From Indolivaga capnocytophagoides DSM 22835 (lineage in GTDB: Bacteria; Bacteroidota; Bacteroidia; Bacteroidales; Dysgonomonadaceae), in NCBI RefSeq assembly GCF_000426485.1, contig NZ_KE384529.1:310001-374000 (forward strand): a DNA stretch of 64,000 bases, in the 5' to 3' direction. The notes beneath the pieces were generated by a model. The model saw nothing but the letters and a program-made list of their open reading frames with translations, was not told the origin of the DNA and did no database searches. Numbering within the stretch: position 1 is the first letter of the stretch; each line of letters begins with the position of its first letter. Positions 1 through 64,000 of this stretch are shown here, in pieces. The position numbers and the translations under genes are program-made.

Positions 1-21
1 ATAAATAGGTCTGAAACCTTA
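1..21 (+). repeat. Partial copy of the AGGTC/GACCT hairpin box
   Basis: The box reads ATAAATAGGTCTGAAACCTT on the plus strand and matches the repeated hairpin box found at nine other places in this window. It overlaps the stop codon of the minus-strand lipoprotein gene and is oriented opposite to that gene, so it would lie in front of something beyond or across the window edge only if read on the plus strand. The stem is weakened here, with AAACCT in place of AGACCT. The left side is cut by the window edge, so the rest of the element cannot be seen. Confidence 0.5.
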
Positions 22-1236
22 TTGGTCTTCAGATATGAGGTTTATATCTTTTGCAGATTTAAATATCGAAGTCAGATATCCCCAATCTCCAATGGCACTA
101 AATGTGGGTACATATACTTTTATAAAATCAACTCCCGGTAAATAAACTTTATTACCATCCTTGTCTACAGCCCAGCTTATATCAATGCGGGAATCCTTTA
201 TACCTCCGTATCCCCATTCAAAAGTTCCTACATTCCATGAAGACTGGTCTCCATCGCTGATATCTTTGATGGGAATAGCCAATTTAGTACCTTTTAAAGT
301 ATAACTATCAGGCTTCCATGCCGGATAATAATCTGTACCTACACCAAATGAAGTCTGTGTTATATATCCTGTTTCATTCTTATTAGACGACCATTTCAAG
401 TACTGAGTATCGTACTCCCAATCGTGGATTCCTGCAACAGGTTCTTTTCCTGCATCCGGTCTGAAATAAGTTATTTCATAGTTTCTAATAGTTGTAGATT
501 TATGGTGTTCGCTTCCTGCTATTTCATACCATTCATCAGCATCTGCTATTCCATTTTTATTTGCATCATAGGCAACCATCACAACAACCGGAGTATTGAA
601 TTTTTTTACATCCGCGAGAGATCCATCCATTTCTATAAGTAAATCACGTTGGTTATACGTGTTAATAACAGTATGATCGAATTTTGTAATAACATATCCA
701 CCGAAGTTTCCTAAATAAATACCCATATCATTTGTCATTGCGTCTTGAGCTTGAGCCAGAACATCGGCTTCATCAACAGCAAATATTCCACCCCACGATA
801 AAGAAAAATCAGGAGCCGGAGAATACTCAATCACAGTCCCTGCAATGTTTGAGTAGTTATTATCATCTGTTGATACAGAAACTGATGTCGATGCTTTTTT
901 GGAGGTCTCACCACAGGCAACAGTTAAGCTTACATCATATTTTCCTGATCGAGGAGAAATAAACTTCAACACCTTTTGATCGCTAATAACAGAATCTTTG
1001 TCATTCGAGGTAATAGACCAGGTATATGATACTTCGAGATTATCTGCGTTCTTAATATCTATATCAGGATTAATTTCTACGACACTATACCTTCCGGTTT
1101 CAAAAGATGCGGTAAGATTTATATCAATACTTGGAACAGCAATCGGCGGAACAACAGGATCATCATCGTCACTACTACAAGCATATACAAATACAAAAGG
1201 TACTAACAAAAGTGTATATCGAATATATTTTTTCAT
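19..1236 (-). CDS. PKD-like surface lipoprotein, third B12-locus paralog
   Basis: This 405-residue protein is a predicted surface lipoprotein: a short hydrophobic signal ends in a lipobox (VYAC), followed by SSDDDD, an acidic stretch typical of Bacteroidetes lipoproteins exported to the surface. An N-terminal PKD/Ig-like domain (about 35-120) is followed by a larger domain with a calcium-loop-like motif (DANKNGIADADEW) and a C-terminal DKDGNK...LPGVDF motif. Both motifs recur in its two upstream neighbours. Its start overlaps the stop of the preceding gene by four bases (ATGA), so it is translationally coupled. It lies downstream of a cobalamin riboswitch, BtuB and BtuG, which suggests binding of cobalamin or a precursor at the surface. 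BtuH-type proteins are the nearest known role, but I cannot prove homology. Confidence 0.75.
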   Translation of the reverse strand: MKKYIRYTLLLVPFVFVYACSSDDDDPVVPPIAVPSIDINLTASFETGRYSVVEINPDIDIKNADNLEVSYTWSITSNDKDSVISDQKVLKFISPRSGKYDVSLTVACGETSKKASTSVSVSTDDNNYSNIAGTVIEYSPAPDFSLSWGGIFAVDEADVLAQAQDAMTNDMGIYLGNFGGYVITKFDHTVINTYNQRDLLIEMDGSLADVKKFNTPVVVMVAYDANKNGIADADEWYEIAGSEHHKSTTIRNYEITYFRPDAGKEPVAGIHDWEYDTQYLKWSSNKNETGYITQTSFGVGTDYYPAWKPDSYTLKGTKLAIPIKDISDGDQSSWNVGTFEWGYGGIKDSRIDISWAVDKDGNKVYLPGVDFIKVYVPTFSAIGDWGYLTSIFKSAKDINLISEDQ

Positions 1237-2468
1237 TTTTCTGATTTTCTAAGGTTATACTTTTCTAAAATATGAAGGTCGGCAGCTCCTGCGAATTTAG
1301 TACTTGCAGTTGTCTGCAAAGACGAGTATCTGACAATGTCATCCGAGCTGACACAATTCACGACCTTTATATAATCAATACCCGGCAGATGAACTTTATT
1401 TCCGTCTTTATCAATAGCCCAATCTATATCTATATCAGGATCTTTAGCATTAGCATATCCCCAATCCAAAATATCGTACTGCCACAAAGTATATTGTCCT
1501 GCGACTTGGGGTTTGATATTAATATTGAACCTCTTGCCTGTAAATGTAAACTTATCCTGATCAATCCAAGATGGACACAAATCTTTCCGGTTACGAAGGA
1601 GAGAGAGGTAAAAAGACTCACCTAAACTATTTTCGGTCAAAACGCTTTCTCGATCCTGAAACGGATCAAAAGGACCGACCTGTACCGGAGCTTTATCTTT
1701 AGCCGGGCGATGATATGTTACCGAGAAATTACTATCTACGATATTGTCTTTATGAGCACTACCTTTAATTTCATACCACTCATCATCATCAGGTTTACCA
1801 TTACCGTTTTTATCATAGGCTACAAACAATAATCCGGGAGCCGTAACAAAGTTCGGTACGGACTCATTCACGCCATAAACTCTAAAATCTCTTTCTCCGG
1901 GAATATTTATAACTGTATGATCGAAACCAACAACAACAGAACCTCCAAAACTACCTAAATCAAGTAAATATCCGACACTGGTATTATCTATACGACCCAA
2001 TGCTATCTTCATTACATCTTCTTTGGTATATCCATCCTGTTTATAGCAATCGTTAGCCAGTGTACCCGGTGCAGGAGCAAAATCATACATTGCTGTAATG
2101 TATGGCGAATATTGAGACGTTTCGCCGGTTACATTTACGATAAAATCTTTACTGCCGCTTTCGTTTCCTTTTATTACTTTCAAAGTAATATCATACACTC
2201 CATCTTGTAGAGCTATAAATGCTAAACTGGCATCAGTAGATAACAGAGAATCTTTAACAGCATTAACGGGATTTTTAGTAAGTATCCATTGATAAGATAC
2301 ATCTGCTGTTGCAACCTGAGGTGTAATAGTCAGAATTTTACTCGCCACCACACTATATGATTCATTGAGTGTTATGCTTATTTCCGAATCATTTTTATCA
2401 TCATCACTACATCCTGCAATTCCATAACACAGAGCCGGAAGCAGTAAGTACAGAAGTCCTTTTTTCAT
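1233..2468 (-). CDS. PKD-like surface lipoprotein, second B12-locus paralog
   Basis: This 411-residue lipoprotein has a signal ending IAGC followed by SDDDKND, again a surface-export type N-terminus. It shares the architecture of its neighbours: an N-terminal PKD-like domain (about 30-120), the central block FGGSVVVGFDHTV, the calcium-loop-like DKNGNGKPDDDEWYEIKGS, and near the C-terminus IDIDWAIDKDGNKVHLPG. It starts 21 bp after the previous paralog and overlaps the next one by four bases, so the three genes form one transcription unit. The three copies are clearly diverged rather than recent duplicates, which suggests distinct ligands or steps in corrinoid capture. Function is inferred from operon context under the cobalamin riboswitch. 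Confidence 0.75.
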   Translation of the reverse strand: MKKGLLYLLLPALCYGIAGCSDDDKNDSEISITLNESYSVVASKILTITPQVATADVSYQWILTKNPVNAVKDSLLSTDASLAFIALQDGVYDITLKVIKGNESGSKDFIVNVTGETSQYSPYITAMYDFAPAPGTLANDCYKQDGYTKEDVMKIALGRIDNTSVGYLLDLGSFGGSVVVGFDHTVINIPGERDFRVYGVNESVPNFVTAPGLLFVAYDKNGNGKPDDDEWYEIKGSAHKDNIVDSNFSVTYHRPAKDKAPVQVGPFDPFQDRESVLTENSLGESFYLSLLRNRKDLCPSWIDQDKFTFTGKRFNINIKPQVAGQYTLWQYDILDWGYANAKDPDIDIDWAIDKDGNKVHLPGIDYIKVVNCVSSDDIVRYSSLQTTASTKFAGAADLHILEKYNLRKSEK

Positions 2469-2489
2469 AATAAGTTATTAATAGTTTTT

Positions 2490-3785
2490 TTAATTTACTC
2501 TTGTTGCAATACTCTCCCCCTTTAGGTGAAGATCGGTAGCTCCCATTATTTCTGTAGAGGTCTCGCCCAACCAGCCGCACTGTTGATTCAGTCCATTATA
2601 AACTTTCACAAAATCAATACCGGGCAGATTGACTTTATTTCCCTTGGAATCAATAGCCCAATCGATATCTATAGCAGATTCATCATCGGTGTTCGGTGCA
2701 TTATCAGCATAGCCATATGCGAAGGCATATTGTACATAGTAACTGCCTGTACCACTTTCATCAATAGCATTATCCGGCAAACGTGTTCCTTTGAAAGTCA
2801 TTGTTTGTTCGCTAGCAAGCCATTTAGGCCAATAATCCAGAGAATGGTTGTAAGCGTTGTTCTGCCACATATAGTCGGTTCTACCCTGATTATCTTCCCA
2901 CTTTATATACTCTACATCTGTGAACATCACAGTACCCGTACCCCCTCCCGGAACCGGGACTTTATTTGGATCTGGTTTATGGTAAGTCAACTCATAATTA
3001 AATACTGTGCCTTCCATATCATGAGCCGCTCCTTTTATCTCATACCATTCATCATCCGGCAATCCATTTCCATTCTTATCATAAGACACCATAATAACCC
3101 CGGCCTCACTGCTTCCACCTCTGGTCGGAGCTTCCGGATTAGGATTATTTTCTGCCCAGAAAGCATTACCTAAAACCCTGAAATCTCTTTTGCCTTTAAC
3201 ATTCGCAATGGTATGGTCAAATCCAAATACTACATATCCGCCAAAACCGCCCAATGATATAAGAGTACCCTGCTCTTTTGCCAGATAGTCATTCGTACGG
3301 CGAAGTATGGTTTCATAAGAATCTCCGGAGTTTGCAGGTGGCAGATCGTTTACAAACTGCCCCGGAGCAGGCTTAAAGTCATATACTTTATTTATGTAAT
3401 ATTTATAAGCTTTAGATTCGTTGTTTACAGTCACTACAACGTCTTTTTCAGAAACTTCTCCTTTATCGGAAATAAGTAATTTCAATTTATAGTCACCGCT
3501 TACAGCAGCCACAAAGAGAGGTTTCTGAGAGGTTCTGTTTTGTAAAGAATATAATTCGCTAGGAGCACCGGATACACTCCAATCATAAGTAGCATTATCC
3601 GAAACCGAAACTTTAGGATCAATTTCCAGAATTTTTGATTTTGTCACAGAATACGAAACACTTTCCTCTCCTCCGGGAGTAGGATCAGGATCGGGAGTGT
3701 CATCCGAACTACTACATGCGGCTAATACCAGCAAAGAAAAAGCTGATAATAAAGTCCGAAAAACTTTGTCAGTCATTTTATTCAT
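2490..3785 (-). CDS. PKD-like surface lipoprotein, first B12-locus paralog
   Basis: This 431-residue lipoprotein carries a lipobox LAAC followed by SSSDDTPDPDPTPGGEE, a flexible acidic linker typical of surface lipoproteins. A PKD-like domain (about 45-125) precedes a domain with FGGYVVFGFDHTI, DKNGNGLPDDEWYEIKGA and IDIDWAIDSKGNKVNLPG, the same three landmarks as in the two genes after it. It is the longest of the three paralogs, with an extra segment before the calcium-loop-like motif. It lies 169 bp after btuG, a gap that includes a hairpin box 8 bp before its start codon. It may be a cobalamin-binding accessory protein of the BtuG/BtuB system. Confidence 0.75.
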   Translation of the reverse strand: MNKMTDKVFRTLLSAFSLLVLAACSSSDDTPDPDPTPGGEESVSYSVTKSKILEIDPKVSVSDNATYDWSVSGAPSELYSLQNRTSQKPLFVAAVSGDYKLKLLISDKGEVSEKDVVVTVNNESKAYKYYINKVYDFKPAPGQFVNDLPPANSGDSYETILRRTNDYLAKEQGTLISLGGFGGYVVFGFDHTIANVKGKRDFRVLGNAFWAENNPNPEAPTRGGSSEAGVIMVSYDKNGNGLPDDEWYEIKGAAHDMEGTVFNYELTYHKPDPNKVPVPGGGTGTVMFTDVEYIKWEDNQGRTDYMWQNNAYNHSLDYWPKWLASEQTMTFKGTRLPDNAIDESGTGSYYVQYAFAYGYADNAPNTDDESAIDIDWAIDSKGNKVNLPGIDFVKVYNGLNQQCGWLGETSTEIMGATDLHLKGESIATRVN

Positions 3786-3793
3786 ATTTAATT

Positions 3794-3806
3794 AAGGTCA
3801 TAGACC
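3794..3806 (-). repeat. Hairpin box before B12-locus lipoprotein gene
   Basis: On the minus strand this reads TGGTCTATGACCTTAATTAA, a GGTC-TAT-GACC stem-loop that ends 8 bp before the ATG of the lipoprotein gene. It is a variant of the box found upstream of the xylan-locus genes and shows that the element is not restricted to that locus. The second conserved block of the longer intercistronic module is not evident here. Confidence 0.55.
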
Positions 3807-3954
3807 AGTTTGTATTTCTACGTAAATACTGTCAGTTATAAAAAGGTTACAAAGGTTACACAGAATATGTATTTTCTCGGGTGTATCCTTTTCCCCTTTA
3901 TTGCATCGTTATATTATAGATAAAAGAAGATGATTATAAATGAAGCTTCTACCG

Positions 3955-5094
3955 TTATTTATATACAAATGCAAAGTGTCCCGGAATATTCCCCGCCGGG
4001 GTTTTCCATCTCATTTTTCCTTCAGGAGAAAAGCAATAAATATATCCTGTAACAACATAATTTTGAGCATCACAGATATAGATTTCTTTCGTCTGCGGAT
4101 TTACTTCTAATCCATAAGGAATCATTATACGCTTATCGGTTCCGTCAGTTATAATTTTATCACTGACAACCTGTTTTGTTTTAGAATTAAAGATTCCATA
4201 AGTAATAGTATTACTGTTGGTTATATAACTCCATGCTACGCTGTAATAATAGAGAGAATCTCCCACCATTTTCATCTCCATAACAGGTATATCAAGTTGA
4301 TGAGTCACCTTATCAGTCTTACTGTCAATCACAAATAAATTAGGTGGAGTATCGTAATAATCACCTCTCGAGCTTACATAAATATCACCCTGTCTGTCAA
4401 TAGCCATGCGCAAAAGGTTGATCCCGACATCAATCTTTTTAATCTCTGTAAAAGATTCCAGATCAACCACAGATACCGTATGATCATAATTGGGTACTCT
4501 ATATCCACCCGAATTCGCGACATACAGTTTTCCGTCATGAACGACCATTTCTTCCGGCTGATAACCGACTGTTACTTTTCGGGTTATTTCTAATGTGGCA
4601 GTATCTATTTCGGCAACAAATCCAATTTCGGCATTCGGATCAATAGCCACCGGACCGGCATACGAACTTACATAAGCTTTATCTTTATAGAAAGCCAGAT
4701 AACGGCAGTTTGGAATATCTATTTTTTTGATTCGCTTTGCAGTCCATTTATCCATCACTTCCACTTTATTCGAACAATTGATAACTGCATACAACTTATT
4801 TCCATATATCTTCAGATCGTTTCCTACATCCCCCATTTCCTTTACAACATCAGGATTCCGTTCCGAATAAATATCCTGAGTATATACTCCCGTCCTGTAA
4901 TTAAACATATCGAGGCTTGCTCTATTCATTCCCATATTCCCTTCGTTGAGCAGATAAAAACCTTCTATATTACCGCCCAGATGAGGTTCTGTAACGAGAG
5001 TATCGGACGATAAGAATATCGTCTCATCTTCGCGGCATCCTGAGAAAAGAATCAACAGGCTGATTGATAATATTGTGATCAGGTATTTTTTCAT
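3955..5094 (-). CDS. btuG: BtuG-like surface cobalamin-binding lipoprotein
   Basis: This 379-residue lipoprotein (lipobox FSGC followed by REDE) is built of YncE/NHL-like beta-propeller repeats running from about residue 45 to the C-terminus, with recurring patterns such as YGNKLYAVINCSNKVEVMD and DGKLYVANSG. This is the DUF5074 type of architecture. In Bacteroides, BtuG is a surface beta-propeller that captures B12 with very high affinity and caps the BtuB barrel. Its ATG overlaps the btuB stop codon by four bases, so the two are translationally coupled, as expected for a lid-barrel complex. Both are controlled by the upstream cobalamin riboswitch. The assignment rests on fold, length and context. 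Confidence 0.85.
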   Translation of the reverse strand: MKKYLITILSISLLILFSGCREDETIFLSSDTLVTEPHLGGNIEGFYLLNEGNMGMNRASLDMFNYRTGVYTQDIYSERNPDVVKEMGDVGNDLKIYGNKLYAVINCSNKVEVMDKWTAKRIKKIDIPNCRYLAFYKDKAYVSSYAGPVAIDPNAEIGFVAEIDTATLEITRKVTVGYQPEEMVVHDGKLYVANSGGYRVPNYDHTVSVVDLESFTEIKKIDVGINLLRMAIDRQGDIYVSSRGDYYDTPPNLFVIDSKTDKVTHQLDIPVMEMKMVGDSLYYYSVAWSYITNSNTITYGIFNSKTKQVVSDKIITDGTDKRIMIPYGLEVNPQTKEIYICDAQNYVVTGYIYCFSPEGKMRWKTPAGNIPGHFAFVYK

Positions 5095-7151
5095 AATTCC
5101 ATACTGAGTATAAAACGAAATGTTCTTCCGGGCATCGGATAATTATATATTACTTCATATTGCTGATTCAGAAGATTATTGACTTCCACCGTTCCTTTTA
5201 TTTTATGTCGGTCAAATGTAAATTCTTTCTGAAGCGACAGGTCATGTGTATACCAGGGTTGTATTTCGTTGACTGGTATATTATTAACATTCCCGTTATA
5301 CCTTTTACCTACATATATAAAGCTATAGTTAAGATTCCATTTGCTGTATTGAGCATTTATGATTGCCGATCCGCTATGCCATGGGGTATAAGGTATCTGA
5401 TCTCCATAAGACGACATCTCCAATCCTGAAAATTTGGTATAATCTTCACTGATTGAATATGTATAATTGAGATTGGCTGTAATATCTACTTTTTTAACAC
5501 TCATATGAGCATTAATTACTGTTTCAATTCCTTTGCCTCGAACCTTTCCCATATTAGTCATCATCCATCTAAACAGATTTCCTGTAGGAGCAGCTACTAT
5601 TTTGTCTTTCGTACTGGTATAATATGCATCGGCCTGTATCCGCAAAAAATTCAAAAATCCGCCGGAAACAGGTAATCCATAAGTAAACCCGATGTCATAC
5701 TGGTTCATATATTCAGGACGTAAAGAACTCGACCCGACCATAGTATAGTAAAGGTCGTTGAAGGTAGGCATCCTAAATATCCGCTTTGAGAAAGCACGAA
5801 TGTTAAAATCATGTTCTTCGAAAGGTTTGTAGCTGATGAATAAAGCCGGTGTAAATTCCGTTTTATCTCCAGCTTTCGCATTATATCTGACTTCGTCATG
5901 AACATAAGTACCTAACACACTTGCCAAAACCTTAAACTTTGCTGTACGAAAAGAGGTCGCAAACGAAAACAAGCCCGTATATCTCTGTGGATATGAGAAT
6001 TTAGTTTGAATTCCTTTTCGTGTTGCATTCAGTCTATTATACTGAAAATCGGTAGATAACGATACATCCCAATATGGTGATATACTGTACATATTCACAG
6101 CAGACAAATAATACTCCTGTTGATAATAGCTATCATCGGATTGTGCTCCTTCGGTCACAACTTCCCCCAGAATAGAGGTTGTATCACGGGCAACATAATG
6201 CATATAATCGAAAGCATATTTTCCTCTGGCCTGAAACTTATACTTATCAGTAAATTCTTTTGTAAAGAATCCCTGAACAAAGAAGTTTTTATCGTTCTGT
6301 CTGTATCCGTCTTTAAATTTATTTTCGACTATCGCACCGGGCGCACCTCTGTCTGACTGATAATAATAGATTTTAGCATCCCAGAACCCATTATTTACCT
6401 TTCCATACAATCCGCTTTCAATTCTTACGGCCTCTATGTCGCTGTTCCATCTGGTAGCTGTAGTATCGTAAGCGACTGTCTTATCCTGATTGAGCCTTTT
6501 ATATCTGAATTTGTATTCACCATTGGATTTTATGTACTCGGAACTAAGACTATAACTGATATTTGAGTTTATTTTTTGTTCCCATCGGAATGACGGGTTG
6601 TGGTAGTTAATCGACATTGTCTTATAGCGGACGAGTAGATTTGTCTTTCGGGAATCCTTAAATTGAGGTTTCTTTGTCCTCATATAAATTGTAGATGCTG
6701 CGGCAAAATCTTTAGCAGACTGAAATATTTCACTCTTCTGACCATTATACATTGTTAGGGATTCCATGTCATCCAATGAATATTTACCCAAATCGGTCAC
6801 ACCATTTTGTGCATTACCTAATTCGATCCCATCATAAAAAACTCCGACATGATGAGTTCCCATATTTCTGACATCTACAGTCTTTAATCCTCCTACACCT
6901 CCATAATCTTTAATCTGTGTTCCTGCAAAATACCGTAAAGCATCAGCAACAGAATGGCTCGATAAATTATCCAGCTGCTTACCGGATAAAGATTGTACGG
7001 GGATAACTTCTTCAAAAGGTTTAGCTGTAACTTTTACCTCTTGCAAAACCTGCACACTATCGAGCTTACTCTGAGCTGAAATAACAGAAGAGATAAAGAT
7101 CAAAGTTAGAGTTAGTAGTATTTTTCTTTGTTTAAAGTTTGAGCAATACAT
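5091..7151 (-). CDS. btuB: BtuB-type TonB-dependent cobalamin receptor
   Basis: This 686-residue outer-membrane receptor begins with a signal peptide (cleavage after VISAQ) and then a TonB-box-like stretch (SVQVLQEVKVTAK). The plug domain (about 45-160) contains DVRNMGTHHVGVFYDGIELG, and the barrel ends in an aromatic C-terminal strand (FRFILSMEL). It lacks the N-terminal carboxypeptidase-like domain of SusC proteins. It is the first gene after a clear cobalamin riboswitch and is coupled to a BtuG-like gene, so corrinoid import is the most likely job. Transport across the inner membrane would need BtuFCD encoded elsewhere. Confidence 0.88.
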   Translation of the reverse strand: MYCSNFKQRKILLTLTLIFISSVISAQSKLDSVQVLQEVKVTAKPFEEVIPVQSLSGKQLDNLSSHSVADALRYFAGTQIKDYGGVGGLKTVDVRNMGTHHVGVFYDGIELGNAQNGVTDLGKYSLDDMESLTMYNGQKSEIFQSAKDFAAASTIYMRTKKPQFKDSRKTNLLVRYKTMSINYHNPSFRWEQKINSNISYSLSSEYIKSNGEYKFRYKRLNQDKTVAYDTTATRWNSDIEAVRIESGLYGKVNNGFWDAKIYYYQSDRGAPGAIVENKFKDGYRQNDKNFFVQGFFTKEFTDKYKFQARGKYAFDYMHYVARDTTSILGEVVTEGAQSDDSYYQQEYYLSAVNMYSISPYWDVSLSTDFQYNRLNATRKGIQTKFSYPQRYTGLFSFATSFRTAKFKVLASVLGTYVHDEVRYNAKAGDKTEFTPALFISYKPFEEHDFNIRAFSKRIFRMPTFNDLYYTMVGSSSLRPEYMNQYDIGFTYGLPVSGGFLNFLRIQADAYYTSTKDKIVAAPTGNLFRWMMTNMGKVRGKGIETVINAHMSVKKVDITANLNYTYSISEDYTKFSGLEMSSYGDQIPYTPWHSGSAIINAQYSKWNLNYSFIYVGKRYNGNVNNIPVNEIQPWYTHDLSLQKEFTFDRHKIKGTVEVNNLLNQQYEVIYNYPMPGRTFRFILSMEL

Positions 7152-7214
7152 TTCCGGCTAATTAGTTTCCTATTTAGCTAACGATAGAATAGTATATATA
7201 CCTGAAAGTATAGG

Positions 7215-7240
7215 GTATAAACCTTTTAATTGGTTTATAC
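7215..7240 (-). promoter_or_regulatory. Leader hairpin between riboswitch and btuB
   Basis: GTATAAACC and GGTTTATAC form a perfect 9-bp stem with an 8-nt loop, about 64 bp before the btuB start and 42 bp after the riboswitch end. There is no following T-run on the minus strand, so it is not a clear terminator. It may be part of the expression platform or a leader-stabilising structure. Confidence 0.45.
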
Positions 7241-7281
7241 TTGTTTCTTACAGCTCTATTCCACGAAAGCTTTCAGTTTAT

Positions 7282-7467
7282 TAATCTTGGCAGGTCTTCT
7301 GACTTACTCCATCTTTGAGCGTCCTTCCCATTTCCGAAGAAACAGTGGTTTTGAGTTTTGCTCAAAGACTTTGATAGAGCTTACAGCAGCGGGTCTGTTC
7401 AGGATTTTCACCTGATTCCCTTTTCATCATATTACCGAAGAAGCGGTTTTTATGACACCAAAATCAA
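7282..7467 (-). ncRNA. Cobalamin riboswitch of the btuB operon
   Basis: Read on the minus strand, the segment carries the conserved blocks of the B12 riboswitch in order: GGTGAAAATCC, CCCGCTGCTGTAAGC, CCACTG, GGGAAGG and AGTCAGAAGACCTGCC. It lies about 130 bp upstream of btuB. In this family, binding of adenosylcobalamin or related cobalamins represses the downstream genes. No strong intrinsic terminator follows it, so control of translation initiation is likely, but that is inference. Confidence 0.93.
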
Positions 7468-7469
7468 AG

Positions 7470-7477
7470 CAAAGATA
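7470..7477 (-). promoter_or_regulatory. Probable -7 element of the btuB operon
   Basis: TATCTTTG on the minus strand fits the Bacteroidetes -7 consensus TAnnTTTG and sits immediately upstream of the riboswitch, where a promoter is required. No clean -33 TTTG was found at the usual spacing. Confidence 0.5.
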
Positions 7478-7746
7478 TTAAATTTTATTAAATTACTCGA
7501 GGAAACTGATATAATTTTTGTGATCAAAAACAGAACACAATATAGAAACAAACAATGCTCTTTTTACATCAAATAATAATATTTTGATTTTAATACACTA
7601 TTTTTTAGATCATATTATTCTCAGACGAACCAAACACCATAAAATACACACCAAAATAAAGAAAAACAGCAACAAATTGAGTACAACCGAGAGATTTATG
7701 TAATTTAGCATCAATATTCCTGTACAAAACTATAAAAACCTGACAA

Positions 7747-8226
7747 ATGAATCCTACTGATATAACCATTGCAGACTGCGACTACACAAGCAGCGATGAT
7801 TTAAAAGCTGTTTGCTCTTTAATGAATTCATACATTCTGGATGAAATGGGAGGTGGTCAGCCACTGAGTAAATTGCAACAATTAAGGTTGGTAGACAGCC
7901 TCAACCAGCATCCTACATCCATAGTGCTATTAGCTAAATACAAAGATACATTCAGCGGATTATTAGTAGCATTCGAAAATTTTTCAACCTTTACGGTTAG
8001 TCCAATGATTAATATACATGACTTAATTGTATTACCCGAACATCGGCATATAGGTATCGGACGTGCTTTATTGGAATCACTGAAAAACAAGGCAATAGAA
8101 AAAGGATGCAGCAGGATTACTCTTGAAGTAAGGATTGATAATTCAAGAGCACAACAATTATATAAAAGCCTCGGATTTACCGAAACAGATCCTGCAATGC
8201 TGTATTGGAGGAAAAACTTAAAATGA
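7747..8226 (+). CDS. GNAT-family N-acetyltransferase
   Basis: This 159-residue protein has the GNAT fold. The acetyl-CoA-binding motif A is visible as LPEHRHIGIGRALLESL (about 98-115, R/Q-x-x-G-x-G/A pattern), followed by the typical C-terminal SRAQQLYKSLGF. The family transfers acetyl groups from acetyl-CoA to amines, and this gene's substrate cannot be told from sequence. It is a single plus-strand gene between the divergent B12 operon and the convergent xylan operon. Two hairpins follow it. It is probably an unrelated housekeeping or resistance gene. Confidence 0.85.
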   Translation: MNPTDITIADCDYTSSDDLKAVCSLMNSYILDEMGGGQPLSKLQQLRLVDSLNQHPTSIVLLAKYKDTFSGLLVAFENFSTFTVSPMINIHDLIVLPEHRHIGIGRALLESLKNKAIEKGCSRITLEVRIDNSRAQQLYKSLGFTETDPAMLYWRKNLK

Positions 8227-8233
8227 ATAACAA

Positions 8234-8268
8234 TGTATTATTGAGCCAGCATATTCGTGGCTAATACA
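8234..8268. terminator. Hairpin after the acetyltransferase gene
   Basis: TGTATTA and TAATACA pair, with AGCCA and TGGCT pairing inside, 8 bp after the stop codon. There is no T-run, so it is a probable transcript-end structure rather than a textbook intrinsic terminator. Confidence 0.45.
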
Positions 8269-8303
8269 TTCAGGTTCAAAACACATTAATCAGATTATAT
8301 GAA

Positions 8304-8367
8304 ATAGCTAAACTTAATCTGACAGTTCTAGGTCGTTTATGATTATCAGATTAAGTCTCAGCTATTA
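8304..8367. terminator. Long hairpin between convergent genes
   Basis: About 20 bp of near-perfect inverted repeat (AAATAGCTAAACTTAATCTGA against TCAGATTAAGTCTCAGCTATT, one bulge) lies between the plus-strand acetyltransferase and the 3' end of the minus-strand xylan operon. The position fits a bidirectional terminator, although the loop is about 23 nt and the T-runs are weak. Confidence 0.55.
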
Positions 8368-8400
8368 TAGGTTATATAAACTAGTTATTCATACTATTTG

Positions 8401-9762
8401 TTATTTAGAAAACATCCAATAATCGAAATACATAAGTGCCCCCGGTTTATTTCCTTTAAATACAAAATACAGGTCATGCACACCTGTTACAGTTGCGATA
8501 TCAGCAGTCACTAATGACCACCTATTATCTCCGCCCGTAATAGGAACATTGATTGTTGCTAAAAGTTTTCCATCTTTATTATCTATCCTTACTTCCATTG
8601 TCACTCCCCCATTGTGAGTCGTACCTACTCTGGCTGTTAGCTTAGATGCTCCGTTTAAACCAAAGTCTACACCGTTAATCTTAGTATAAGCACCGTCTTT
8701 CATCGCATTGATAAACACTCCGACCTCTTTGTTCTGTGAAGCTTTTACACCTTCGGAAAAAGCAATTGTCTCGGCTTCCGTTTTTCTATACGGATCCAAC
8801 CTTTCAAGCCCTGTTGAAATACCTGCGGTCATTTTCAGTGGTTTAATTGTACCATCTTTTGCAAATTCCATTCGTTCAACACATACCGAACGGGTGAATC
8901 CGCCCCCTCCGGGCAATGCTCCATTATGATAGAACAGATATGTATTACCCTTATAGTCTATTATTCCAGGGTGATTAGTAAAACTGCTACCTTCCGTGGC
9001 CATTAATGTTCCTTTGTTTTCCCATGGGCCCGTTGGACTCTTACTTGTAGAATATCCTAAATGCTCAGGTATAGGTCCCCCTGCCCATAGTAAATAATAA
9101 AGGTTATTTCTCTTATACAGCCAGGGCGCTTCTTCATATAAAGTCGGACGCTCTGCAATATTGCCTTCACGCTTACCAAAGGATGCTTCCGTCATTGGCA
9201 CACTAACAATATCTCCTTTATAAGATATCATATCATCATTCAATTTCACATAATACAAATCGGGATTTCCCCAATAGAGATATGCCTGTCCATCATCATC
9301 TATAAAAACCGTAGGATCAATATCTCCTTTTCCTTTTTGAGCCAAAGGTTTTCCCAATGGATCAACAAACGGACCATAAGGGCTGTCAGAAACCGCAACC
9401 CCGATAGCCGGGCTATTAGTGGTTTTATCTATGGTAGGTACATATATATAGAACTTTCCATCTCTTTCTATACATTGTGCAGCCCATGCATCGCGCGCAG
9501 CCCACGCAAATTCATTATAAGAAAGAACAACTCCGTGGTCTGTCCAATTAACCATATCTTCGGTTGTATATAACTTCCAATTGTTCATGACAAACCATGT
9601 TGCATTATCTTCGTCATGACTGGTGTAAAGATAAACCTTGCCATTATAGACCATCGGAGCCGGATCGGCTGTATACATAGTCTGTACAATAGGATTTTGC
9701 GCCTGGCAAATCATAGATGCACTAATGCAAGTTAGCATAAGATTCTTTTTTAAATGTTTCAT
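8401..9762 (-). CDS. GH43 glycosidase with C-terminal CBM6
   Basis: This 453-residue protein has a signal peptide (cleavage near ICQAQ), so it is probably periplasmic. A five-bladed GH43 propeller (about 25-315) contains the three expected carboxylates: Asp33 in TADPAP, Asp149 in DIDPTVF and Glu211 in [12 protein letters not shown]6-like beta-sandwich follows (about 325-453: [11 protein letters not shown]... ending FDYWMF). Enzymes of this layout usually remove arabinose from, or cleave, xylan-derived oligosaccharides. It is the last gene of the minus-strand xylan operon and the paralog of the preceding gene. The exact activity (arabinofuranosidase or xylosidase) cannot be read from sequence. 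Confidence 0.87.
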
Positions 9763-9774
9763 ATGTTATTATTT

Positions 9775-9902
9775 AAGGTCTCAGACCTATTTATCTGTCA
9801 GTAGACGAGTAGACAGGTTAACAAGTATAAAATGTGTATTAACTCGTCTACTGGTCTACTTGTAAACTCGTTTACTATACAAGAGTAAATACTTATAGTT
9901 AC
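9775..9902 (-). repeat. Intercistronic module with hairpin box
   Basis: On the minus strand this spacer starts at the upstream gene's stop with (TA)AGTAAC-TAT-AAGTATTTA and ends with ATAAATAGGTCTGAGACCTT, 12 bp before the next ATG. These two ends recur in other spacers of the locus. The interior is unusual: runs of AGTAGAC/GTCTACT create nested inverted repeats (for example AGTAGACGAG with CTCGTCTACT, 10 bp perfect), so the RNA should fold strongly. Confidence 0.6.
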
Positions 9903-11240
9903 TTATTTAAATTCCCATGAATCAAAGAAGAATAGATTATCCTTTTGAGCGGTACTTTTAAAGCAAAAATAGAGATCGTGAACTCCTTTTGCATCATTGA
10001 TCAGACACGACATTTCTCCAAACTTATCCATTGCTCCGGTACATTTTAGCGGAAGAGTGCCTATAAGAATTCCGGTAGTACCGTCGAGACGGATTTCGAT
10101 ATAACTCCCTTCTGCACTGCATGCAGCGGTAATCTGAAGTGATTTTGCTTCTTTTCCGAAGTCTACACCTTTCACACACAAAGATTCATTGTTATCGATA
10201 TTGGTAACACAGATCCTTCCATCGGGCATTTTTTCTGTTTTCAGTCCATATCCCCAAGCAATTGTTTCGGCTTCAACCCGACGGTACGGGTTAAATGATT
10301 CTATCTGTTCCAGTACAGTCTCTGTCCAATAAGGAACTTCCTGAATAGTGCCATCTGCATTGTAATACATAGGTGCAGCCATGGATGATCGTCTCTCATG
10401 ATGCTTAAATGTCTCTTTGTGCATCAAATCATAACTTAATCCAAAAACATACGATTTTCCTTTATAATCAATAATGCCCGGATGATTCCCTCTTGAGCGG
10501 GGGGTTGGTTTCATAATATATCCTTTTGTTGTCCATGGGCCGACAGCACTATCGCTCATTGCATAGCCAAGTCCTTCGGGACAACAGGTCGAAGCAAAGG
10601 CCATATAGTAATGGTTGTTTCGTTTATATACCCAGGGACCTTCCTGATAATGTTCCGGTTTCTTGTCAAGCTGTACGATATCTCCCGAATAAGAAATCAT
10701 ATCCTCGTTGAGTTTCACATAGTATACATTCGGATTACCCCAATACATATAGGCTTGTCCATCGTCATCAATAAGAATCGTAGGATCAATATCATACCAG
10801 TGTTCTTTCTGCCACACCAAAGGCTTGTTTATCGGATCTTTGAATGGACCATAAGGCGAATCGGATACTAACACACCAATACCCTGTCCATGTATAGGAC
10901 AATACATATAAAATTTACCATTCCGCTCAACAACCTGTTGAGCCCATGCTCCATTATCTTTTGTAACCCATTCGAAGCTTTTCAGGGAGGCTACAGCTCC
11001 ATGATCTGCCCAGTTTACCATATCGGTAGATGTATACAACAGCCAGTCAAGCATTTTAAAACCCTGAGAATCATCCTCATCATGCGTAGTATATAAATAT
11101 ACAGTATCGTTATATACCAAGGGTGCAGGATCCGCAGTATATTTAGTTTGGACTAAAGCATTTTGGGCAATAACTTGTGTAACTGCAAATACAGCTAATA
11201 ATAAGATTCCTGATTTTATCAGATAATTTGTGTACTTCAT
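9903..11240 (-). CDS. GH43 glycosidase with C-terminal CBM6
   Basis: This 445-residue, signal-peptide-bearing (cleavage near TQVIAQ) GH43 enzyme is a paralog of the gene that follows it. Catalytic-site landmarks are TADPAPLVY (Asp37), YDIDPTILIDDDG and YQEGPWVYK (general acid Glu). A CBM6-like module (about 325-445) begins at VEAETIAWGYG and ends in FFFDSWEF. It is likely to act on arabinoxylan oligosaccharides in the periplasm. An 85-bp stretch of this gene (10236-10320, encoding the hinge into the CBM6) is duplicated in inverted orientation at 11286-11370 inside the upstream truncated GH43 gene. Confidence 0.87.
   Translation of the reverse strand: MKYTNYLIKSGILLLAVFAVTQVIAQNALVQTKYTADPAPLVYNDTVYLYTTHDEDDSQGFKMLDWLLYTSTDMVNWADHGAVASLKSFEWVTKDNGAWAQQVVERNGKFYMYCPIHGQGIGVLVSDSPYGPFKDPINKPLVWQKEHWYDIDPTILIDDDGQAYMYWGNPNVYYVKLNEDMISYSGDIVQLDKKPEHYQEGPWVYKRNNHYYMAFASTCCPEGLGYAMSDSAVGPWTTKGYIMKPTPRSRGNHPGIIDYKGKSYVFGLSYDLMHKETFKHHERRSSMAAPMYYNADGTIQEVPYWTETVLEQIESFNPYRRVEAETIAWGYGLKTEKMPDGRICVTNIDNNESLCVKGVDFGKEAKSLQITAACSAEGSYIEIRLDGTTGILIGTLPLKCTGAMDKFGEMSCLINDAKGVHDLYFCFKSTAQKDNLFFFDSWEFK
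10236..10320 (-). repeat. 85-bp inverted repeat, donor copy within GH43
   Basis: This segment encodes TVLEQIESFNPYRR and VEAETIAWGYGLKT in the intact GH43-CBM6 gene. It matches 11286-11370 in reverse orientation with 2 differences in 85 bases. It is coding and in frame here, so this is the probable original copy. Confidence 0.9.
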
Positions 11241-11273
11241 TGTTTATGTAATTAAAGTTTAACAATATTTATT

Positions 11274-11726
11274 TCAGAGCAACAGGACTGTACTCGAACA
11301 GATAGAATCATTTAATCCGTACCGTCGGGTTGAAGCCGAAACAATTGCTTGGGGATATGGACTGAAAACATAAAAAGTACCCTTATGGTAACGAATAGCC
11401 GGAGCCCATATTCCATTGCCGTAAATACCTTTATCGCCTTCGAGATGGAATTCGGGCCCAAGATCTAACTTATCAAAAATGTAAGTCACAAATTCCCAGT
11501 TAACCAAGTCTTTTGATCGGAGCAACGGAAGCCCCGGCATTGCATGCATAGAACTGGCGACCATATAAAAAACAGTATCTCCCCGAATCAAATCAGGATC
11601 TGTAAATTCATCATAAAACAAAGGGTTGGTAAATGTTCCGTTTCCATTATCAGCAGTCCACGACTGTGAGTTGGCCTTACCTATAAATAAGGCACATAGA
11701 GAAAGAATCAATAAAAATTTCTTCAT
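11274..11726 (-). pseudogene. Truncated GH43 gene with a captured antisense tail
   Basis: The reading frame gives 150 residues: a signal peptide (cleavage near KANSQ), then a GH43 N-terminus (DEFTDPDLIRGD, SKDLVNWEFV, GIWAPAIRYHKGTFYVFSP). It resembles the gene at 38755-40350, which has the same blocks but runs to over 500 residues. After FSP the sequence is not GH43. The last roughly 25 residues are the antisense translation of an 85-bp inverted copy of the neighbouring GH43-CBM6 gene. The second catalytic Asp, the general acid Glu and four of the five blades are therefore lost. It cannot be an active glycosidase. The junction falls at a short shared string (TTTTCAGTCC), pointing to a microhomology-mediated rearrangement. 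Confidence 0.9.
11286..11370 (+). repeat. 85-bp inverted repeat, second copy
   Basis: The plus-strand sequence matches the reverse complement of 10236-10320 at 83 of 85 bases. In plus-sense translation the copy ends in GLKT followed directly by a TAA stop. Together with the donor copy it flanks about 965 bp that contains the GH43 start and its catalytic domain. Confidence 0.9.
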
Positions 11727-11944
11727 CGTAGTTGTTTTTAGAATACATACAAAATAAGTAACAGAACTTATTTAATCACCTGTTTTATGGCAATAACGAT
11801 CTGTTGCTTTTATGCTTACGAAAGCAATAAACAGGTATGAAAACTTAATTGCAATCGTGATAAAACAAACTATGCAGGTATACCTTTCGGGAATATACCT
11901 ACACAGCTTATTTAGATTATCAATTTTATCCTTACATTTTAATT
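11727..11944. other. Intercistronic spacer with stem-loops
   Basis: No gene is visible. The spacer contains ACCTGTTTTAT paired with ATAAACAGGT, an inner TTGCTTT/AAAGCAA pair, and GGTATA paired with TATACC around a CTTTCGGGAA loop. It also has an ATAAGTAACAGAACTTATTTAAT-like block, written here in plus orientation, reminiscent of one end of the intercistronic module. The AGGTC/GACCT box is absent. Confidence 0.4.
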
Positions 11945-14131
11945 TTATTTGCTTAAGCCATCAGCAAATCCTCCATAAGCAGGTTTTCGGTAATATTCAG
12001 AATTCCAAAGACCTATGGGTGCCGCGGGTCTCCATGAAGAATTGTCGGGACTATCAGTCGAAGCCCATTGAGTAATACCATATCGCTGAGGTGCAGGGAT
12101 GTACTTAAAGTAAGATTTTATAATATAAGTGTAATAATCACTTTGCTTTTTGAGTTGTTCAAAAGTGGCATCCTTCGTCCTTACACTATTTCCAGACTCA
12201 TCGTCGATACCCATATCCAGTTCCGATATCTTGATAAGCTTACCTGTGGCAGCCAATGCTTCAAACATTTTATCAACACGGGCTTCCCTTCGTGCTTGCT
12301 CTGCCGCATCTAAGCTAACCGATACGTGCATCTGAGTTCCGATACCATCAATCTTAGTAACTCCATCAGATTCCCAATACTTTATCATATTGATCAACCC
12401 ATTACATTTATCAAGGCTATATTCTAGGTTATAATCGTTTATGAACAATTTTTGACCATCACCTCCATACTTGCGGGCAAGCTCTACAGCCTTACGGGCA
12501 TAATCTTTACCCATATAATCCTGCCAATAAAATTCATCTGCGCCGATATCAGACTTACCGACTCCTGTTTTTAATTGCGAAGGATTACCGTCATCCATAG
12601 GCTCGTTTACCACATCCCACACCTTAACATAGTCTTTCGTTACCTCCATCATGCCCTTTATCCAACGTTCCATCTCATTGGTAATGATCTCTTTCTTTTC
12701 TTCATCAGTTTTCTCTCCGCTGGTAGCCGTTTCTTTCTGAAAGGATAAGTTATCTATATATACCGTTCCGGCATTCTTTCCCAGATTGAAAGCAATAGCC
12801 CCTCCTCCGACAAACGAGTCGGTTACGGTGAGCGTATAAGTAAACGTTTTCCACTCGGTAGATGCAGAAATATCACCAAAAGCTGTCCAATGCAAGTAAC
12901 TGCCGGGAGTTGTCTGCGTTTGTGTACTAAAGGTCATCGCTTTATCTGCTTTTACATCCATACTCACCTTATATACATCTCCGAGCTTCATCGTTGGTGA
13001 AAATTTGAAAATAAACTGAGATTCATAATCATTGACCTGTGCACTCGGAGTTTTAACAGTAAGAGCACGTCCCGATCCATTTGATCCGGTAGCATACCCT
13101 TTCACACCTACTCCATTGACCTGAAAACTATTATCGAAATTATCTTCTTCGAAATCACCTCCGGAAAGCTGCTCGACCCAACTAGTTCCCGAACTTCCTT
13201 TATTATAATGTCTCAACGAAATATCATCGAAATAATACGTTGTAGCTGTTGCTCCGAGATTAAAAGCAAAGGTATAAGCATCTGCAACGTCAGCTGTTGC
13301 GGTAAACTCTTTTTTATAAATCTTCCATGAGGTAGTTGCACTCAGCGAACCAAACATATCCCAATGTTTATATTCCTGAGGACCATAATGTGCCTGAGTT
13401 GCAAAAGAACAAGCCTGATCCGCTCTGTATTTCATGCTGAATTCGTAAGTTTCCCCCTCAACCAAATGCATAGAAGGAAAAGTAAAGAAAAACTGAGACT
13501 CATAATCATTTGTCCTTACCGCACTGTTTGTTACAGCAATCGCTCTGCCTGTTCCATCTGCACCTCCTCCGTTGGCAGTATAAGACAATGATGCTAAAGA
13601 AGTTCCGGTTGTATAGGAAGATTCATCATCACCTTCAAAATCGGAGTTGATGAATACATTATCCTCCCAATAGGGATCACCACCCGCTTCGGAAGGGGCA
13701 ATTGTACTATTCAGCCATTTAGCATTCTGATTTGCATGCCAGCAAAGGGTATGTCCGTAAATAGTGGTTCCGGCAGATTTAGCCGTGGCAATAAACTTCT
13801 CGACTGTAGAAAAATCCATAGCCCCCTCATCGCTCACACAGGCTCCATGTTTCATTTCCCAGCCTGCGGTCATTTCATTAAAGTTACTGTTTATAAGCTG
13901 GTATATGCCGCCTTTTGCATTATAGTCCCCCACTGATACTCCTATTCCCAGTTTAAAATCGGGATTAGCAGTACGGTCTACATAATCCTTCAGAACATGA
14001 TAAGTATTTAAATATTCATATTCAGCAATACTTGCTGGTTTCTCAACACTAAATTCCAACAGCTCATTATCTGCACAAGACGATAATAGAGACAGAGTTA
14101 TGATCGGAATTACTTTTATATATTGTTTCAT
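11945..14131 (-). CDS. GH10 endo-beta-1,4-xylanase with two inserted CBMs
   Basis: This 728-residue lipoprotein (lipobox LSSC followed by ADNELLE) is a GH10 xylanase whose barrel is split. The N-terminal part (about 45-150, with GHTLCWH) is followed by two carbohydrate-binding modules of the CBM4_9 type (about 156-315 and 322-470). The barrel resumes at about residue 480. The acid/base is Glu510 in VVNEP and the nucleophile is Glu637 in ISELD. Surface GH10 enzymes with CBMs inserted at this point are typical of Bacteroidetes xylan loci, where they make the first cuts in the backbone outside the cell. It is encoded just after the SusC/D pairs and the glycan-binding lipoprotein. Confidence 0.95.
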   Translation of the reverse strand: MKQYIKVIPIITLSLLSSCADNELLEFSVEKPASIAEYEYLNTYHVLKDYVDRTANPDFKLGIGVSVGDYNAKGGIYQLINSNFNEMTAGWEMKHGACVSDEGAMDFSTVEKFIATAKSAGTTIYGHTLCWHANQNAKWLNSTIAPSEAGGDPYWEDNVFINSDFEGDDESSYTTGTSLASLSYTANGGGADGTGRAIAVTNSAVRTNDYESQFFFTFPSMHLVEGETYEFSMKYRADQACSFATQAHYGPQEYKHWDMFGSLSATTSWKIYKKEFTATADVADAYTFAFNLGATATTYYFDDISLRHYNKGSSGTSWVEQLSGGDFEEDNFDNSFQVNGVGVKGYATGSNGSGRALTVKTPSAQVNDYESQFIFKFSPTMKLGDVYKVSMDVKADKAMTFSTQTQTTPGSYLHWTAFGDISASTEWKTFTYTLTVTDSFVGGGAIAFNLGKNAGTVYIDNLSFQKETATSGEKTDEEKKEIITNEMERWIKGMMEVTKDYVKVWDVVNEPMDDGNPSQLKTGVGKSDIGADEFYWQDYMGKDYARKAVELARKYGGDGQKLFINDYNLEYSLDKCNGLINMIKYWESDGVTKIDGIGTQMHVSVSLDAAEQARREARVDKMFEALAATGKLIKISELDMGIDDESGNSVRTKDATFEQLKKQSDYYTYIIKSYFKYIPAPQRYGITQWASTDSPDNSSWRPAAPIGLWNSEYYRKPAYGGFADGLSK

Positions 14132-14149
14132 ATCATACAGATTATTCGG

Positions 14150-15199
14150 TTATTTATTTATTACATTAAACCATTCGCCTTTGATCTGCCTGTCCCGCAC
14201 GACCAATGTATCTTTCGTTACATATTTTTTAGCACCATAATCGATCGTATAGTCTAAGTAAAGAACATCCCTGTCTTTATTGTTAAAGGAATTCTTTTCT
14301 CCGTCTTCCACAAATTTGCCGGTTCCCGTTGCTGTATATCCGTTGGTTGCAGAAGTTACAGTACATTCATTTTTATCATTAAATGTCAGTGTCAGATCAC
14401 AAGTTAAAGTACTTGTATTATTTTTTTGCTCCGCTTCATTCCAGACTTCCACTTGTGTAGATACTGTGCATTTATTCTTTTTCAGAGCCAGTGTTGAGAT
14501 TGTATATACTTCATCTTTTTCTGTATATTGTTCATGACGAACAATAGTAGAAACCTGTCCGCCCTCTGTAACAATATCTACTCCTCTGCGTAAATAAACG
14601 GCATCCCAAGGGTTAATATATTTTACAGCATACAGCACATAATCCTTAGGTGTAACCTCCCAGTCTGATGCTGACACCCTACTCGGATTGTCAACTTTGG
14701 GCTTTCCTGAAAGTATAGAATCAGCATTCTGAACATTAGACATGACCAAAGGAATTACATATGTATTTTTTAAGGCCAACGGATCTGCAAAGAAGGCATC
14801 GGTAAGTTGCACTTCTACACCACCCATTACTTTACCTTTGGGTATAACAATCTGATTAGATGCTAACGTGTAATAATTAGAAGGCATCGGAATAATATCA
14901 CCTCCATCTTCAAACTGAAGGTTATCACACAGCGAGTTTACCACCGCAATATCTACCGTACGATTTGTTTTATTAGAATAAACTCCTCCCATAGTTGCAT
15001 AAATGATGAATTTATGCTCATTATCAATAGATATATCATATGTTTCGTCATTCCCCAAAACTATCTTCCTCACGGGATATTGAGTTGCAAAATAAACCGT
15101 TGTACCTCCTTCATAATCTTCATATTCCCAGTCATCATTCTTACATCCGGAAAAAAACACGACCAAGAGAAGAGCATATATTGAAATTATTTTTTTCAT
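14150..15199 (-). CDS. DUF1735/DUF5627-type surface glycan-binding lipoprotein
   Basis: This 349-residue lipoprotein (lipobox FSGC followed by KNDDWEYEDYEGG) has an N-terminal DUF1735 (BT_3987-like) domain, recognisable by VYFATQYPVRKIVLG...DISIDNEHKF...VDIAVV, and a C-terminal domain resembling DUF5627 (about 225-349). Proteins at this operon position, directly after SusD, serve as surface glycan-binding proteins that hold the polysaccharide near the SusCD importer and the surface xylanase. No catalytic motif is visible. The gene lies 18 bp upstream of the GH10 gene and 28 bp after SusD. Confidence 0.8.
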   Translation of the reverse strand: MKKIISIYALLLVVFFSGCKNDDWEYEDYEGGTTVYFATQYPVRKIVLGNDETYDISIDNEHKFIIYATMGGVYSNKTNRTVDIAVVNSLCDNLQFEDGGDIIPMPSNYYTLASNQIVIPKGKVMGGVEVQLTDAFFADPLALKNTYVIPLVMSNVQNADSILSGKPKVDNPSRVSASDWEVTPKDYVLYAVKYINPWDAVYLRRGVDIVTEGGQVSTIVRHEQYTEKDEVYTISTLALKKNKCTVSTQVEVWNEAEQKNNTSTLTCDLTLTFNDKNECTVTSATNGYTATGTGKFVEDGEKNSFNNKDRDVLYLDYTIDYGAKKYVTKDTLVVRDRQIKGEWFNVINK

Positions 15200-15227
15200 T
15201 TTTTTTATTTTTAGATTTAAAGACTCC

Positions 15228-16997
15228 TTACCAACCCTTATTCTGAACTAACGCATCAAACTTCAGAATTTCGCTGTATGGTATCGGACCATAATTCATA
15301 AAATCCGAATATTTTCGGTTCTCTACAGTTATCACTGTATAAGTCTCACCTTTGATACTCATACCTTTGGCAGATTCGGTTAACGTTGATTTCCACCTAC
15401 GTAAGTCCCAAAAACGGAAACTCTCGAAACAAAGTTCCAACCGGCGTTCATTACGAATCAACTCTCGCATCTTTTCTTTATCATTCTTAATACTTTCGAG
15501 ATAAGCATCTCCATTAGATGTTCCTACTCCTGCCCTTTTACGGATGGCTTTTATCACATCATACGCAGAATAAGAGTGCCCGCCTCCGCTTGTACTTGGC
15601 CCCCAAGCTTCATTGGCAGCTTCGGCATAGTTTAAGAATATCTCAGTGTATCTGATACGGGGTTTATAATGAAGTTGTCCGTTATTACTAGTTGAGCTTA
15701 GATACACATCTTCACGAAGGTGCTTGCGGAGATAATATCCGGTACGGGTGGATACTCCGTCCTCTTTATTCAAAGCATCATTATTTGTACCATCCACACT
15801 TGTCGTGATTACCTCGTTATTAAGGCCAGCCTTACTTCCATTAACGATAATATATGTGCTTAGGCGGGGATCTCTGTTCACATACGGATTCTGGTTATTG
15901 TATCCACTGCCGCTTTCGGTTATAGGATATCCGTTCGCCATAGGAAAAGCATCTACAAGATTCTGTGTAGGATTAAGTTGTCCGCCACCATATAAACTGG
16001 ATGGAAAATGAGATTTTTCTAAGCTATATGCGTTACTTTCGAGACCTTCCCGCCAAAGAATTTCTTTAGGATTCTCCCCTGCTCCCAATGCTGATATTTC
16101 ATTGGCATTTTTATACCATGTAAAACCATTGGATGCTATGCCACTAACCCCTCCGATCAGATCCAGCAATTCTCCATTATAATTGGCAGCATCTACCCAA
16201 GTAACAGATGTACCTTCCGCAAAAGCCGGACTTGCTGCTAACAAAGCAGCTTTCGCACGAAATGCCTTTGCTATACGCCCGGTCATTCTAGTTCTGAAGC
16301 GTTGACCGAATACTCTCACATATTGACTTACAGACACTCCCGTAGTACGATATTTCTCAGGCAATTGTGATGCTTGAGTAATATCTTCGTAATCAAGAGG
16401 AAGTAACTCTTCCGCCAGTTTCACATCTGCATAAATTTGAGCAACACAGTCATCGAATGTATCCCGAGGACGATTAAAATCCGTTCCGGTATCTTCCGGT
16501 TCATTCACGATAGGTACCCCCAACAGTTGCCCATCTGCAGTCCATCCGCCATGAGCTTGCAGCATATAAAACATAAACATGGCTCTCAAGCCGTAAGCTT
16601 CACCTTTGAGCCTATCGCAGAACAGCTGGTTTACTGTTTTATCGTCTGCCCATGATGTTTTATCAACCTGTTGCAGAAAAAGATTGATATACTGAATAGC
16701 TGATTTGCAGGTAGACCATTGATCCATAGGGTTATTACTGGCCGTCCATGTACCTGTTGCCATTTTTAAGTAATTATTGGTTACCTGATTAGTAACCGCA
16801 TCATCTGTGGCAACATCATTAAACGACTGCGAACTATAAGGATTACGGGTATATGCATTCGCTAAAATACCCTGACTGAAAGAAGGCTCGTCGGCCGCAG
16901 AATCGATTTGTTTATTATTTTCGATAGCCGGAGAAAAAAGGTCGTCACACCCTGTCAACATCAGAACGGCTGTTAGTATTATTATTGTCTTTTTCAT
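15228..16997 (-). CDS. SusD-family glycan-binding lipoprotein (second pair)
   Basis: This 589-residue lipoprotein (lipobox LTGC followed by DDLFSP) has the SusD/RagB fold. An N-terminal TPR-rich region is visible in LKGEAYGLRAMFMFYMLQAHGG, and the C-terminal SusD signature is RNERRLELCFESFRFWDLRRW. SusD proteins form the lid over their cognate SusC barrel and capture oligosaccharides. Its partner is the SusC upstream (17139-19982). The 141-bp gap between them is an intercistronic module that ends 13 bp before this start codon. Confidence 0.93.
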   Translation of the reverse strand: MKKTIIILTAVLMLTGCDDLFSPAIENNKQIDSAADEPSFSQGILANAYTRNPYSSQSFNDVATDDAVTNQVTNNYLKMATGTWTASNNPMDQWSTCKSAIQYINLFLQQVDKTSWADDKTVNQLFCDRLKGEAYGLRAMFMFYMLQAHGGWTADGQLLGVPIVNEPEDTGTDFNRPRDTFDDCVAQIYADVKLAEELLPLDYEDITQASQLPEKYRTTGVSVSQYVRVFGQRFRTRMTGRIAKAFRAKAALLAASPAFAEGTSVTWVDAANYNGELLDLIGGVSGIASNGFTWYKNANEISALGAGENPKEILWREGLESNAYSLEKSHFPSSLYGGGQLNPTQNLVDAFPMANGYPITESGSGYNNQNPYVNRDPRLSTYIIVNGSKAGLNNEVITTSVDGTNNDALNKEDGVSTRTGYYLRKHLREDVYLSSTSNNGQLHYKPRIRYTEIFLNYAEAANEAWGPSTSGGGHSYSAYDVIKAIRKRAGVGTSNGDAYLESIKNDKEKMRELIRNERRLELCFESFRFWDLRRWKSTLTESAKGMSIKGETYTVITVENRKYSDFMNYGPIPYSEILKFDALVQNKGW

Positions 16998-17010
16998 AAA
17001 ATCTTTTATT

Positions 17011-17138
17011 AAGGTCTCAGACCTATTTATTGACTCGCATCCGTATCATCGAATGTTATTTGTACATCCAAGTATAACTGCAAGAGATAATTGCAACTTT
17101 AAAATGCTTCATTAGATACTTACTGTTACTTTATTGTA
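17011..17138 (-). repeat. Intercistronic module with hairpin box
   Basis: On the minus strand it begins with AAAGTAACAGTAAGTATCTAAT, 8 bases after the SusC stop, and ends with AATAAATAGGTCTGAGACCT, 13 bp before the SusD start. Both ends match other spacers in this locus, including the interior string CTCTTGC-GTTATACTTG shared with the copy at 40391. Confidence 0.7.
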
Positions 17139-19982
17139 TCAAAAAACCGCTTTAAGACCTATGTTGAAGAATCGTGTTTGAGGAGAACCTCCTGTATTCA
17201 ATTCCAGTATTTTACGTTCTTTAGCGATCTTCAGTAAATTAGATCCACTCACATACATAGATAAGTCATTAACAAAAGTTCCATTGAATACCGATTTCGG
17301 AAAATCGTATGTTACCTGCACCCTCGCAATATTAAATTGGTCTGTGCTGTATAACCAGAAATCTGAATCTCTAAAGTTATTATCTCCGCTTTTTGTTGTC
17401 AGGCGGGGATAGGTTGCCGTTTCTTTGGTTTCTTCTGTCCAACGCCCACGTACAACTTCTGAATATTTCCGGTCTCCAAACACCCAATAGTATTGACTGT
17501 TTTTCATTGCTGATGCACCAAAACTTCCGGTTCCTAATACGAAAAAGGTAATATTATTCCATTTTGCAGTAAAATTAACACCCAACGTAAAAGGTGCACC
17601 TTGCCAGCCATAGCGTTTACCTAGATACACAACATCCTTTTCGTCGATAACGTTATCTCCATTCTGATCTACATATTTTATATCTCCCGGTTTTACTTCA
17701 CCGAATGACTGGCTCGGAGAATTTGCTATATCAGTATCATCAGAAAAGAATCCGTCACTCACCAAGCCCCATACTCCATCGGTCGGATGTCCTGTTCTGT
17801 TTTGATATGAATATTGATACGTTTCATCCAAACGGGCATTCTTCGATTTATAATAAGTTCCTGATACTCCGAAACCCAGATCGACTTCATCTACACGCTT
17901 ATTCACATTTACGGCAAAATCAAATCCTTTGCGATCATAGTTATTATAGTTGAGATAAGGCAAAAATGAGCTGGTTGGCCATCCCGAAACAAAATATCCG
18001 GGGTAAAGCGAAGAAGCTTGTGTAAGCAATCCTTCCATACGGTTCGAGAACAGCGAAAAATCAACAGTTAACATTCTTTTCCACAAAGAAGAGCGAAGTC
18101 CTATACTTATTTCCTTACGCTTAATAAAAGACAAATCGTTATTCTGTCCCCGAAGCGATTGTGTCGCTCGGTTCTGATTACCATCAGCCCATCCCCACCA
18201 AGCACCATCGGTCTGATTATAATTGGCCTGATACAAATAATAATCGGAAATATCCAAATCAGAATGAAGAACCGAAGCCGAGGTACTCAATACCAAATCA
18301 TCTATGACCGGGTGATCTTTAAGAAACTCTTCGCCGGTCAATCTCCAACCTAAAGATACCGAGGGAGAAAAAGCCATACGGTTGCCCTCCGGTAAACGGG
18401 CAGAATAAACAAGAGCATTACTCAGACTCAAATAATACTTGCTTAAGTAGTTATAATCGACCTGCAAACCTAAATTGGCGTTACTGGTTTTGTGATAATC
18501 TCCACTTGTCGATCGTTGATAACCTGAGGCTATCAGCATAGCTGAGATATTATGAGTATTATCTATGACTTTTTTATAGTCGAATTGTCCCGAAAATGAG
18601 ATTGTCTGCCTGTTCCAACTCCCTCCAATATTCTGTACTCCGCTCTTTTTATCCGTTCCATATTTGGTTAAGCCGAGAATTACATCTTCACCATTAAAAT
18701 TTCCCCAATCAGCCTCATATGTCGCATAAGAGTTATTGTAAGATTTACTATATGAAGTAGAATAATCTATACCAAATTGGGTTTTAAAAGACAAGCCCTC
18801 CAATACTCTTCCTAGATTAACATCTATACCGGCATCAAACTGATACTGACGGCTCGTAAATGTACTGTCGCCGGCGGCATACAAGTCTGCTAAAGCATTG
18901 GTCTGGTTAAGTTGTGTCCCTCCCAGCAAATATTTACCATCGATCAAATGATTGCTGTTATTTACCAATGCCCAAACATTCTCATTACTCTGATCAATAT
19001 AACTTATAGGAATTAATGGCGCAATACGGTTCGGTCTCAACGAGCCTGCCGCTGACCAAAAATCACCAATAGCCATATGTTTATCATAAAATGTGGCATT
19101 AGCATTTACAAAGCTTTTAATAAAATTATTCAGGGCAACATCGATATTACCTCTAATACTAAAGCGTGTAGTATTATCGTTTTTTGCATCGCCATATTTC
19201 AATAAAGACCCTTCGTTGTATAAATTGATATTGGTATAGAACTGAGCTTTTTCAGAACCGCCCGTAACCTCAACTACCCCTTCGGTATAATTATATGCCT
19301 TTTTGAGATAGTCTGAAGAATACATGTTTACATTGGGATACCGATACGGATTTGTCCCCGATGCATGGTTATATATATCATCGGCACTGTAAGTTGCTTC
19401 CAAACCATCATTTACACGAGCCTCGTTATACAAGGTCATATACTCAGCCGATCCCATATATTTGGGATAGCTTTTCGGCACATACCATCCGGTATTGGCT
19501 TGTACTCTGATTTTTCGATCCTCTACTTTTCCTCGTTTCGTTGTTATATATATAACACCCTTAGCTCCACGACTACCATACAGAGCTATAGCAGAAGCAC
19601 TTTTCAGAAAAGTGATCTGCTCAATCTCCGATGGCATTACATTGTTTGCATCACGGGGAATTCCGTCTATAATAACCTCATAACCATCCATTCCCCATAA
19701 GCTGCTTCCATTCCAGCCGCCTACATACCCCTGCATATTCTCCAATGAATAGGAAAAGTAGTTTTTATTCATCAGGTTTGCCACATCTACATAAGAAACA
19801 CCACCCAATAAATCAGACTTATTCACTTTCTGATAAGCAACCTGTATCTTGGTATTATCAGAATTCCGAAGCGAATCTGTGCTCATTGCAAACAGCATGT
19901 CTTCCTGCTCTTGAGCATTTACAGACAAGAACGAAACAAGAAAAGCTGCTGATACAAATATTTTTGTTCGTATATATTTCAT
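17139..19982 (-). CDS. SusC-family TonB-dependent transporter lacking the N-terminal domain (second pair)
   Basis: This 947-residue outer-membrane transporter has a signal peptide (cleavage after SVNAQ) and proceeds almost directly to the plug (GMDGYEVIIDGIPRD, then KSASAIALYGSRGAKGVIYI at about 90-150) and the barrel, ending in FFNIGLKAVF. Unlike the two other SusC proteins here (1042 and 1040 residues), it has no carboxypeptidase-like N-terminal extension and no DEVVVVGYG-type TonB box. A weaker TonB box may lie in the first 60 residues. Such short SusC partners occur in tandem SusCD loci and may import a different product size. It is followed by its SusD. Confidence 0.9.
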   Translation of the reverse strand: MKYIRTKIFVSAAFLVSFLSVNAQEQEDMLFAMSTDSLRNSDNTKIQVAYQKVNKSDLLGGVSYVDVANLMNKNYFSYSLENMQGYVGGWNGSSLWGMDGYEVIIDGIPRDANNVMPSEIEQITFLKSASAIALYGSRGAKGVIYITTKRGKVEDRKIRVQANTGWYVPKSYPKYMGSAEYMTLYNEARVNDGLEATYSADDIYNHASGTNPYRYPNVNMYSSDYLKKAYNYTEGVVEVTGGSEKAQFYTNINLYNEGSLLKYGDAKNDNTTRFSIRGNIDVALNNFIKSFVNANATFYDKHMAIGDFWSAAGSLRPNRIAPLIPISYIDQSNENVWALVNNSNHLIDGKYLLGGTQLNQTNALADLYAAGDSTFTSRQYQFDAGIDVNLGRVLEGLSFKTQFGIDYSTSYSKSYNNSYATYEADWGNFNGEDVILGLTKYGTDKKSGVQNIGGSWNRQTISFSGQFDYKKVIDNTHNISAMLIASGYQRSTSGDYHKTSNANLGLQVDYNYLSKYYLSLSNALVYSARLPEGNRMAFSPSVSLGWRLTGEEFLKDHPVIDDLVLSTSASVLHSDLDISDYYLYQANYNQTDGAWWGWADGNQNRATQSLRGQNNDLSFIKRKEISIGLRSSLWKRMLTVDFSLFSNRMEGLLTQASSLYPGYFVSGWPTSSFLPYLNYNNYDRKGFDFAVNVNKRVDEVDLGFGVSGTYYKSKNARLDETYQYSYQNRTGHPTDGVWGLVSDGFFSDDTDIANSPSQSFGEVKPGDIKYVDQNGDNVIDEKDVVYLGKRYGWQGAPFTLGVNFTAKWNNITFFVLGTGSFGASAMKNSQYYWVFGDRKYSEVVRGRWTEETKETATYPRLTTKSGDNNFRDSDFWLYSTDQFNIARVQVTYDFPKSVFNGTFVNDLSMYVSGSNLLKIAKERKILELNTGGSPQTRFFNIGLKAVF

Positions 19983-19996
19983 TTTCTATTCTATTT

Positions 19997-20108
19997 AAGG
20001 TCTCAGACCTATTTATTGACTAACCAAGTATAATGATGAGAAGAGGTTATACCCATTGAAATATTTCATTAAAGACTCTATATTATTATAGGTATAGTAA
20101 AGATTTAA
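19997..20108 (-). repeat. Intercistronic module with hairpin box
   Basis: The gap between SusD (first pair) and SusC (second pair) ends on the minus strand with AATAAATAGGTCTGAGACCT, 14 bp before the SusC start. The other end (TATAATAATATAGAGTCTTT) is a more diverged version of the conserved left block. Confidence 0.6.
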
Positions 20109-22004
20109 TTAATCCCAACCCGAATTTTGAATAAATTCCAAATAGATACTTGTATCCGCAGTCTTCAAGGGTAACCAATAATGCTTACTGGAGAAATTAC
20201 GTTTCAATATCTGTACTTCTTTAAATCCTGAGACTCTGTTTTGAGTTGGATCTTCTTCATTAAATGTACCTGTTCGTGTAAATTCCTGAGATGTTTTTAG
20301 AGTATAAGGGTATTCTGTAAGGAGCAGCCAACGCCGTAAATCGTTGAACCGATGGGCTTCGAAAGCCAATTCTACAGCACGTTCGCGCCTTACCTCTTTC
20401 ATAAATTCGGAAACAGACGATAAATATTTACTTGATACCGGATCTACATTTGCCCGTTGACGTATTACATTAACCGCCTCAGCAGCCGTTTTTGAATATC
20501 CTGACTCTTTGCTATTCGCCGATTGATAAGCATTTGCCGCAGCTTCGGCATACATCAGATAAATATCAGCCAAACGCATCCAACTTACCTGAATATGCAA
20601 TCCAAAACCATAATTACGAACTCCGTCATCATATAAATTGACACTTTTGGGAAGAAACTTACACAACGAATAACCTGTACGGCTACCTGTACTGATATTG
20701 CGGTAACTGCCATTTGTATACATATTCGCATATTGATCGGCAGGAGAAACTCCGTCTTTGCCCTCTAAGGCACTTCCGTTTTTCACCATTTTTACTCCAT
20801 CATATACGATATCATGATAAAAACGAGGATCACGATCACGCCATGGATATTCTTTATTAAAACCTGATCCCGAATCATCCAACGGTAATCCATTTTTCAT
20901 TCCGTAGTAATTTACATAATTCGCTGTCGGAGAAAACAATAAGGTAGAACCCGTTATTATAGAAGGAAAATACTGGGCACCCAAGCAATACCCCGAACCC
21001 ATCCAAGGGTCATAAGCAGGAGACTGGAAGATAGCCTCTGTTGATCCAGGATTTTTAAAACTTTGCTGATAAGTATAGAATATATCCGTATAATGGTTAA
21101 AATCAACCAGTGCATATTGAGTTTCACCATTTTCGACCTTAGTCAATAACTCGGCAAAAGCGGCAGATGCTTTTTTACAATACTCGACATTATAATTCTT
21201 ATCTCCTGTCGATTCAGAGTTCATTAACGGACTCCCTGCCCACAGATAGTTTTTACCTAAGTACCCCAGAGCCATGATTTTATTAATCCGTTGCTGATTA
21301 TTTCCATATGTTGCTTTTCCGGCAGTAGTATTATCCCAGTCGATCGGGAGTAAGTCCGCTGCCTTACGAAAATCCGCACCGGCCAGATCTGCGCATTCCT
21401 GATAACTGAGCCTTGGGTAAGTCAACTTTTCAGACGAGGATGGTACTTCGGTAAGATAAGGTAATCCTCCGAAATATTGCATCAGTTCGAAATGAAACCA
21501 AGCTCTGAAGAAATAGAGTTGACCTGCTATCAGATTCTTTTCTTCGGTGGTAGCAGTCGTCATCTTGTCTAGATTGGCTAGCCCGAGATTTGCTTTACGG
21601 ATGCCATACCATGCCAAAGGCCATAACGACTTTTGAAAACGATCTTTACTATTGGCTTTTGTATTACTTCTGTCCATCCATCCGCACTGCCATCCATCTT
21701 TACCGGATTGCCATCCCCAAAAGTCGCCCTGATCAATTTTATATCCGAAATGATAATCGACTCCAAAAGAAATAATCTCATCTTCACCCCAATTGAATGA
21801 GTTATTCCAGTATCCATGCGCAAAATCGGGGATACAATAATACAATTCTTCTGTAAAACCCTGAAAATTGGTAAAATCCTTGAAAGCATCTTCATCCGAA
21901 ACTGTACTATCGGTCGATTTATCTAAATAATCTTCACATGCCATAAATGTGGCAATAGCCGAAAGTATACTGCAGTAAAATAATATTCTTATATATTTTT
22001 TCAT
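20109..22004 (-). CDS. SusD-family glycan-binding lipoprotein (first pair)
   Basis: This 631-residue lipoprotein (lipobox MAC followed by EDYLDKS, a common SusD N-terminus) carries the C-terminal SusD signature RRERAVELAFEAHRFNDLRRW. The long insertion rich in W and G near residues 65-115 may contribute to carbohydrate binding. It lies 99 bp downstream of its SusC partner (22104-25232) and should act as that transporter's lid at the cell surface. It differs strongly from the SusD of the second pair, so the tandem pairs are not recent duplicates. Confidence 0.93.
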   Translation of the reverse strand: MKKYIRILFYCSILSAIATFMACEDYLDKSTDSTVSDEDAFKDFTNFQGFTEELYYCIPDFAHGYWNNSFNWGEDEIISFGVDYHFGYKIDQGDFWGWQSGKDGWQCGWMDRSNTKANSKDRFQKSLWPLAWYGIRKANLGLANLDKMTTATTEEKNLIAGQLYFFRAWFHFELMQYFGGLPYLTEVPSSSEKLTYPRLSYQECADLAGADFRKAADLLPIDWDNTTAGKATYGNNQQRINKIMALGYLGKNYLWAGSPLMNSESTGDKNYNVEYCKKASAAFAELLTKVENGETQYALVDFNHYTDIFYTYQQSFKNPGSTEAIFQSPAYDPWMGSGYCLGAQYFPSIITGSTLLFSPTANYVNYYGMKNGLPLDDSGSGFNKEYPWRDRDPRFYHDIVYDGVKMVKNGSALEGKDGVSPADQYANMYTNGSYRNISTGSRTGYSLCKFLPKSVNLYDDGVRNYGFGLHIQVSWMRLADIYLMYAEAAANAYQSANSKESGYSKTAAEAVNVIRQRANVDPVSSKYLSSVSEFMKEVRRERAVELAFEAHRFNDLRRWLLLTEYPYTLKTSQEFTRTGTFNEEDPTQNRVSGFKEVQILKRNFSSKHYWLPLKTADTSIYLEFIQNSGWD

Positions 22005-22016
22005 ATTAGTTCTATT

Positions 22017-22103
22017 AAGGTCTCTGACCCATTTATTACTTTGGTAAGTAAAATAACCAAAGCCTGTTATAAACTAAAAGTATATCTTAAATACGTCCTT
22101 TAC
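22017..22103 (-). repeat. Short intercistronic module with variant hairpin box
   Basis: The minus strand reads ATAAGTAAAGGACGTATTTAAG at one end and AATAAATGGGTCAGAGACCT at the other, 12 bp before the SusD start. The stem base changes from A-T to G-T (GGGTC with GACCT), which keeps pairing possible in RNA. Confidence 0.6.
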
Positions 22104-25100
22104 TTATAAAGTAAATTTGATTCCCAGATTGATACGCTTTACTGTTGGATATGCCCCTTGAGAAGCCCACCCCGTTCCTGCAAAATTAGATTCACGGTCA
22201 TCGGGCATACGGGTCCATAGCCAAAGGTTGTTGCCGTTTATATAAAATTTGAGATCGGCAAGCCCTATCTTTTTAACCCAATTATTGCGGAATGTATAAC
22301 CCAACTCTATGTTTTTCAATCGAATATAAGACCCATCATAGAAATACCTTGTTCCGGTGTAATACTCACTGGTAGTAGATCCCCAGCGAGGGAGAGGAAC
22401 ATCAGCATTGGTATTATCACTACTCCAGTAAGAACCCTCGTCGTAGGCAATCAGCTGTTGTTTCGAAAACGTAGTGAATACAACCTGACGAGTCACATTA
22501 TTTACCCCATAAAACTGCATAAAGAAGTTCCATCCTTTCCAATCGACCCCAAATGAAGCACTATAAGTATTCTGAGGATTAGAAGAATATCCATAAGGGA
22601 TATTATCATATGTGTCGATAACTCCATCACCATTATAATCCAGAATATTGTATCCTCCGGGTAGTTTTTGATTATTATTCGTTGAAAACTCAGTACTACC
22701 ATACAGTTCATCTATAGTATTATAATATCCTGCATCTACATAAGAATAGGTTTGTCCGATAGCCTTTCCTGCTTTTTTCTGATATTCGGGCAATAAAGCG
22801 GGATCGTCTCTTTCCAGAATTACATCTTTCGAATGTGTCATATTTAGATTGGCCCATAAACGGATGTCGTTATTGATTATTTTGTTGAAACGTAATTCCA
22901 ACTCATATCCGGTAGTGCGCACACGCCCAAGATTTGCATATGGAGCTTTAGTCGTACCTCCGAAGTAAGAAGGAGTAGAACGATCGCTCCCCGAGATCAA
23001 TATATCATTACGTTTATCCCTGAAAAACTCAAGACTTCCGGAGAATAAACCGTTTACCACCGAATAATCTATACCGAAATTGAACTTCCTTACTGTTTCC
23101 CAATGAATATCCTCATTACCAACAGTCGATTCCCGATACCAAGTGTACGGGCTGTTCGAATTATACAGTCCTGTCATAATACCAGATGGATCGCCGCCAT
23201 ATTCCCACTGTGTCATATACAGCCAACGGGTACTAACATTATCATCTCCGATTTCGCCATAAGATGCTCTCAATTTGAGCATATCTATAAACTTAAGAGG
23301 TTTCATAAATCGTTCTTCGCTGATCATCCAGCCGATAGCTCCTGAATTGAAAAATGCAAAGCGGTTTTTGGGACTGAATTTTTCAGAACCGTTGTATGCT
23401 CCGTTATATTCAAAAAAGTACCTGCCTGCATAATCATAAGTTGCCCTAAATGCCCAGTCTTCTCTATAATGGGGCACTTCACTTCCTTTAGCGGTTTCTT
23501 GTCGGCTGAAGATTCCCATTCCCCCGACCGTATGCTTTCCAAATGTGTTATTATAATTTATTTGACCCTGATAGTATAAGTTACGCTGCGTTTCATTGTT
23601 ATTCACTTCTCCACCAGAAGGAAGCCATCCTATTATCTCCCGAAAATCGAACATACTTCCATCGTAAGAGTTTTTATAAGTGACTTGTCCTGTATTCGGA
23701 TCAATGTATTTGTATTGCGAGTCGTTAAAACCATTATCAATACCTCTCTTTTCTTCCAGAAATGTATTATCCCAGGATATTAAGCCTTTAACCTTTAACC
23801 CTTTCAGCAAAAATTTCAAATCCTGCTCTAGAGTAAAATCCGTAGTAAGACGTGTTGTAGTTCTGGTATTCGTTCCGGAAAGAGCCATTGTTGCAACAGA
23901 GTTACTTGCATTCCCATCAGGATCATACCCCCAAGTTCCGTCTGAATATCGGGGTAAGAAAGAGTTAGGAGGTGTGCTATAGGCACTTCCCCACATATAG
24001 AATTCATAGTCGGTACGAGGTCCTTGTTTCACACCGCTCGATCCCGCAATATTGGCCTTCAGCGTGGTTGTATTTGTTAATTGAAAATCCAGATTACTCC
24101 TCATATTGATACGGTCATATCCATAAGTTGTTTTATACCCACGACCATTATCGTAAGATTTGAACAAGTCTCCTTCATGTTGATAATCTACAGCAGCAAA
24201 ATATTTAACGAATTTGGTTCCGCCACTGATATTTACATTCACATTTTCAGATACGGCATAATCTTTAAACATCCAATCTGCCCAATCGACATTCGGATAG
24301 CGTTCGCTTTCTTCTAAATTAGCAGGATACCGATATTTATTTATAATACTCTGCGGAGTCATACTGTACCATGAATCAGGACTTAAACCTAATTCACTTT
24401 CAATAACCCTATTACGCAGCATAAGAGCATCGTAAGAATCTAGTTTACCCGGTAGTTTTGAAGGCACTTTTACAGCTACACTCGCACCTCCGGTTATAAT
24501 AGGTTTACCTTCTGCTCCGCGTTTGGTTGTAATGAGAATTACGCCATTAGCACCTTTCACTCCATATACGGCTGTAGCAGAAGCATCTTTCAGTACCGAA
24601 ATGGATTCTACCGAATGAATATCCACGCTGCTCATCGGACGTTCTATACCATCTACCAATACTAATGGCGAACTGCTGTTCCATGAACTCACTCCACGAA
24701 TTACGATCTGGGGATCTTCTTCTCCGGGCATACCGGTACTTGCTGTAGTTGTCACACCGGGAAGATTACCGGTTAAAGCCGATCCGATATCGGATACGCC
24801 ACCTGTCCGTTCCAGCACCTTACCTGAAGTTTGTGTTATAGCTCCTACTACACTAGCTTTTCGTTGTTGGCCATAACCGACAATAATGACTTCATCTAAT
24901 TGTCCGGTATTTTCTTCAAGTACAATTCTCAAAGGAGAAGTTCTACGCCCATCAATCTTAACTTCTAAAGGTTTCATACCGATATATGAAATGACCAGAG
25001 TTCCCTTTATGTTTGGAACTGTAAGTGAAAAGTTACCATCCATATCCGTAACTGTCCCTATTTTTCGGTCTTCCTTTAAGATGACACTGACACCTATGAC

Positions 25101-25232
25101 AGGCTCTCCTGTCTCATCAACAATAATTCCATTTACTGTCACTTTATCCTGTGCATGAACTGTAAAGCAGCTGCAAAGCAGAAATAAAATAAAGTAAGGA
25201 ATCTTTAGAATCCTCATTTTTTTGTTTTCCAT
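22104..25232 (-). CDS. SusC-family TonB-dependent transporter (first pair)
   Basis: This 1042-residue transporter has a signal peptide (cleavage after TVHAQ; Met6 is an alternative start) and a carboxypeptidase-regulatory-like domain (about 30-105, GIIVDETGEPVIGVSV). It also has a TonB-box-like DEVIIVGYGQ, a plug (about 115-235 with LVDGIERPMSSVD and KDASATAVYGVKGANGVI), and a barrel ending INLGIKFTL. It imports oligosaccharides across the outer membrane with its SusD partner, using TonB energy. It is the first gene of the nine-gene minus-strand operon. Upstream lies a promoter with three TGTWACA sites. Confidence 0.95.
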   Translation of the reverse strand: MENKKMRILKIPYFILFLLCSCFTVHAQDKVTVNGIIVDETGEPVIGVSVILKEDRKIGTVTDMDGNFSLTVPNIKGTLVISYIGMKPLEVKIDGRRTSPLRIVLEENTGQLDEVIIVGYGQQRKASVVGAITQTSGKVLERTGGVSDIGSALTGNLPGVTTTASTGMPGEEDPQIVIRGVSSWNSSSPLVLVDGIERPMSSVDIHSVESISVLKDASATAVYGVKGANGVILITTKRGAEGKPIITGGASVAVKVPSKLPGKLDSYDALMLRNRVIESELGLSPDSWYSMTPQSIINKYRYPANLEESERYPNVDWADWMFKDYAVSENVNVNISGGTKFVKYFAAVDYQHEGDLFKSYDNGRGYKTTYGYDRINMRSNLDFQLTNTTTLKANIAGSSGVKQGPRTDYEFYMWGSAYSTPPNSFLPRYSDGTWGYDPDGNASNSVATMALSGTNTRTTTRLTTDFTLEQDLKFLLKGLKVKGLISWDNTFLEEKRGIDNGFNDSQYKYIDPNTGQVTYKNSYDGSMFDFREIIGWLPSGGEVNNNETQRNLYYQGQINYNNTFGKHTVGGMGIFSRQETAKGSEVPHYREDWAFRATYDYAGRYFFEYNGAYNGSEKFSPKNRFAFFNSGAIGWMISEERFMKPLKFIDMLKLRASYGEIGDDNVSTRWLYMTQWEYGGDPSGIMTGLYNSNSPYTWYRESTVGNEDIHWETVRKFNFGIDYSVVNGLFSGSLEFFRDKRNDILISGSDRSTPSYFGGTTKAPYANLGRVRTTGYELELRFNKIINNDIRLWANLNMTHSKDVILERDDPALLPEYQKKAGKAIGQTYSYVDAGYYNTIDELYGSTEFSTNNNQKLPGGYNILDYNGDGVIDTYDNIPYGYSSNPQNTYSASFGVDWKGWNFFMQFYGVNNVTRQVVFTTFSKQQLIAYDEGSYWSSDNTNADVPLPRWGSTTSEYYTGTRYFYDGSYIRLKNIELGYTFRNNWVKKIGLADLKFYINGNNLWLWTRMPDDRESNFAGTGWASQGAYPTVKRINLGIKFTL

Positions 25233-25523
25233 CGCTATTAATTTAAGGTATGAATAATACTTTGGTCTATTTCTCTCTTTCTCATTAGAATAACGTATTT
25301 AATGTGTTATTTAAATTAGTTTTTACAATCATTTCCTTGTTACATATAATTCGCCAGCTCTAGCTGTCAAGAAGTGTTTTGTTAATTTGTACAATACGAT
25401 ATATAACAGGATACATTTTCTCTGAATTGGGAAATTTCTTAAGAGGTCAACTTTCATCTTTCATAGTAAAAAATAGGTTTTAGATTAATGATGAGTAGGG
25501 CAAGCCCTTTACTCCTTTCCTGA

Positions 25524-25609
25524 CAAAAATATTCGGAGAAATACTAAATAAAACAGATTGATGTTACAGCTTTTTACGGTTATGTAACATCTTTTTGAAC
25601 GATGTTACA
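25524..25609 (-). promoter_or_regulatory. Promoter A: three TGTWACA sites plus -7 element (SusC operon)
   Basis: On the minus strand, TGTAACA (25609-25603), TGTTACA (25589-25583) and TGTAACA (25568-25562) lie 78, 58 and 37 bp upstream of the -7 element TATTTTTG (25531-25524). The expected transcript has a leader of about 290 bases before the SusC ATG. Four other promoters of this locus have matching geometry, so this is likely the operator of a hybrid two-component regulator. The rest of the 25233-25875 interval shows no gene. A degenerate AAGGT...GTCTATTT lies close to the SusC start. Confidence 0.75.
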
Positions 25610-25796
25610 TTATCTATTGACAGCAATACACAAACAGAACATAATACACTATATACCAAAATATTAACCACCTATTTAAATTATTGAAAATAATTCAGAC
25701 TATATGTAGTATTATCACGAGAAAAGTATAAAATACATAAACCCAAAGCGACTTTTCAGACTTAATATTATCTAATCAGAGCATGCAACAAAAAAA

Positions 25797-25829
25797 TATC
25801 ATAGCCTACAACAATCATCGGCTATGATA
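25797..25829 (-). terminator. Intrinsic terminator of the hybrid regulator gene
   Basis: TATCATAGCC and GGCTATGATA form a perfect 10-bp stem with a 13-nt loop. On the minus strand the hairpin is followed by a run of seven T, 47 bp after the stop codon of the regulator. This is a good rho-independent terminator. Confidence 0.85.
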
Positions 25830-25875
25830 CTAACTCAAATTACTCTACGAAACAAACATAAAACCAACTCAACTC

Positions 25876-28800
25876 TTATCCCCCATAGCTTGTTGGGGAT
25901 ATTCCATAAAACTCTTTAAAGGCATTCGAAAAATACGATGCATTCGAAAACCCAACAGCTTGGGCCACTTCCATTATGGTCAGTTTTTTACTTGATAACA
26001 GTTCTGCCGCTTGCTGTAAACGAATATTCCGAATAAAATCGCGAGTCGATTGGTTCGTCAATTCTTTGAGTTTTCGATGTAAATGTACCCGGCTAATACC
26101 TATTTTAGTAGCTATCATTTCAACATTCAAATCCTGATTGCTTATATTCTTATTTATGATGTCCATCACTTTTTCCAAGAGCTTTTCATCTGCAGACTTC
26201 ATGGTTATTTTGCGTACTTTATCTCTCTGCTGCTGGTTTCCACTAAAGTTATTCTTTAATATCTCTCTATTTCTGAGTATATTCCTGACTGATTCTTTTA
26301 ATATTTCAATACTAAATGGTTTGACGATATAGGCATCCGCTCCTGTTTCAAGCCCCTTCAGATTATCTTCATCCTTCGATTTAGCTGTCAATAATATAAC
26401 AGGCAAATGATTGATATTTACATTCTGCCTGATTTTGCGACACAGGGTTATACCATCCATTTCGGGCATTAGTACATCGCTGATTACAATATCCGGAGTC
26501 TTGTCTAATATCACAGACAATGCTTCTTTTCCGTTAACACTTTCTAACACATGGTATTCTCCGGATAACTCTTCGGATATATATTTTCGGATATCTTTAT
26601 CATCATCAACTATTAATATGCGGTATTTGGTCTTCGCCCTCACTTTTGGATCTTCTTCGCCATCCGGTATAATAGATATTACCTGAGCTTTATCGGTATA
26701 CGACTGCTTTTCCGATATCGTATTGTCTATTTCTTCAGGTAGCAAATGTTCTTTGCCTTGTGGTATACGGATAATAAACCGACAACCTCTCTCTTCTTTA
26801 TTATTTTCGGCAGTGATCTCCCCATGATGAAGTTGCACTATTGATCGGGCTAAATGCAGACCAATACCTGTACCTTCCCCAATTATATCCGGATTATTCT
26901 GCGACTGATAAAATCGTTTAAAGATAGACTCAACTTCACTTTCATTGATACCAAAACCATTATCAGAAACTATAATTTCGATATATTGGCTCAACTGATC
27001 ACTGCGATTCTCATCTATAGCTGTGTTGAGGTATATATCTATTTTGCCATCATCTGGTGTAAACTTCAAGGCATTGGATAGGGTGTTCAGTATTACTTTA
27101 TCAAAATTCTTTGGAGCAATCCAAGCATATAAATCATTCATGTCATGATGAAAACTAAAACTGATATTTTTAGATTGAAACTCCTCTTCAAAAATACTAC
27201 ACAAGTCGTCGATAAATCCAACCATCTCTACTGACTGAAATTTGAGAGTCATCTGTCCTTTATCTATCTTACGTATATCCATCAGTTGATTTATAAGAGA
27301 TAAAATACGTTCCGAATTACGGAACATAGTAAGATAAGACTTCTGCCGTATGTGATCTTTATCGGCTGTCATCAGCTTTTTCAATGGATTTATTATTAAA
27401 GAAATAGGAGTTCTTATCTCATGCGATACATTCATAAAAAACTGTAGCTTAGCCTCATCAATCTGTTTCTCCTGTTCATGTTTTTGCAATTCCAATCGAG
27501 TATAATAACGATGTCTGAATTGTTTTATCAGAATAAGGATAATAAGTATAGCTAACAAACAATAAACTAACTTAGCCCATAATGACCAATACCAAGCAGG
27601 ATAAATAACGATAAGAATCTCTTTGACCGGCGAATAAGTATTATAATCCTTTGCTTTCACCTTGAAATGATACTTTCCGGGAGACAGATTATCAAATGCA
27701 ACCCGGTTAGCTCCGGGAGCGAGATTTATCCAGATATCATCATTTATCGAATAAGAATAAACTATGCGCTCGGGATTATTAAATTCCATGGCGGAAAACT
27801 CTATAGAAAAAGAGTTATCTAAATTCGATAAATGAAATTCAGTAGCTTTCATTACCGAAGTATTTATTATATCAAAAGCACCGGACTTCATTCCTTCTTT
27901 TACGGCCTTGTCATGAATATAAAAATCGGTTATTACTATATCCAGTCTCCTTTTCTCCGAAATAATCCGTTCTGGAACAAAGGAAGTAATACCACTTATA
28001 CCTCCGAACACTATTTGTCCTTTTCTATCGACAAGAGAAGCTCCTTTACTAAACTCATTCCCATACAAACCGTCATCGGCATAATAATTGATAAAATCAT
28101 GAGTATCGAGATTCATTTTCGATATACCAAAATTTGTGCTGATCCATAAATTCCGGTTTCGATCTTCCTCTATACTACAGATAGTATTACTAGGAAGTCC
28201 ATCGTCCATAGTTAAAGTCGATATTTCGTGAGTCTTATCATCTATATATTTCAACCCTTCTGATGTTCCAACCCAAATGACTCCGCTGCTATCTTCAAAT
28301 ATGGTGTATATAATAATGCCAGCCATTAACCTATTGAAACCATAAGTAGATAAAAAGCTTTTGGTTTTCAAATCAAAACAGCTTAACCCATCATAAGTAC
28401 CAATATATAATTTGTCATTTCTGGTGGTAAGCAGGTTCGTTATCCAACTATTATGCAGCATGTTAATATCCCCCCTGTTATCAACATCTTTCAGAATATC
28501 GTAGTTCGTCACTTTATGGGTCTTTAAGTTTAGGCAGAATATACCTGATCCCATTGAACCGATCCAAAGATGATGGTCCTTATCTTCGGCAAAGCTATAT
28601 ATCCGCTGAGCAACATTTGAATTAACATCGATAAGGTCCGATAAATATTCACATTTTCCGGTCTCCCTGTTCAAAGTAGCGGCACCATTCAAATATGAAC
28701 CTATCCACAGATTACGTTCCGAATCTTCGTATATACACATAATAGTAGAAGGTACAGACCTCGGATCGAGAGTATGCTGGAAATGAGCTTTGAGCTTTCC

Positions 28801-29937
28801 TTCAGGTGTAATACCATATATGCCGTCATTATCCGTTCCAACCCATAATGTGCCCTCATGATCCTGACAAATAGACATTATACAAGCATTCCCTATAATA
28901 TTACCAACAGATGATTTATATCCCAAATACTTAAAGTCATTAGTCTGTCCGGGAAGTAACATGACTCCTTTCTGAAAAATTCCAATCCAAATGTTTCCGG
29001 CTTTATCTTCTATTATAGAATGTACTTTTGATCTGGACGAATCGAAAGAATTTATCGAGAACTTTTTATCAGTGATTTTTCGGGTTATAGGGTCAAAGAC
29101 CTTAAGTCCGTTCCCATCAGTTCCTATGTAAATTTTACCGTCATTGCTTGGTACAAGGGTCTTTATCGGCAGATTAGGGTTCTCGGTATATGAAATTGCA
29201 GAGAACGAATTTTTCGCCCGATCAAATATGTATAAACCCTTTCCCAGACTTCCCACATACAAATTGCCATTTCGATCCTGGCAAATACAGAAAACATTAT
29301 TCCCTCCAAATTCTTTGAAGTTGGGATATATATTTACTTTATTCTCATTAGTTATTCGCAATAGTCCTTTATCTTGTGTTGATATCCATAAATCTTGCTT
29401 ATCATCCTCAAAGAGATAAGTCAGCATAAAACTAGGCACCATTGCTTTTACCTGCTTGGCGTAAAATCCACTTGCATTTTTTTTTATTACAAAAAGCCCT
29501 TGTCCCGAAGTTGCAACCAAAATATCCCCGTTTTTTCGCTCCAACATATAAAATACATGTGCTGAATATTTCACATCACCTTCGAGCAGCAACGGAACTT
29601 CGATAAAAGTATCCTTCGCATAATCATAGATTTGTAATCCATTTAGTGAACCAACAAAAAAATGCCCCTGCTTATCTTCGAAAAGCAAACGAACATAGTT
29701 ACTTAGTAATGAATTCTTTTCAGTTTTATTATGCTTATATGTAATAAATTTAGATCCATCGTATCTGTTCAATCCATCTTCTGTCGCAATCCATATAATA
29801 CCATTTCGATCCTGATATACTTCATTTATCAGACTGCTGGATAGCTCCATGTCTGTCGTAAATAATTTCCCCGACTGCCCTTGGGACAATACAGATAATA
29901 AAAAGAACAGAGAGAAAAGAATAGATTTAGGTAACAT
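25876..29937 (-). CDS. Hybrid two-component system regulator (HTCS)
   Basis: This 1353-residue protein combines sensor, kinase, receiver and DNA-binding parts in one chain. A signal peptide is followed by a periplasmic double beta-propeller of Reg_prop repeats (about 25-690, repeated IWIGT patterns), a Y_Y_Y domain (about 700-775) and a transmembrane helix (about 780-800). The histidine kinase has His839 in NVSHEIRTP and ATPase boxes NTLSNALKFTP, DNGFGIN and GEGTGIGLHLA. The receiver has Asp1154 in ISDVLMPEMDG, and a C-terminal AraC-type helix-turn-helix follows. HTCS proteins sense oligosaccharides in the periplasm and activate their own PUL. Its promoter carries the same operator array as the SusC promoters, so autoregulation is likely. 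Confidence 0.95.
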   Translation of the reverse strand: MLPKSILFSLFFLLSVLSQGQSGKLFTTDMELSSSLINEVYQDRNGIIWIATEDGLNRYDGSKFITYKHNKTEKNSLLSNYVRLLFEDKQGHFFVGSLNGLQIYDYAKDTFIEVPLLLEGDVKYSAHVFYMLERKNGDILVATSGQGLFVIKKNASGFYAKQVKAMVPSFMLTYLFEDDKQDLWISTQDKGLLRITNENKVNIYPNFKEFGGNNVFCICQDRNGNLYVGSLGKGLYIFDRAKNSFSAISYTENPNLPIKTLVPSNDGKIYIGTDGNGLKVFDPITRKITDKKFSINSFDSSRSKVHSIIEDKAGNIWIGIFQKGVMLLPGQTNDFKYLGYKSSVGNIIGNACIMSICQDHEGTLWVGTDNDGIYGITPEGKLKAHFQHTLDPRSVPSTIMCIYEDSERNLWIGSYLNGAATLNRETGKCEYLSDLIDVNSNVAQRIYSFAEDKDHHLWIGSMGSGIFCLNLKTHKVTNYDILKDVDNRGDINMLHNSWITNLLTTRNDKLYIGTYDGLSCFDLKTKSFLSTYGFNRLMAGIIIYTIFEDSSGVIWVGTSEGLKYIDDKTHEISTLTMDDGLPSNTICSIEEDRNRNLWISTNFGISKMNLDTHDFINYYADDGLYGNEFSKGASLVDRKGQIVFGGISGITSFVPERIISEKRRLDIVITDFYIHDKAVKEGMKSGAFDIINTSVMKATEFHLSNLDNSFSIEFSAMEFNNPERIVYSYSINDDIWINLAPGANRVAFDNLSPGKYHFKVKAKDYNTYSPVKEILIVIYPAWYWSLWAKLVYCLLAILIILILIKQFRHRYYTRLELQKHEQEKQIDEAKLQFFMNVSHEIRTPISLIINPLKKLMTADKDHIRQKSYLTMFRNSERILSLINQLMDIRKIDKGQMTLKFQSVEMVGFIDDLCSIFEEEFQSKNISFSFHHDMNDLYAWIAPKNFDKVILNTLSNALKFTPDDGKIDIYLNTAIDENRSDQLSQYIEIIVSDNGFGINESEVESIFKRFYQSQNNPDIIGEGTGIGLHLARSIVQLHHGEITAENNKEERGCRFIIRIPQGKEHLLPEEIDNTISEKQSYTDKAQVISIIPDGEEDPKVRAKTKYRILIVDDDKDIRKYISEELSGEYHVLESVNGKEALSVILDKTPDIVISDVLMPEMDGITLCRKIRQNVNINHLPVILLTAKSKDEDNLKGLETGADAYIVKPFSIEILKESVRNILRNREILKNNFSGNQQQRDKVRKITMKSADEKLLEKVMDIINKNISNQDLNVEMIATKIGISRVHLHRKLKELTNQSTRDFIRNIRLQQAAELLSSKKLTIMEVAQAVGFSNASYFSNAFKEFYGISPTSYGG

Positions 29938-30108
29938 TGAGTGTAATAGTATAATGGTTTAAATACATAGCCTGATTCCAAGGATTAACAATCATTCAAT
30001 AGATCTTTATTTATCAAAAATAGGTAATAAATGCATAGTCTAAAAGAAAATCAGAGTGACAGCCATGTCTTTTAATAACTAAGAATATCAAGTATATTAC
30101 ATCTAAAA

Positions 30109-30195
30109 CAAAGCTACTACTGCTCTATAAATATTACAAGAAATAATGTTACAATATCTATTGCTAATATAACAACCTCCTCTTATTTTGTTACA
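30109..30195 (-). promoter_or_regulatory. Promoter E: three TGTWACA sites plus -7 element (HTCS gene)
   Basis: On the minus strand, TGTAACA (30195-30189), TGTTATA (30174-30168) and TGTAACA (30153-30147) lie exactly 79, 58 and 37 bp upstream of the -7 element TAGCTTTG (30116-30109). The inferred transcript enters the first hybrid regulator gene after a leader of about 165 bases. Geometry and site order match promoters A and B. Confidence 0.72.
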
Positions 30196-30267
30196 ATTTC
30201 GATAATCAAGATATCAATGGGATTAAATATTATAAATAAAATAACCTTACCTGAATATAGATAAATT

Positions 30268-30359
30268 AAGGTCTATGACCTATTTATTGGTTTGATAGAC
30301 AAAACAACCAAAATATATTACAAGCCTAAAATATATTATTAAATACTTTAGGTTACTTA
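30268..30359 (-). repeat. Orphan intercistronic module in the divergent region
   Basis: Read on the minus strand, both conserved ends are present: ATAAGTAACCTAAAGTATTT and CCAATAAATAGGTCATAGAC. No start codon follows within 300 bp, so this copy is not a leader of a gene on either strand. The box loop is ATA instead of TGA, with the AGGTC/GACCT stem kept. The remainder of 29938-30769 holds promoters E and B and no supported gene. Confidence 0.6.
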
Positions 30360-30448
30360 TATTAATTTCGACAAAAAACGAATAAAGCCCATTCAATAAA
30401 GGCTCTTAAACAGCCACAATTCAGAGGTGGTATATCTTCGATAGATGA

Positions 30449-30535
30449 TGCAACGCTTTGCATCAACAATGTTACATAATGCAAAATAAATGTAACATTT
30501 TTTGATATATACAGGCTCTATCTTCAATACATTTG
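30449..30535 (+). promoter_or_regulatory. Promoter B: TGTWACA array plus -7 element (third SusC)
   Basis: TGCAACG (30449-30455), TGTTACA (30470-30476) and TGTAACA (30491-30497) lie 79, 58 and 37 bp upstream of the -7 element TACATTTG (30528-30535). The first site has two mismatches and is overlapped by a separate palindrome, TGATGCAA-CGCT-TTGCATCA (30446-30465). The inferred transcript has a leader of about 230 bases before the SusC start, with a possible 17-codon upstream frame at 30705-30758. Confidence 0.75.
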
Positions 30536-30769
30536 CCATAACCAGCTCTGATTCCTAAAACCATGTGAGTAAATCTAAACGCCACCAGATTATATAAAAC
30601 AATCGCATGCAGAACTTATCTTTAATTAGAGTAGATCTCTTTTAACTAAAACATTTAGAGTCAACATATACAAATATCTAAAAAAGCTGCATTCCTCTAA
30701 TAATATGATGAACAACAAACCAATTGCAATTTTAAAATATGAACCCCAAAAACACTAAATCTCAATTGT

Positions 30770-33700
30770 ATGAAGACTAAATTATTTACCCTATTAATGC
30801 TTTTTCTCTATGCTTTGTCCAATGCATGGGGGCAAGACAGAAGTGTCTATGGAAAAGTGACTTCGGCAGCTGATAACGAACCTATTATCGGAGCATCGAT
30901 TGTCATAAAAGGTACTACTGTCGGAACAGTTTCAGATCTGGACGGAAAATTCTCAATTACAGCAAAGCCGGACGCGATATTAGTTGTGTCTTATCTGGGA
31001 TACTCTTCGCTTGAGGTTCCTGTTAGAAATCAGACGGAAATTTCGATACAAATGACCGATGCTGAACATGTTCTTGATAATGTTGTGGTGGTTGGATATG
31101 GAAAACAAAAGAAAGCCGATCTCACATCTTCAATTGCAACCTTAAACCCCGAAGAAGTACTGAAAGCACCGGGAGGTATAACCGAAGCACTGCAAGGCAG
31201 CACCGCCGGTGTAAATGTATCAGGAGGCAAAATCCGCATCAGAGGAACAAGCTCCATCACTGGTAATACCGATCCTTTATGGGTTGTCGATGGCTTAATT
31301 GACGGAACTATTCCTAATGAAGATGAAATCGAAACCATTCAGGTATTGAAAGACGCAGCATCATGTGCCATCTATGGTGTACGGGGTGCTAATGGGGTTA
31401 TCGTAGTAACGACCAAAAAAGGGAAAGAAGGCACACCTCAAATCAACTTCAACACATATGTTGGTACAGGAAGCGTTGCCAAAAAGATAAATATGATGAA
31501 TGCCTATGATTATGGTATTTATGTTAACGAATTGTATTACAATTCATCTGATGCAGCATCAATTGCAAACGGAACATGGAACAAAATTGTTCCGACCAAC
31601 AATTCTAACCCCAGCAATCCGCTTGCCGATACAGAGTGGAGGAATCAATATTTCAGCAGTTCTGTTTATCAAAAGTACGATTTATCAATCAGCGGAGCCA
31701 GCAAATTCGCAAACTACCGGCTTGGAGCGACATACAAAAAAGATGAAAACGACATTAAAACAAATAATAACAATGAAAAGAATATTTATGCCAATGTAGA
31801 AGGCACAAAAGGCAGGTTAACATACGGAGGACGTGTTCAGGCAAGCATTTACAAGTCGAAAATATATAGAGGTGCATCTTTGATGAATATGTTGATGCTT
31901 CCGTCTAATCTTCCTGTGTATAACGAAGATGGCAGTTTTTATAAAACGGGGGTAAACGAGTTAGATGGCAATGACCTGTCAAATCAGGCGTGGTTTTTAC
32001 ACAACCAAAGACAACATAACTCAAACACCAAAGCCCTGGGTAGTATTTTCGGAGAAATAAAGCTTTTTGATTGGTTGAAATACAGACTTACTTATACTTA
32101 TTCGACATATCGCAATAACGATGCAGAACTGATACCTCAATATGATTTAGGAGCGTCCCGTCAGAATTACAATTACCAGTCAACCAGCAAAGGAGGAAAC
32201 AATCATAAAGTATTAGAACATTTGCTCACCTTCGATAAAACATTTGGAAATCATTCTCTGGGCGGGGTTGCGGGTATTGTCTCGGAAACCTTTGAAGCAT
32301 GGTCGACAACAAATACCGGACAAAGCAATGAACATTCGGATTTCGGACCTGAAAGTAATTTTCCCAATGCTGTAACTGTTAGCAGTTCTTGGTCTAATCT
32401 GGCATACTATTCTTATTTAGCCAGAATTATGTATTCATATAACAGTAAATATATGCTGACAGCCAATTTCCGTGCAGATGAATCCTCTAAGTTTGCAAAA
32501 GGCAAAAGATGGGGATATTTCCCTTCATTCTCCGCAGGATGGAGAATCAGTGAAGAGCCTTGGTTTAAAGAACCAACGTCTAAATGGCTTGATAATCTAA
32601 AACTACGTGCAACACTCGGCTGGATCGGTAGTGCCGGAGCAGTAGGATATTATGACTATCAATCGGTAGTCGAAACCAATAACCGTTATTATACATTCGG
32701 ACCAAATCAAAGCTCAGGTAATGCGGCAGACTCTAATGCAGCAGCTCCTCTACCGGAAACATTTGCAGACAAATCTCTTACATGGGAAACAACCCGTGAT
32801 GCAGGTTTTGGTTTTGACCTTGATGCTTTGAGCAACAAATTAACTGTGACCTTCGACTATTATAACCGTAAGGTTACCGATATGCTTTTGAATGTACAGC
32901 TTCCAAAATCAGCGGGAACACCCAATTCGGTATGGATGAATGTCGGCAGTATGACAAACTGGGGGATAGAACTAACGACCACTTATCGTGATAAGATTGG
33001 TGATGATTTTAACTTCAGCGTCACTCCTATATTTTCCTTATACCGCAACAAAGTAACCAGCTTAGGCGATAACGAATCGTTAGCAGGAGGTAATATCAAT
33101 ACGGGGGCAAACGTTACCCGAACAGTAACAGGCAGATCAGTCGCTCAATTTTGGGGATATAAAACAGATGGATTGTTCAAAACGGATGAAGAAGCAGCCA
33201 ATTATGTAAACGACAAAGGAGAACGCCTACAGGCAGCTGCCAAAGCAGGGGATCTCAAATACGTGGATATTAACGGAGATGGATCCATATCTGATGCCGA
33301 TAAAACATTTATAGGCTCTTCAACACCCGACTATTCATTAGGCTTAAACCTCTCTTTCGATTACAAAGGCTTTGACTTCTCGATGCTCTTTCAGGGAGAT
33401 TTCGGTTATGATATTTATAATAACTGGAAATCTACGCTGTTAGGAGGTTTTGCCGCTAAAAATCAAATGACAGACATGAAAAACCGTTTCCGTGCTAACG
33501 ATGTGACATTTACAACCGCAGGGGGAGAAAAAATTACATTACCGGCCAATACCAATACATCCGTTCCACGTGCAGTATTGAATGACCCGAACAACAATCA
33601 CCAGAATGCCTCGGATTACTTTATCGAAAACGGTTCTTACTTCCGATGCAACCGCATAACGCTGGGATACACATTCCAGAAAAATTTATTAAAGAAATTG

Positions 33701-33892
33701 TCGGTTGATAAACTTCGTGTCTATACAGGGGTTAAAAATCCGTTTACCATTACTGATTACAGTATGTTTGATCCTCAAGTTCCAAATGGCGGGTCTACTC
33801 TTAACCGTGGTGTAGACGGAACAGTCTATTACTCTTCGGATACCTACTGGAGCCAACGTGAATTTTTCGCGGGATTACAATTAACATTCTAA
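30770..33892 (+). CDS. SusC-family TonB-dependent transporter (third pair)
   Basis: This 1040-residue outer-membrane transporter shows the full SusC plan: signal peptide (cleavage after SNAWGQ), carboxypeptidase-like domain (about 25-105, SVYGKVTSAADNEPIIGASI), TonB-box-like DNVVVVGYGKQ, plug (about 115-225 with KDAASCAIYGVRGANGV), and a barrel ending FFAGLQLTF. It is transcribed away from the first hybrid regulator and followed 44 bp later by its SusD. It forms a third oligosaccharide import port in the locus, probably for a different xylan fragment or side-chain pattern. Confidence 0.95.
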   Translation: MKTKLFTLLMLFLYALSNAWGQDRSVYGKVTSAADNEPIIGASIVIKGTTVGTVSDLDGKFSITAKPDAILVVSYLGYSSLEVPVRNQTEISIQMTDAEHVLDNVVVVGYGKQKKADLTSSIATLNPEEVLKAPGGITEALQGSTAGVNVSGGKIRIRGTSSITGNTDPLWVVDGLIDGTIPNEDEIETIQVLKDAASCAIYGVRGANGVIVVTTKKGKEGTPQINFNTYVGTGSVAKKINMMNAYDYGIYVNELYYNSSDAASIANGTWNKIVPTNNSNPSNPLADTEWRNQYFSSSVYQKYDLSISGASKFANYRLGATYKKDENDIKTNNNNEKNIYANVEGTKGRLTYGGRVQASIYKSKIYRGASLMNMLMLPSNLPVYNEDGSFYKTGVNELDGNDLSNQAWFLHNQRQHNSNTKALGSIFGEIKLFDWLKYRLTYTYSTYRNNDAELIPQYDLGASRQNYNYQSTSKGGNNHKVLEHLLTFDKTFGNHSLGGVAGIVSETFEAWSTTNTGQSNEHSDFGPESNFPNAVTVSSSWSNLAYYSYLARIMYSYNSKYMLTANFRADESSKFAKGKRWGYFPSFSAGWRISEEPWFKEPTSKWLDNLKLRATLGWIGSAGAVGYYDYQSVVETNNRYYTFGPNQSSGNAADSNAAAPLPETFADKSLTWETTRDAGFGFDLDALSNKLTVTFDYYNRKVTDMLLNVQLPKSAGTPNSVWMNVGSMTNWGIELTTTYRDKIGDDFNFSVTPIFSLYRNKVTSLGDNESLAGGNINTGANVTRTVTGRSVAQFWGYKTDGLFKTDEEAANYVNDKGERLQAAAKAGDLKYVDINGDGSISDADKTFIGSSTPDYSLGLNLSFDYKGFDFSMLFQGDFGYDIYNNWKSTLLGGFAAKNQMTDMKNRFRANDVTFTTAGGEKITLPANTNTSVPRAVLNDPNNNHQNASDYFIENGSYFRCNRITLGYTFQKNLLKKLSVDKLRVYTGVKNPFTITDYSMFDPQVPNGGSTLNRGVDGTVYYSSDTYWSQREFFAGLQLTF

Positions 33893-33896
33893 AATC

Positions 33897-33917
33897 AAAT
33901 AGGTCTGAGACCTTAAA
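33897..33917 (+). repeat. Hairpin box between SusC and SusD (third pair)
   Basis: AAATAGGTCTGAGACCTTAA sits in the 44-bp spacer, ending about 20 bp before the SusD ATG, in the same orientation relative to translation as the minus-strand copies. Only the box is present; the left block of the longer module is missing. Confidence 0.65.
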
Positions 33918-33936
33918 ACAGTAAAATCAATACACG

Positions 33937-35760
33937 ATGAAAAAAGTGAAATTATATATAGGTACTCTTTTGGGTGCAACCATGCTGGCATTTTCGGGCT
34001 GCGAGCCCAATATGGATTATGCCAATCCAATGGCAGAAAGCGATGTCAACTACTATAATACCAAAGAACATCTTACATATGCTGTCAACGGGGCATATAA
34101 TATTCTGCAAAGAGGCGGCGGATGGACACGCTGTATGCCCTTTATGCTTAATGCCCGAAGCGACGAATATACATACACAAGTGGAGCTGCTGCTGGAGAA
34201 ACAGCATCAGCTAATATGTCTCAGTATGTAGTACAATCCGATAATGAATTTATGTCGCTAACTTATCAGGATCTGTATGTTCTTCAATATGCGGCAAATC
34301 TTGCCATTGAAAGATTAAAGATAAATCAGGACGGAGCTTTCGATCTATCTAAAGAGGAAGATAAATCACTATATGACAGACTAATGGGTGAAACTATATT
34401 CTTACGGGGACTAAGCCGTTTTTATCTTGTATACTTCTGGGGTGATGAAATTCCCGATAGAGACTATACTGCTACGGGAGGTTCCGACTATAAGAAAGGT
34501 CCCTCTGATCCGGGAGTTATCTATCAGAATATGATAGCCGACTTTAAGGATGCAGCACAACTCCTACCCGTTCGTTCTGTTGTGTATGCGAACTCCGATA
34601 ATCAGGGAAGGGCAACAAAAGGCTCGGCACTTGCCTATCTGGCTAAAGCCTACATGGCTCGCCCTATACTTGACGGTAATGCTAAGGCCGGTGATGCAGA
34701 ATGGACTCTGGCAAAAGATGTCCTTTATCAAATTATACAATCCGGCGAATACAGCCTTGTAAACAACTACAGGGACAACGGATCGGAAGACAATGAGAAC
34801 AACGGAGAGTCTCTCTTCGAAGTTCAATTTTCAAAAAGCTTAGATACAGACGGATATAACCCTGTCGCCAACGGTGATATCGGCAGTTGGACTATATCAG
34901 GACAAAACACTTGGAGACAGATTGAACTAACAGCACCTAATTCATCAGAATCCGGACGTTGGTGGAACGGACAACCCTCTCTTGCCTTATATTACGAATT
35001 TGAACGGGACACAGATGGCAAGATTATCGATCCCCGGGCATATCAAGGATTATGGATACCTAGCGGAGCCAAATACAAAGGAAAATCAGGTTCGTGGATC
35101 GGTTATGATGCTCTATTCAGCGGAGGAACTTTTGACGAATGGAAAGGTAAATGGTTCGGAGTGAGAAAGTATGGCGAAGATCAGTATGTAAGCGATGCCG
35201 GAAAAAGCGGTATCAATGACAGATTGATTCGATATGCTGATGTACTGCTAATGTACGCCGAATGCTGTATCGAAACAGGAGATGAAGCGACTGCTCTGAC
35301 ATATATAAACAAAGTAAGAGAAAGAGCCAATAAACAAATGAGCAATCCCACTGATGCAGACAAAGACATGTTTTATGCTACTGGAACAGGTAAACTGCCT
35401 ACTGCCGAAGCATTGTTGACGGCAAGTCCTATACTAGGACGAGTAGTATCGGGCTCTGGAACCGTTATCAGCGAAGGAACCAAGATAAATACTTTGCGCC
35501 GCCTGCTCAAACACGAGTATTCTGTAGAATTATACTGGGAAGGATGGCGTTTCTTCAACATAATGAGATGGTATAATAACCCTAACGATCCGGATGCTGC
35601 ATCCATATTGAATAATCTGATTAACAAGAATGCCCTGCAAGTAGAACAAACCGGATTGACAGGAACAATACAGTTCTCTTACAAAAAGCATTTACGTGTG
35701 CCGATTCCATCATCCGAGCTTTCAACGAATACTAATATGAAAGGAAATGATGCGAATTAA
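33937..35760 (+). CDS. SusD-family glycan-binding lipoprotein (third pair)
   Basis: This 607-residue lipoprotein (lipobox FSGC followed by EPNMDYANP) has SusD landmarks: the TPR region MGETIFLRGLSRFYLVYFWGD near residues 150-170 and the C-terminal LLKHEYSVELYWEGWRFFNI before a final GNDAN. It should cap the SusC encoded immediately upstream and select the imported glycan. It ends the plus-strand pair, facing the esterase gene across a strong bidirectional terminator. Confidence 0.93.
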   Translation: MKKVKLYIGTLLGATMLAFSGCEPNMDYANPMAESDVNYYNTKEHLTYAVNGAYNILQRGGGWTRCMPFMLNARSDEYTYTSGAAAGETASANMSQYVVQSDNEFMSLTYQDLYVLQYAANLAIERLKINQDGAFDLSKEEDKSLYDRLMGETIFLRGLSRFYLVYFWGDEIPDRDYTATGGSDYKKGPSDPGVIYQNMIADFKDAAQLLPVRSVVYANSDNQGRATKGSALAYLAKAYMARPILDGNAKAGDAEWTLAKDVLYQIIQSGEYSLVNNYRDNGSEDNENNGESLFEVQFSKSLDTDGYNPVANGDIGSWTISGQNTWRQIELTAPNSSESGRWWNGQPSLALYYEFERDTDGKIIDPRAYQGLWIPSGAKYKGKSGSWIGYDALFSGGTFDEWKGKWFGVRKYGEDQYVSDAGKSGINDRLIRYADVLLMYAECCIETGDEATALTYINKVRERANKQMSNPTDADKDMFYATGTGKLPTAEALLTASPILGRVVSGSGTVISEGTKINTLRRLLKHEYSVELYWEGWRFFNIMRWYNNPNDPDAASILNNLINKNALQVEQTGLTGTIQFSYKKHLRVPIPSSELSTNTNMKGNDAN

Positions 35761-35789
35761 ATAAAAATCATAACAATTCACAAAAATAA

Positions 35790-35816
35790 AAAAGGGGCTG
35801 GTTTACAGCCCCTTTT
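35790..35816. terminator. Bidirectional intrinsic terminator
   Basis: AAAAGGGGCTG and CAGCCCCTTTT form a perfect 11-bp stem with a 5-nt loop between the convergent SusD and esterase genes. The A-run on one side and T-run on the other allow termination in both directions. Confidence 0.93.
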
Positions 35817-35829
35817 ACATTTTAATAAA

Positions 35830-36732
<903 letters not shown>

Positions 36733-38691
36733 CTAATTTACAGATTTCAAAACAAAGCCGCCTTTAGACTGCATAGTCACTTCAAACTCACCTTTTGCAT
36801 TTACATCAAGTGGTGTAAACTGAGGGTTATTATTTTTATCATCGTGATATAAATTTGCCTTTTTGTTAGCAAACATAGGCAGATTCAACTTTAATTTCAA
36901 TGGCTGAGATTCTGCATTAACCCCGGCAATATACCATTCGTTTCCATGACGGCGGGCTATTACACTATATTTACCGGGGTAGCCATCTATAAATAACGTT
37001 TCGTCCCATGTTGTTGGTACTTTTCTCATAAAATCGATCTCAAAAGCAGGTACATCAGTCAGATTGTTAGGTGTAATTCCAAACATCTGTATCGGATTCT
37101 GAAATAATACGGATGTAGCCAGTTGAAAGGCATCGGTAGTCAATCGCTTTGCACTTCCTTCATTACCCTTATTCAAATATTTATTCAGAAGAACACCTCC
37201 GAATTCCATCGAGCCGACAGTATTACGTATAAACGGATGCAGCGATGCAAAAAAAGCCTCACTCATTCGTACATCCTCCGAAAAGATAAGCATCTCCGAT
37301 GCCAATACAGCTTCGCTTCCCACATAGTTGGGATACATACGCTCCCACCCTCTCGGTAATGTACAGCCATGAAATATAATCATCAGCCCATAATCATTCG
37401 CATCCGAAAGGATATCCTCATACAGCCTCATGGTTTCTTGCTTATCACCACCAAAGAAATCAACTTTAAGCCCTTTCACTCCCACCTCTTTAAGCCATTT
37501 CATCTCGGCTTTACGAGCTATGGATGTATTCATCTTATTTCGGGGAGTCTGAAACGCATCATTAAATCCGCCATTCGAATTATACCATAAAAAGACATCA
37601 ACACCTTTGCTCTTTGCATACTTAATTAAATCCTTCATACGGTCATACCCTATATTCTTATCCCACAAAGCATCAATAAGTATATATTCGAATTTGAGCT
37701 GAGCCGCCAGATCTATAAATTTCACCTGATCGTCCCAGTTCATACTGTTATCCTGCCACACTATCCAACTCCATGTAGCACGTCCGTATTTATTCGGCTG
37801 AACCGACTTGTAAAGAGGTTCTACAACATCAAACGGAATAGTCGTTTCGACAATCGGTTTGAGCGTTTCGCCTACGGTAATGGTTCTCCAAGGGGTAACA
37901 CCCGGTAGTGACAACTGCACCATACTGCTGCCAAATCCATTATTCTGAGCCGGATCAGGATACTGAACAGTATAAAGGCCTTCGGTATCACCAACACCCA
38001 GATGAGACGCACAATAAAGACTATTTACTCCGGTTTCGGAAAGCAATACCCAACCATCATCACCCACATGAAACAACCCGGGAAACACATATCCATTTTT
38101 ATTACCCAGCGATTTGACCACAGGTTCATCATTTGTATATCCGCTCTCATAACTCGGAGATGTACGGGCAAAAGCTCCCATTTCTCCCATCATCGATGAC
38201 AAAAAGGTGGTCGTTTTAACCGGAAATTTATATCCGGTCACTTCCTCTTTTATTACATAGCAAAGACGCTCTCCCCACTCCGGAAGTTCGTAACGGAATG
38301 CAATATCATTGTCACTCACCTGAAAACGAATACTCAGTTGTTGCTTTTCAGTATTTTCAACAGTATAAATCAATACATTAGCCTGATAATTGATTTTCGA
38401 TTTCTTTATCTTTTCCTGTTCATATTCTTTACTTACCACATCGGTTTTACTATTCACATAACTAACACCAGTGCTAAGATCTCCTTCATTCGTTTTCAAC
38501 CCCAAAGGAGATTTTTCCAACATTACCTTGTTTTTGTAAGTCACTGTATATAGAGGTTTTCCCCCTTTGATCAATAGTGTCACAGCAAGGTTACGATCAG
38601 GGCTGTATACTGTTTTTTCCTGTCCGCATAGAACGGCAGTAAATACTTGCGATATCAGCAAGATTAATATTCCATATAATTTTATCTTCAT
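36733..38691 (-). CDS. GH97 glycosidase, probably a retaining alpha-galactosidase
   Basis: This 652-residue secreted enzyme has the GH97 layout: N-terminal beta-sandwich (about 25-275, SPDRNLAVTLLIKGGKPLYTV), TIM barrel (about 285-560) and C-terminal sandwich. Asp411 in GLKVDFFGGD matches the position used as nucleophile by retaining GH97 alpha-galactosidases, while inverting SusB-type alpha-glucosidases lack it. The downstream GSEAV segment is where the acid/base Glu is expected. It would act in the periplasm, removing alpha-galactose side groups from complex xylans. The mechanism call is inferred from this residue and from the context. Confidence 0.85.
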   Translation of the reverse strand: MKIKLYGILILLISQVFTAVLCGQEKTVYSPDRNLAVTLLIKGGKPLYTVTYKNKVMLEKSPLGLKTNEGDLSTGVSYVNSKTDVVSKEYEQEKIKKSKINYQANVLIYTVENTEKQQLSIRFQVSDNDIAFRYELPEWGERLCYVIKEEVTGYKFPVKTTTFLSSMMGEMGAFARTSPSYESGYTNDEPVVKSLGNKNGYVFPGLFHVGDDGWVLLSETGVNSLYCASHLGVGDTEGLYTVQYPDPAQNNGFGSSMVQLSLPGVTPWRTITVGETLKPIVETTIPFDVVEPLYKSVQPNKYGRATWSWIVWQDNSMNWDDQVKFIDLAAQLKFEYILIDALWDKNIGYDRMKDLIKYAKSKGVDVFLWYNSNGGFNDAFQTPRNKMNTSIARKAEMKWLKEVGVKGLKVDFFGGDKQETMRLYEDILSDANDYGLMIIFHGCTLPRGWERMYPNYVGSEAVLASEMLIFSEDVRMSEAFFASLHPFIRNTVGSMEFGGVLLNKYLNKGNEGSAKRLTTDAFQLATSVLFQNPIQMFGITPNNLTDVPAFEIDFMRKVPTTWDETLFIDGYPGKYSVIARRHGNEWYIAGVNAESQPLKLKLNLPMFANKKANLYHDDKNNNPQFTPLDVNAKGEFEVTMQSKGGFVLKSVN

Positions 38692-38754
38692 GTCTTGTTT
38701 TTTATCATCAATTAAATAACAGAAGGGGAAACACCGTTCTGCATTGAATCAGCA

Positions 38755-40350
38755 CTATTTATCAGACCAGTTTTCGTATGAAAAGAAATCCACATCTACA
38801 TATCCTCCCGCTTTTTTTGTAGCGTAATTGGATATGGCAAAACGTGTTCCCATAAAGAGTTTCCGGTAATCGAATATCATTTTAAAATCCGAACCTATCT
38901 TTACCCAATCTTTATTGTTGAGACTGTAATAAAATGTTGCCATATCGCTATTGAGTCTTAAGTCACAGTTGATACGCAGATACACGGTATTTTGTTTTAA
39001 CTCTACGCGTTCTTTTTCGACAGCTTCAACATTTAGTATTGCTTTTTCTTTTTCACTAAGGTCTACAACATTGGTAGACATAGTCAGATACTTTTTAGTA
39101 CCATCCTGTATTATCGAAAGCAAACCCGAATGTCCGTTAAATGCGCTGAATCCCGCAACATCACCATCTTTCATTCTAGTCAGATCAAGAGCAACAATAC
39201 CTTTACACAAAGGACCTTCCATTCGTTGTGTAATTGTATTATGAGCAGCATATAAATTATCGGCTAACCTATTGGTCTTTAGCCTTAGGTAACCAGGTCG
39301 TTCGGTCAATGACCACGATTCATTTATCGGATTATGATTCCATTGCCAATTGATTTTCAACTTAGGATCAACAAAATTATCACTTTCCACAAGTCTGCTT
39401 TTTACAGGATACGATTTTAAAGGAATTGTACCCGATGCCGGAACTTTCCCATTCTTATCACCCAACATAGGCCAGCCGTCAATCCAGTTACAAGTCATCA
39501 GCAAAGGGACACGCCCGATGGCTCCTCTGTCCTGAAAAATAACAGCATACCAGTTCCCGTTTTTATCATCTATGAGACAGCCTTGTCCCACATATGGAAA
39601 TCCGGCAAAATTATCTTCAAGAATAATTTTCTTTTCATACGGCCCTGTAATATTATCGGCACGATAACACACCTGCCTGCGTTTTCCATCTTTAGGCCAG
39701 GAAATCATCAGCAAATAATATTTTCCGTTATACTTCACCACTTGGCTGCCTTCCAATAACCCGGTTTCTTCGGCATCCCGTTCGAATATATGCATATCCA
39801 CTCCACCTTCTTTCACATCGGAAAGATCGCTTTTCAATTCCCTTAGCGAACCTGTTCCTGAAAAGACATATACCCTGCCATCATCATCAAAAAAGAGCGA
39901 CGCATCATGGAAATGAGGAGTTCTGGAAATGAGCTGCCACTTATCGGTTGCCGGATCGGATGACGAATAAATATAAGCTCTGTACGGTTCATCGTTAGGA
40001 GAGAATAGCAGGTAAAACTTGCCATTGTGATAACGGATGGAAGTAGCCCATTGTCCACGTCCGTAAACCGTCCCCCCATCCATGTCGTACTTTGAAGTAT
40101 CGGTCAATTTGTCAAACACATAGCTTACAGTCTCCCAGTTGACTAAGTCTTTCGATTTCAAAACGGGAGCACCCGGCATCATGTGCATAGTAGTAGACAC
40201 AAAATAAAAATCATCTCCGCAACGTGTCACCGATGGATCGGGAAAATCGGCATTGATTACCGGATTGGTATACGGCGTTGACTCCTGAGCTATACCTTGC
40301 GCAGTATAACCCCCAATTAAAAGTAATAGTAGGATAATATTTTTCCTCAT
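38755..40350 (-). CDS. GH43 glycosidase with C-terminal beta-sandwich
   Basis: The start at 40350 (MRKNIILLL, a normal signal peptide ending GIAQ) is preferred over an upstream in-frame Met at 40425, because the extension would run through the hairpin box and has no signal character. The 531-residue enzyme has a GH43 propeller (about 28-320) with Asp38 in FPDPSVTR, HFHDASLFFDDDG and LLEGSQVVKYNG for the three carboxylates. A beta-sandwich of the GH43_C2/DUF1349 type follows (about 335-531). This layout is common in beta-xylosidases and arabinofuranosidases. It is the intact relative of the broken gene at 11274-11726. Confidence 0.88.
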   Translation of the reverse strand: MRKNIILLLLLIGGYTAQGIAQESTPYTNPVINADFPDPSVTRCGDDFYFVSTTMHMMPGAPVLKSKDLVNWETVSYVFDKLTDTSKYDMDGGTVYGRGQWATSIRYHNGKFYLLFSPNDEPYRAYIYSSSDPATDKWQLISRTPHFHDASLFFDDDGRVYVFSGTGSLRELKSDLSDVKEGGVDMHIFERDAEETGLLEGSQVVKYNGKYYLLMISWPKDGKRRQVCYRADNITGPYEKKIILEDNFAGFPYVGQGCLIDDKNGNWYAVIFQDRGAIGRVPLLMTCNWIDGWPMLGDKNGKVPASGTIPLKSYPVKSRLVESDNFVDPKLKINWQWNHNPINESWSLTERPGYLRLKTNRLADNLYAAHNTITQRMEGPLCKGIVALDLTRMKDGDVAGFSAFNGHSGLLSIIQDGTKKYLTMSTNVVDLSEKEKAILNVEAVEKERVELKQNTVYLRINCDLRLNSDMATFYYSLNNKDWVKIGSDFKMIFDYRKLFMGTRFAISNYATKKAGGYVDVDFFSYENWSDK

Positions 40351-40390
40351 AATTTTAACGATTGCTTTTTGTTTATCAATTAGAATATTT

Positions 40391-40476
40391 AAGGTCTCAG
40401 ACCTATTTGTTGATTTTGCAAGCATAACAGCAAGAGTAGGTTGTCGTTTTTAAAATATATCATTGAATACTTTCTG
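40391..40476 (-). repeat. Intercistronic module with hairpin box
   Basis: On the minus strand it starts on the GH95 stop codon (TAAGTAACAGAAAGTATTCA), contains CTCTTGCTGTTATGCTTG (shared with the copy at 17011), and ends with CAAATAGGTCTGAGACCTTA. The next start codon is 40 bp further, the largest distance seen for a copy that leads into a gene. Confidence 0.7.
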
Positions 40477-42888
40477 TTACTTAAAGACATAACTTTTACC
40501 GGGCTCAGTCATAGTATCGTATTCATACACTTTTTTCGGAGCGAGACCTTTCAAGGATGCTTCTCCCGATATAACAGGCTTAGCAATACGGGCTGGAACA
40601 AAAAGCGGATTGGGATTGTCTCCTTTTGCTTTTTTCAGCCCTTTACCGGATAAAGGAACATAAGAACGAAGGCGCAGATTACCGCCAATCTTAGACAATA
40701 CTTTTACTTCCATAACTTCACCGTCATTCCATGTCATTGCAATTTCAAAACCACCCCGAGCTACAATACCCGATACAGTTCCTTTCTTCCAGGCATCGGG
40801 CAAGGCCGGCAGAATATGTACTGCACCATCGTGACTTTGGATCAACATTTCGGCAACACCAGCCGTCAACCCGAAATTGCCGTCAATCTGGAAAGGTGGA
40901 TGAGCCGTAAACATATTAGGATAAGTTCTCCCATCTTTATTTTCATTGTTTGCCAGAGTAAGCATGTTATTAATGATTTTATAAGCATGGTTACCATCCA
41001 GAAGGCGAGCCCATAAGTTAACTTTCCAACCGATAGACCATCCTGTAGCCATATCACCTCTATATATCAAAGAATTGCGTGCTGCTTCGAATAATTCGGG
41101 ACTGGTATGCATTGTAATTTGATTTCCCGGATAAAGCCCGTATAAATGAGACACATGGCGATGATCGCTTTTAGGATCATCCACATCCTCGAGCCATTCT
41201 TGCAGCTGAGTATATTTTCCGATTTGCATAGGCGGTAATTTTTCAACCATAGCTTTCAGCTGGTTACGGTACGAAGGATCTTCTCCCAGAATTTCATTGG
41301 CTAATGCTGTTCTGCTCAGAATATCAAATACCAACTGATTATCCATCGTACATCCCGCAGATATTGGTCCGTGCTCAGGCGATACCGAAGGAGATACTAC
41401 CATCCAACCATATCGGTGATGCTTTATCAACGAAGTCATAAAAAAGTCGGCAGAACCTTTCAGTATCGGATAAACCTCAGCCAGAAAAATTTTATCTCCG
41501 GTAAACAAATAATGCTCCCAAAGATGCTGGCTCAGCCATGCTCCTCCTGTAGGCCACATACCGGCTGCAGCAAAATCAATCGGGCTGGTTACTCTCCACA
41601 AGTCTGTATTATGATGAGCCACCCAGCCATCCGCACCATACATAACCTTAGCTGTCTGACGTCCGCTCTCATTCAGCTCTTTCAACATTCGGAAAAGAGG
41701 TTCATGGGTTTCCGAAAGGTTGGTCACCTCGGCAGGCCAGTAATTCATTTCGGTATTGATATTGATGGTATACTTGCTATCCCATGCCGGATACATACTA
41801 TTACACCATATCCCCTGCAAATTAGCAGGTTGTCCCTCGGGTTGAGATGACGAGATAAGCAAATAACGTCCAAATTGGAATAACAACGCAACAAGAGCCG
41901 GATCCTGATCCTGATGAAAATTGATAATGCGTTGGGTTGTACTCAGCTTTGATGTATTGGGCAGCCCTCCTAAATCGAGTTTGAAACGACTAAACTGACT
42001 ACCGTAAATTTGTTCGTGTTGTTTCAATGCAGATAAATAGTCTTTCGCCTCTGCATCCAAGAGTTTTCGGGCAGCCTTAATTTCAGAATCAGCTCCTACC
42101 GATTTATAATCGACAAAATTAGTCCCGATCGAAATATAGAGTATTGCAGTCGTAGCATCGGTCACTGTTATTTTATTGTCGGAAATATCAACTTTTCCGC
42201 CTTCATTTTTTATTGTAGTATGAATCTGATAGCGTATTTTCCCTTCTATTCCTTCGTGATCCGCACCTTTGCCTTCTAAAATAAGAGCATCGCCTTTTTT
42301 GAATATCTTGTGTATAGACGGATTAATGTATCCCGCATCAAAATTCAGTTTTCCTTTCACACTCGCAGTAACTCTCATTATAATAACATCATCCGCAAAA
42401 GACGAAAAAATCTCTCTGCTATACTCTACACCATCTACTTTATAACAGGTAGAACTTACAGCACGGTTGATATCCAGTTGCCGGGAATACTCCTTATAGT
42501 TTTCATGTCCGGGAAAATTTAAGATCACGCTTCCTGCCGTTTGATAGGGCATCCCGTGAGTTTTCGTAAAAAAGGTTTTATTAATTAATTTATCAGCTTC
42601 TCCATTCTTTCCTTCAAAAATAAGCTGTCTTATTTCGGGTAAGGCGTTTAATGCATCGGGGTTGTCATTCCGATAAGGCCGTCCTCCCCAAATAGTTTCT
42701 TCATTTAACTGGATTTCCTCGCGTTGAGGAATGCCATATACCATAGCACCCAATCGTGAATTACCAAGCGGCAAAGCCTCCTCCCAAATCCGGGCAGGTT
42801 CAAAGTATTGCAATTTCAAATCCTGAGCCGATAGATATCCCCCTATCATAAAGAGAGAAAATATCGCATACATTGTCATGTTCTTCAT
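40477..42888 (-). CDS. GH95 alpha-L-fucosidase or alpha-L-galactosidase
   Basis: This 803-residue secreted enzyme (signal cleavage near GYLSAQ) has the GH95 architecture: N-terminal beta domain (about 25-270, ALPLGNSRLGAMVYG and LNEETIWGG), an alpha/alpha barrel (about 300-700) and a C-terminal beta domain. Candidate catalytic residues are Glu505 in SPEHGP, Asp669 in QIDGNFG, and the Asn residues in NINTEMNYWP. The family contains alpha-1,2-L-fucosidases and alpha-L-galactosidases. In a xylan locus the second activity is attractive because cereal arabinoxylans carry L-galactose. It is the first gene of its operon, behind promoter D. Confidence 0.9.
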   Translation of the reverse strand: MKNMTMYAIFSLFMIGGYLSAQDLKLQYFEPARIWEEALPLGNSRLGAMVYGIPQREEIQLNEETIWGGRPYRNDNPDALNALPEIRQLIFEGKNGEADKLINKTFFTKTHGMPYQTAGSVILNFPGHENYKEYSRQLDINRAVSSTCYKVDGVEYSREIFSSFADDVIIMRVTASVKGKLNFDAGYINPSIHKIFKKGDALILEGKGADHEGIEGKIRYQIHTTIKNEGGKVDISDNKITVTDATTAILYISIGTNFVDYKSVGADSEIKAARKLLDAEAKDYLSALKQHEQIYGSQFSRFKLDLGGLPNTSKLSTTQRIINFHQDQDPALVALLFQFGRYLLISSSQPEGQPANLQGIWCNSMYPAWDSKYTININTEMNYWPAEVTNLSETHEPLFRMLKELNESGRQTAKVMYGADGWVAHHNTDLWRVTSPIDFAAAGMWPTGGAWLSQHLWEHYLFTGDKIFLAEVYPILKGSADFFMTSLIKHHRYGWMVVSPSVSPEHGPISAGCTMDNQLVFDILSRTALANEILGEDPSYRNQLKAMVEKLPPMQIGKYTQLQEWLEDVDDPKSDHRHVSHLYGLYPGNQITMHTSPELFEAARNSLIYRGDMATGWSIGWKVNLWARLLDGNHAYKIINNMLTLANNENKDGRTYPNMFTAHPPFQIDGNFGLTAGVAEMLIQSHDGAVHILPALPDAWKKGTVSGIVARGGFEIAMTWNDGEVMEVKVLSKIGGNLRLRSYVPLSGKGLKKAKGDNPNPLFVPARIAKPVISGEASLKGLAPKKVYEYDTMTEPGKSYVFK

Positions 42889-42905
42889 ATAAATGATCTT
42901 TATTT

Positions 42906-42926
42906 AAGGCCTCAGACCTATTTGTT
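42906..42926 (-). repeat. Hairpin box before the GH95 gene
   Basis: The minus strand reads ACAAATAGGTCTGAGGCCTT, 17 bp before the ATG and inside the inferred transcript. One stem pair is changed from A-T to G-T, so the stem remains paired in RNA but not as a perfect DNA palindrome. Confidence 0.6.
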
Positions 42927-42951
42927 TTCTATCCAGGCATTAGTCTGGTTA

Positions 42952-43060
42952 CAAATTTAGACATCATACATTATCGGCGAGTTAAAACCCTGACACATAT
43001 AGCTTCGACAAAGTTACATGATACGTTAAATACGTTTCATTTTATATCTTTCTTGTTACA
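42952..43060 (-). promoter_or_regulatory. Promoter D: shifted TGTWACA array plus -7 element (GH95 operon)
   Basis: On the minus strand, TGTAACA (43060-43054), TGAAACG (43039-43033) and TGTAACT (43018-43012) lie 101, 80 and 59 bp upstream of the -7 element TAAATTTG (42959-42952). A weak fourth site, TGTGTCA (42997-42991), sits 38 bp upstream. The sites are more degenerate than in promoters A, B and E. The remaining sequence up to the second hybrid regulator (42889-43224) has no gene. Confidence 0.6.
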
Positions 43061-43224
43061 CAACAATTATAAACCTCAGAATATCAACAGAAAGAGCTCA
43101 AATTCATTCAGATTATTTCGAAGATATTATATGATAAGACCTATTGATTTGCTTTCATTATCATTTTTTTATTGATATTTTTACTTTCCAGCCATAACCT
43201 AAAAAAACAGAAATATCAGTACTG

Positions 43225-46200
43225 ATGAATAAGCATATATTTTTTACTGTAATCAGCCTTTTGTTACTTCTCAAAACCTCTTTTGCAAATCCAAATAGCT
43301 TCTACGGCTTAGGAAAACTATCAAGTAACCTGATCACAAATATTACTCAGGATTCTTCCGGATTTATTTGGATTGCAACAGAAAACGGATTGAATAAATT
43401 TGATGGCTGGAATTTTACTCATTATTTCCGTAACGACAGAGATCCCAATTCTTTAATTGGCAACTATATCGAATCTTTTCTGAATGACAAGGATGGCACA
43501 CTTTGGATAGGCTCCAACAGAGGATTACAATATTATTGTGCATATGAAGATAAATTTCATAGTATACAGTTTCCGAACAACATATACCCATCAGTACAGG
43601 GTATTATACAGTTTCAATCGGGCGAAATATGGATTGCCACTTCCGGATACGGTATCTTTTCGGTGGATAAGAAAAAAATGAAAGCAACAGAATTGGTAAA
43701 TATTAACAAACAACTCAATAACCCTTATGCGAATTATATGCTTCTGGATAGCAAGTCCCGCATCTGGATAGCACTATCGGATAACCGCATTGCATACATC
43801 TCTCAAGATATTAAGACAGTTAACATACAAAAAATACCGATTGACACAAGACACAATATAAACAGCATTACAGAAGATCATCAAGGAAATATCTTCCTCG
43901 GCACAAGTTCTAATGTGTTTATGTGGAACAATACACAACAGAAATATATAAATATAGAAAACAAAGAGGCGACAAATAGTATACGGGGAGTAACATGCCT
44001 CAAAGACGGCTCGATATACGTCAATACTACAGGACAGGGTATGAAACTGTTAGACATTAACACATTGAGTCTTAACACTCCATCAAAACTCATCGGAGGA
44101 TATATAAATCCGATAAAAGAAAAAATCACCAGTTTCTATGAAGACAATAAAGGAAACTTATGGCTGGGATGCTACAAAAAAGGACTATTAATGGTTTCAA
44201 ATGAATCAAAGCAGTTCGATTTCTGGGATTTTTCGATCATGGAGAAAGACGCCGATATCCTTTCGATGTACAGCGATGAGGACAATAGTTTATGGATCGG
44301 CACAAGCAATGGGACTCTGCTGAATTTAAATGATAAAGGACTGATAAGAGCTTCTTTCAATATAAAAAAAGACATATCGAGTATGTTCGAAGATCATAAT
44401 GGAACATTTTGGTTGGGCAGTTATGAAGGCGGTCTTATATCTTTCAATAAAAAAGACGGAAAATGTACCAGCTATCGCAAATTTGAAGGAAAATCGATTG
44501 TTGCGTTCGGTGAAGATCTCAAAAATAATATGTACATATCGATAATGGGAGAAGGCTTTGTTCGCTACAATTACCAGACTAAAGAATGGAAACACATTAC
44601 AGATACGACCAGGCTAAACAGTTCGAGAAAGCTCTTTAACAAGTGGATAGGTAATATCTTATGTGATTCGGACGGACTTATCTGGCTTGCACAAAGTACC
44701 GGAGTGGATTGTTACGACCCTGAAAAGAATATTATACTCGATTTTGCCGGAAATACCGATCTGCGGTCATGTATTGCAATCACACTATTGGAAGACAAAA
44801 AGCACAATATTTGGATAGGAACAAACAACGGACTGTTCTGCTATAACAAAAACGAAAAGAAACTCACTCATTTTGGAATAGATGATGGACTTCCTAATAA
44901 TATTATATGCGGGTTGGGTATTGACAAACAAGGTAATATATGGGGCAGTACTCTCAATGGAATATTTCAGTTAAACAGCAAAAACAAACATATAGCATGT
45001 TATTATACGGGCAATGGATTAGTAGATAGAGAGTATTCTCAGAATATATCTATTCAGAACAAACATGGTTATATTTACTTTGCGGGTTTATATGGCATCA
45101 CCAGATTCTTACCCGACAATATTAGTGCCGCCCGATTGGATTACAAGCCTATACTAACCCACCTGTATCTTAATAATGAGGCTGTAAGTGCTAATAAAAA
45201 GATAAATAGAAAACCTATTTCTAAAACAGAATTTAGAGAAACTTCGAACATTAGTCTATCCTATAACGAAAGATCAATTTCATTTGAATTTTCGACCATG
45301 AACTTTCACAATCCCGAAAATATAGTATTCGAATACAGATTACTGGGCATGAATGAAAAATGGACAAGTACTTTTCCTGGAGAAAACCGCATTACCTATA
45401 ATTTTCTATCTCCCGGTACATACATACTCGAAGTGAGAGCCTTTGAAAATAATACATACTCAACAACTAATTCACTGACAATATACATCTCCCCGCCATG
45501 GTACAGCACAGCATGGGCTAGATGCCTGTATCTGATACTATTATTCGGATTACTTAGCTGCATTTTTTATCTGTGGAATAAACGAAGATTAAGAAAGCTG
45601 GAGGAATTGAACAATGAAGAAAAACTTAAGTTCTTCATTAATATTGCTCATGAAATAAGATCTCCTATGACTTTAATAATAAATCCTTTATCAGAATTAT
45701 TAAGACAAAAAAACGATGAAAACACATCCCGTTTATTGAATACAATACAACTGAATACCAACCGGATAATGAATCTCATTAATCAGCTTCTGGATATTCG
45801 AAAGATTGATAAGGGACAGATGAAAATTGCTTGTGAAGAAACGGATCTGATCGATTTCATAAAAGATCTATTGAATATCTTTGATTATCAGACAGCCGAA
45901 AGAAGCATCAAACTCTCGTTCGAATCTAATATAACTCATCTGCCTGTATGGATAGACCGTAATAATTTTGATAAAGTACTCGTCAATTTATTAGTAAACG
46001 CATTTAAACATACTCAAGACGGCGGAGCAATAAACCTTTCGGTTCAAACTCCCCAGCAGAAATCACTTTCGAATTCAACTGAATATGTCGAAATCAAAAT
46101 TACCGATTCGGGCACAGGTATAAACGAGAAAGAGATAGAACGTATATTCGAACGTTTTTATCAGAGTTCATCGCAGGGACATCTCGGATTTGGAATAGGA

Positions 46201-47193
46201 CTAAATCTTACAAAAATGCTGGTCGAACTTCATCACGGAACAATTCAAGCCTTCAATAGAGAGGATAGTCAAGGAAGCTGTTTCATCGTACGCATCCCTC
46301 TCGGACGGGAACATTTGAATGATAATGAAATAGCGATGCAAAGCCAGACCAGACGCTTATCAATCTCTCCTCCCATGTCTTGCGAAGAAAAAGAAAACAC
46401 AACTAGCACCATTAAAAACAAAAAGAGACAACGGGTACTGATTGTTGACGATGACGAAGAAATACGGGAATACCTGCAAAAAGAATTGAGCCATACATAT
46501 AAGGTCATAACAGCGGAAAACGGATCCGAAGCCCTGCGGATTTTATTGCAGCAACGAATTGATCTCGTCATTTCGGATATAATGATGCCTGAAACAGATG
46601 GTTTTACATTACTGAAAAAAATAAGGAACAATGATAATATAAGCCATATTCCGGTAGTACTGCTAACTTCCCAGATCGAATTTCAGAACAGAATGAAAGG
46701 CTGGAACTCCGGTGCAGACGGATTTATGGATAAACCCTTTCAGATCGAAGAATTGTTGCTGCTCTGTAACAATCTCATATCAAACAGATCGTTATTGAAG
46801 GGTAAATTCATTGGTATTAAAGAATTAGAAACCAGAGTAACCCCTCTTGAACTTAAATCGAATGATGAGATATTTATAAAACGATTGATGGGTATCATCA
46901 ATAAAAATATGGATAACTCAAAATTCAGTATAGAAATTCTGGCTCAGGAAGTTGGAATAAGCCGAACTCAACTGCACCGTAAATTAAAAGAGATTACAGG
47001 AATAAGCACCAGTGATTTTATACGTAACATCCGTCTAAAACAAGCAGCAAGGTTATTGATTGAAAGAAAAGTAAATATATCTCAGGTAGCTTATGCGACA
47101 GGGTTCTCTAATCCCACAATATTCGCCGTAGCCTTTAAAAAATTTTATGGTTGCACCCCCTCCGAATACATGGCAAATAACGACTCGGAATAA
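43225..47193 (+). CDS. Hybrid two-component system regulator (HTCS), second
   Basis: This 1322-residue protein has the same order of parts as the other hybrid regulator: signal peptide, Reg_prop propellers (about 25-650), Y_Y_Y domain (about 675-745) and a transmembrane helix (about 755-780). The kinase has His809 in NIAHEIRSP, with LVNAFKHTQDGG, DSGTGIN and GFGIGLNLT. The receiver has Asp1118 in ISDIMMPETDG, and an AraC-type helix-turn-helix lies at the C-terminus. It lies between the GH95 operon and the GH43-GH8 operon. Its own promoter has no TGTWACA array in its orientation, unlike the first regulator. It may respond to a different xylo-oligosaccharide, or control only part of the locus. 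Confidence 0.95.
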   Translation: MNKHIFFTVISLLLLLKTSFANPNSFYGLGKLSSNLITNITQDSSGFIWIATENGLNKFDGWNFTHYFRNDRDPNSLIGNYIESFLNDKDGTLWIGSNRGLQYYCAYEDKFHSIQFPNNIYPSVQGIIQFQSGEIWIATSGYGIFSVDKKKMKATELVNINKQLNNPYANYMLLDSKSRIWIALSDNRIAYISQDIKTVNIQKIPIDTRHNINSITEDHQGNIFLGTSSNVFMWNNTQQKYINIENKEATNSIRGVTCLKDGSIYVNTTGQGMKLLDINTLSLNTPSKLIGGYINPIKEKITSFYEDNKGNLWLGCYKKGLLMVSNESKQFDFWDFSIMEKDADILSMYSDEDNSLWIGTSNGTLLNLNDKGLIRASFNIKKDISSMFEDHNGTFWLGSYEGGLISFNKKDGKCTSYRKFEGKSIVAFGEDLKNNMYISIMGEGFVRYNYQTKEWKHITDTTRLNSSRKLFNKWIGNILCDSDGLIWLAQSTGVDCYDPEKNIILDFAGNTDLRSCIAITLLEDKKHNIWIGTNNGLFCYNKNEKKLTHFGIDDGLPNNIICGLGIDKQGNIWGSTLNGIFQLNSKNKHIACYYTGNGLVDREYSQNISIQNKHGYIYFAGLYGITRFLPDNISAARLDYKPILTHLYLNNEAVSANKKINRKPISKTEFRETSNISLSYNERSISFEFSTMNFHNPENIVFEYRLLGMNEKWTSTFPGENRITYNFLSPGTYILEVRAFENNTYSTTNSLTIYISPPWYSTAWARCLYLILLFGLLSCIFYLWNKRRLRKLEELNNEEKLKFFINIAHEIRSPMTLIINPLSELLRQKNDENTSRLLNTIQLNTNRIMNLINQLLDIRKIDKGQMKIACEETDLIDFIKDLLNIFDYQTAERSIKLSFESNITHLPVWIDRNNFDKVLVNLLVNAFKHTQDGGAINLSVQTPQQKSLSNSTEYVEIKITDSGTGINEKEIERIFERFYQSSSQGHLGFGIGLNLTKMLVELHHGTIQAFNREDSQGSCFIVRIPLGREHLNDNEIAMQSQTRRLSISPPMSCEEKENTTSTIKNKKRQRVLIVDDDEEIREYLQKELSHTYKVITAENGSEALRILLQQRIDLVISDIMMPETDGFTLLKKIRNNDNISHIPVVLLTSQIEFQNRMKGWNSGADGFMDKPFQIEELLLLCNNLISNRSLLKGKFIGIKELETRVTPLELKSNDEIFIKRLMGIINKNMDNSKFSIEILAQEVGISRTQLHRKLKEITGISTSDFIRNIRLKQAARLLIERKVNISQVAYATGFSNPTIFAVAFKKFYGCTPSEYMANNDSE

Positions 47194-47209
47194 GCAGAAA
47201 ACATACCAA

Positions 47210-47316
47210 TGTAACATATAAAAAGAGATATGTTACACTAATCTTTGAGATGTGACCTATAAACATGAATAAGAAACAACAGCGAGAGTTGAGATAAATC
47301 TTGTGATGTAGTTTTG
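47210..47316 (+). promoter_or_regulatory. Promoter C: shifted TGTWACA array plus -7 element (GH43-GH8 operon)
   Basis: TGTAACA (47210-47216), TGTTACA (47231-47237) and TGTGACC (47251-47257) lie 99, 78 and 58 bp upstream of the -7 element TAGTTTTG (47309-47316). A weak fourth site, AGAAACA (47272-47278), falls at the 37-bp position. The array begins 17 bp after the regulator's stop codon and drives the GH43 gene with a short leader. Confidence 0.7.
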
Positions 47317-47367
47317 TATGAAAGAACTAAAGACTTATTCTAAAATTATAAATCTGACTATCGTATC

Positions 47368-49095
47368 ATGAAAAGATTAAACATCATTGCATTCATTGCA
47401 TGTGCGCTTTTAATCTCCTCTACGGGGATAAGTGGGAAAAATAAGGTCAATCAAAAGACTCAAAAAAACAGTCCCGCTTTTTCTATGTTTACCTATCAGG
47501 GAAATGATCAGGTATACAAAGACAATCCGTTAAAAGCGGATGAATTTTATACACCAATCCTGCAAGGATGCTATCCTGACCCTAGTATTACACGCAAAGG
47601 AGATGATTACTATTTGGTTAACTCTTCATTTGCTTTCTTTCCTGGTGTGCCTATATTCCATAGCAAAGACCTTGTTAATTGGACACAACTCGGAAATGTC
47701 TTAGAGCGGCCGTCTCAGTTAAAGCTATTCGATGTAGGAATTAGTGCCGGAGTATACGCTCCTGATATAGTATACAATCCGCATAATGACACATTTTACA
47801 TGATTACAACACATATCGGAGGAGGACTGGGTAACATTGTAGTGAAAACAAAAGATCCGCTTAAAGGCTGGAGTGACCCCATAAAACTTGAATTCAACGG
47901 AATCGATCCGGCCTTGTTCTTTGATGATAACGGAAAAGCCTATTTGGTACACAATGACGGACCAGATAAAGATAAAGAACTGTATTCGGGACACAGGGTT
48001 ATTAAGCTGTGGGAATACGATACGGAAAATGACAGGGTAATTCCGGGAACAGACAAGATTATAGTAGACGGAGGGGTTGATATTTCTAAAAAACCAATAT
48101 GGATTGAAGGCCCTCATCTTTATAAGAAAAACGGCCGCTACTATCTGATGTGTGCAGAAGGTGGAACAGGTGATTGGCATAGCGAAGTTATCTTTGTAAG
48201 CGACAGCCCAACAGGTCCCTATAAACCAGCGCCAAGTAATCCGATCTTAACCCAGAGACATTTCCCTAAAGATAGAAAAGACAAGGTAGACTGGGCAGGA
48301 CATGCTGATTTGGTAGAAGGCCCGAACGGAAAATATTATGGTGTATTCTTAGGTGTCCGTCCCAACAATCAGAATAGGGTGAACACAGGGCGTGAGACCT
48401 TTATACTGCCTGTAGATTGGAGTGGAGAATTCCCTGTTTTTGAAAATGGACTTGTACCTCTTTCCCCTAAATTGAAAATGCCTGCTGGTGTAAAAAATGA
48501 AACCGGACAAAGCGGATTCTTTCCGAATGGGAATTTCACATTTAATGAAAGCTTTTCTTCCGGTAAACTCGATCATAGATGGATAGCAGTAAGAGGTCCT
48601 CGTGAAGATTTCTCCGTTCTTACAAAGAATGGGCTACAACTTATACCCTTTCCTGCAAATGTGAAAGCTGAAAGCCCCATTGCAGCCTTATTTCACCGAC
48701 AACAGCATAAATCATTTACTGCAACAACAACTATAAGTTATACTCCCCTATCTGAAAAAGATCTTGCCGGAATTATCTGCTATCAAAAGGAATCTTTCAA
48801 TTATGTATTTGGCATTACACTAAAAGACAAAGAATATTATATTCTACTTGAAAGAACTCAGGATGGTAATTCGACAATAATTGCAAGCGAAAAAATAGAT
48901 TTGAGTAAACCTGTACAGTTAAGAGTTACAGCTGATCAGGATAATTACCAATTCAGCTATTCAACAGATCAGCAGACGTTCAATAATGTAGGAGGAACCG
49001 TATCCGGTGATATTCTTTCAACCAATCTCGCCGGAGGATTTACAGGCAGCCTCATCGGACTATACGCAACTTCGGGTAATGATGCAAAACCATAG
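47368..49095 (+). CDS. GH43 beta-xylosidase/arabinofuranosidase with C-terminal beta-sandwich
   Basis: This 575-residue secreted enzyme (signal ending near STGISG) has a GH43 propeller (about 60-370) with the base Asp71 in YPDPSITR, Asp180 in GIDPALFFDDNG and the acid Glu247 in WIEGPHLY. A beta-sandwich (about 385-575) follows. The segment GRETFILPVDW is characteristic of XynB-type beta-xylosidases, where the C-terminal domain closes the xylose-binding pocket. It is the first gene of an operon with a GH8 exo-xylanase and probably finishes xylo-oligosaccharides in the periplasm. Confidence 0.88.
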   Translation: MKRLNIIAFIACALLISSTGISGKNKVNQKTQKNSPAFSMFTYQGNDQVYKDNPLKADEFYTPILQGCYPDPSITRKGDDYYLVNSSFAFFPGVPIFHSKDLVNWTQLGNVLERPSQLKLFDVGISAGVYAPDIVYNPHNDTFYMITTHIGGGLGNIVVKTKDPLKGWSDPIKLEFNGIDPALFFDDNGKAYLVHNDGPDKDKELYSGHRVIKLWEYDTENDRVIPGTDKIIVDGGVDISKKPIWIEGPHLYKKNGRYYLMCAEGGTGDWHSEVIFVSDSPTGPYKPAPSNPILTQRHFPKDRKDKVDWAGHADLVEGPNGKYYGVFLGVRPNNQNRVNTGRETFILPVDWSGEFPVFENGLVPLSPKLKMPAGVKNETGQSGFFPNGNFTFNESFSSGKLDHRWIAVRGPREDFSVLTKNGLQLIPFPANVKAESPIAALFHRQQHKSFTATTTISYTPLSEKDLAGIICYQKESFNYVFGITLKDKEYYILLERTQDGNSTIIASEKIDLSKPVQLRVTADQDNYQFSYSTDQQTFNNVGGTVSGDILSTNLAGGFTGSLIGLYATSGNDAKP

Positions 49096-49136
49096 CTCGT
49101 AAAATACGTATCAGCCTTTATCTGATATATAATACC

Positions 49137-49184
49137 GATGCTTTACATAGAGAACCATAATCATTGATTTTCTATGTAAGCATC
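49137..49184 (+). terminator. Intercistronic hairpin between GH43 and GH8
   Basis: GATGCTTTACATAGAGAA pairs with TTTTCTATGTAAGCATC across about 14 nt, giving about 15 pairs with a single bulge. There is no T-run after it. In the middle of a two-gene operon it may stabilise the first mRNA segment or reduce read-through to the GH8 gene. Confidence 0.5.
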
Positions 49185-49216
49185 TTCCAATATAAAACAC
49201 AAAACTCCTGCTTACT

Positions 49217-50500
49217 ATGAAAATCAAATACCTATTTTTGATAATGATACTTTGTTCGGTTTCATGCTTATCGAAGCAAAAAAACAGCCAGTTGTTAAAA
49301 CCTTGGAGTAAGGGAGCATTCGAAACGGGAAAATACCGTAACTTATTTGCCGAAGCTGGGTATTCCCAACAGGAAATAGATTCGAAACTCAAAAAAATAT
49401 TCTATAATCTATTTGAAGGTGCTGACAAAATCTATTTCGAGACAGGAGACTCTCTTGCTTATATCTCTGATATAAAAAATAATGATGCCCGTTCGGAGGG
49501 TATGTCATACGGAATGATGATTGCTGTACAATTCGACCGCAAAGATATATTTGATAAACTTTGGAGATGGAGTGTAAAATATATGCAACATAGAAATGGT
49601 CCATTAGAAGGCTATTTCGCATGGAGCTGCAAAACCGATGGAACCCGCAATTCTCAGGGACCTGCCTCAGACGGAGAGTTATATTTTGTCACAGCTCTAA
49701 TTTTTGCATCCAATCTATGGGGCAATAATACAGGAATCGATTACCTGAAAGAAGCTCAATACATTCTGAACTGTTCCATGGAAAAAGACGGAACAGACGG
49801 AGTCTACAATCTTATTGACCGTGAGCATAAACTCATAACATTCGTTCCCACAGGATGGGGTGCGGCATTTACGGATCCATCTTACCATCTTCCGGCATTT
49901 TATGAAGTATGGGCACGTTGGGCAAATGATGGAAGAAGCAGCTTCTGGCTCGAATGTGCAAAAAAAAGCCGGGAATTTTTGCATAAGGCTATTCATCCCG
50001 TAACCGGATTAAATCCCGATTACTCCAACTATGATGGGAGTCCATTCAAAACACCTCACGGAATTATAGGAGAAGCATTCCGTTTTGATTCATGGCGTGT
50101 CCTTATGAATATTGCTCTTGATTATTCATGGAGTTGTTCCGATAAAGAATGGCAGCATGAATATGGGCATAAAATTCAAAACTTCTTATATTCTCAAGGT
50201 TTAGATACATTTGTCGATCAATATAATATCGACGGATCTCAGGTTTCAGAAATCCTTGAAGCTGGTGGTTATAAAGCGCTACGGCATTCTTTAGGGCTTG
50301 TAGCCAGTTCTGCTGCAGTGTCATTAGTATGCTCTCACCCTAAAAGGATAGAATTTATAGATCATTTTTGGAGTTCTTCTAACAAACCATACGAAGACGG
50401 ATATTTTGATGCTTATTTCGATGGGTTGTTGCAATTATTTGCTTTTATGCATTTAAGTGGAAATTATCGGATTATTCCCCCAAAACAAGAGACACTTTAA
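49217..50500 (+). CDS. GH8 reducing-end xylose-releasing exo-oligoxylanase
   Basis: This 427-residue protein starts with a lipoprotein-like signal (SVSC, then LSKQKN) and has the GH8 alpha/alpha-barrel. The acid Glu94 lies in ARSEGMSYGM and the base Asp291 in FDSWRVLMN. The 197-residue distance between them is close to that of characterised Rex enzymes of this family. The tract YFAWSCKTDGTRNSQGPASDGE forms the substrate cleft. Such enzymes remove xylose from the reducing end of xylo-oligosaccharides. It follows the beta-xylosidase gene by 121 bp and ends the operon. Confidence 0.9.
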   Translation: MKIKYLFLIMILCSVSCLSKQKNSQLLKPWSKGAFETGKYRNLFAEAGYSQQEIDSKLKKIFYNLFEGADKIYFETGDSLAYISDIKNNDARSEGMSYGMMIAVQFDRKDIFDKLWRWSVKYMQHRNGPLEGYFAWSCKTDGTRNSQGPASDGELYFVTALIFASNLWGNNTGIDYLKEAQYILNCSMEKDGTDGVYNLIDREHKLITFVPTGWGAAFTDPSYHLPAFYEVWARWANDGRSSFWLECAKKSREFLHKAIHPVTGLNPDYSNYDGSPFKTPHGIIGEAFRFDSWRVLMNIALDYSWSCSDKEWQHEYGHKIQNFLYSQGLDTFVDQYNIDGSQVSEILEAGGYKALRHSLGLVASSAAVSLVCSHPKRIEFIDHFWSSSNKPYEDGYFDAYFDGLLQLFAFMHLSGNYRIIPPKQETL

Positions 50501-50529
50501 CAATAAATCAACAAATTACAAGAACATCC

Positions 50530-50645
50530 TTCCTCTCACAAATCTTATAATTCGTTTGAGGAAGTTTACGCTTGATGTGGCGGCCGTACCTATTTGGAGC
50601 AACGACGATGCAAAAGTGAAATGGGCAATGGACTACAATTATTGA
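50530..50645 (+). pseudogene. Possible 3' remnant of an unidentified gene
   Basis: An open stretch after the GH8 stop ends in DVAAVPIWSNDDAKVKWAM, then DYNY and a stop. It is richer in G+C and more protein-like than the flanking AT-rich spacer, yet it has no convincing start or ribosome-binding site of its own. It could be the tail of a gene lost by deletion. I do not recognise the family. Confidence 0.25.
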
Positions 50646-50777
50646 AAAAAAATGAGTGTCTGCGGATGTGGATTTTCGTCTCGTTCAGATCTTTAAAAGC
50701 AGAATAAAGCCATTTTTCGAATAATCCTTTTATAAACAAAAATAAGCAGTTTAATTAAAAATCAATTGCTTTATAAA

Positions 50778-50843
50778 AATCGGGGCTAAGATTGTCTTAT
50801 CGTTAAACTATTAATGATCTGTATGATCTTAGTCTTGATTTTT
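50778..50843 (+). terminator. Intrinsic terminator of the GH43-GH8 operon
   Basis: AATCGGGGCTAAGAT pairs over 15 positions with ATCTTAGTCTTGATT if G-U pairs are allowed, and five T follow on the plus strand. The loop is long (about 33 nt). The position, after the GH8 gene and before an unrelated minus-strand gene, fits the end of the locus. Confidence 0.65.
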
Positions 50844-50855
50844 AAGAATGTCAGC

Positions 50856-51212
50856 TTATCCCAGTAGTAAAATATCAATTTCGAAAGATATTTCTCCAGC
50901 CTTGCTAAGAAATTGATCTTCATGGGTTCTATCATATTCAGCAAGCCACAAAGCCCCACAAATAATTAATAACTCTATAACAGTCCTACTGCGCATTTCT
51001 GTTTCAAAATGCTTTATCCATCCATTAGGCCATGATATATTCTCCTTTAGCACCTTACCTCGTTTGATCCGAGCCTGTTCGTAACAAAAATTTGCAGCTT
51101 GTTTTATCTGACCTCTTGCATACTTATCTGCATCCAGATCTAGATTCCACCCGGATTCGTTTATCTGTCTCTGCCTCTCTTCCCATATTAAAATCAGTCC
51201 TGTTTCCATCAA
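50856..51212 (-). CDS. Phage-type small protein of unknown function
   Basis: This 118-residue cytoplasmic protein has the pattern EERQRQINESGWNLDLDADKY, a WPNGW segment and LIICGALWLAEYDR. It resembles a small protein family common in phages and plasmids, sometimes labelled dATP/dGTP pyrophosphohydrolase- or MazG-like. I recall the family by pattern only and cannot name it firmly. It stands alone between the xylan locus and the AraC/redox region, with no phage genes around it, so it may be a leftover of a mobile element. Confidence 0.55.
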   Translation of the reverse strand: MMETGLILIWEERQRQINESGWNLDLDADKYARGQIKQAANFCYEQARIKRGKVLKENISWPNGWIKHFETEMRSRTVIELLIICGALWLAEYDRTHEDQFLSKAGEISFEIDILLLG

Positions 51213-51719
51213 GATTTACATATTAACAATGCTCTATTGTACATTTACAAGATTCTACTACTTCCACTCCTCAAAAGTAATTATTATTAAGCAAAAAAAA
51301 AGATTACACACACAACTCTTTTTTTTACATATTTCAATAATCATTTATCCCAAAAACCTTAATAGATGGAGGATTCGTGTATAGTCCGTTTTCGATGCTT
51401 TGCCTGATCACAACAAAGCCTCTTAAAAACTAATCACCTATATATAAATCAGATATACTGAGTCAAAAAGAAAGGGGGGATGCTGCAATCACAGGATTGA
51501 AGAATACAGCTATGTTTGAATTAGAAAACCAAATGATCCTCTGCGAGTTTAACACACAGAGGATCATCTAATATTATTACCTACAAAATTTTAGAGTTGG
51601 GCTATTTATCGACTATTCGAAATTGCTATTTTTAGCTGTCCTTATTTAAGTAGGATTCATTCCGTTTCCTGTTTCTTCGACGATAACAACCAGAGCATTT
51701 CGACGACACTCTTCAGTTA
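51213..51719. other. Gene-free interval with one hairpin
   Basis: No supported gene is visible in these 507 bases. The only clear structure is ATGATCCTCTG (51533-51543) paired with CAGAGGATCAT (51557-51567), an 11-bp perfect stem with a 13-nt loop and no strong T-run, plausibly a transcript end for the minus-strand AraC gene. An A/T-rich block (51290-51325) contains poly-A and poly-T runs. Confidence 0.5.
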
Positions 51720-52619
51720 TCAATTTTGAATTCTGTAATCAGTAGGCGAATAACCGACTATTTTCTTAAACATCCGGCTGAAATGATGCGGATATTTGAA
51801 TCCCAACTCGTAAGCAATTTCATTTACATTCTTTTCGGGATTATACAGCTTATCTTTCGCCATTTCTATAACTTTCAGTTGAATATGTTCCTGCGCAGAT
51901 TTCCCTGTTTCTTTTTTAATTAAATCCCCGAAATAATTGGCCGATAAATGTAGCTGATCTGCAAAATATTGAACCAAAGGTAGACCTATTTTCTGAGGGT
52001 TATCTGATTCAAAATAATTATCGAGAAGCTGTTCAAACCGCGATAATACATCCTTGTTTACATTATCCCGTGTAATAAACTGGCGGTCATAAAAACGCAT
52101 ACAGTGATTTAGAAAAACCTCTATATTTGCCGTAACAATTGATTTACTGTGCTTATCAATCGAATGTTGTAACTCCTCTCGTATCTCCCGGAAACAGCCG
52201 ATGATAATATTCCTTTCTCGTTCAGACATATGTAAAGACTCATTCGCTTCGTACGAAAAGAAAGAATAATCTTTCATATGCTGTCCGAGCGATGTTCCTC
52301 TAAGCAGATCGGGGTGGAAATAGAGTCCCCAGCCTTTCATCTTAAATATCTCGCCTGTATCTTCTTTTCCTACTATCTGCCCGGGAGCTATAAAAACGAG
52401 TGTTCCCTCCTGATAGTCATATGTATGCCTGCCATAAACGAGATCTCCACATTTAATATCTTTCAGGAAAATAAAATAAAACCCATACCTTTTGAGTGAA
52501 TGGGTAAATTCTTTTTCCACATCCGAAAAATCAATAGAATTCACGAATGGATGTAATGTTTCAACTTCCAGAAAATCATTATATTCCTGTATTGTTTCAA
52601 AACTTATTATATCATTCAT
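51720..52619 (-). CDS. AraC-family transcriptional regulator
   Basis: This 299-residue protein has an N-terminal cupin-like sensing domain (about 20-180) and a C-terminal AraC helix-turn-helix pair (about 205-297, LSANYFGDLIKKETGKS and VNEIAYELGFKYPHHFSRMFK). It has no signal peptide or transmembrane helix. It is divergent from the alcohol dehydrogenase operon and separated from it by 307 bp that also hold a gene remnant. It probably activates that operon in response to a small molecule or stress. This divergent arrangement is common for AraC regulators of aldehyde or quinone detoxification genes. Confidence 0.9.
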   Translation of the reverse strand: MNDIISFETIQEYNDFLEVETLHPFVNSIDFSDVEKEFTHSLKRYGFYFIFLKDIKCGDLVYGRHTYDYQEGTLVFIAPGQIVGKEDTGEIFKMKGWGLYFHPDLLRGTSLGQHMKDYSFFSYEANESLHMSERERNIIIGCFREIREELQHSIDKHSKSIVTANIEVFLNHCMRFYDRQFITRDNVNKDVLSRFEQLLDNYFESDNPQKIGLPLVQYFADQLHLSANYFGDLIKKETGKSAQEHIQLKVIEMAKDKLYNPEKNVNEIAYELGFKYPHHFSRMFKKIVGYSPTDYRIQN

Positions 52620-52770
52620 ACATTTTAGCTTTTTATTTGTTACAAATATAAGGGGTACGAACTTAAACGCGCTACAATTCGGTAATAATGGTATAACAAT
52701 CAGTAATCTGTCTATTTATATGGAAAGAATTGGGCTATAGCTTTGTAAATATAAAAATACAAACCGAAAG

Positions 52771-52910
52771 GATATAATCTCATTGGTATTAGGAGTATTC
52801 TTTATCCTCACAGAATGCAACGCACAAGCAGATAATAGAGGTCGGATCTAAATAACGTCGACATCGCTGATTTGATCTCATCGTGGCTCAAAGAAAAAAA
52901 GTTGGACTAA
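52771..52910 (+). pseudogene. Internally deleted remnant of an exported protein gene
   Basis: One frame reads IISLVLGVFFILTECNAQAD, then a few residues and a stop. It has a clear lipoprotein signal with lipobox-like TEC but no ATG. Shortly after, in another frame, DIADLISSWLKEKKLD ends in a stop 16 bp before the alcohol dehydrogenase ATG and resembles the C-terminus of a flavodoxin- or hydrolase-like protein (compare DIEKWLKNINVIK of the flavodoxin two genes on). The two halves look like the ends of a gene whose middle was deleted. Confidence 0.4.
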
Positions 52911-52926
52911 ATTAAAATAAAAAATT

Positions 52927-54057
52927 ATGAAACAGCTACTTAGTTTATTAATCGCATTGACTTTTTCGTCAATAAGCTATGCACAGGACAACCGGGTACC
53001 CTCTAAAGGACTTGCTCTCTTTTCGAAGGATGGAAATTTTGAACCTTATGAATTCAGCCGGCATGCAATAGGCGATAACGATATACTCATCGACATTCTG
53101 TATTCGGGTATCTGCCATAGCGATATACATGCAGGAAGAAGCGAATGGGGAAATACCTCCTATCCTTTTGTAGGTGGACACGAAATAGCAGGGCGAGTTG
53201 CTCAAACAGGTAAAAACGTAACGAAATTTAAAGTAGGCGATTATGCAGGAATTGGATGTATCATCAATTCCTGCGGGCAATGCGACAACTGCAAACAAGG
53301 TTTGGAACAGTTTTGCGAAAAAGGTATGGTAGGAACTTATGGCTCTCATGACCATTTTCACGACAATGAAATAACACAGGGTGGTTATGCTAATAATTAT
53401 GTCGTTTCGGAAAATCATGCTATTAAAATCCCTCAGAACGCAGATATGAAAAGAGTTGCTCCGCTGCTCTGCGCAGGTATAACAACCTATTCACCTATCC
53501 ACTTTTCGAAAGTAAAGAAAGATGATAATGTAGCAGTGGCAGGCTTTGGAGGTCTAGGTCATATGGCAGTACAATACCTTGTGGCTCTGGGAGCAAAGGT
53601 CACTGTATTTGACATTACAGAAGAAAAAAGAGCTGACGCAAAACAATTAGGAGCAGTAAAATATGTCAATGTGAACAATCGAGAAGAGTTAAAAGGGCTA
53701 GAAAATCAATTTAGTTTTATCATCAGTACTATTCCTGCCAAATATGATCCGATGATGTATGTGAGAATGCTGAAGATGGGTGGAGAAATGGCTATTGTTG
53801 GGTTACCTGCAAATGAAAATGTACCGTCTATCTCAATCGGCTCATTGGTTTTCGCTTCACATCGTAAAGTATACGGTTCACTAATCGGAGGTATTCCCGA
53901 AACTCAAGAAATGCTCGATTATTCTGTTGCAAACAATATTTATCCAGAAGTAGAAGTTATCAATGCCGATGGAGAATCCGTTACTAATGCCTACAAAAAA
54001 GTTATAGACGGCAAGGTGAAATTTAGATATGTTATAGATATGAAGACATTGAAATAA
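52927..54057 (+). CDS. Zinc-dependent alcohol dehydrogenase with a signal peptide
   Basis: This 376-residue MDR protein of the cinnamyl-alcohol dehydrogenase/AdhA type has the catalytic zinc site in GICHSDIHAG and GGHEIAG, the structural zinc cysteines in CGQCDNCKQGLEQFC, and a Rossmann motif GFGGLGHMAVQ. It would oxidise alcohols or reduce aldehydes with NAD(P)H. The oddity is a classical signal peptide (residues 1-20, ending SISYAQ), which predicts export to the periplasm, where NAD(P)H is not available. It is the first intact gene of a five-gene operon divergent from AraC. Confidence 0.88.
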   Translation: MKQLLSLLIALTFSSISYAQDNRVPSKGLALFSKDGNFEPYEFSRHAIGDNDILIDILYSGICHSDIHAGRSEWGNTSYPFVGGHEIAGRVAQTGKNVTKFKVGDYAGIGCIINSCGQCDNCKQGLEQFCEKGMVGTYGSHDHFHDNEITQGGYANNYVVSENHAIKIPQNADMKRVAPLLCAGITTYSPIHFSKVKKDDNVAVAGFGGLGHMAVQYLVALGAKVTVFDITEEKRADAKQLGAVKYVNVNNREELKGLENQFSFIISTIPAKYDPMMYVRMLKMGGEMAIVGLPANENVPSISIGSLVFASHRKVYGSLIGGIPETQEMLDYSVANNIYPEVEVINADGESVTNAYKKVIDGKVKFRYVIDMKTLK

Positions 54058-54081
54058 TATCAAAACAAAAACAACAACCAG

Positions 54082-54663
54082 ATGAAAACAAATATTATTC
54101 TAACATATATAGTCACAACTATGTATCTTATTACAGGTTGTGCCAATGCTCAAACACCTAAAACGTCCGATGTATCATCTAAAGAGAAAATTTTGATCAC
54201 TTATTTCAGTAAAACCGGTAATACAAAAAAAATAGCTGAACATATTCAATCTTTAACAGGAGGAGATCTTATACAGATAGAAACCAATGAAGAATACCCG
54301 CAAGAATATCAGGCATCTACCGAAATTGCAAAAAAGGAAAAAGAAACAGATGCCAGACCTGCTGTAAAAACCAAAATAAAGAATATAAATGACTATGATG
54401 TAGTTTTTGTCGGATTTCCGATCTGGTGGAGTTATACACCAATGGCAATAGCTACTTTTCTCGAAAGCTATGACCTTTCGGGTAAAACAGTTATACCATT
54501 CTGCACACATGGGGGCGGCGGTGCTGGAGAAGCCTTCAATTATGTAAAAAAGCTCACGTCCAATTCGATCCATCCGGATGGATTTATAATTTATGGCAGC
54601 AGGGCTTCATCAGCTAAACCTGATATAGAAAAATGGCTAAAGAATATAAATGTAATTAAGTAA
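54082..54663 (+). CDS. Flavodoxin-family lipoprotein
   Basis: This 193-residue protein combines a lipoprotein signal (ITGC, then ANAQ) with a flavodoxin fold. The FMN phosphate loop is FSKTGNTKKIAE (about 47-58), and FVGFPIWWSYTPMA is the isoalloxazine-side loop typical of the Flavodoxin_4 group. Such proteins carry electrons through FMN or act as small NADPH-dependent reductases. The lipid anchor would put it in the periplasm. It follows the alcohol dehydrogenase by 24 bp and precedes the decarboxylase-like gene by 7 bp, so co-expression is likely. Confidence 0.88.
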   Translation: MKTNIILTYIVTTMYLITGCANAQTPKTSDVSSKEKILITYFSKTGNTKKIAEHIQSLTGGDLIQIETNEEYPQEYQASTEIAKKEKETDARPAVKTKIKNINDYDVVFVGFPIWWSYTPMAIATFLESYDLSGKTVIPFCTHGGGGAGEAFNYVKKLTSNSIHPDGFIIYGSRASSAKPDIEKWLKNINVIK

Positions 54664-54670
54664 AACAGAT

Positions 54671-55402
54671 ATGATCCGAATTTTTATACTGGTAGCTTTT
54701 GCTATTGTATTTAATATCAATACCAATCTGAATGCCTCAAATATGGAAAATAAATTGACTCTTATGCAAGAAAAAACTATAACAATATCTGCCTTTGCGG
54801 CTAAGGGCCAACTGGATAAATTGAGTATAGAACTAAATGCCGGACTCGATGCCGGATTAACAGTCAATGAAACAAAAGAAGTATTGGTACATCTCTATGC
54901 CTACTGCGGATTTCCGAGAAGCCTGCAAGGTTTGCTAACATTGATGGACGTGCTCGAACAACGCAAAACCAAGGGCATAAATGATAATTGGGGACGCGAA
55001 GCAACTCCAATCACTGATAACGGCAATAAATATGACCGGGGCAAAAAGATTCTGGCAGAAATTACAGGAGTTCCTGCTCCCGAAGGACGTCTAACTACCG
55101 GTTTTGCCGGATTCAGCCCCGAAATAGAAACCTTTCTCAAAGAACATCTTTTTGCCGATATATTCGAACGGGATGTACTAACTTATGCCCAACGGGAAAT
55201 GGTTACAGTTTCCGTTCTAATGAGTATAGGCGGAGTAGAACCTATGCTTAATTCGCATATGAATATATCTCTGAATGTCGGGATAAGTCCATCTCAATTA
55301 AAAGAAATGATTCAGATAATAGATGTAAATATAGGAAAGGTCGAAGCTAGTGCAGCACAATCGATATTAAGTAATGTACTGGAAAACAGAAATATGAATT
55401 AA
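54671..55402 (+). CDS. Carboxymuconolactone decarboxylase-family protein
   Basis: This 243-residue protein contains two AhpD/CMD-like helical domains (about 45-120 and 150-235, with VHLYAYCGFPRSLQGL and YAQREMVTVSVLMSIGG). The family includes decarboxylases and peroxidase partners with a CxxC pair. Here the CxxC is absent, so AhpD-type peroxidase activity is unlikely. A hydrophobic N-terminus (1-23) suggests export, but an internal Met29 (MENKLTLMQ) could start a cytosolic form. It sits between the flavodoxin and cupin genes. Confidence 0.82.
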   Translation: MIRIFILVAFAIVFNINTNLNASNMENKLTLMQEKTITISAFAAKGQLDKLSIELNAGLDAGLTVNETKEVLVHLYAYCGFPRSLQGLLTLMDVLEQRKTKGINDNWGREATPITDNGNKYDRGKKILAEITGVPAPEGRLTTGFAGFSPEIETFLKEHLFADIFERDVLTYAQREMVTVSVLMSIGGVEPMLNSHMNISLNVGISPSQLKEMIQIIDVNIGKVEASAAQSILSNVLENRNMN

Positions 55403-55440
55403 TAAATATCTTCGAGGATACTAAAATAAAATTAAATTCA

Positions 55441-56932
<1,492 letters not shown>

Positions 56933-56993
56933 ATCTTATAGTTGTTAGGCAGTTTAATTAACAAGTATAATTGATCAAATCAAAATTAGATTA

Positions 56994-57021
56994 AACCCTA
57001 AACCATTTAAGGTTTAGGGTT
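56994..57021 (+). terminator. Hairpin after the redox operon
   Basis: AACCCTAAACC and GGTTTAGGGTT form an 11-bp perfect stem with a 6-nt loop, 62 bp after the aldo/keto reductase stop. No T-run follows, so it is a probable transcript end with moderate confidence. Confidence 0.55.
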
Positions 57022-57187
57022 AATTGAATAAAGCAGCAATTCCTCTTTTTATAGGACTGGCTGTATTTGGGACAAATAATCGGATACAGATTTTTTGCTA
57101 AGAAAATCCATGAGGACTAGAATCAATATAAAATTTTCCGTAATATTGGCAGAGATTTTATACTGTAAGAATTAAGTCATACATCAA

Positions 57188-57475
57188 ATGATAAAAGTTA
57201 TAGCCGAGGATTTTATTAAAGAAGAGTGTTTAGATCTTGTAAAACCTCTTTATGCTGAGTTGGTTGTTAAGACCAAGCTAGAAAAGGATTGTATAGAATA
57301 TAACCTTTATATAGATCAGGATGATAAAACTCATTTTATCTTCATTGAAGAATGGCCGGATCACGAAGCATTAGGCAGGCACTGTCAAACGGAACATTTC
57401 AGACGACTTGTTCCTCTGATTAATAAGCACCACTCTAAAGAGTGTGAGTTTACCATTATGGAGATATTTCAGTAA
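57188..57475 (+). CDS. ABM-family putative monooxygenase
   Basis: This 95-residue protein has the antibiotic biosynthesis monooxygenase (YgiN-like) ferredoxin-like fold: VKTKLEKDCIEYNLYID, then FIFIEEWPDHEALGRHCQTEHFR. Family members are small dimeric quinol or aromatic monooxygenases without a prosthetic group, often stress-related. It precedes the HD hydrolase by 8 bp and is probably co-transcribed with it. The specific substrate is unknown. Confidence 0.85.
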   Translation: MIKVIAEDFIKEECLDLVKPLYAELVVKTKLEKDCIEYNLYIDQDDKTHFIFIEEWPDHEALGRHCQTEHFRRLVPLINKHHSKECEFTIMEIFQ

Positions 57476-57483
57476 GCAGAAAG

Positions 57484-58083
57484 ATGGAGAATAAAGATAT
57501 CCTGATAAAAACACAGGAATATATAAAAGAAACTTTTCTCAGAGAAGGAACAGGACACGACTACTACCATATAGAACGAGTAGTTATTAATTCCCGAAAG
57601 ATTTTGCAAACAGAAAAGGCTGATGGCTTTTTGGTTGAATTAGCTGCTTGGCTGCATGATCTTGGCGATCATAAACTCCATAACGGAGTGGATAAGTCAG
57701 AAGAATTAATCAACGCATTTCTAAACTCGTTAGTTGTCGAACAGCGTATTATTGACAGAGTCATAGAAATAGTATCTCAGGTTTCTTTCAGTAAAGGGAA
57801 TAGACCGTCCTCAATCGAAGCCGAAATTGTACAGGACGCCGACAGATTGGATGCAATCGGAGCAATCGGTATTGCTCGGTGTTTTGCGTATGGTGGCAGT
57901 AAGCACCGTATTTTATATAGCCCCGATGAAAAGGAAAAAGAAAGTTCAAGCATACAACACTTTTACGATAAACTACTTAAAATAAAAGGCTTGATAAATA
58001 CAGAATCGGCTAAATTGATAGCTGCAAGACGTCATTCATTTATGGAAGAATATCTCGCTGAGTTTTACAGGGAAGTTCAGTAA
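57484..58083 (+). CDS. HD-domain phosphohydrolase
   Basis: This 199-residue cytosolic protein is of the YedJ/YpgQ type. The metal-binding H...HD...D residues appear in GHDYYHIERV (His), AAWLHDLGDHK (HD) and VQDADRLDAIG (Asp). Family members hydrolyse nucleotides or other phosphate esters. It is paired with the ABM gene and convergent with the methyltransferase gene, with only 22 bp between the two stop codons. Confidence 0.9.
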   Translation: MENKDILIKTQEYIKETFLREGTGHDYYHIERVVINSRKILQTEKADGFLVELAAWLHDLGDHKLHNGVDKSEELINAFLNSLVVEQRIIDRVIEIVSQVSFSKGNRPSSIEAEIVQDADRLDAIGAIGIARCFAYGGSKHRILYSPDEKEKESSSIQHFYDKLLKIKGLINTESAKLIAARRHSFMEEYLAEFYREVQ

Positions 58084-58105
58084 AATAGAACAGTATTCTA
58101 ATACA

Positions 58106-58768
58106 TCAATCTTTGTTTGCTGAAAGAATAACAAAAGAACGCTCTACTTTCTGACCGTTTTTGCTAATCGCATCTTCGGTTAACATTACCGACCGCACAT
58201 TAATAAATCCCGAGCAGAAAAGGAATCCCTCGATATCTTCTGTTTCATAAAAAGTAAAACCTACTTGAGTAAAAGGCAATCCTTCCCCAAAAGATTTACT
58301 CATAAAGCTGATAGCAATAGTGCCATTCCTATCCAAAATGCGGTATATCTCATCAAAGTATTTCTGAGGGTTATTCCAGAAATAAAGAGTGTTAACCGAA
58401 AAACAATAATTGAAAGAGGAAGACGGAATAAACGAAAAATCAGATTCGGAAGTATTGATAAATGCAGCGCGGCCAGACTTCACCAATTCCTTATTATTTA
58501 AATTTGACTCTTCTACCATCGCCTGTGAAATCTCCACACCTTGATACTTTAAAGTTGTTTCTCTTTCGAACAGATAAGATAAATGCATTCCGTTTCCAAA
58601 TCCTATTTCAAATACTTTCGAGTTCGGGCGGATATCAAGAGTGTTTATGGTTTCAAATATCATATTGCAATTCGATTGAAACATATTCTCTCCTATTTGA
58701 CGAGCCTCAGCACCTTCAGGACACCGCAATTGTTTAGATAACTCTTCATTACTGTATTTCATTTCCAA
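58106..58768 (-). CDS. Class I SAM-dependent methyltransferase
   Basis: This 220-residue protein has the SAM-binding motif I in VFEIGFGNGMHLSYLF (about 52-67), an acidic residue at the end of the second strand (YQGVEIS), and a Methyltransf_11-type core. The substrate cannot be predicted. It is a monocistronic minus-strand gene between the HD hydrolase and the second riboswitch. Its frame runs to within 26 bp of the HD gene's end. Confidence 0.87.
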   Translation of the reverse strand: MEMKYSNEELSKQLRCPEGAEARQIGENMFQSNCNMIFETINTLDIRPNSKVFEIGFGNGMHLSYLFERETTLKYQGVEISQAMVEESNLNNKELVKSGRAAFINTSESDFSFIPSSSFNYCFSVNTLYFWNNPQKYFDEIYRILDRNGTIAISFMSKSFGEGLPFTQVGFTFYETEDIEGFLFCSGFINVRSVMLTEDAISKNGQKVERSFVILSANKD

Positions 58769-59043
58769 TCTTTTCTTTTTAGAATATCAAAAGTACTAAA
58801 CTATCAGGAGAGTCAGAATCGCATTACGTAATGATTTGAAATGTACTCTATACCTATAAGTAGGTATAAATTTAGCGAATGAGCATAAAGCGCAGACTTA
58901 GTTGATATCAACTCTTTGCAAGACATCATAGAATACAATAGTAAGATTGATACACAACAAAAAAATGTGAGCTTCTCTTAGTCTGTATTTGAAAAGAAAT
59001 CCAGATAAAAGCTTTTTTAATGAAAGATCTAAAAAATGTTATT
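58769..59043. other. Gene-free upstream region of the second B12 operon
   Basis: No supported gene is present. Short inverted strings such as TACCTATAAGTAGGTA (58849-58864) and GCATTACGTAATG (58822-58834) may be operators, but they occur once only. An AT-rich tract precedes the promoter at 59044. Confidence 0.4.
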
Positions 59044-59051
59044 TACCTTTG
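59044..59051 (+). promoter_or_regulatory. Probable -7 element of the second B12 operon
   Basis: TACCTTTG fits the TAnnTTTG consensus and lies immediately before the riboswitch, as in the first B12 operon. A T-rich stretch near 59013-59018 may serve as the upstream element. Confidence 0.55.
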
Positions 59052-59052
59052 T

Positions 59053-59235
59053 GTTTGATTTGGTGATACAATTAATATCCATTGATTGTGTGAAAAGGGA
59101 ATCCGGTGAAAATCCGGAGCAGTGCCCGCTACTGTAAGTTTCATTGATAGCCTCAAAACCAATCTTCAAGCCACTGTTAATTAAAACGGGAAGGCATTTG
59201 AGGTGAAACAAGTCAGGAAACCTGCCAGATTATTG
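59053..59235 (+). ncRNA. Cobalamin riboswitch of the siderophore-type receptor operon
   Basis: The conserved blocks appear in order: GGTGAAAATCC, CCCGCTACTGTAAG, GCCACTG, GGGAAGG and AGTCAGGAAACCTGCC. It lies 64 bp upstream of the TonB-dependent receptor. Between it and the start codon, TATTCC and GGAATA can pair around CGGGGTCA, a possible expression platform. The downstream genes should be repressed when cobalamin is plentiful. Confidence 0.93.
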
Positions 59236-59299
59236 TAAATAAACATATTCCCGGGGTCAGGAATAAATTGTCTCATTATTTTAAGTACACTTTCTCTGA

Positions 59300-61690
59300 A
59301 TGAAAAAAAGAAGTTACGGACACCTCCATGTCCTAATGAGTGGGTTGCTATGCCTGCCTATGTTCTATGCGTCTACAATTCATGCACAAACAAGCAGTAT
59401 CACCGATACTGTACACTCCATCAAAGAAGTAACAGTATTAAGTAACAAAAAACAGGACATTAAAGTAACCCGTTTAAATGTACCTCTTACTTATTTACCG
59501 GTTTCTGTCTCTACAGTTTCTAATACAGTATGGGATGTAAGAGGAATAACCCATATTCAGGATGCCATAAAATTCTTACCGGGAGCGCATATGCGTACAG
59601 TCTATGGAGCCTACCAAAGACTAGAGGTCAGAGGTTTTGATGTTACCCCGATTATGATAGATGGAGTAAAGGATGAAAGATTTGTTCCACCCGGAAACTC
59701 TGCGCCTTTTCCGGATTTTGCATCTGTTGAATCCATGGAGTTGTTAAAGGGACCGGCATCGGTTTTACACGGACAATTTGCTGCAGGAGGAATACTTAAT
59801 GTCGTACGTAAAGCTCCTTCGGTCGAAAATATTCTTAATACACGGTTGACATATGGATCGTATGACAACAAACAAGCGATGATCGATTTCGGTGGTTCAA
59901 TATACAAATCACTGAGATACCGAACTGTATTTAATTTTTCTGACAACGAAGGATACAGACATACAAATGACAAAAGACTATCCGGTTATATGGCTTTAGC
60001 TTATGACATCGACAGTAAGCAGTCATTAGAACTGCGGGGAGGGTTCAACAGGGATAAATATGGCACAGATGTAGGCTTGCCTCCAACAATGTCGAATGAC
60101 ATTTACAATACTGATGGAAATTTATATCTCTCAAAAGGAAGCTCATTAGCCGGATTAAACAGAAGAGCCAGATATAATAATGAATCCGATCTGTTCATTA
60201 ATAATGGAGTAAACATATCGGCCAGATATACCAACCAGATTTCACAGGCCTTCAACATCAATGAATATCTTACCTATACTTACGATATCTTAGACTATTT
60301 CAGTACAGAACCTCTTAGTTATCTTACAAGCAACAATCCTATTTACAACCATTATTACAATGTGTCTCAAGCGGATGGAAGTATCACAAAGAAATACATC
60401 AGTCTGGATACCGTACAATTAACTAATCCTTTAAAATTCGCCCACAAGTCTTATATGATAAACAATCATCTGGAGATTTCCGGTAAACTGAATTTAGGAA
60501 GTATAAAGTACGAATATCTGGGCGGATATGCTTTTGTCGGATATTTCAGGCACTCGTATAAAGGCTATAACAAAGCTCCGGCAACAGATCCCTTAAATAG
60601 CAGCGGAGATGTATATGGTCCCGGACTTTATTCGAAGGTATCTGTTTATGATCCGCAAAGTATGGGTTATATGAAAACTAAGTTCAGCAAGGCTTACCCC
60701 TCGGAAATGTATTTGCATGGAATTTATCTCCAGAATATATTCGAACTAAGCAAACAACTTAAATTGATGTTAGCGGGGCGTTACGATTATGTAGACTATA
60801 AAAAGACTATAAAAGATGACGACGTCACTGATGGCAAATGGAAATACGACAGAACACAACCTTATGTGTCAACCCAGAACTCGGCGTTTACATACCGTGC
60901 AGGACTAGTTTATCTGCCTATTGAATCTCTGTCTGTATATGGATCTTTCTCGAATTTCTTCCAGCCATACAGGGATTTTTACAGCGAAAACACAGTTTAT
61001 ATCGACTCCGATGGTAATCGTTATGATCCGCAGAACAGCAAGGAAACATTTAAGCCCCAACGAGGATATCAAGGTGAAATCGGAGCCAGATATTCATTCA
61101 AGAATATCTTTTATGCTTCAGCAAGTGCTTATTATATAAAAAGAACCAATGAGAAAAAAAACCTGACAACTATTACTGAAGAAGGGGAAGACAAAGGCAA
61201 GTCTGTTGTCGGGCAGGTTGGAACAACCACATCGAAAGGTTTTGAACTGGAAGCAGGACTAAAGCCTGTAAAAAACCTTTCTCTCGCATTTGGATACACA
61301 TATACCCACGCAGTGGTAGGAGATATAAAAAAGACTATTTATCTGGATGTTGAAAACGACAAAGATGTACAACTTGCTTATGTTCCGCGTAATATGTTTT
61401 ATACAACTGGTGATTATTTATTCTCATCGAATTTGTTAAAAGAGCTACAATTGAATTATACAGTTTCGTATACAGACAAAATGTATAGCAATCTCACTAA
61501 AGACGTTACTCTTGCATCTCATGTAATCACAGATTTAGGAGCATCCTACAAGCTAAACAACGGAGTGACAATCTCGGTGAATTTGAATAATGTCTTTGAC
61601 AAAGAGTATGCTACAAATACATACGGACGACAAATAATTCCGTCTATAGGACGAAATTACATGATATCACTGTCATATAGCTTAAAGTAA
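59300..61690 (+). CDS. TonB-dependent receptor of the siderophore type under B12 control
   Basis: This 796-residue outer-membrane receptor has a signal peptide (cleavage near TIHAQ), a TonB-box-like SIKEVTVLSNKK, a plug (about 60-170, DAIKFLPGAHMRTVYG, VRGFDVTPIMIDGVKD and KGPASVLHGQFAAGG) and a barrel ending NYMISLSYSLK. The plug and barrel resemble FhuA/FpvA-type siderophore receptors rather than BtuB. Its control by a cobalamin riboswitch argues for a corrinoid, cobalt or cobalt-complex ligand. The adjacent PepSY membrane protein, directly coupled at the stop codon, is a common partner of siderophore-type receptors. Confidence 0.9.
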   Translation: MKKRSYGHLHVLMSGLLCLPMFYASTIHAQTSSITDTVHSIKEVTVLSNKKQDIKVTRLNVPLTYLPVSVSTVSNTVWDVRGITHIQDAIKFLPGAHMRTVYGAYQRLEVRGFDVTPIMIDGVKDERFVPPGNSAPFPDFASVESMELLKGPASVLHGQFAAGGILNVVRKAPSVENILNTRLTYGSYDNKQAMIDFGGSIYKSLRYRTVFNFSDNEGYRHTNDKRLSGYMALAYDIDSKQSLELRGGFNRDKYGTDVGLPPTMSNDIYNTDGNLYLSKGSSLAGLNRRARYNNESDLFINNGVNISARYTNQISQAFNINEYLTYTYDILDYFSTEPLSYLTSNNPIYNHYYNVSQADGSITKKYISLDTVQLTNPLKFAHKSYMINNHLEISGKLNLGSIKYEYLGGYAFVGYFRHSYKGYNKAPATDPLNSSGDVYGPGLYSKVSVYDPQSMGYMKTKFSKAYPSEMYLHGIYLQNIFELSKQLKLMLAGRYDYVDYKKTIKDDDVTDGKWKYDRTQPYVSTQNSAFTYRAGLVYLPIESLSVYGSFSNFFQPYRDFYSENTVYIDSDGNRYDPQNSKETFKPQRGYQGEIGARYSFKNIFYASASAYYIKRTNEKKNLTTITEEGEDKGKSVVGQVGTTTSKGFELEAGLKPVKNLSLAFGYTYTHAVVGDIKKTIYLDVENDKDVQLAYVPRNMFYTTGDYLFSSNLLKELQLNYTVSYTDKMYSNLTKDVTLASHVITDLGASYKLNNGVTISVNLNNVFDKEYATNTYGRQIIPSIGRNYMISLSYSLK

Positions 61691-63148
61691 ATGATAAAGA
61701 AGCTATTATATAAGTTTCACAGAATACTGGGTACACTACTCAGTATTCTGTTTGTATTATGGTTCCTTTCGGGATTTGTAATGATATATCATAACTTCCC
61801 CAAGATCAGCAATTCTGAGAAATATAAAGGATTAGTTGCTATTGATATACATACGTTACACCATTGCGACAGTATTTTATCTGCACTGAATTCCAATAGC
61901 AATACCGAATATTGCATATTAAAAGCTAAATCGGATGGTAATTTTCTGATTGAAACAAAAGACAAAGACAATACGTATCTGACTGATCAGAACGGAACTT
62001 TCGGCGAGAGATATACTTATTCAGAAATATACAACTATGCATCAAACCTGAATACCTCTACGATAAGCAGGATAGACACAATCCATAGTTTGGATCGATG
62101 GCTCCCGTACGATAAGTACATCGTCGATTTTCCCGCATATAAATTTCACTATAAAGATTCTTTACAATCCGAACTTTATGTATCCTCTTTAAGCGGAGAA
62201 GGTATACAATATACCAATTCCGACAACCGCTTCTGGGCATGGATAGGAGCTATTCCCCACTGGCTTTATATTGCAAATCTCAGACATAATACCGACCTAT
62301 GGAAAGGTATTGTAATCTGGCTTTCAGGTATAGGTTCTTTGCTATGTATAACAGGACTGATAATCGGATTCAGATCATTTTACAAACGATACAAACAGAA
62401 AAAAGAGATAAGCAGCCCCTATAAAAGATTTGCATACAAATGGCATCATATTCTGGGATTTATCTTTGGTATATTCGTTTTCACATTTGCATTCAGCGGA
62501 ATGATGTCTTTACAAAAAGTCCCACAATGGATAATAAAGACATACAACACTGATTTTCAAACAACTGCGACACTCAATCCGTTAAAAAAACATCCGCTTG
62601 AGTATGCACTCAACTACAAGACTGTATTGCACCAATATGCAGGAAGTATCAAAAAACTGGAATGGGCATCTTTCGGCGATTTAGACTATTATAAAGCTGT
62701 TATCGGCGATAGTATGTATTACATCGATGCCACCTCTGATCGTGTAAAACCTCTGTGTTTATCACAGCATGACATCAAAAAACGATTACAAGCCATTCAC
62801 CCCGAACCGATAACTATCGAAGAACTTCACGATTATGATAATTACTACATACATAAAAGGAATAAACTCCCGTTACCGGTATATAAAGTATCAGTAGCCG
62901 ATAGAGATAAAAGCCTTTATTATATCAATCCTTATACCGCCGATATAAGTTATTTCAATACAAATACCAAAGCCCGCAAATGGACATATCAGGCATTACA
63001 CAGCTTTAGTATAAAATGGTTACTGGATAGGCCTGTTCTTTGGAACATTCTGATGTGGACCATTATGATAGCAGGAACATTTATCTCTTTAACAGGATTA
63101 TACCTAAGCTATAAGGCAATCAGACGTAAACTGAGAAAAAAGGAATAG
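61691..63148 (+). CDS. PepSY-associated transmembrane protein
   Basis: This 485-residue inner-membrane protein has four predicted helices (about 10-33, 215-240, 255-277 and 450-472) and a large extracytoplasmic PepSY-type region, a layout shared with putative iron-regulated membrane reductases. Paired histidines near the helices (WHHILGF) could bind heme. The ATG follows the receptor's stop codon with no gap, so expression is coupled and under the same riboswitch. It may reduce or release the metal ligand after import. This role is inferred from family context. Confidence 0.88.
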   Translation: MIKKLLYKFHRILGTLLSILFVLWFLSGFVMIYHNFPKISNSEKYKGLVAIDIHTLHHCDSILSALNSNSNTEYCILKAKSDGNFLIETKDKDNTYLTDQNGTFGERYTYSEIYNYASNLNTSTISRIDTIHSLDRWLPYDKYIVDFPAYKFHYKDSLQSELYVSSLSGEGIQYTNSDNRFWAWIGAIPHWLYIANLRHNTDLWKGIVIWLSGIGSLLCITGLIIGFRSFYKRYKQKKEISSPYKRFAYKWHHILGFIFGIFVFTFAFSGMMSLQKVPQWIIKTYNTDFQTTATLNPLKKHPLEYALNYKTVLHQYAGSIKKLEWASFGDLDYYKAVIGDSMYYIDATSDRVKPLCLSQHDIKKRLQAIHPEPITIEELHDYDNYYIHKRNKLPLPVYKVSVADRDKSLYYINPYTADISYFNTNTKARKWTYQALHSFSIKWLLDRPVLWNILMWTIMIAGTFISLTGLYLSYKAIRRKLRKKE

Positions 63149-63168
63149 CATTTAAATGAATAATAAGC

Positions 63169-63375
63169 CTATTTCTGATCCAAACCCAATGTATAGAAAC
63201 TAGCTTTCAGCTCTTTCAAACACTGCAGGCATAAATATCCGGATACAACTTATATGCCAGAGCATCTGCATCTAAATATATCTATAGATAAAATATCATT
63301 ATGCCTGCATTCAAACTCCTTTCTGCAACAAGGGCACCGCTTTTTCTTAAACAGGTATGACTTCTACAATAACAT
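63169..63375 (-). pseudogene. Decayed CWC-family cysteine-rich protein gene
   Basis: An ATG two bases after the CobN stop opens a frame interrupted by TAG at codon 4. Beyond it the frame reads KRCPCCRKEFECRHNDIL, then a neighbouring frame gives IYLDADALAYKLYP, then the first frame resumes with YLCLQCLKELKASFYTLGLD and ends at a TAG. These blocks, in this order, match the short cysteine-rich CWC protein family, except that the middle Cys-x-Cys segment is disturbed. A nonsense codon plus two frame changes mean the gene is probably dead, unless the sequence has errors here. Confidence 0.7.
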
Positions 63376-63377
63376 TA

Positions 63378-64000
63378 TCACTTTCCCATCTTTTTATTCA
63401 GATCTTTGAAAGTCGATTTTATAGAAATATTAAGATCGCTTTCAGATTTACCTTTATCAATATCATTCCCGCCTTTACTTGAAGATTTTAACTTCTGAAG
63501 AGCCGATTTATATCTCGATTTTTCTTCTGCTGACATTGACGGCATATCGTTTATCTTACCCGAAATATAGTCGATAAGTTTTTCATTATTACAAACATTC
63601 AGATTACAGGCCAGTCCTACATCCTTAATTGTTTCATTAAACTGGGTCAGCATCTTATTTATAGTTTGCTCATCGGCTTGCCAATAACCTTTTCTTACAG
63701 TTTCTATCATTCGGGAGAGCATCGATTGGTAAGCATACAAGTTACCACTGTCTTTGAATCGCTGCTTGATATTCAGCTTGTACTTATCTTCGATATAGGT
63801 TTCATAGATCTGATTCCAATCATTATCACTCACCGATTCGGGCATAGTAGCCTCCCACCCCCAGAGATTAAATACCATCTTATTAATAAAGCGGGCTCCG
63901 GCATATCCTTCGTTCACCATTTCATCAACCCACTTCGGATTCAGATAACGGGTTTTAAGCTCACGCCCAAGAAACTTTTCAAGAGTCTCCTGATTCGGAG
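63378..64000 (-). CDS. cobN: CobN-type cobaltochelatase large subunit, C-terminal part
   Basis: Only the last 207 codons are inside the window; the frame is open through position 64000. The segment LNPKWVDEMVNEGYAGARF followed by FNLWGWEATMPE is typical of the C-terminus of CobN/BchH-type chelatase large subunits, which insert cobalt (or another divalent metal) into a tetrapyrrole ring using ATP. A Ser/Lys/Asp-rich tail (about the last 50 residues) extends past the conserved core. It faces the riboswitch-controlled receptor-PepSY operon and fits a corrinoid or cobalt region. Its own regulation lies outside the window. Confidence 0.88.
   Translation of the reverse strand, partial: PNQETLEKFLGRELKTRYLNPKWVDEMVNEGYAGARFINKMVFNLWGWEATMPESVSDNDWNQIYETYIEDKYKLNIKQRFKDSGNLYAYQSMLSRMIETVRKGYWQADEQTINKMLTQFNETIKDVGLACNLNVCNNEKLIDYISGKINDMPSMSAEEKSRYKSALQKLKSSSKGGNDIDKGKSESDLNISIKSTFKDLNKKMGK

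Follow-up and report, generated by a model that had tools for sequence, protein, structure and literature searches.

Copying from a nearby template has been described both in genomes and in vitro. In E. coli, stress-induced rearrangements have been interpreted as inverted template switches at microhomologies of 3-30 bp, in paired events of the FoSTeS/MMBIR type (PMC3161906). Short-range template switch mutations have also been reported in a study of great apes (PMC7954356), and chimeras of a related shape arise during multiple displacement amplification (MDA) (PMC1855051). Here we analyze a locus of Indolivaga capnocytophagoides DSM 22835, contained in a window of 64,000 nucleotides (the whole stretch of DNA that was analyzed), that resembles each of these systems in part.

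The locus shares with the E. coli events the presence of two joins, at least one of them with microhomology, a nearby segment copied in inverted orientation and a local deletion. In contrast to those events, the copied stretch measures 85 bp rather than kilobases, one gene pair is involved and no amplification is seen. With the great ape mutations it has in common a short copy taken from a nearby alternate template at the site of mutation, whereas the jump of ~1-2.7 kb, the accompanying large deletion and the bacterial host are different. The MDA chimeras also combine inverted sequence, an intervening deletion and priming at short complementarity; however, the two copies have diverged here, and a copy made in vitro would not show this divergence. 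This kind of mutation is already known, and the locus is a further example of it.

The inverted copy and the truncated GH43 gene

The window carries a xylan-type locus (8401-50500) that comprises SusC/SusD pairs, GH10, GH43, GH97, GH95 and GH8 genes, an esterase and two hybrid two-component regulators on opposite strands. Two intact GH43-CBM6 genes lie in it on the minus strand: gene a (9903-11240), which encodes 445 aa with a Pfam GH43 match over profile positions 8-288 of 288 plus CBM_6, and gene b (8401-9762), 44% identical to gene a. Orthologs of gene a in genomes of the same family reach 82-83%. Upstream of the truncated gene described below is a GH10 gene of the same xylan locus, also on the minus strand and assigned by Pfam (11945-14131). 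Its region 12760-13650 contains two similar tandem modules (~43% identical, direct repeat 13001/13478), which precede the C-terminal catalytic part.

A segment at the GH43-CBM6 boundary of gene a (10236-10320, plus strand) recurs in inverted orientation at 11286-11370 (minus strand), and 83 of the 85 positions are identical, in full agreement with the coordinates and identity of the original prediction. The arms are 965 nt apart, and the inverted insert thus has its source close by, as looked for in a template switch. When extended more loosely, to 10224-10320 and 11286-11382, they span 97 nt at 95%, the sequence added at the first join being T-rich. A simple independent-base model predicts that ~5e-34 such pairs would occur by chance in 64 kb. 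The 85-nt segment has these two copies, and no third, in the 4.38-Mb genome (38 contigs, 98.65% complete).

The second copy was also predicted to be fused to the N-terminal part of another GH43 gene, and we observed precisely this. The ORF at 11274-11726 (minus strand) encodes 150 aa, and its Pfam GH43 match is limited to profile positions 1-84 of 288, well short of a complete domain. Its first 121 codons (11364-11726, minus strand) are the N-terminal stub of a GH43 + GH43_C2 gene, as judged by Pfam and by orthologs. The stub tracks these orthologs for 121 residues, through KGTFYVF, and then diverges abruptly. The remainder (11274-11363, minus strand) is a 29-residue tail plus stop, which translation and comparison with the orthologs reveal to be non-homologous and mostly antisense of the CBM6-side copy. 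Among the genomes compared, the closest relatives of the stub are found in Bacteroides propionicigenes (L027, 84% identity), Phocaeicola intestinalis (L028, 80%) and Bacteroides sp. An322 (L029, 74%). The orthologs are intact in all three, at ~690 aa each, and the two scanned with Pfam (L027 and L028) contain both GH43 and GH43_C2 domains.

The missing C-terminal part, ~570 residues, is not closely matched anywhere else in the genome, where just 31-38% paralogs occur in other intact genes. Consequently, when measured against its ~690-aa intact orthologs, the GH43 gene has lost ~1.7 kb, or ~570 codons, some four fifths of the whole. In GH43 enzymes, the catalytic residues are distributed across a five-bladed propeller. 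Since the stub retains no more than the beginning of this propeller and most of the domain is gone, its product should be enzymatically inactive. The locus had been described as a GH43 gene destroyed by an inverted duplication; the truncation and the inverted copy stand, and the destruction itself is better described as a ~1.7-kb deletion filled with a short inverted copy. It is worth noting that the 150-aa ORF could easily be misannotated as a short GH43 protein.

The two joins and a template-switch model

The first join (11364-11370, minus strand) carries a 7-nt microhomology, TGTTTTC, that the ortholog comparison identifies as common to the donor and the GH43 coding sequence. After the FYVF or FYIF at the join, the three closest orthologs continue with V-N, while S-N or T-N is found in many more distant ones. 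Thus, on the evidence of the closest orthologs, the certain shared sequence is TGTTTTC, with the later bases coming from the donor; it would extend to TGTTTTCAGT at most, if the ancestor had an AGT serine. The original prediction had placed the join at a shared TTTTCAGTCC, which takes in bases that derive from the donor. The join is ~1 kb from the donor today and would have been roughly 2.7 kb from it before the deletion. This proximity, together with the microhomology, is as expected of a local template switch and supports the proposal that a template-switch or microhomology event occurred within the locus.

The second join (11269-11289, minus strand) is probably located near AGTC, the end of the copied stretch and a putative microhomology at this join, after which CTGTTGCTCTGAAATAA follows. 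In another frame, CTGTTGCTCTGAAATAA reads SPVALK-stop, and it may represent the original 3' end of the GH43 gene; the C-termini of the orthologs read ..FEWSVIQ and ..FAWQVVADVAD. The position of this join is less certain than that of the first.

We propose, with a probability of roughly 0.85, that one complex event with two template switches deleted ~1.7 kb of the GH43 + GH43_C2 gene and placed an inverted templated insert across the gap. In our model, the gene situated upstream of gene a would have lost ~1.7 kb as follows. During synthesis across the GH43 gene, the nascent strand would stall at TATGTTTTC, and its 3' end would anneal to TGTTTTC in gene a, on the opposite strand. From there, 78 more bases would be copied backwards from gene a, before synthesis resumed on the original template close to the GH43 3' end, with everything in between left uncopied. 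The predicted product is the 121-residue stub followed by the 29-residue antisense tail. A history of two separate events, a deletion and then an insertion, would give a less simple account than one event. Most likely, we are looking at an ordinary replication slip by template switching, a real but unremarkable mutation. It nevertheless illustrates cleanly how a complex template-switch mutation can remove one enzyme from a xylan locus.

Artefact and functional alternatives

The next explanation in order of plausibility is an assembly or amplification chimera, in which the inverted join was made in vitro, for example by MDA, or during assembly, and the gene is intact in the isolate. MDA chimeras have the same shape: most are inverted sequences accompanied by an intervening deletion, and complementarity of 2-21 nt primes them (PMC1855051). 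However, a chimera would copy the donor in its present state, and the two copies differ at two positions. Both differences fall at third codon positions of gene a and are synonymous there (codon 317, AAC/AAT; codon 310, CTG/CTC), when ~25% of random changes would be expected to be synonymous. The pseudogene copy shares AAT at codon 317 with four orthologs (L165, L166, L028 and L029), whereas gene a has AAC. Codon 317 is not invariant, as a more distant ortholog (L074) has AAC, and the change at codon 310 cannot be polarised. The simplest reading would be that the copy was made first and that gene a changed afterwards.

An ortholog-like base that is present in the copy and missing from gene a is not what a chimera predicts. 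As it concerns one informative site, this appears to be a good but not conclusive argument against an artefact. In addition, the lost 1.7 kb finds no close match in an assembly of this completeness, and a chimera would need two switches, with a return to the original strand. We therefore consider an artefact improbable. More generally, the state of the copied bases can serve as an argument for a real event over an artefact.

The repeats could instead delimit an invertible element, whose 965-bp segment between the arms flips to switch gene a on or off. They do enclose the start and the catalytic part of gene a, and invertons are common in Bacteroidales. By contrast, flipping the segment in silico split gene a between its GH43 and CBM6 halves and produced no new long ORF. 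The arms are also imperfect and 85 bp long, compared with 10-40 nt in known invertons (PMC11892184), and no recombinase or invertase domain was present among the window proteins scanned. An inverton is thus very unlikely here, while occasional RecA-dependent flipping between the arms is possible. With the terms used, nothing was found in the literature on intragenic invertons or bacterial templated insertions.

Least probable of all is a gained function for the 150-aa product or for an antisense RNA arm, for instance if an 85-bp RNA duplex within a common transcript lowered the expression of gene a: the two arms pair over their full length in the predicted RNA fold and the stub is very conserved, but such pairing is an automatic consequence of any inverted copy, the conservation reflects the time before the event, and a transcript shared by the stub and gene a would have to be assumed. 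Taking both routes together, it is highly doubtful that the arms would act in the living cell, whether RecA-dependent flipping of its start switched gene a on and off or an RNA duplex tuned the gene; if they did, a mutation scar would have turned into a regulator.

Gene order in relatives and the age of the loss

Returning to the single-event deletion that we favor, we compared the locus with its counterparts in related genomes. In the Bacteroidaceae L028 and L029, gene a is followed by gene b and then by the GH43 gene, which thus stands after and not before the pair. In L165 and L166, which belong to the same family as the strain studied here, genes a and b are adjacent and the GH43 gene is absent. 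The same-genus genomes searched contained no close orthologs of the GH43 genes of the locus. A xylan locus of similar make-up (SusD, lipoprotein, GH10 ... gene a) is present in one genome (G048, L169), with other genes between GH10 and gene a. Among the loci examined in same-genus, same-family and same-order genomes, none had an intact GH43 gene upstream of gene a in this order. Thus, the full-length gene that the original prediction suggested looking for at exactly this place in close relatives was not found among the genomes compared. We infer that the GH43 gene lay upstream of gene a before the event. As the intact orthologs in the genomes compared stand in other gene orders, the single-event history is less certain, while the truncation itself is unaffected.

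The loss looks recent, as had been predicted. Compared with the L027 ortholog over 100 codons that exclude the signal peptide, the stub shows 94% identity, a pN of 0.04 and a saturated pS. The pN of the intact genes a and b against their relatives is 0.11-0.22, with 0.15 for the neighbouring gene b. These values suggest that only a short time has been available for the stub to decay. Saturation of pS in the comparisons with all relatives led us to abandon synonymous distance as a means of dating.

Elsewhere in the window, the SusC-like protein encoded at 17139-19982 has no more than a weak Plug match and lacks a CarboxypepD_reg-like N-terminal domain, in contrast to the two other SusC proteins of the locus. 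A 90-nt inverted similarity (73%) connects the two hybrid two-component regulator genes (27383-27472 and 45600-45689), as expected of paralogs located on opposite strands. Finally, two cobalamin riboswitches (Rfam RF00174) are present, at 7272-7477 (minus strand) and 59044-59243 (plus strand), and each precedes a TonB-dependent receptor gene (5091-7151 and 59300-61690, respectively).
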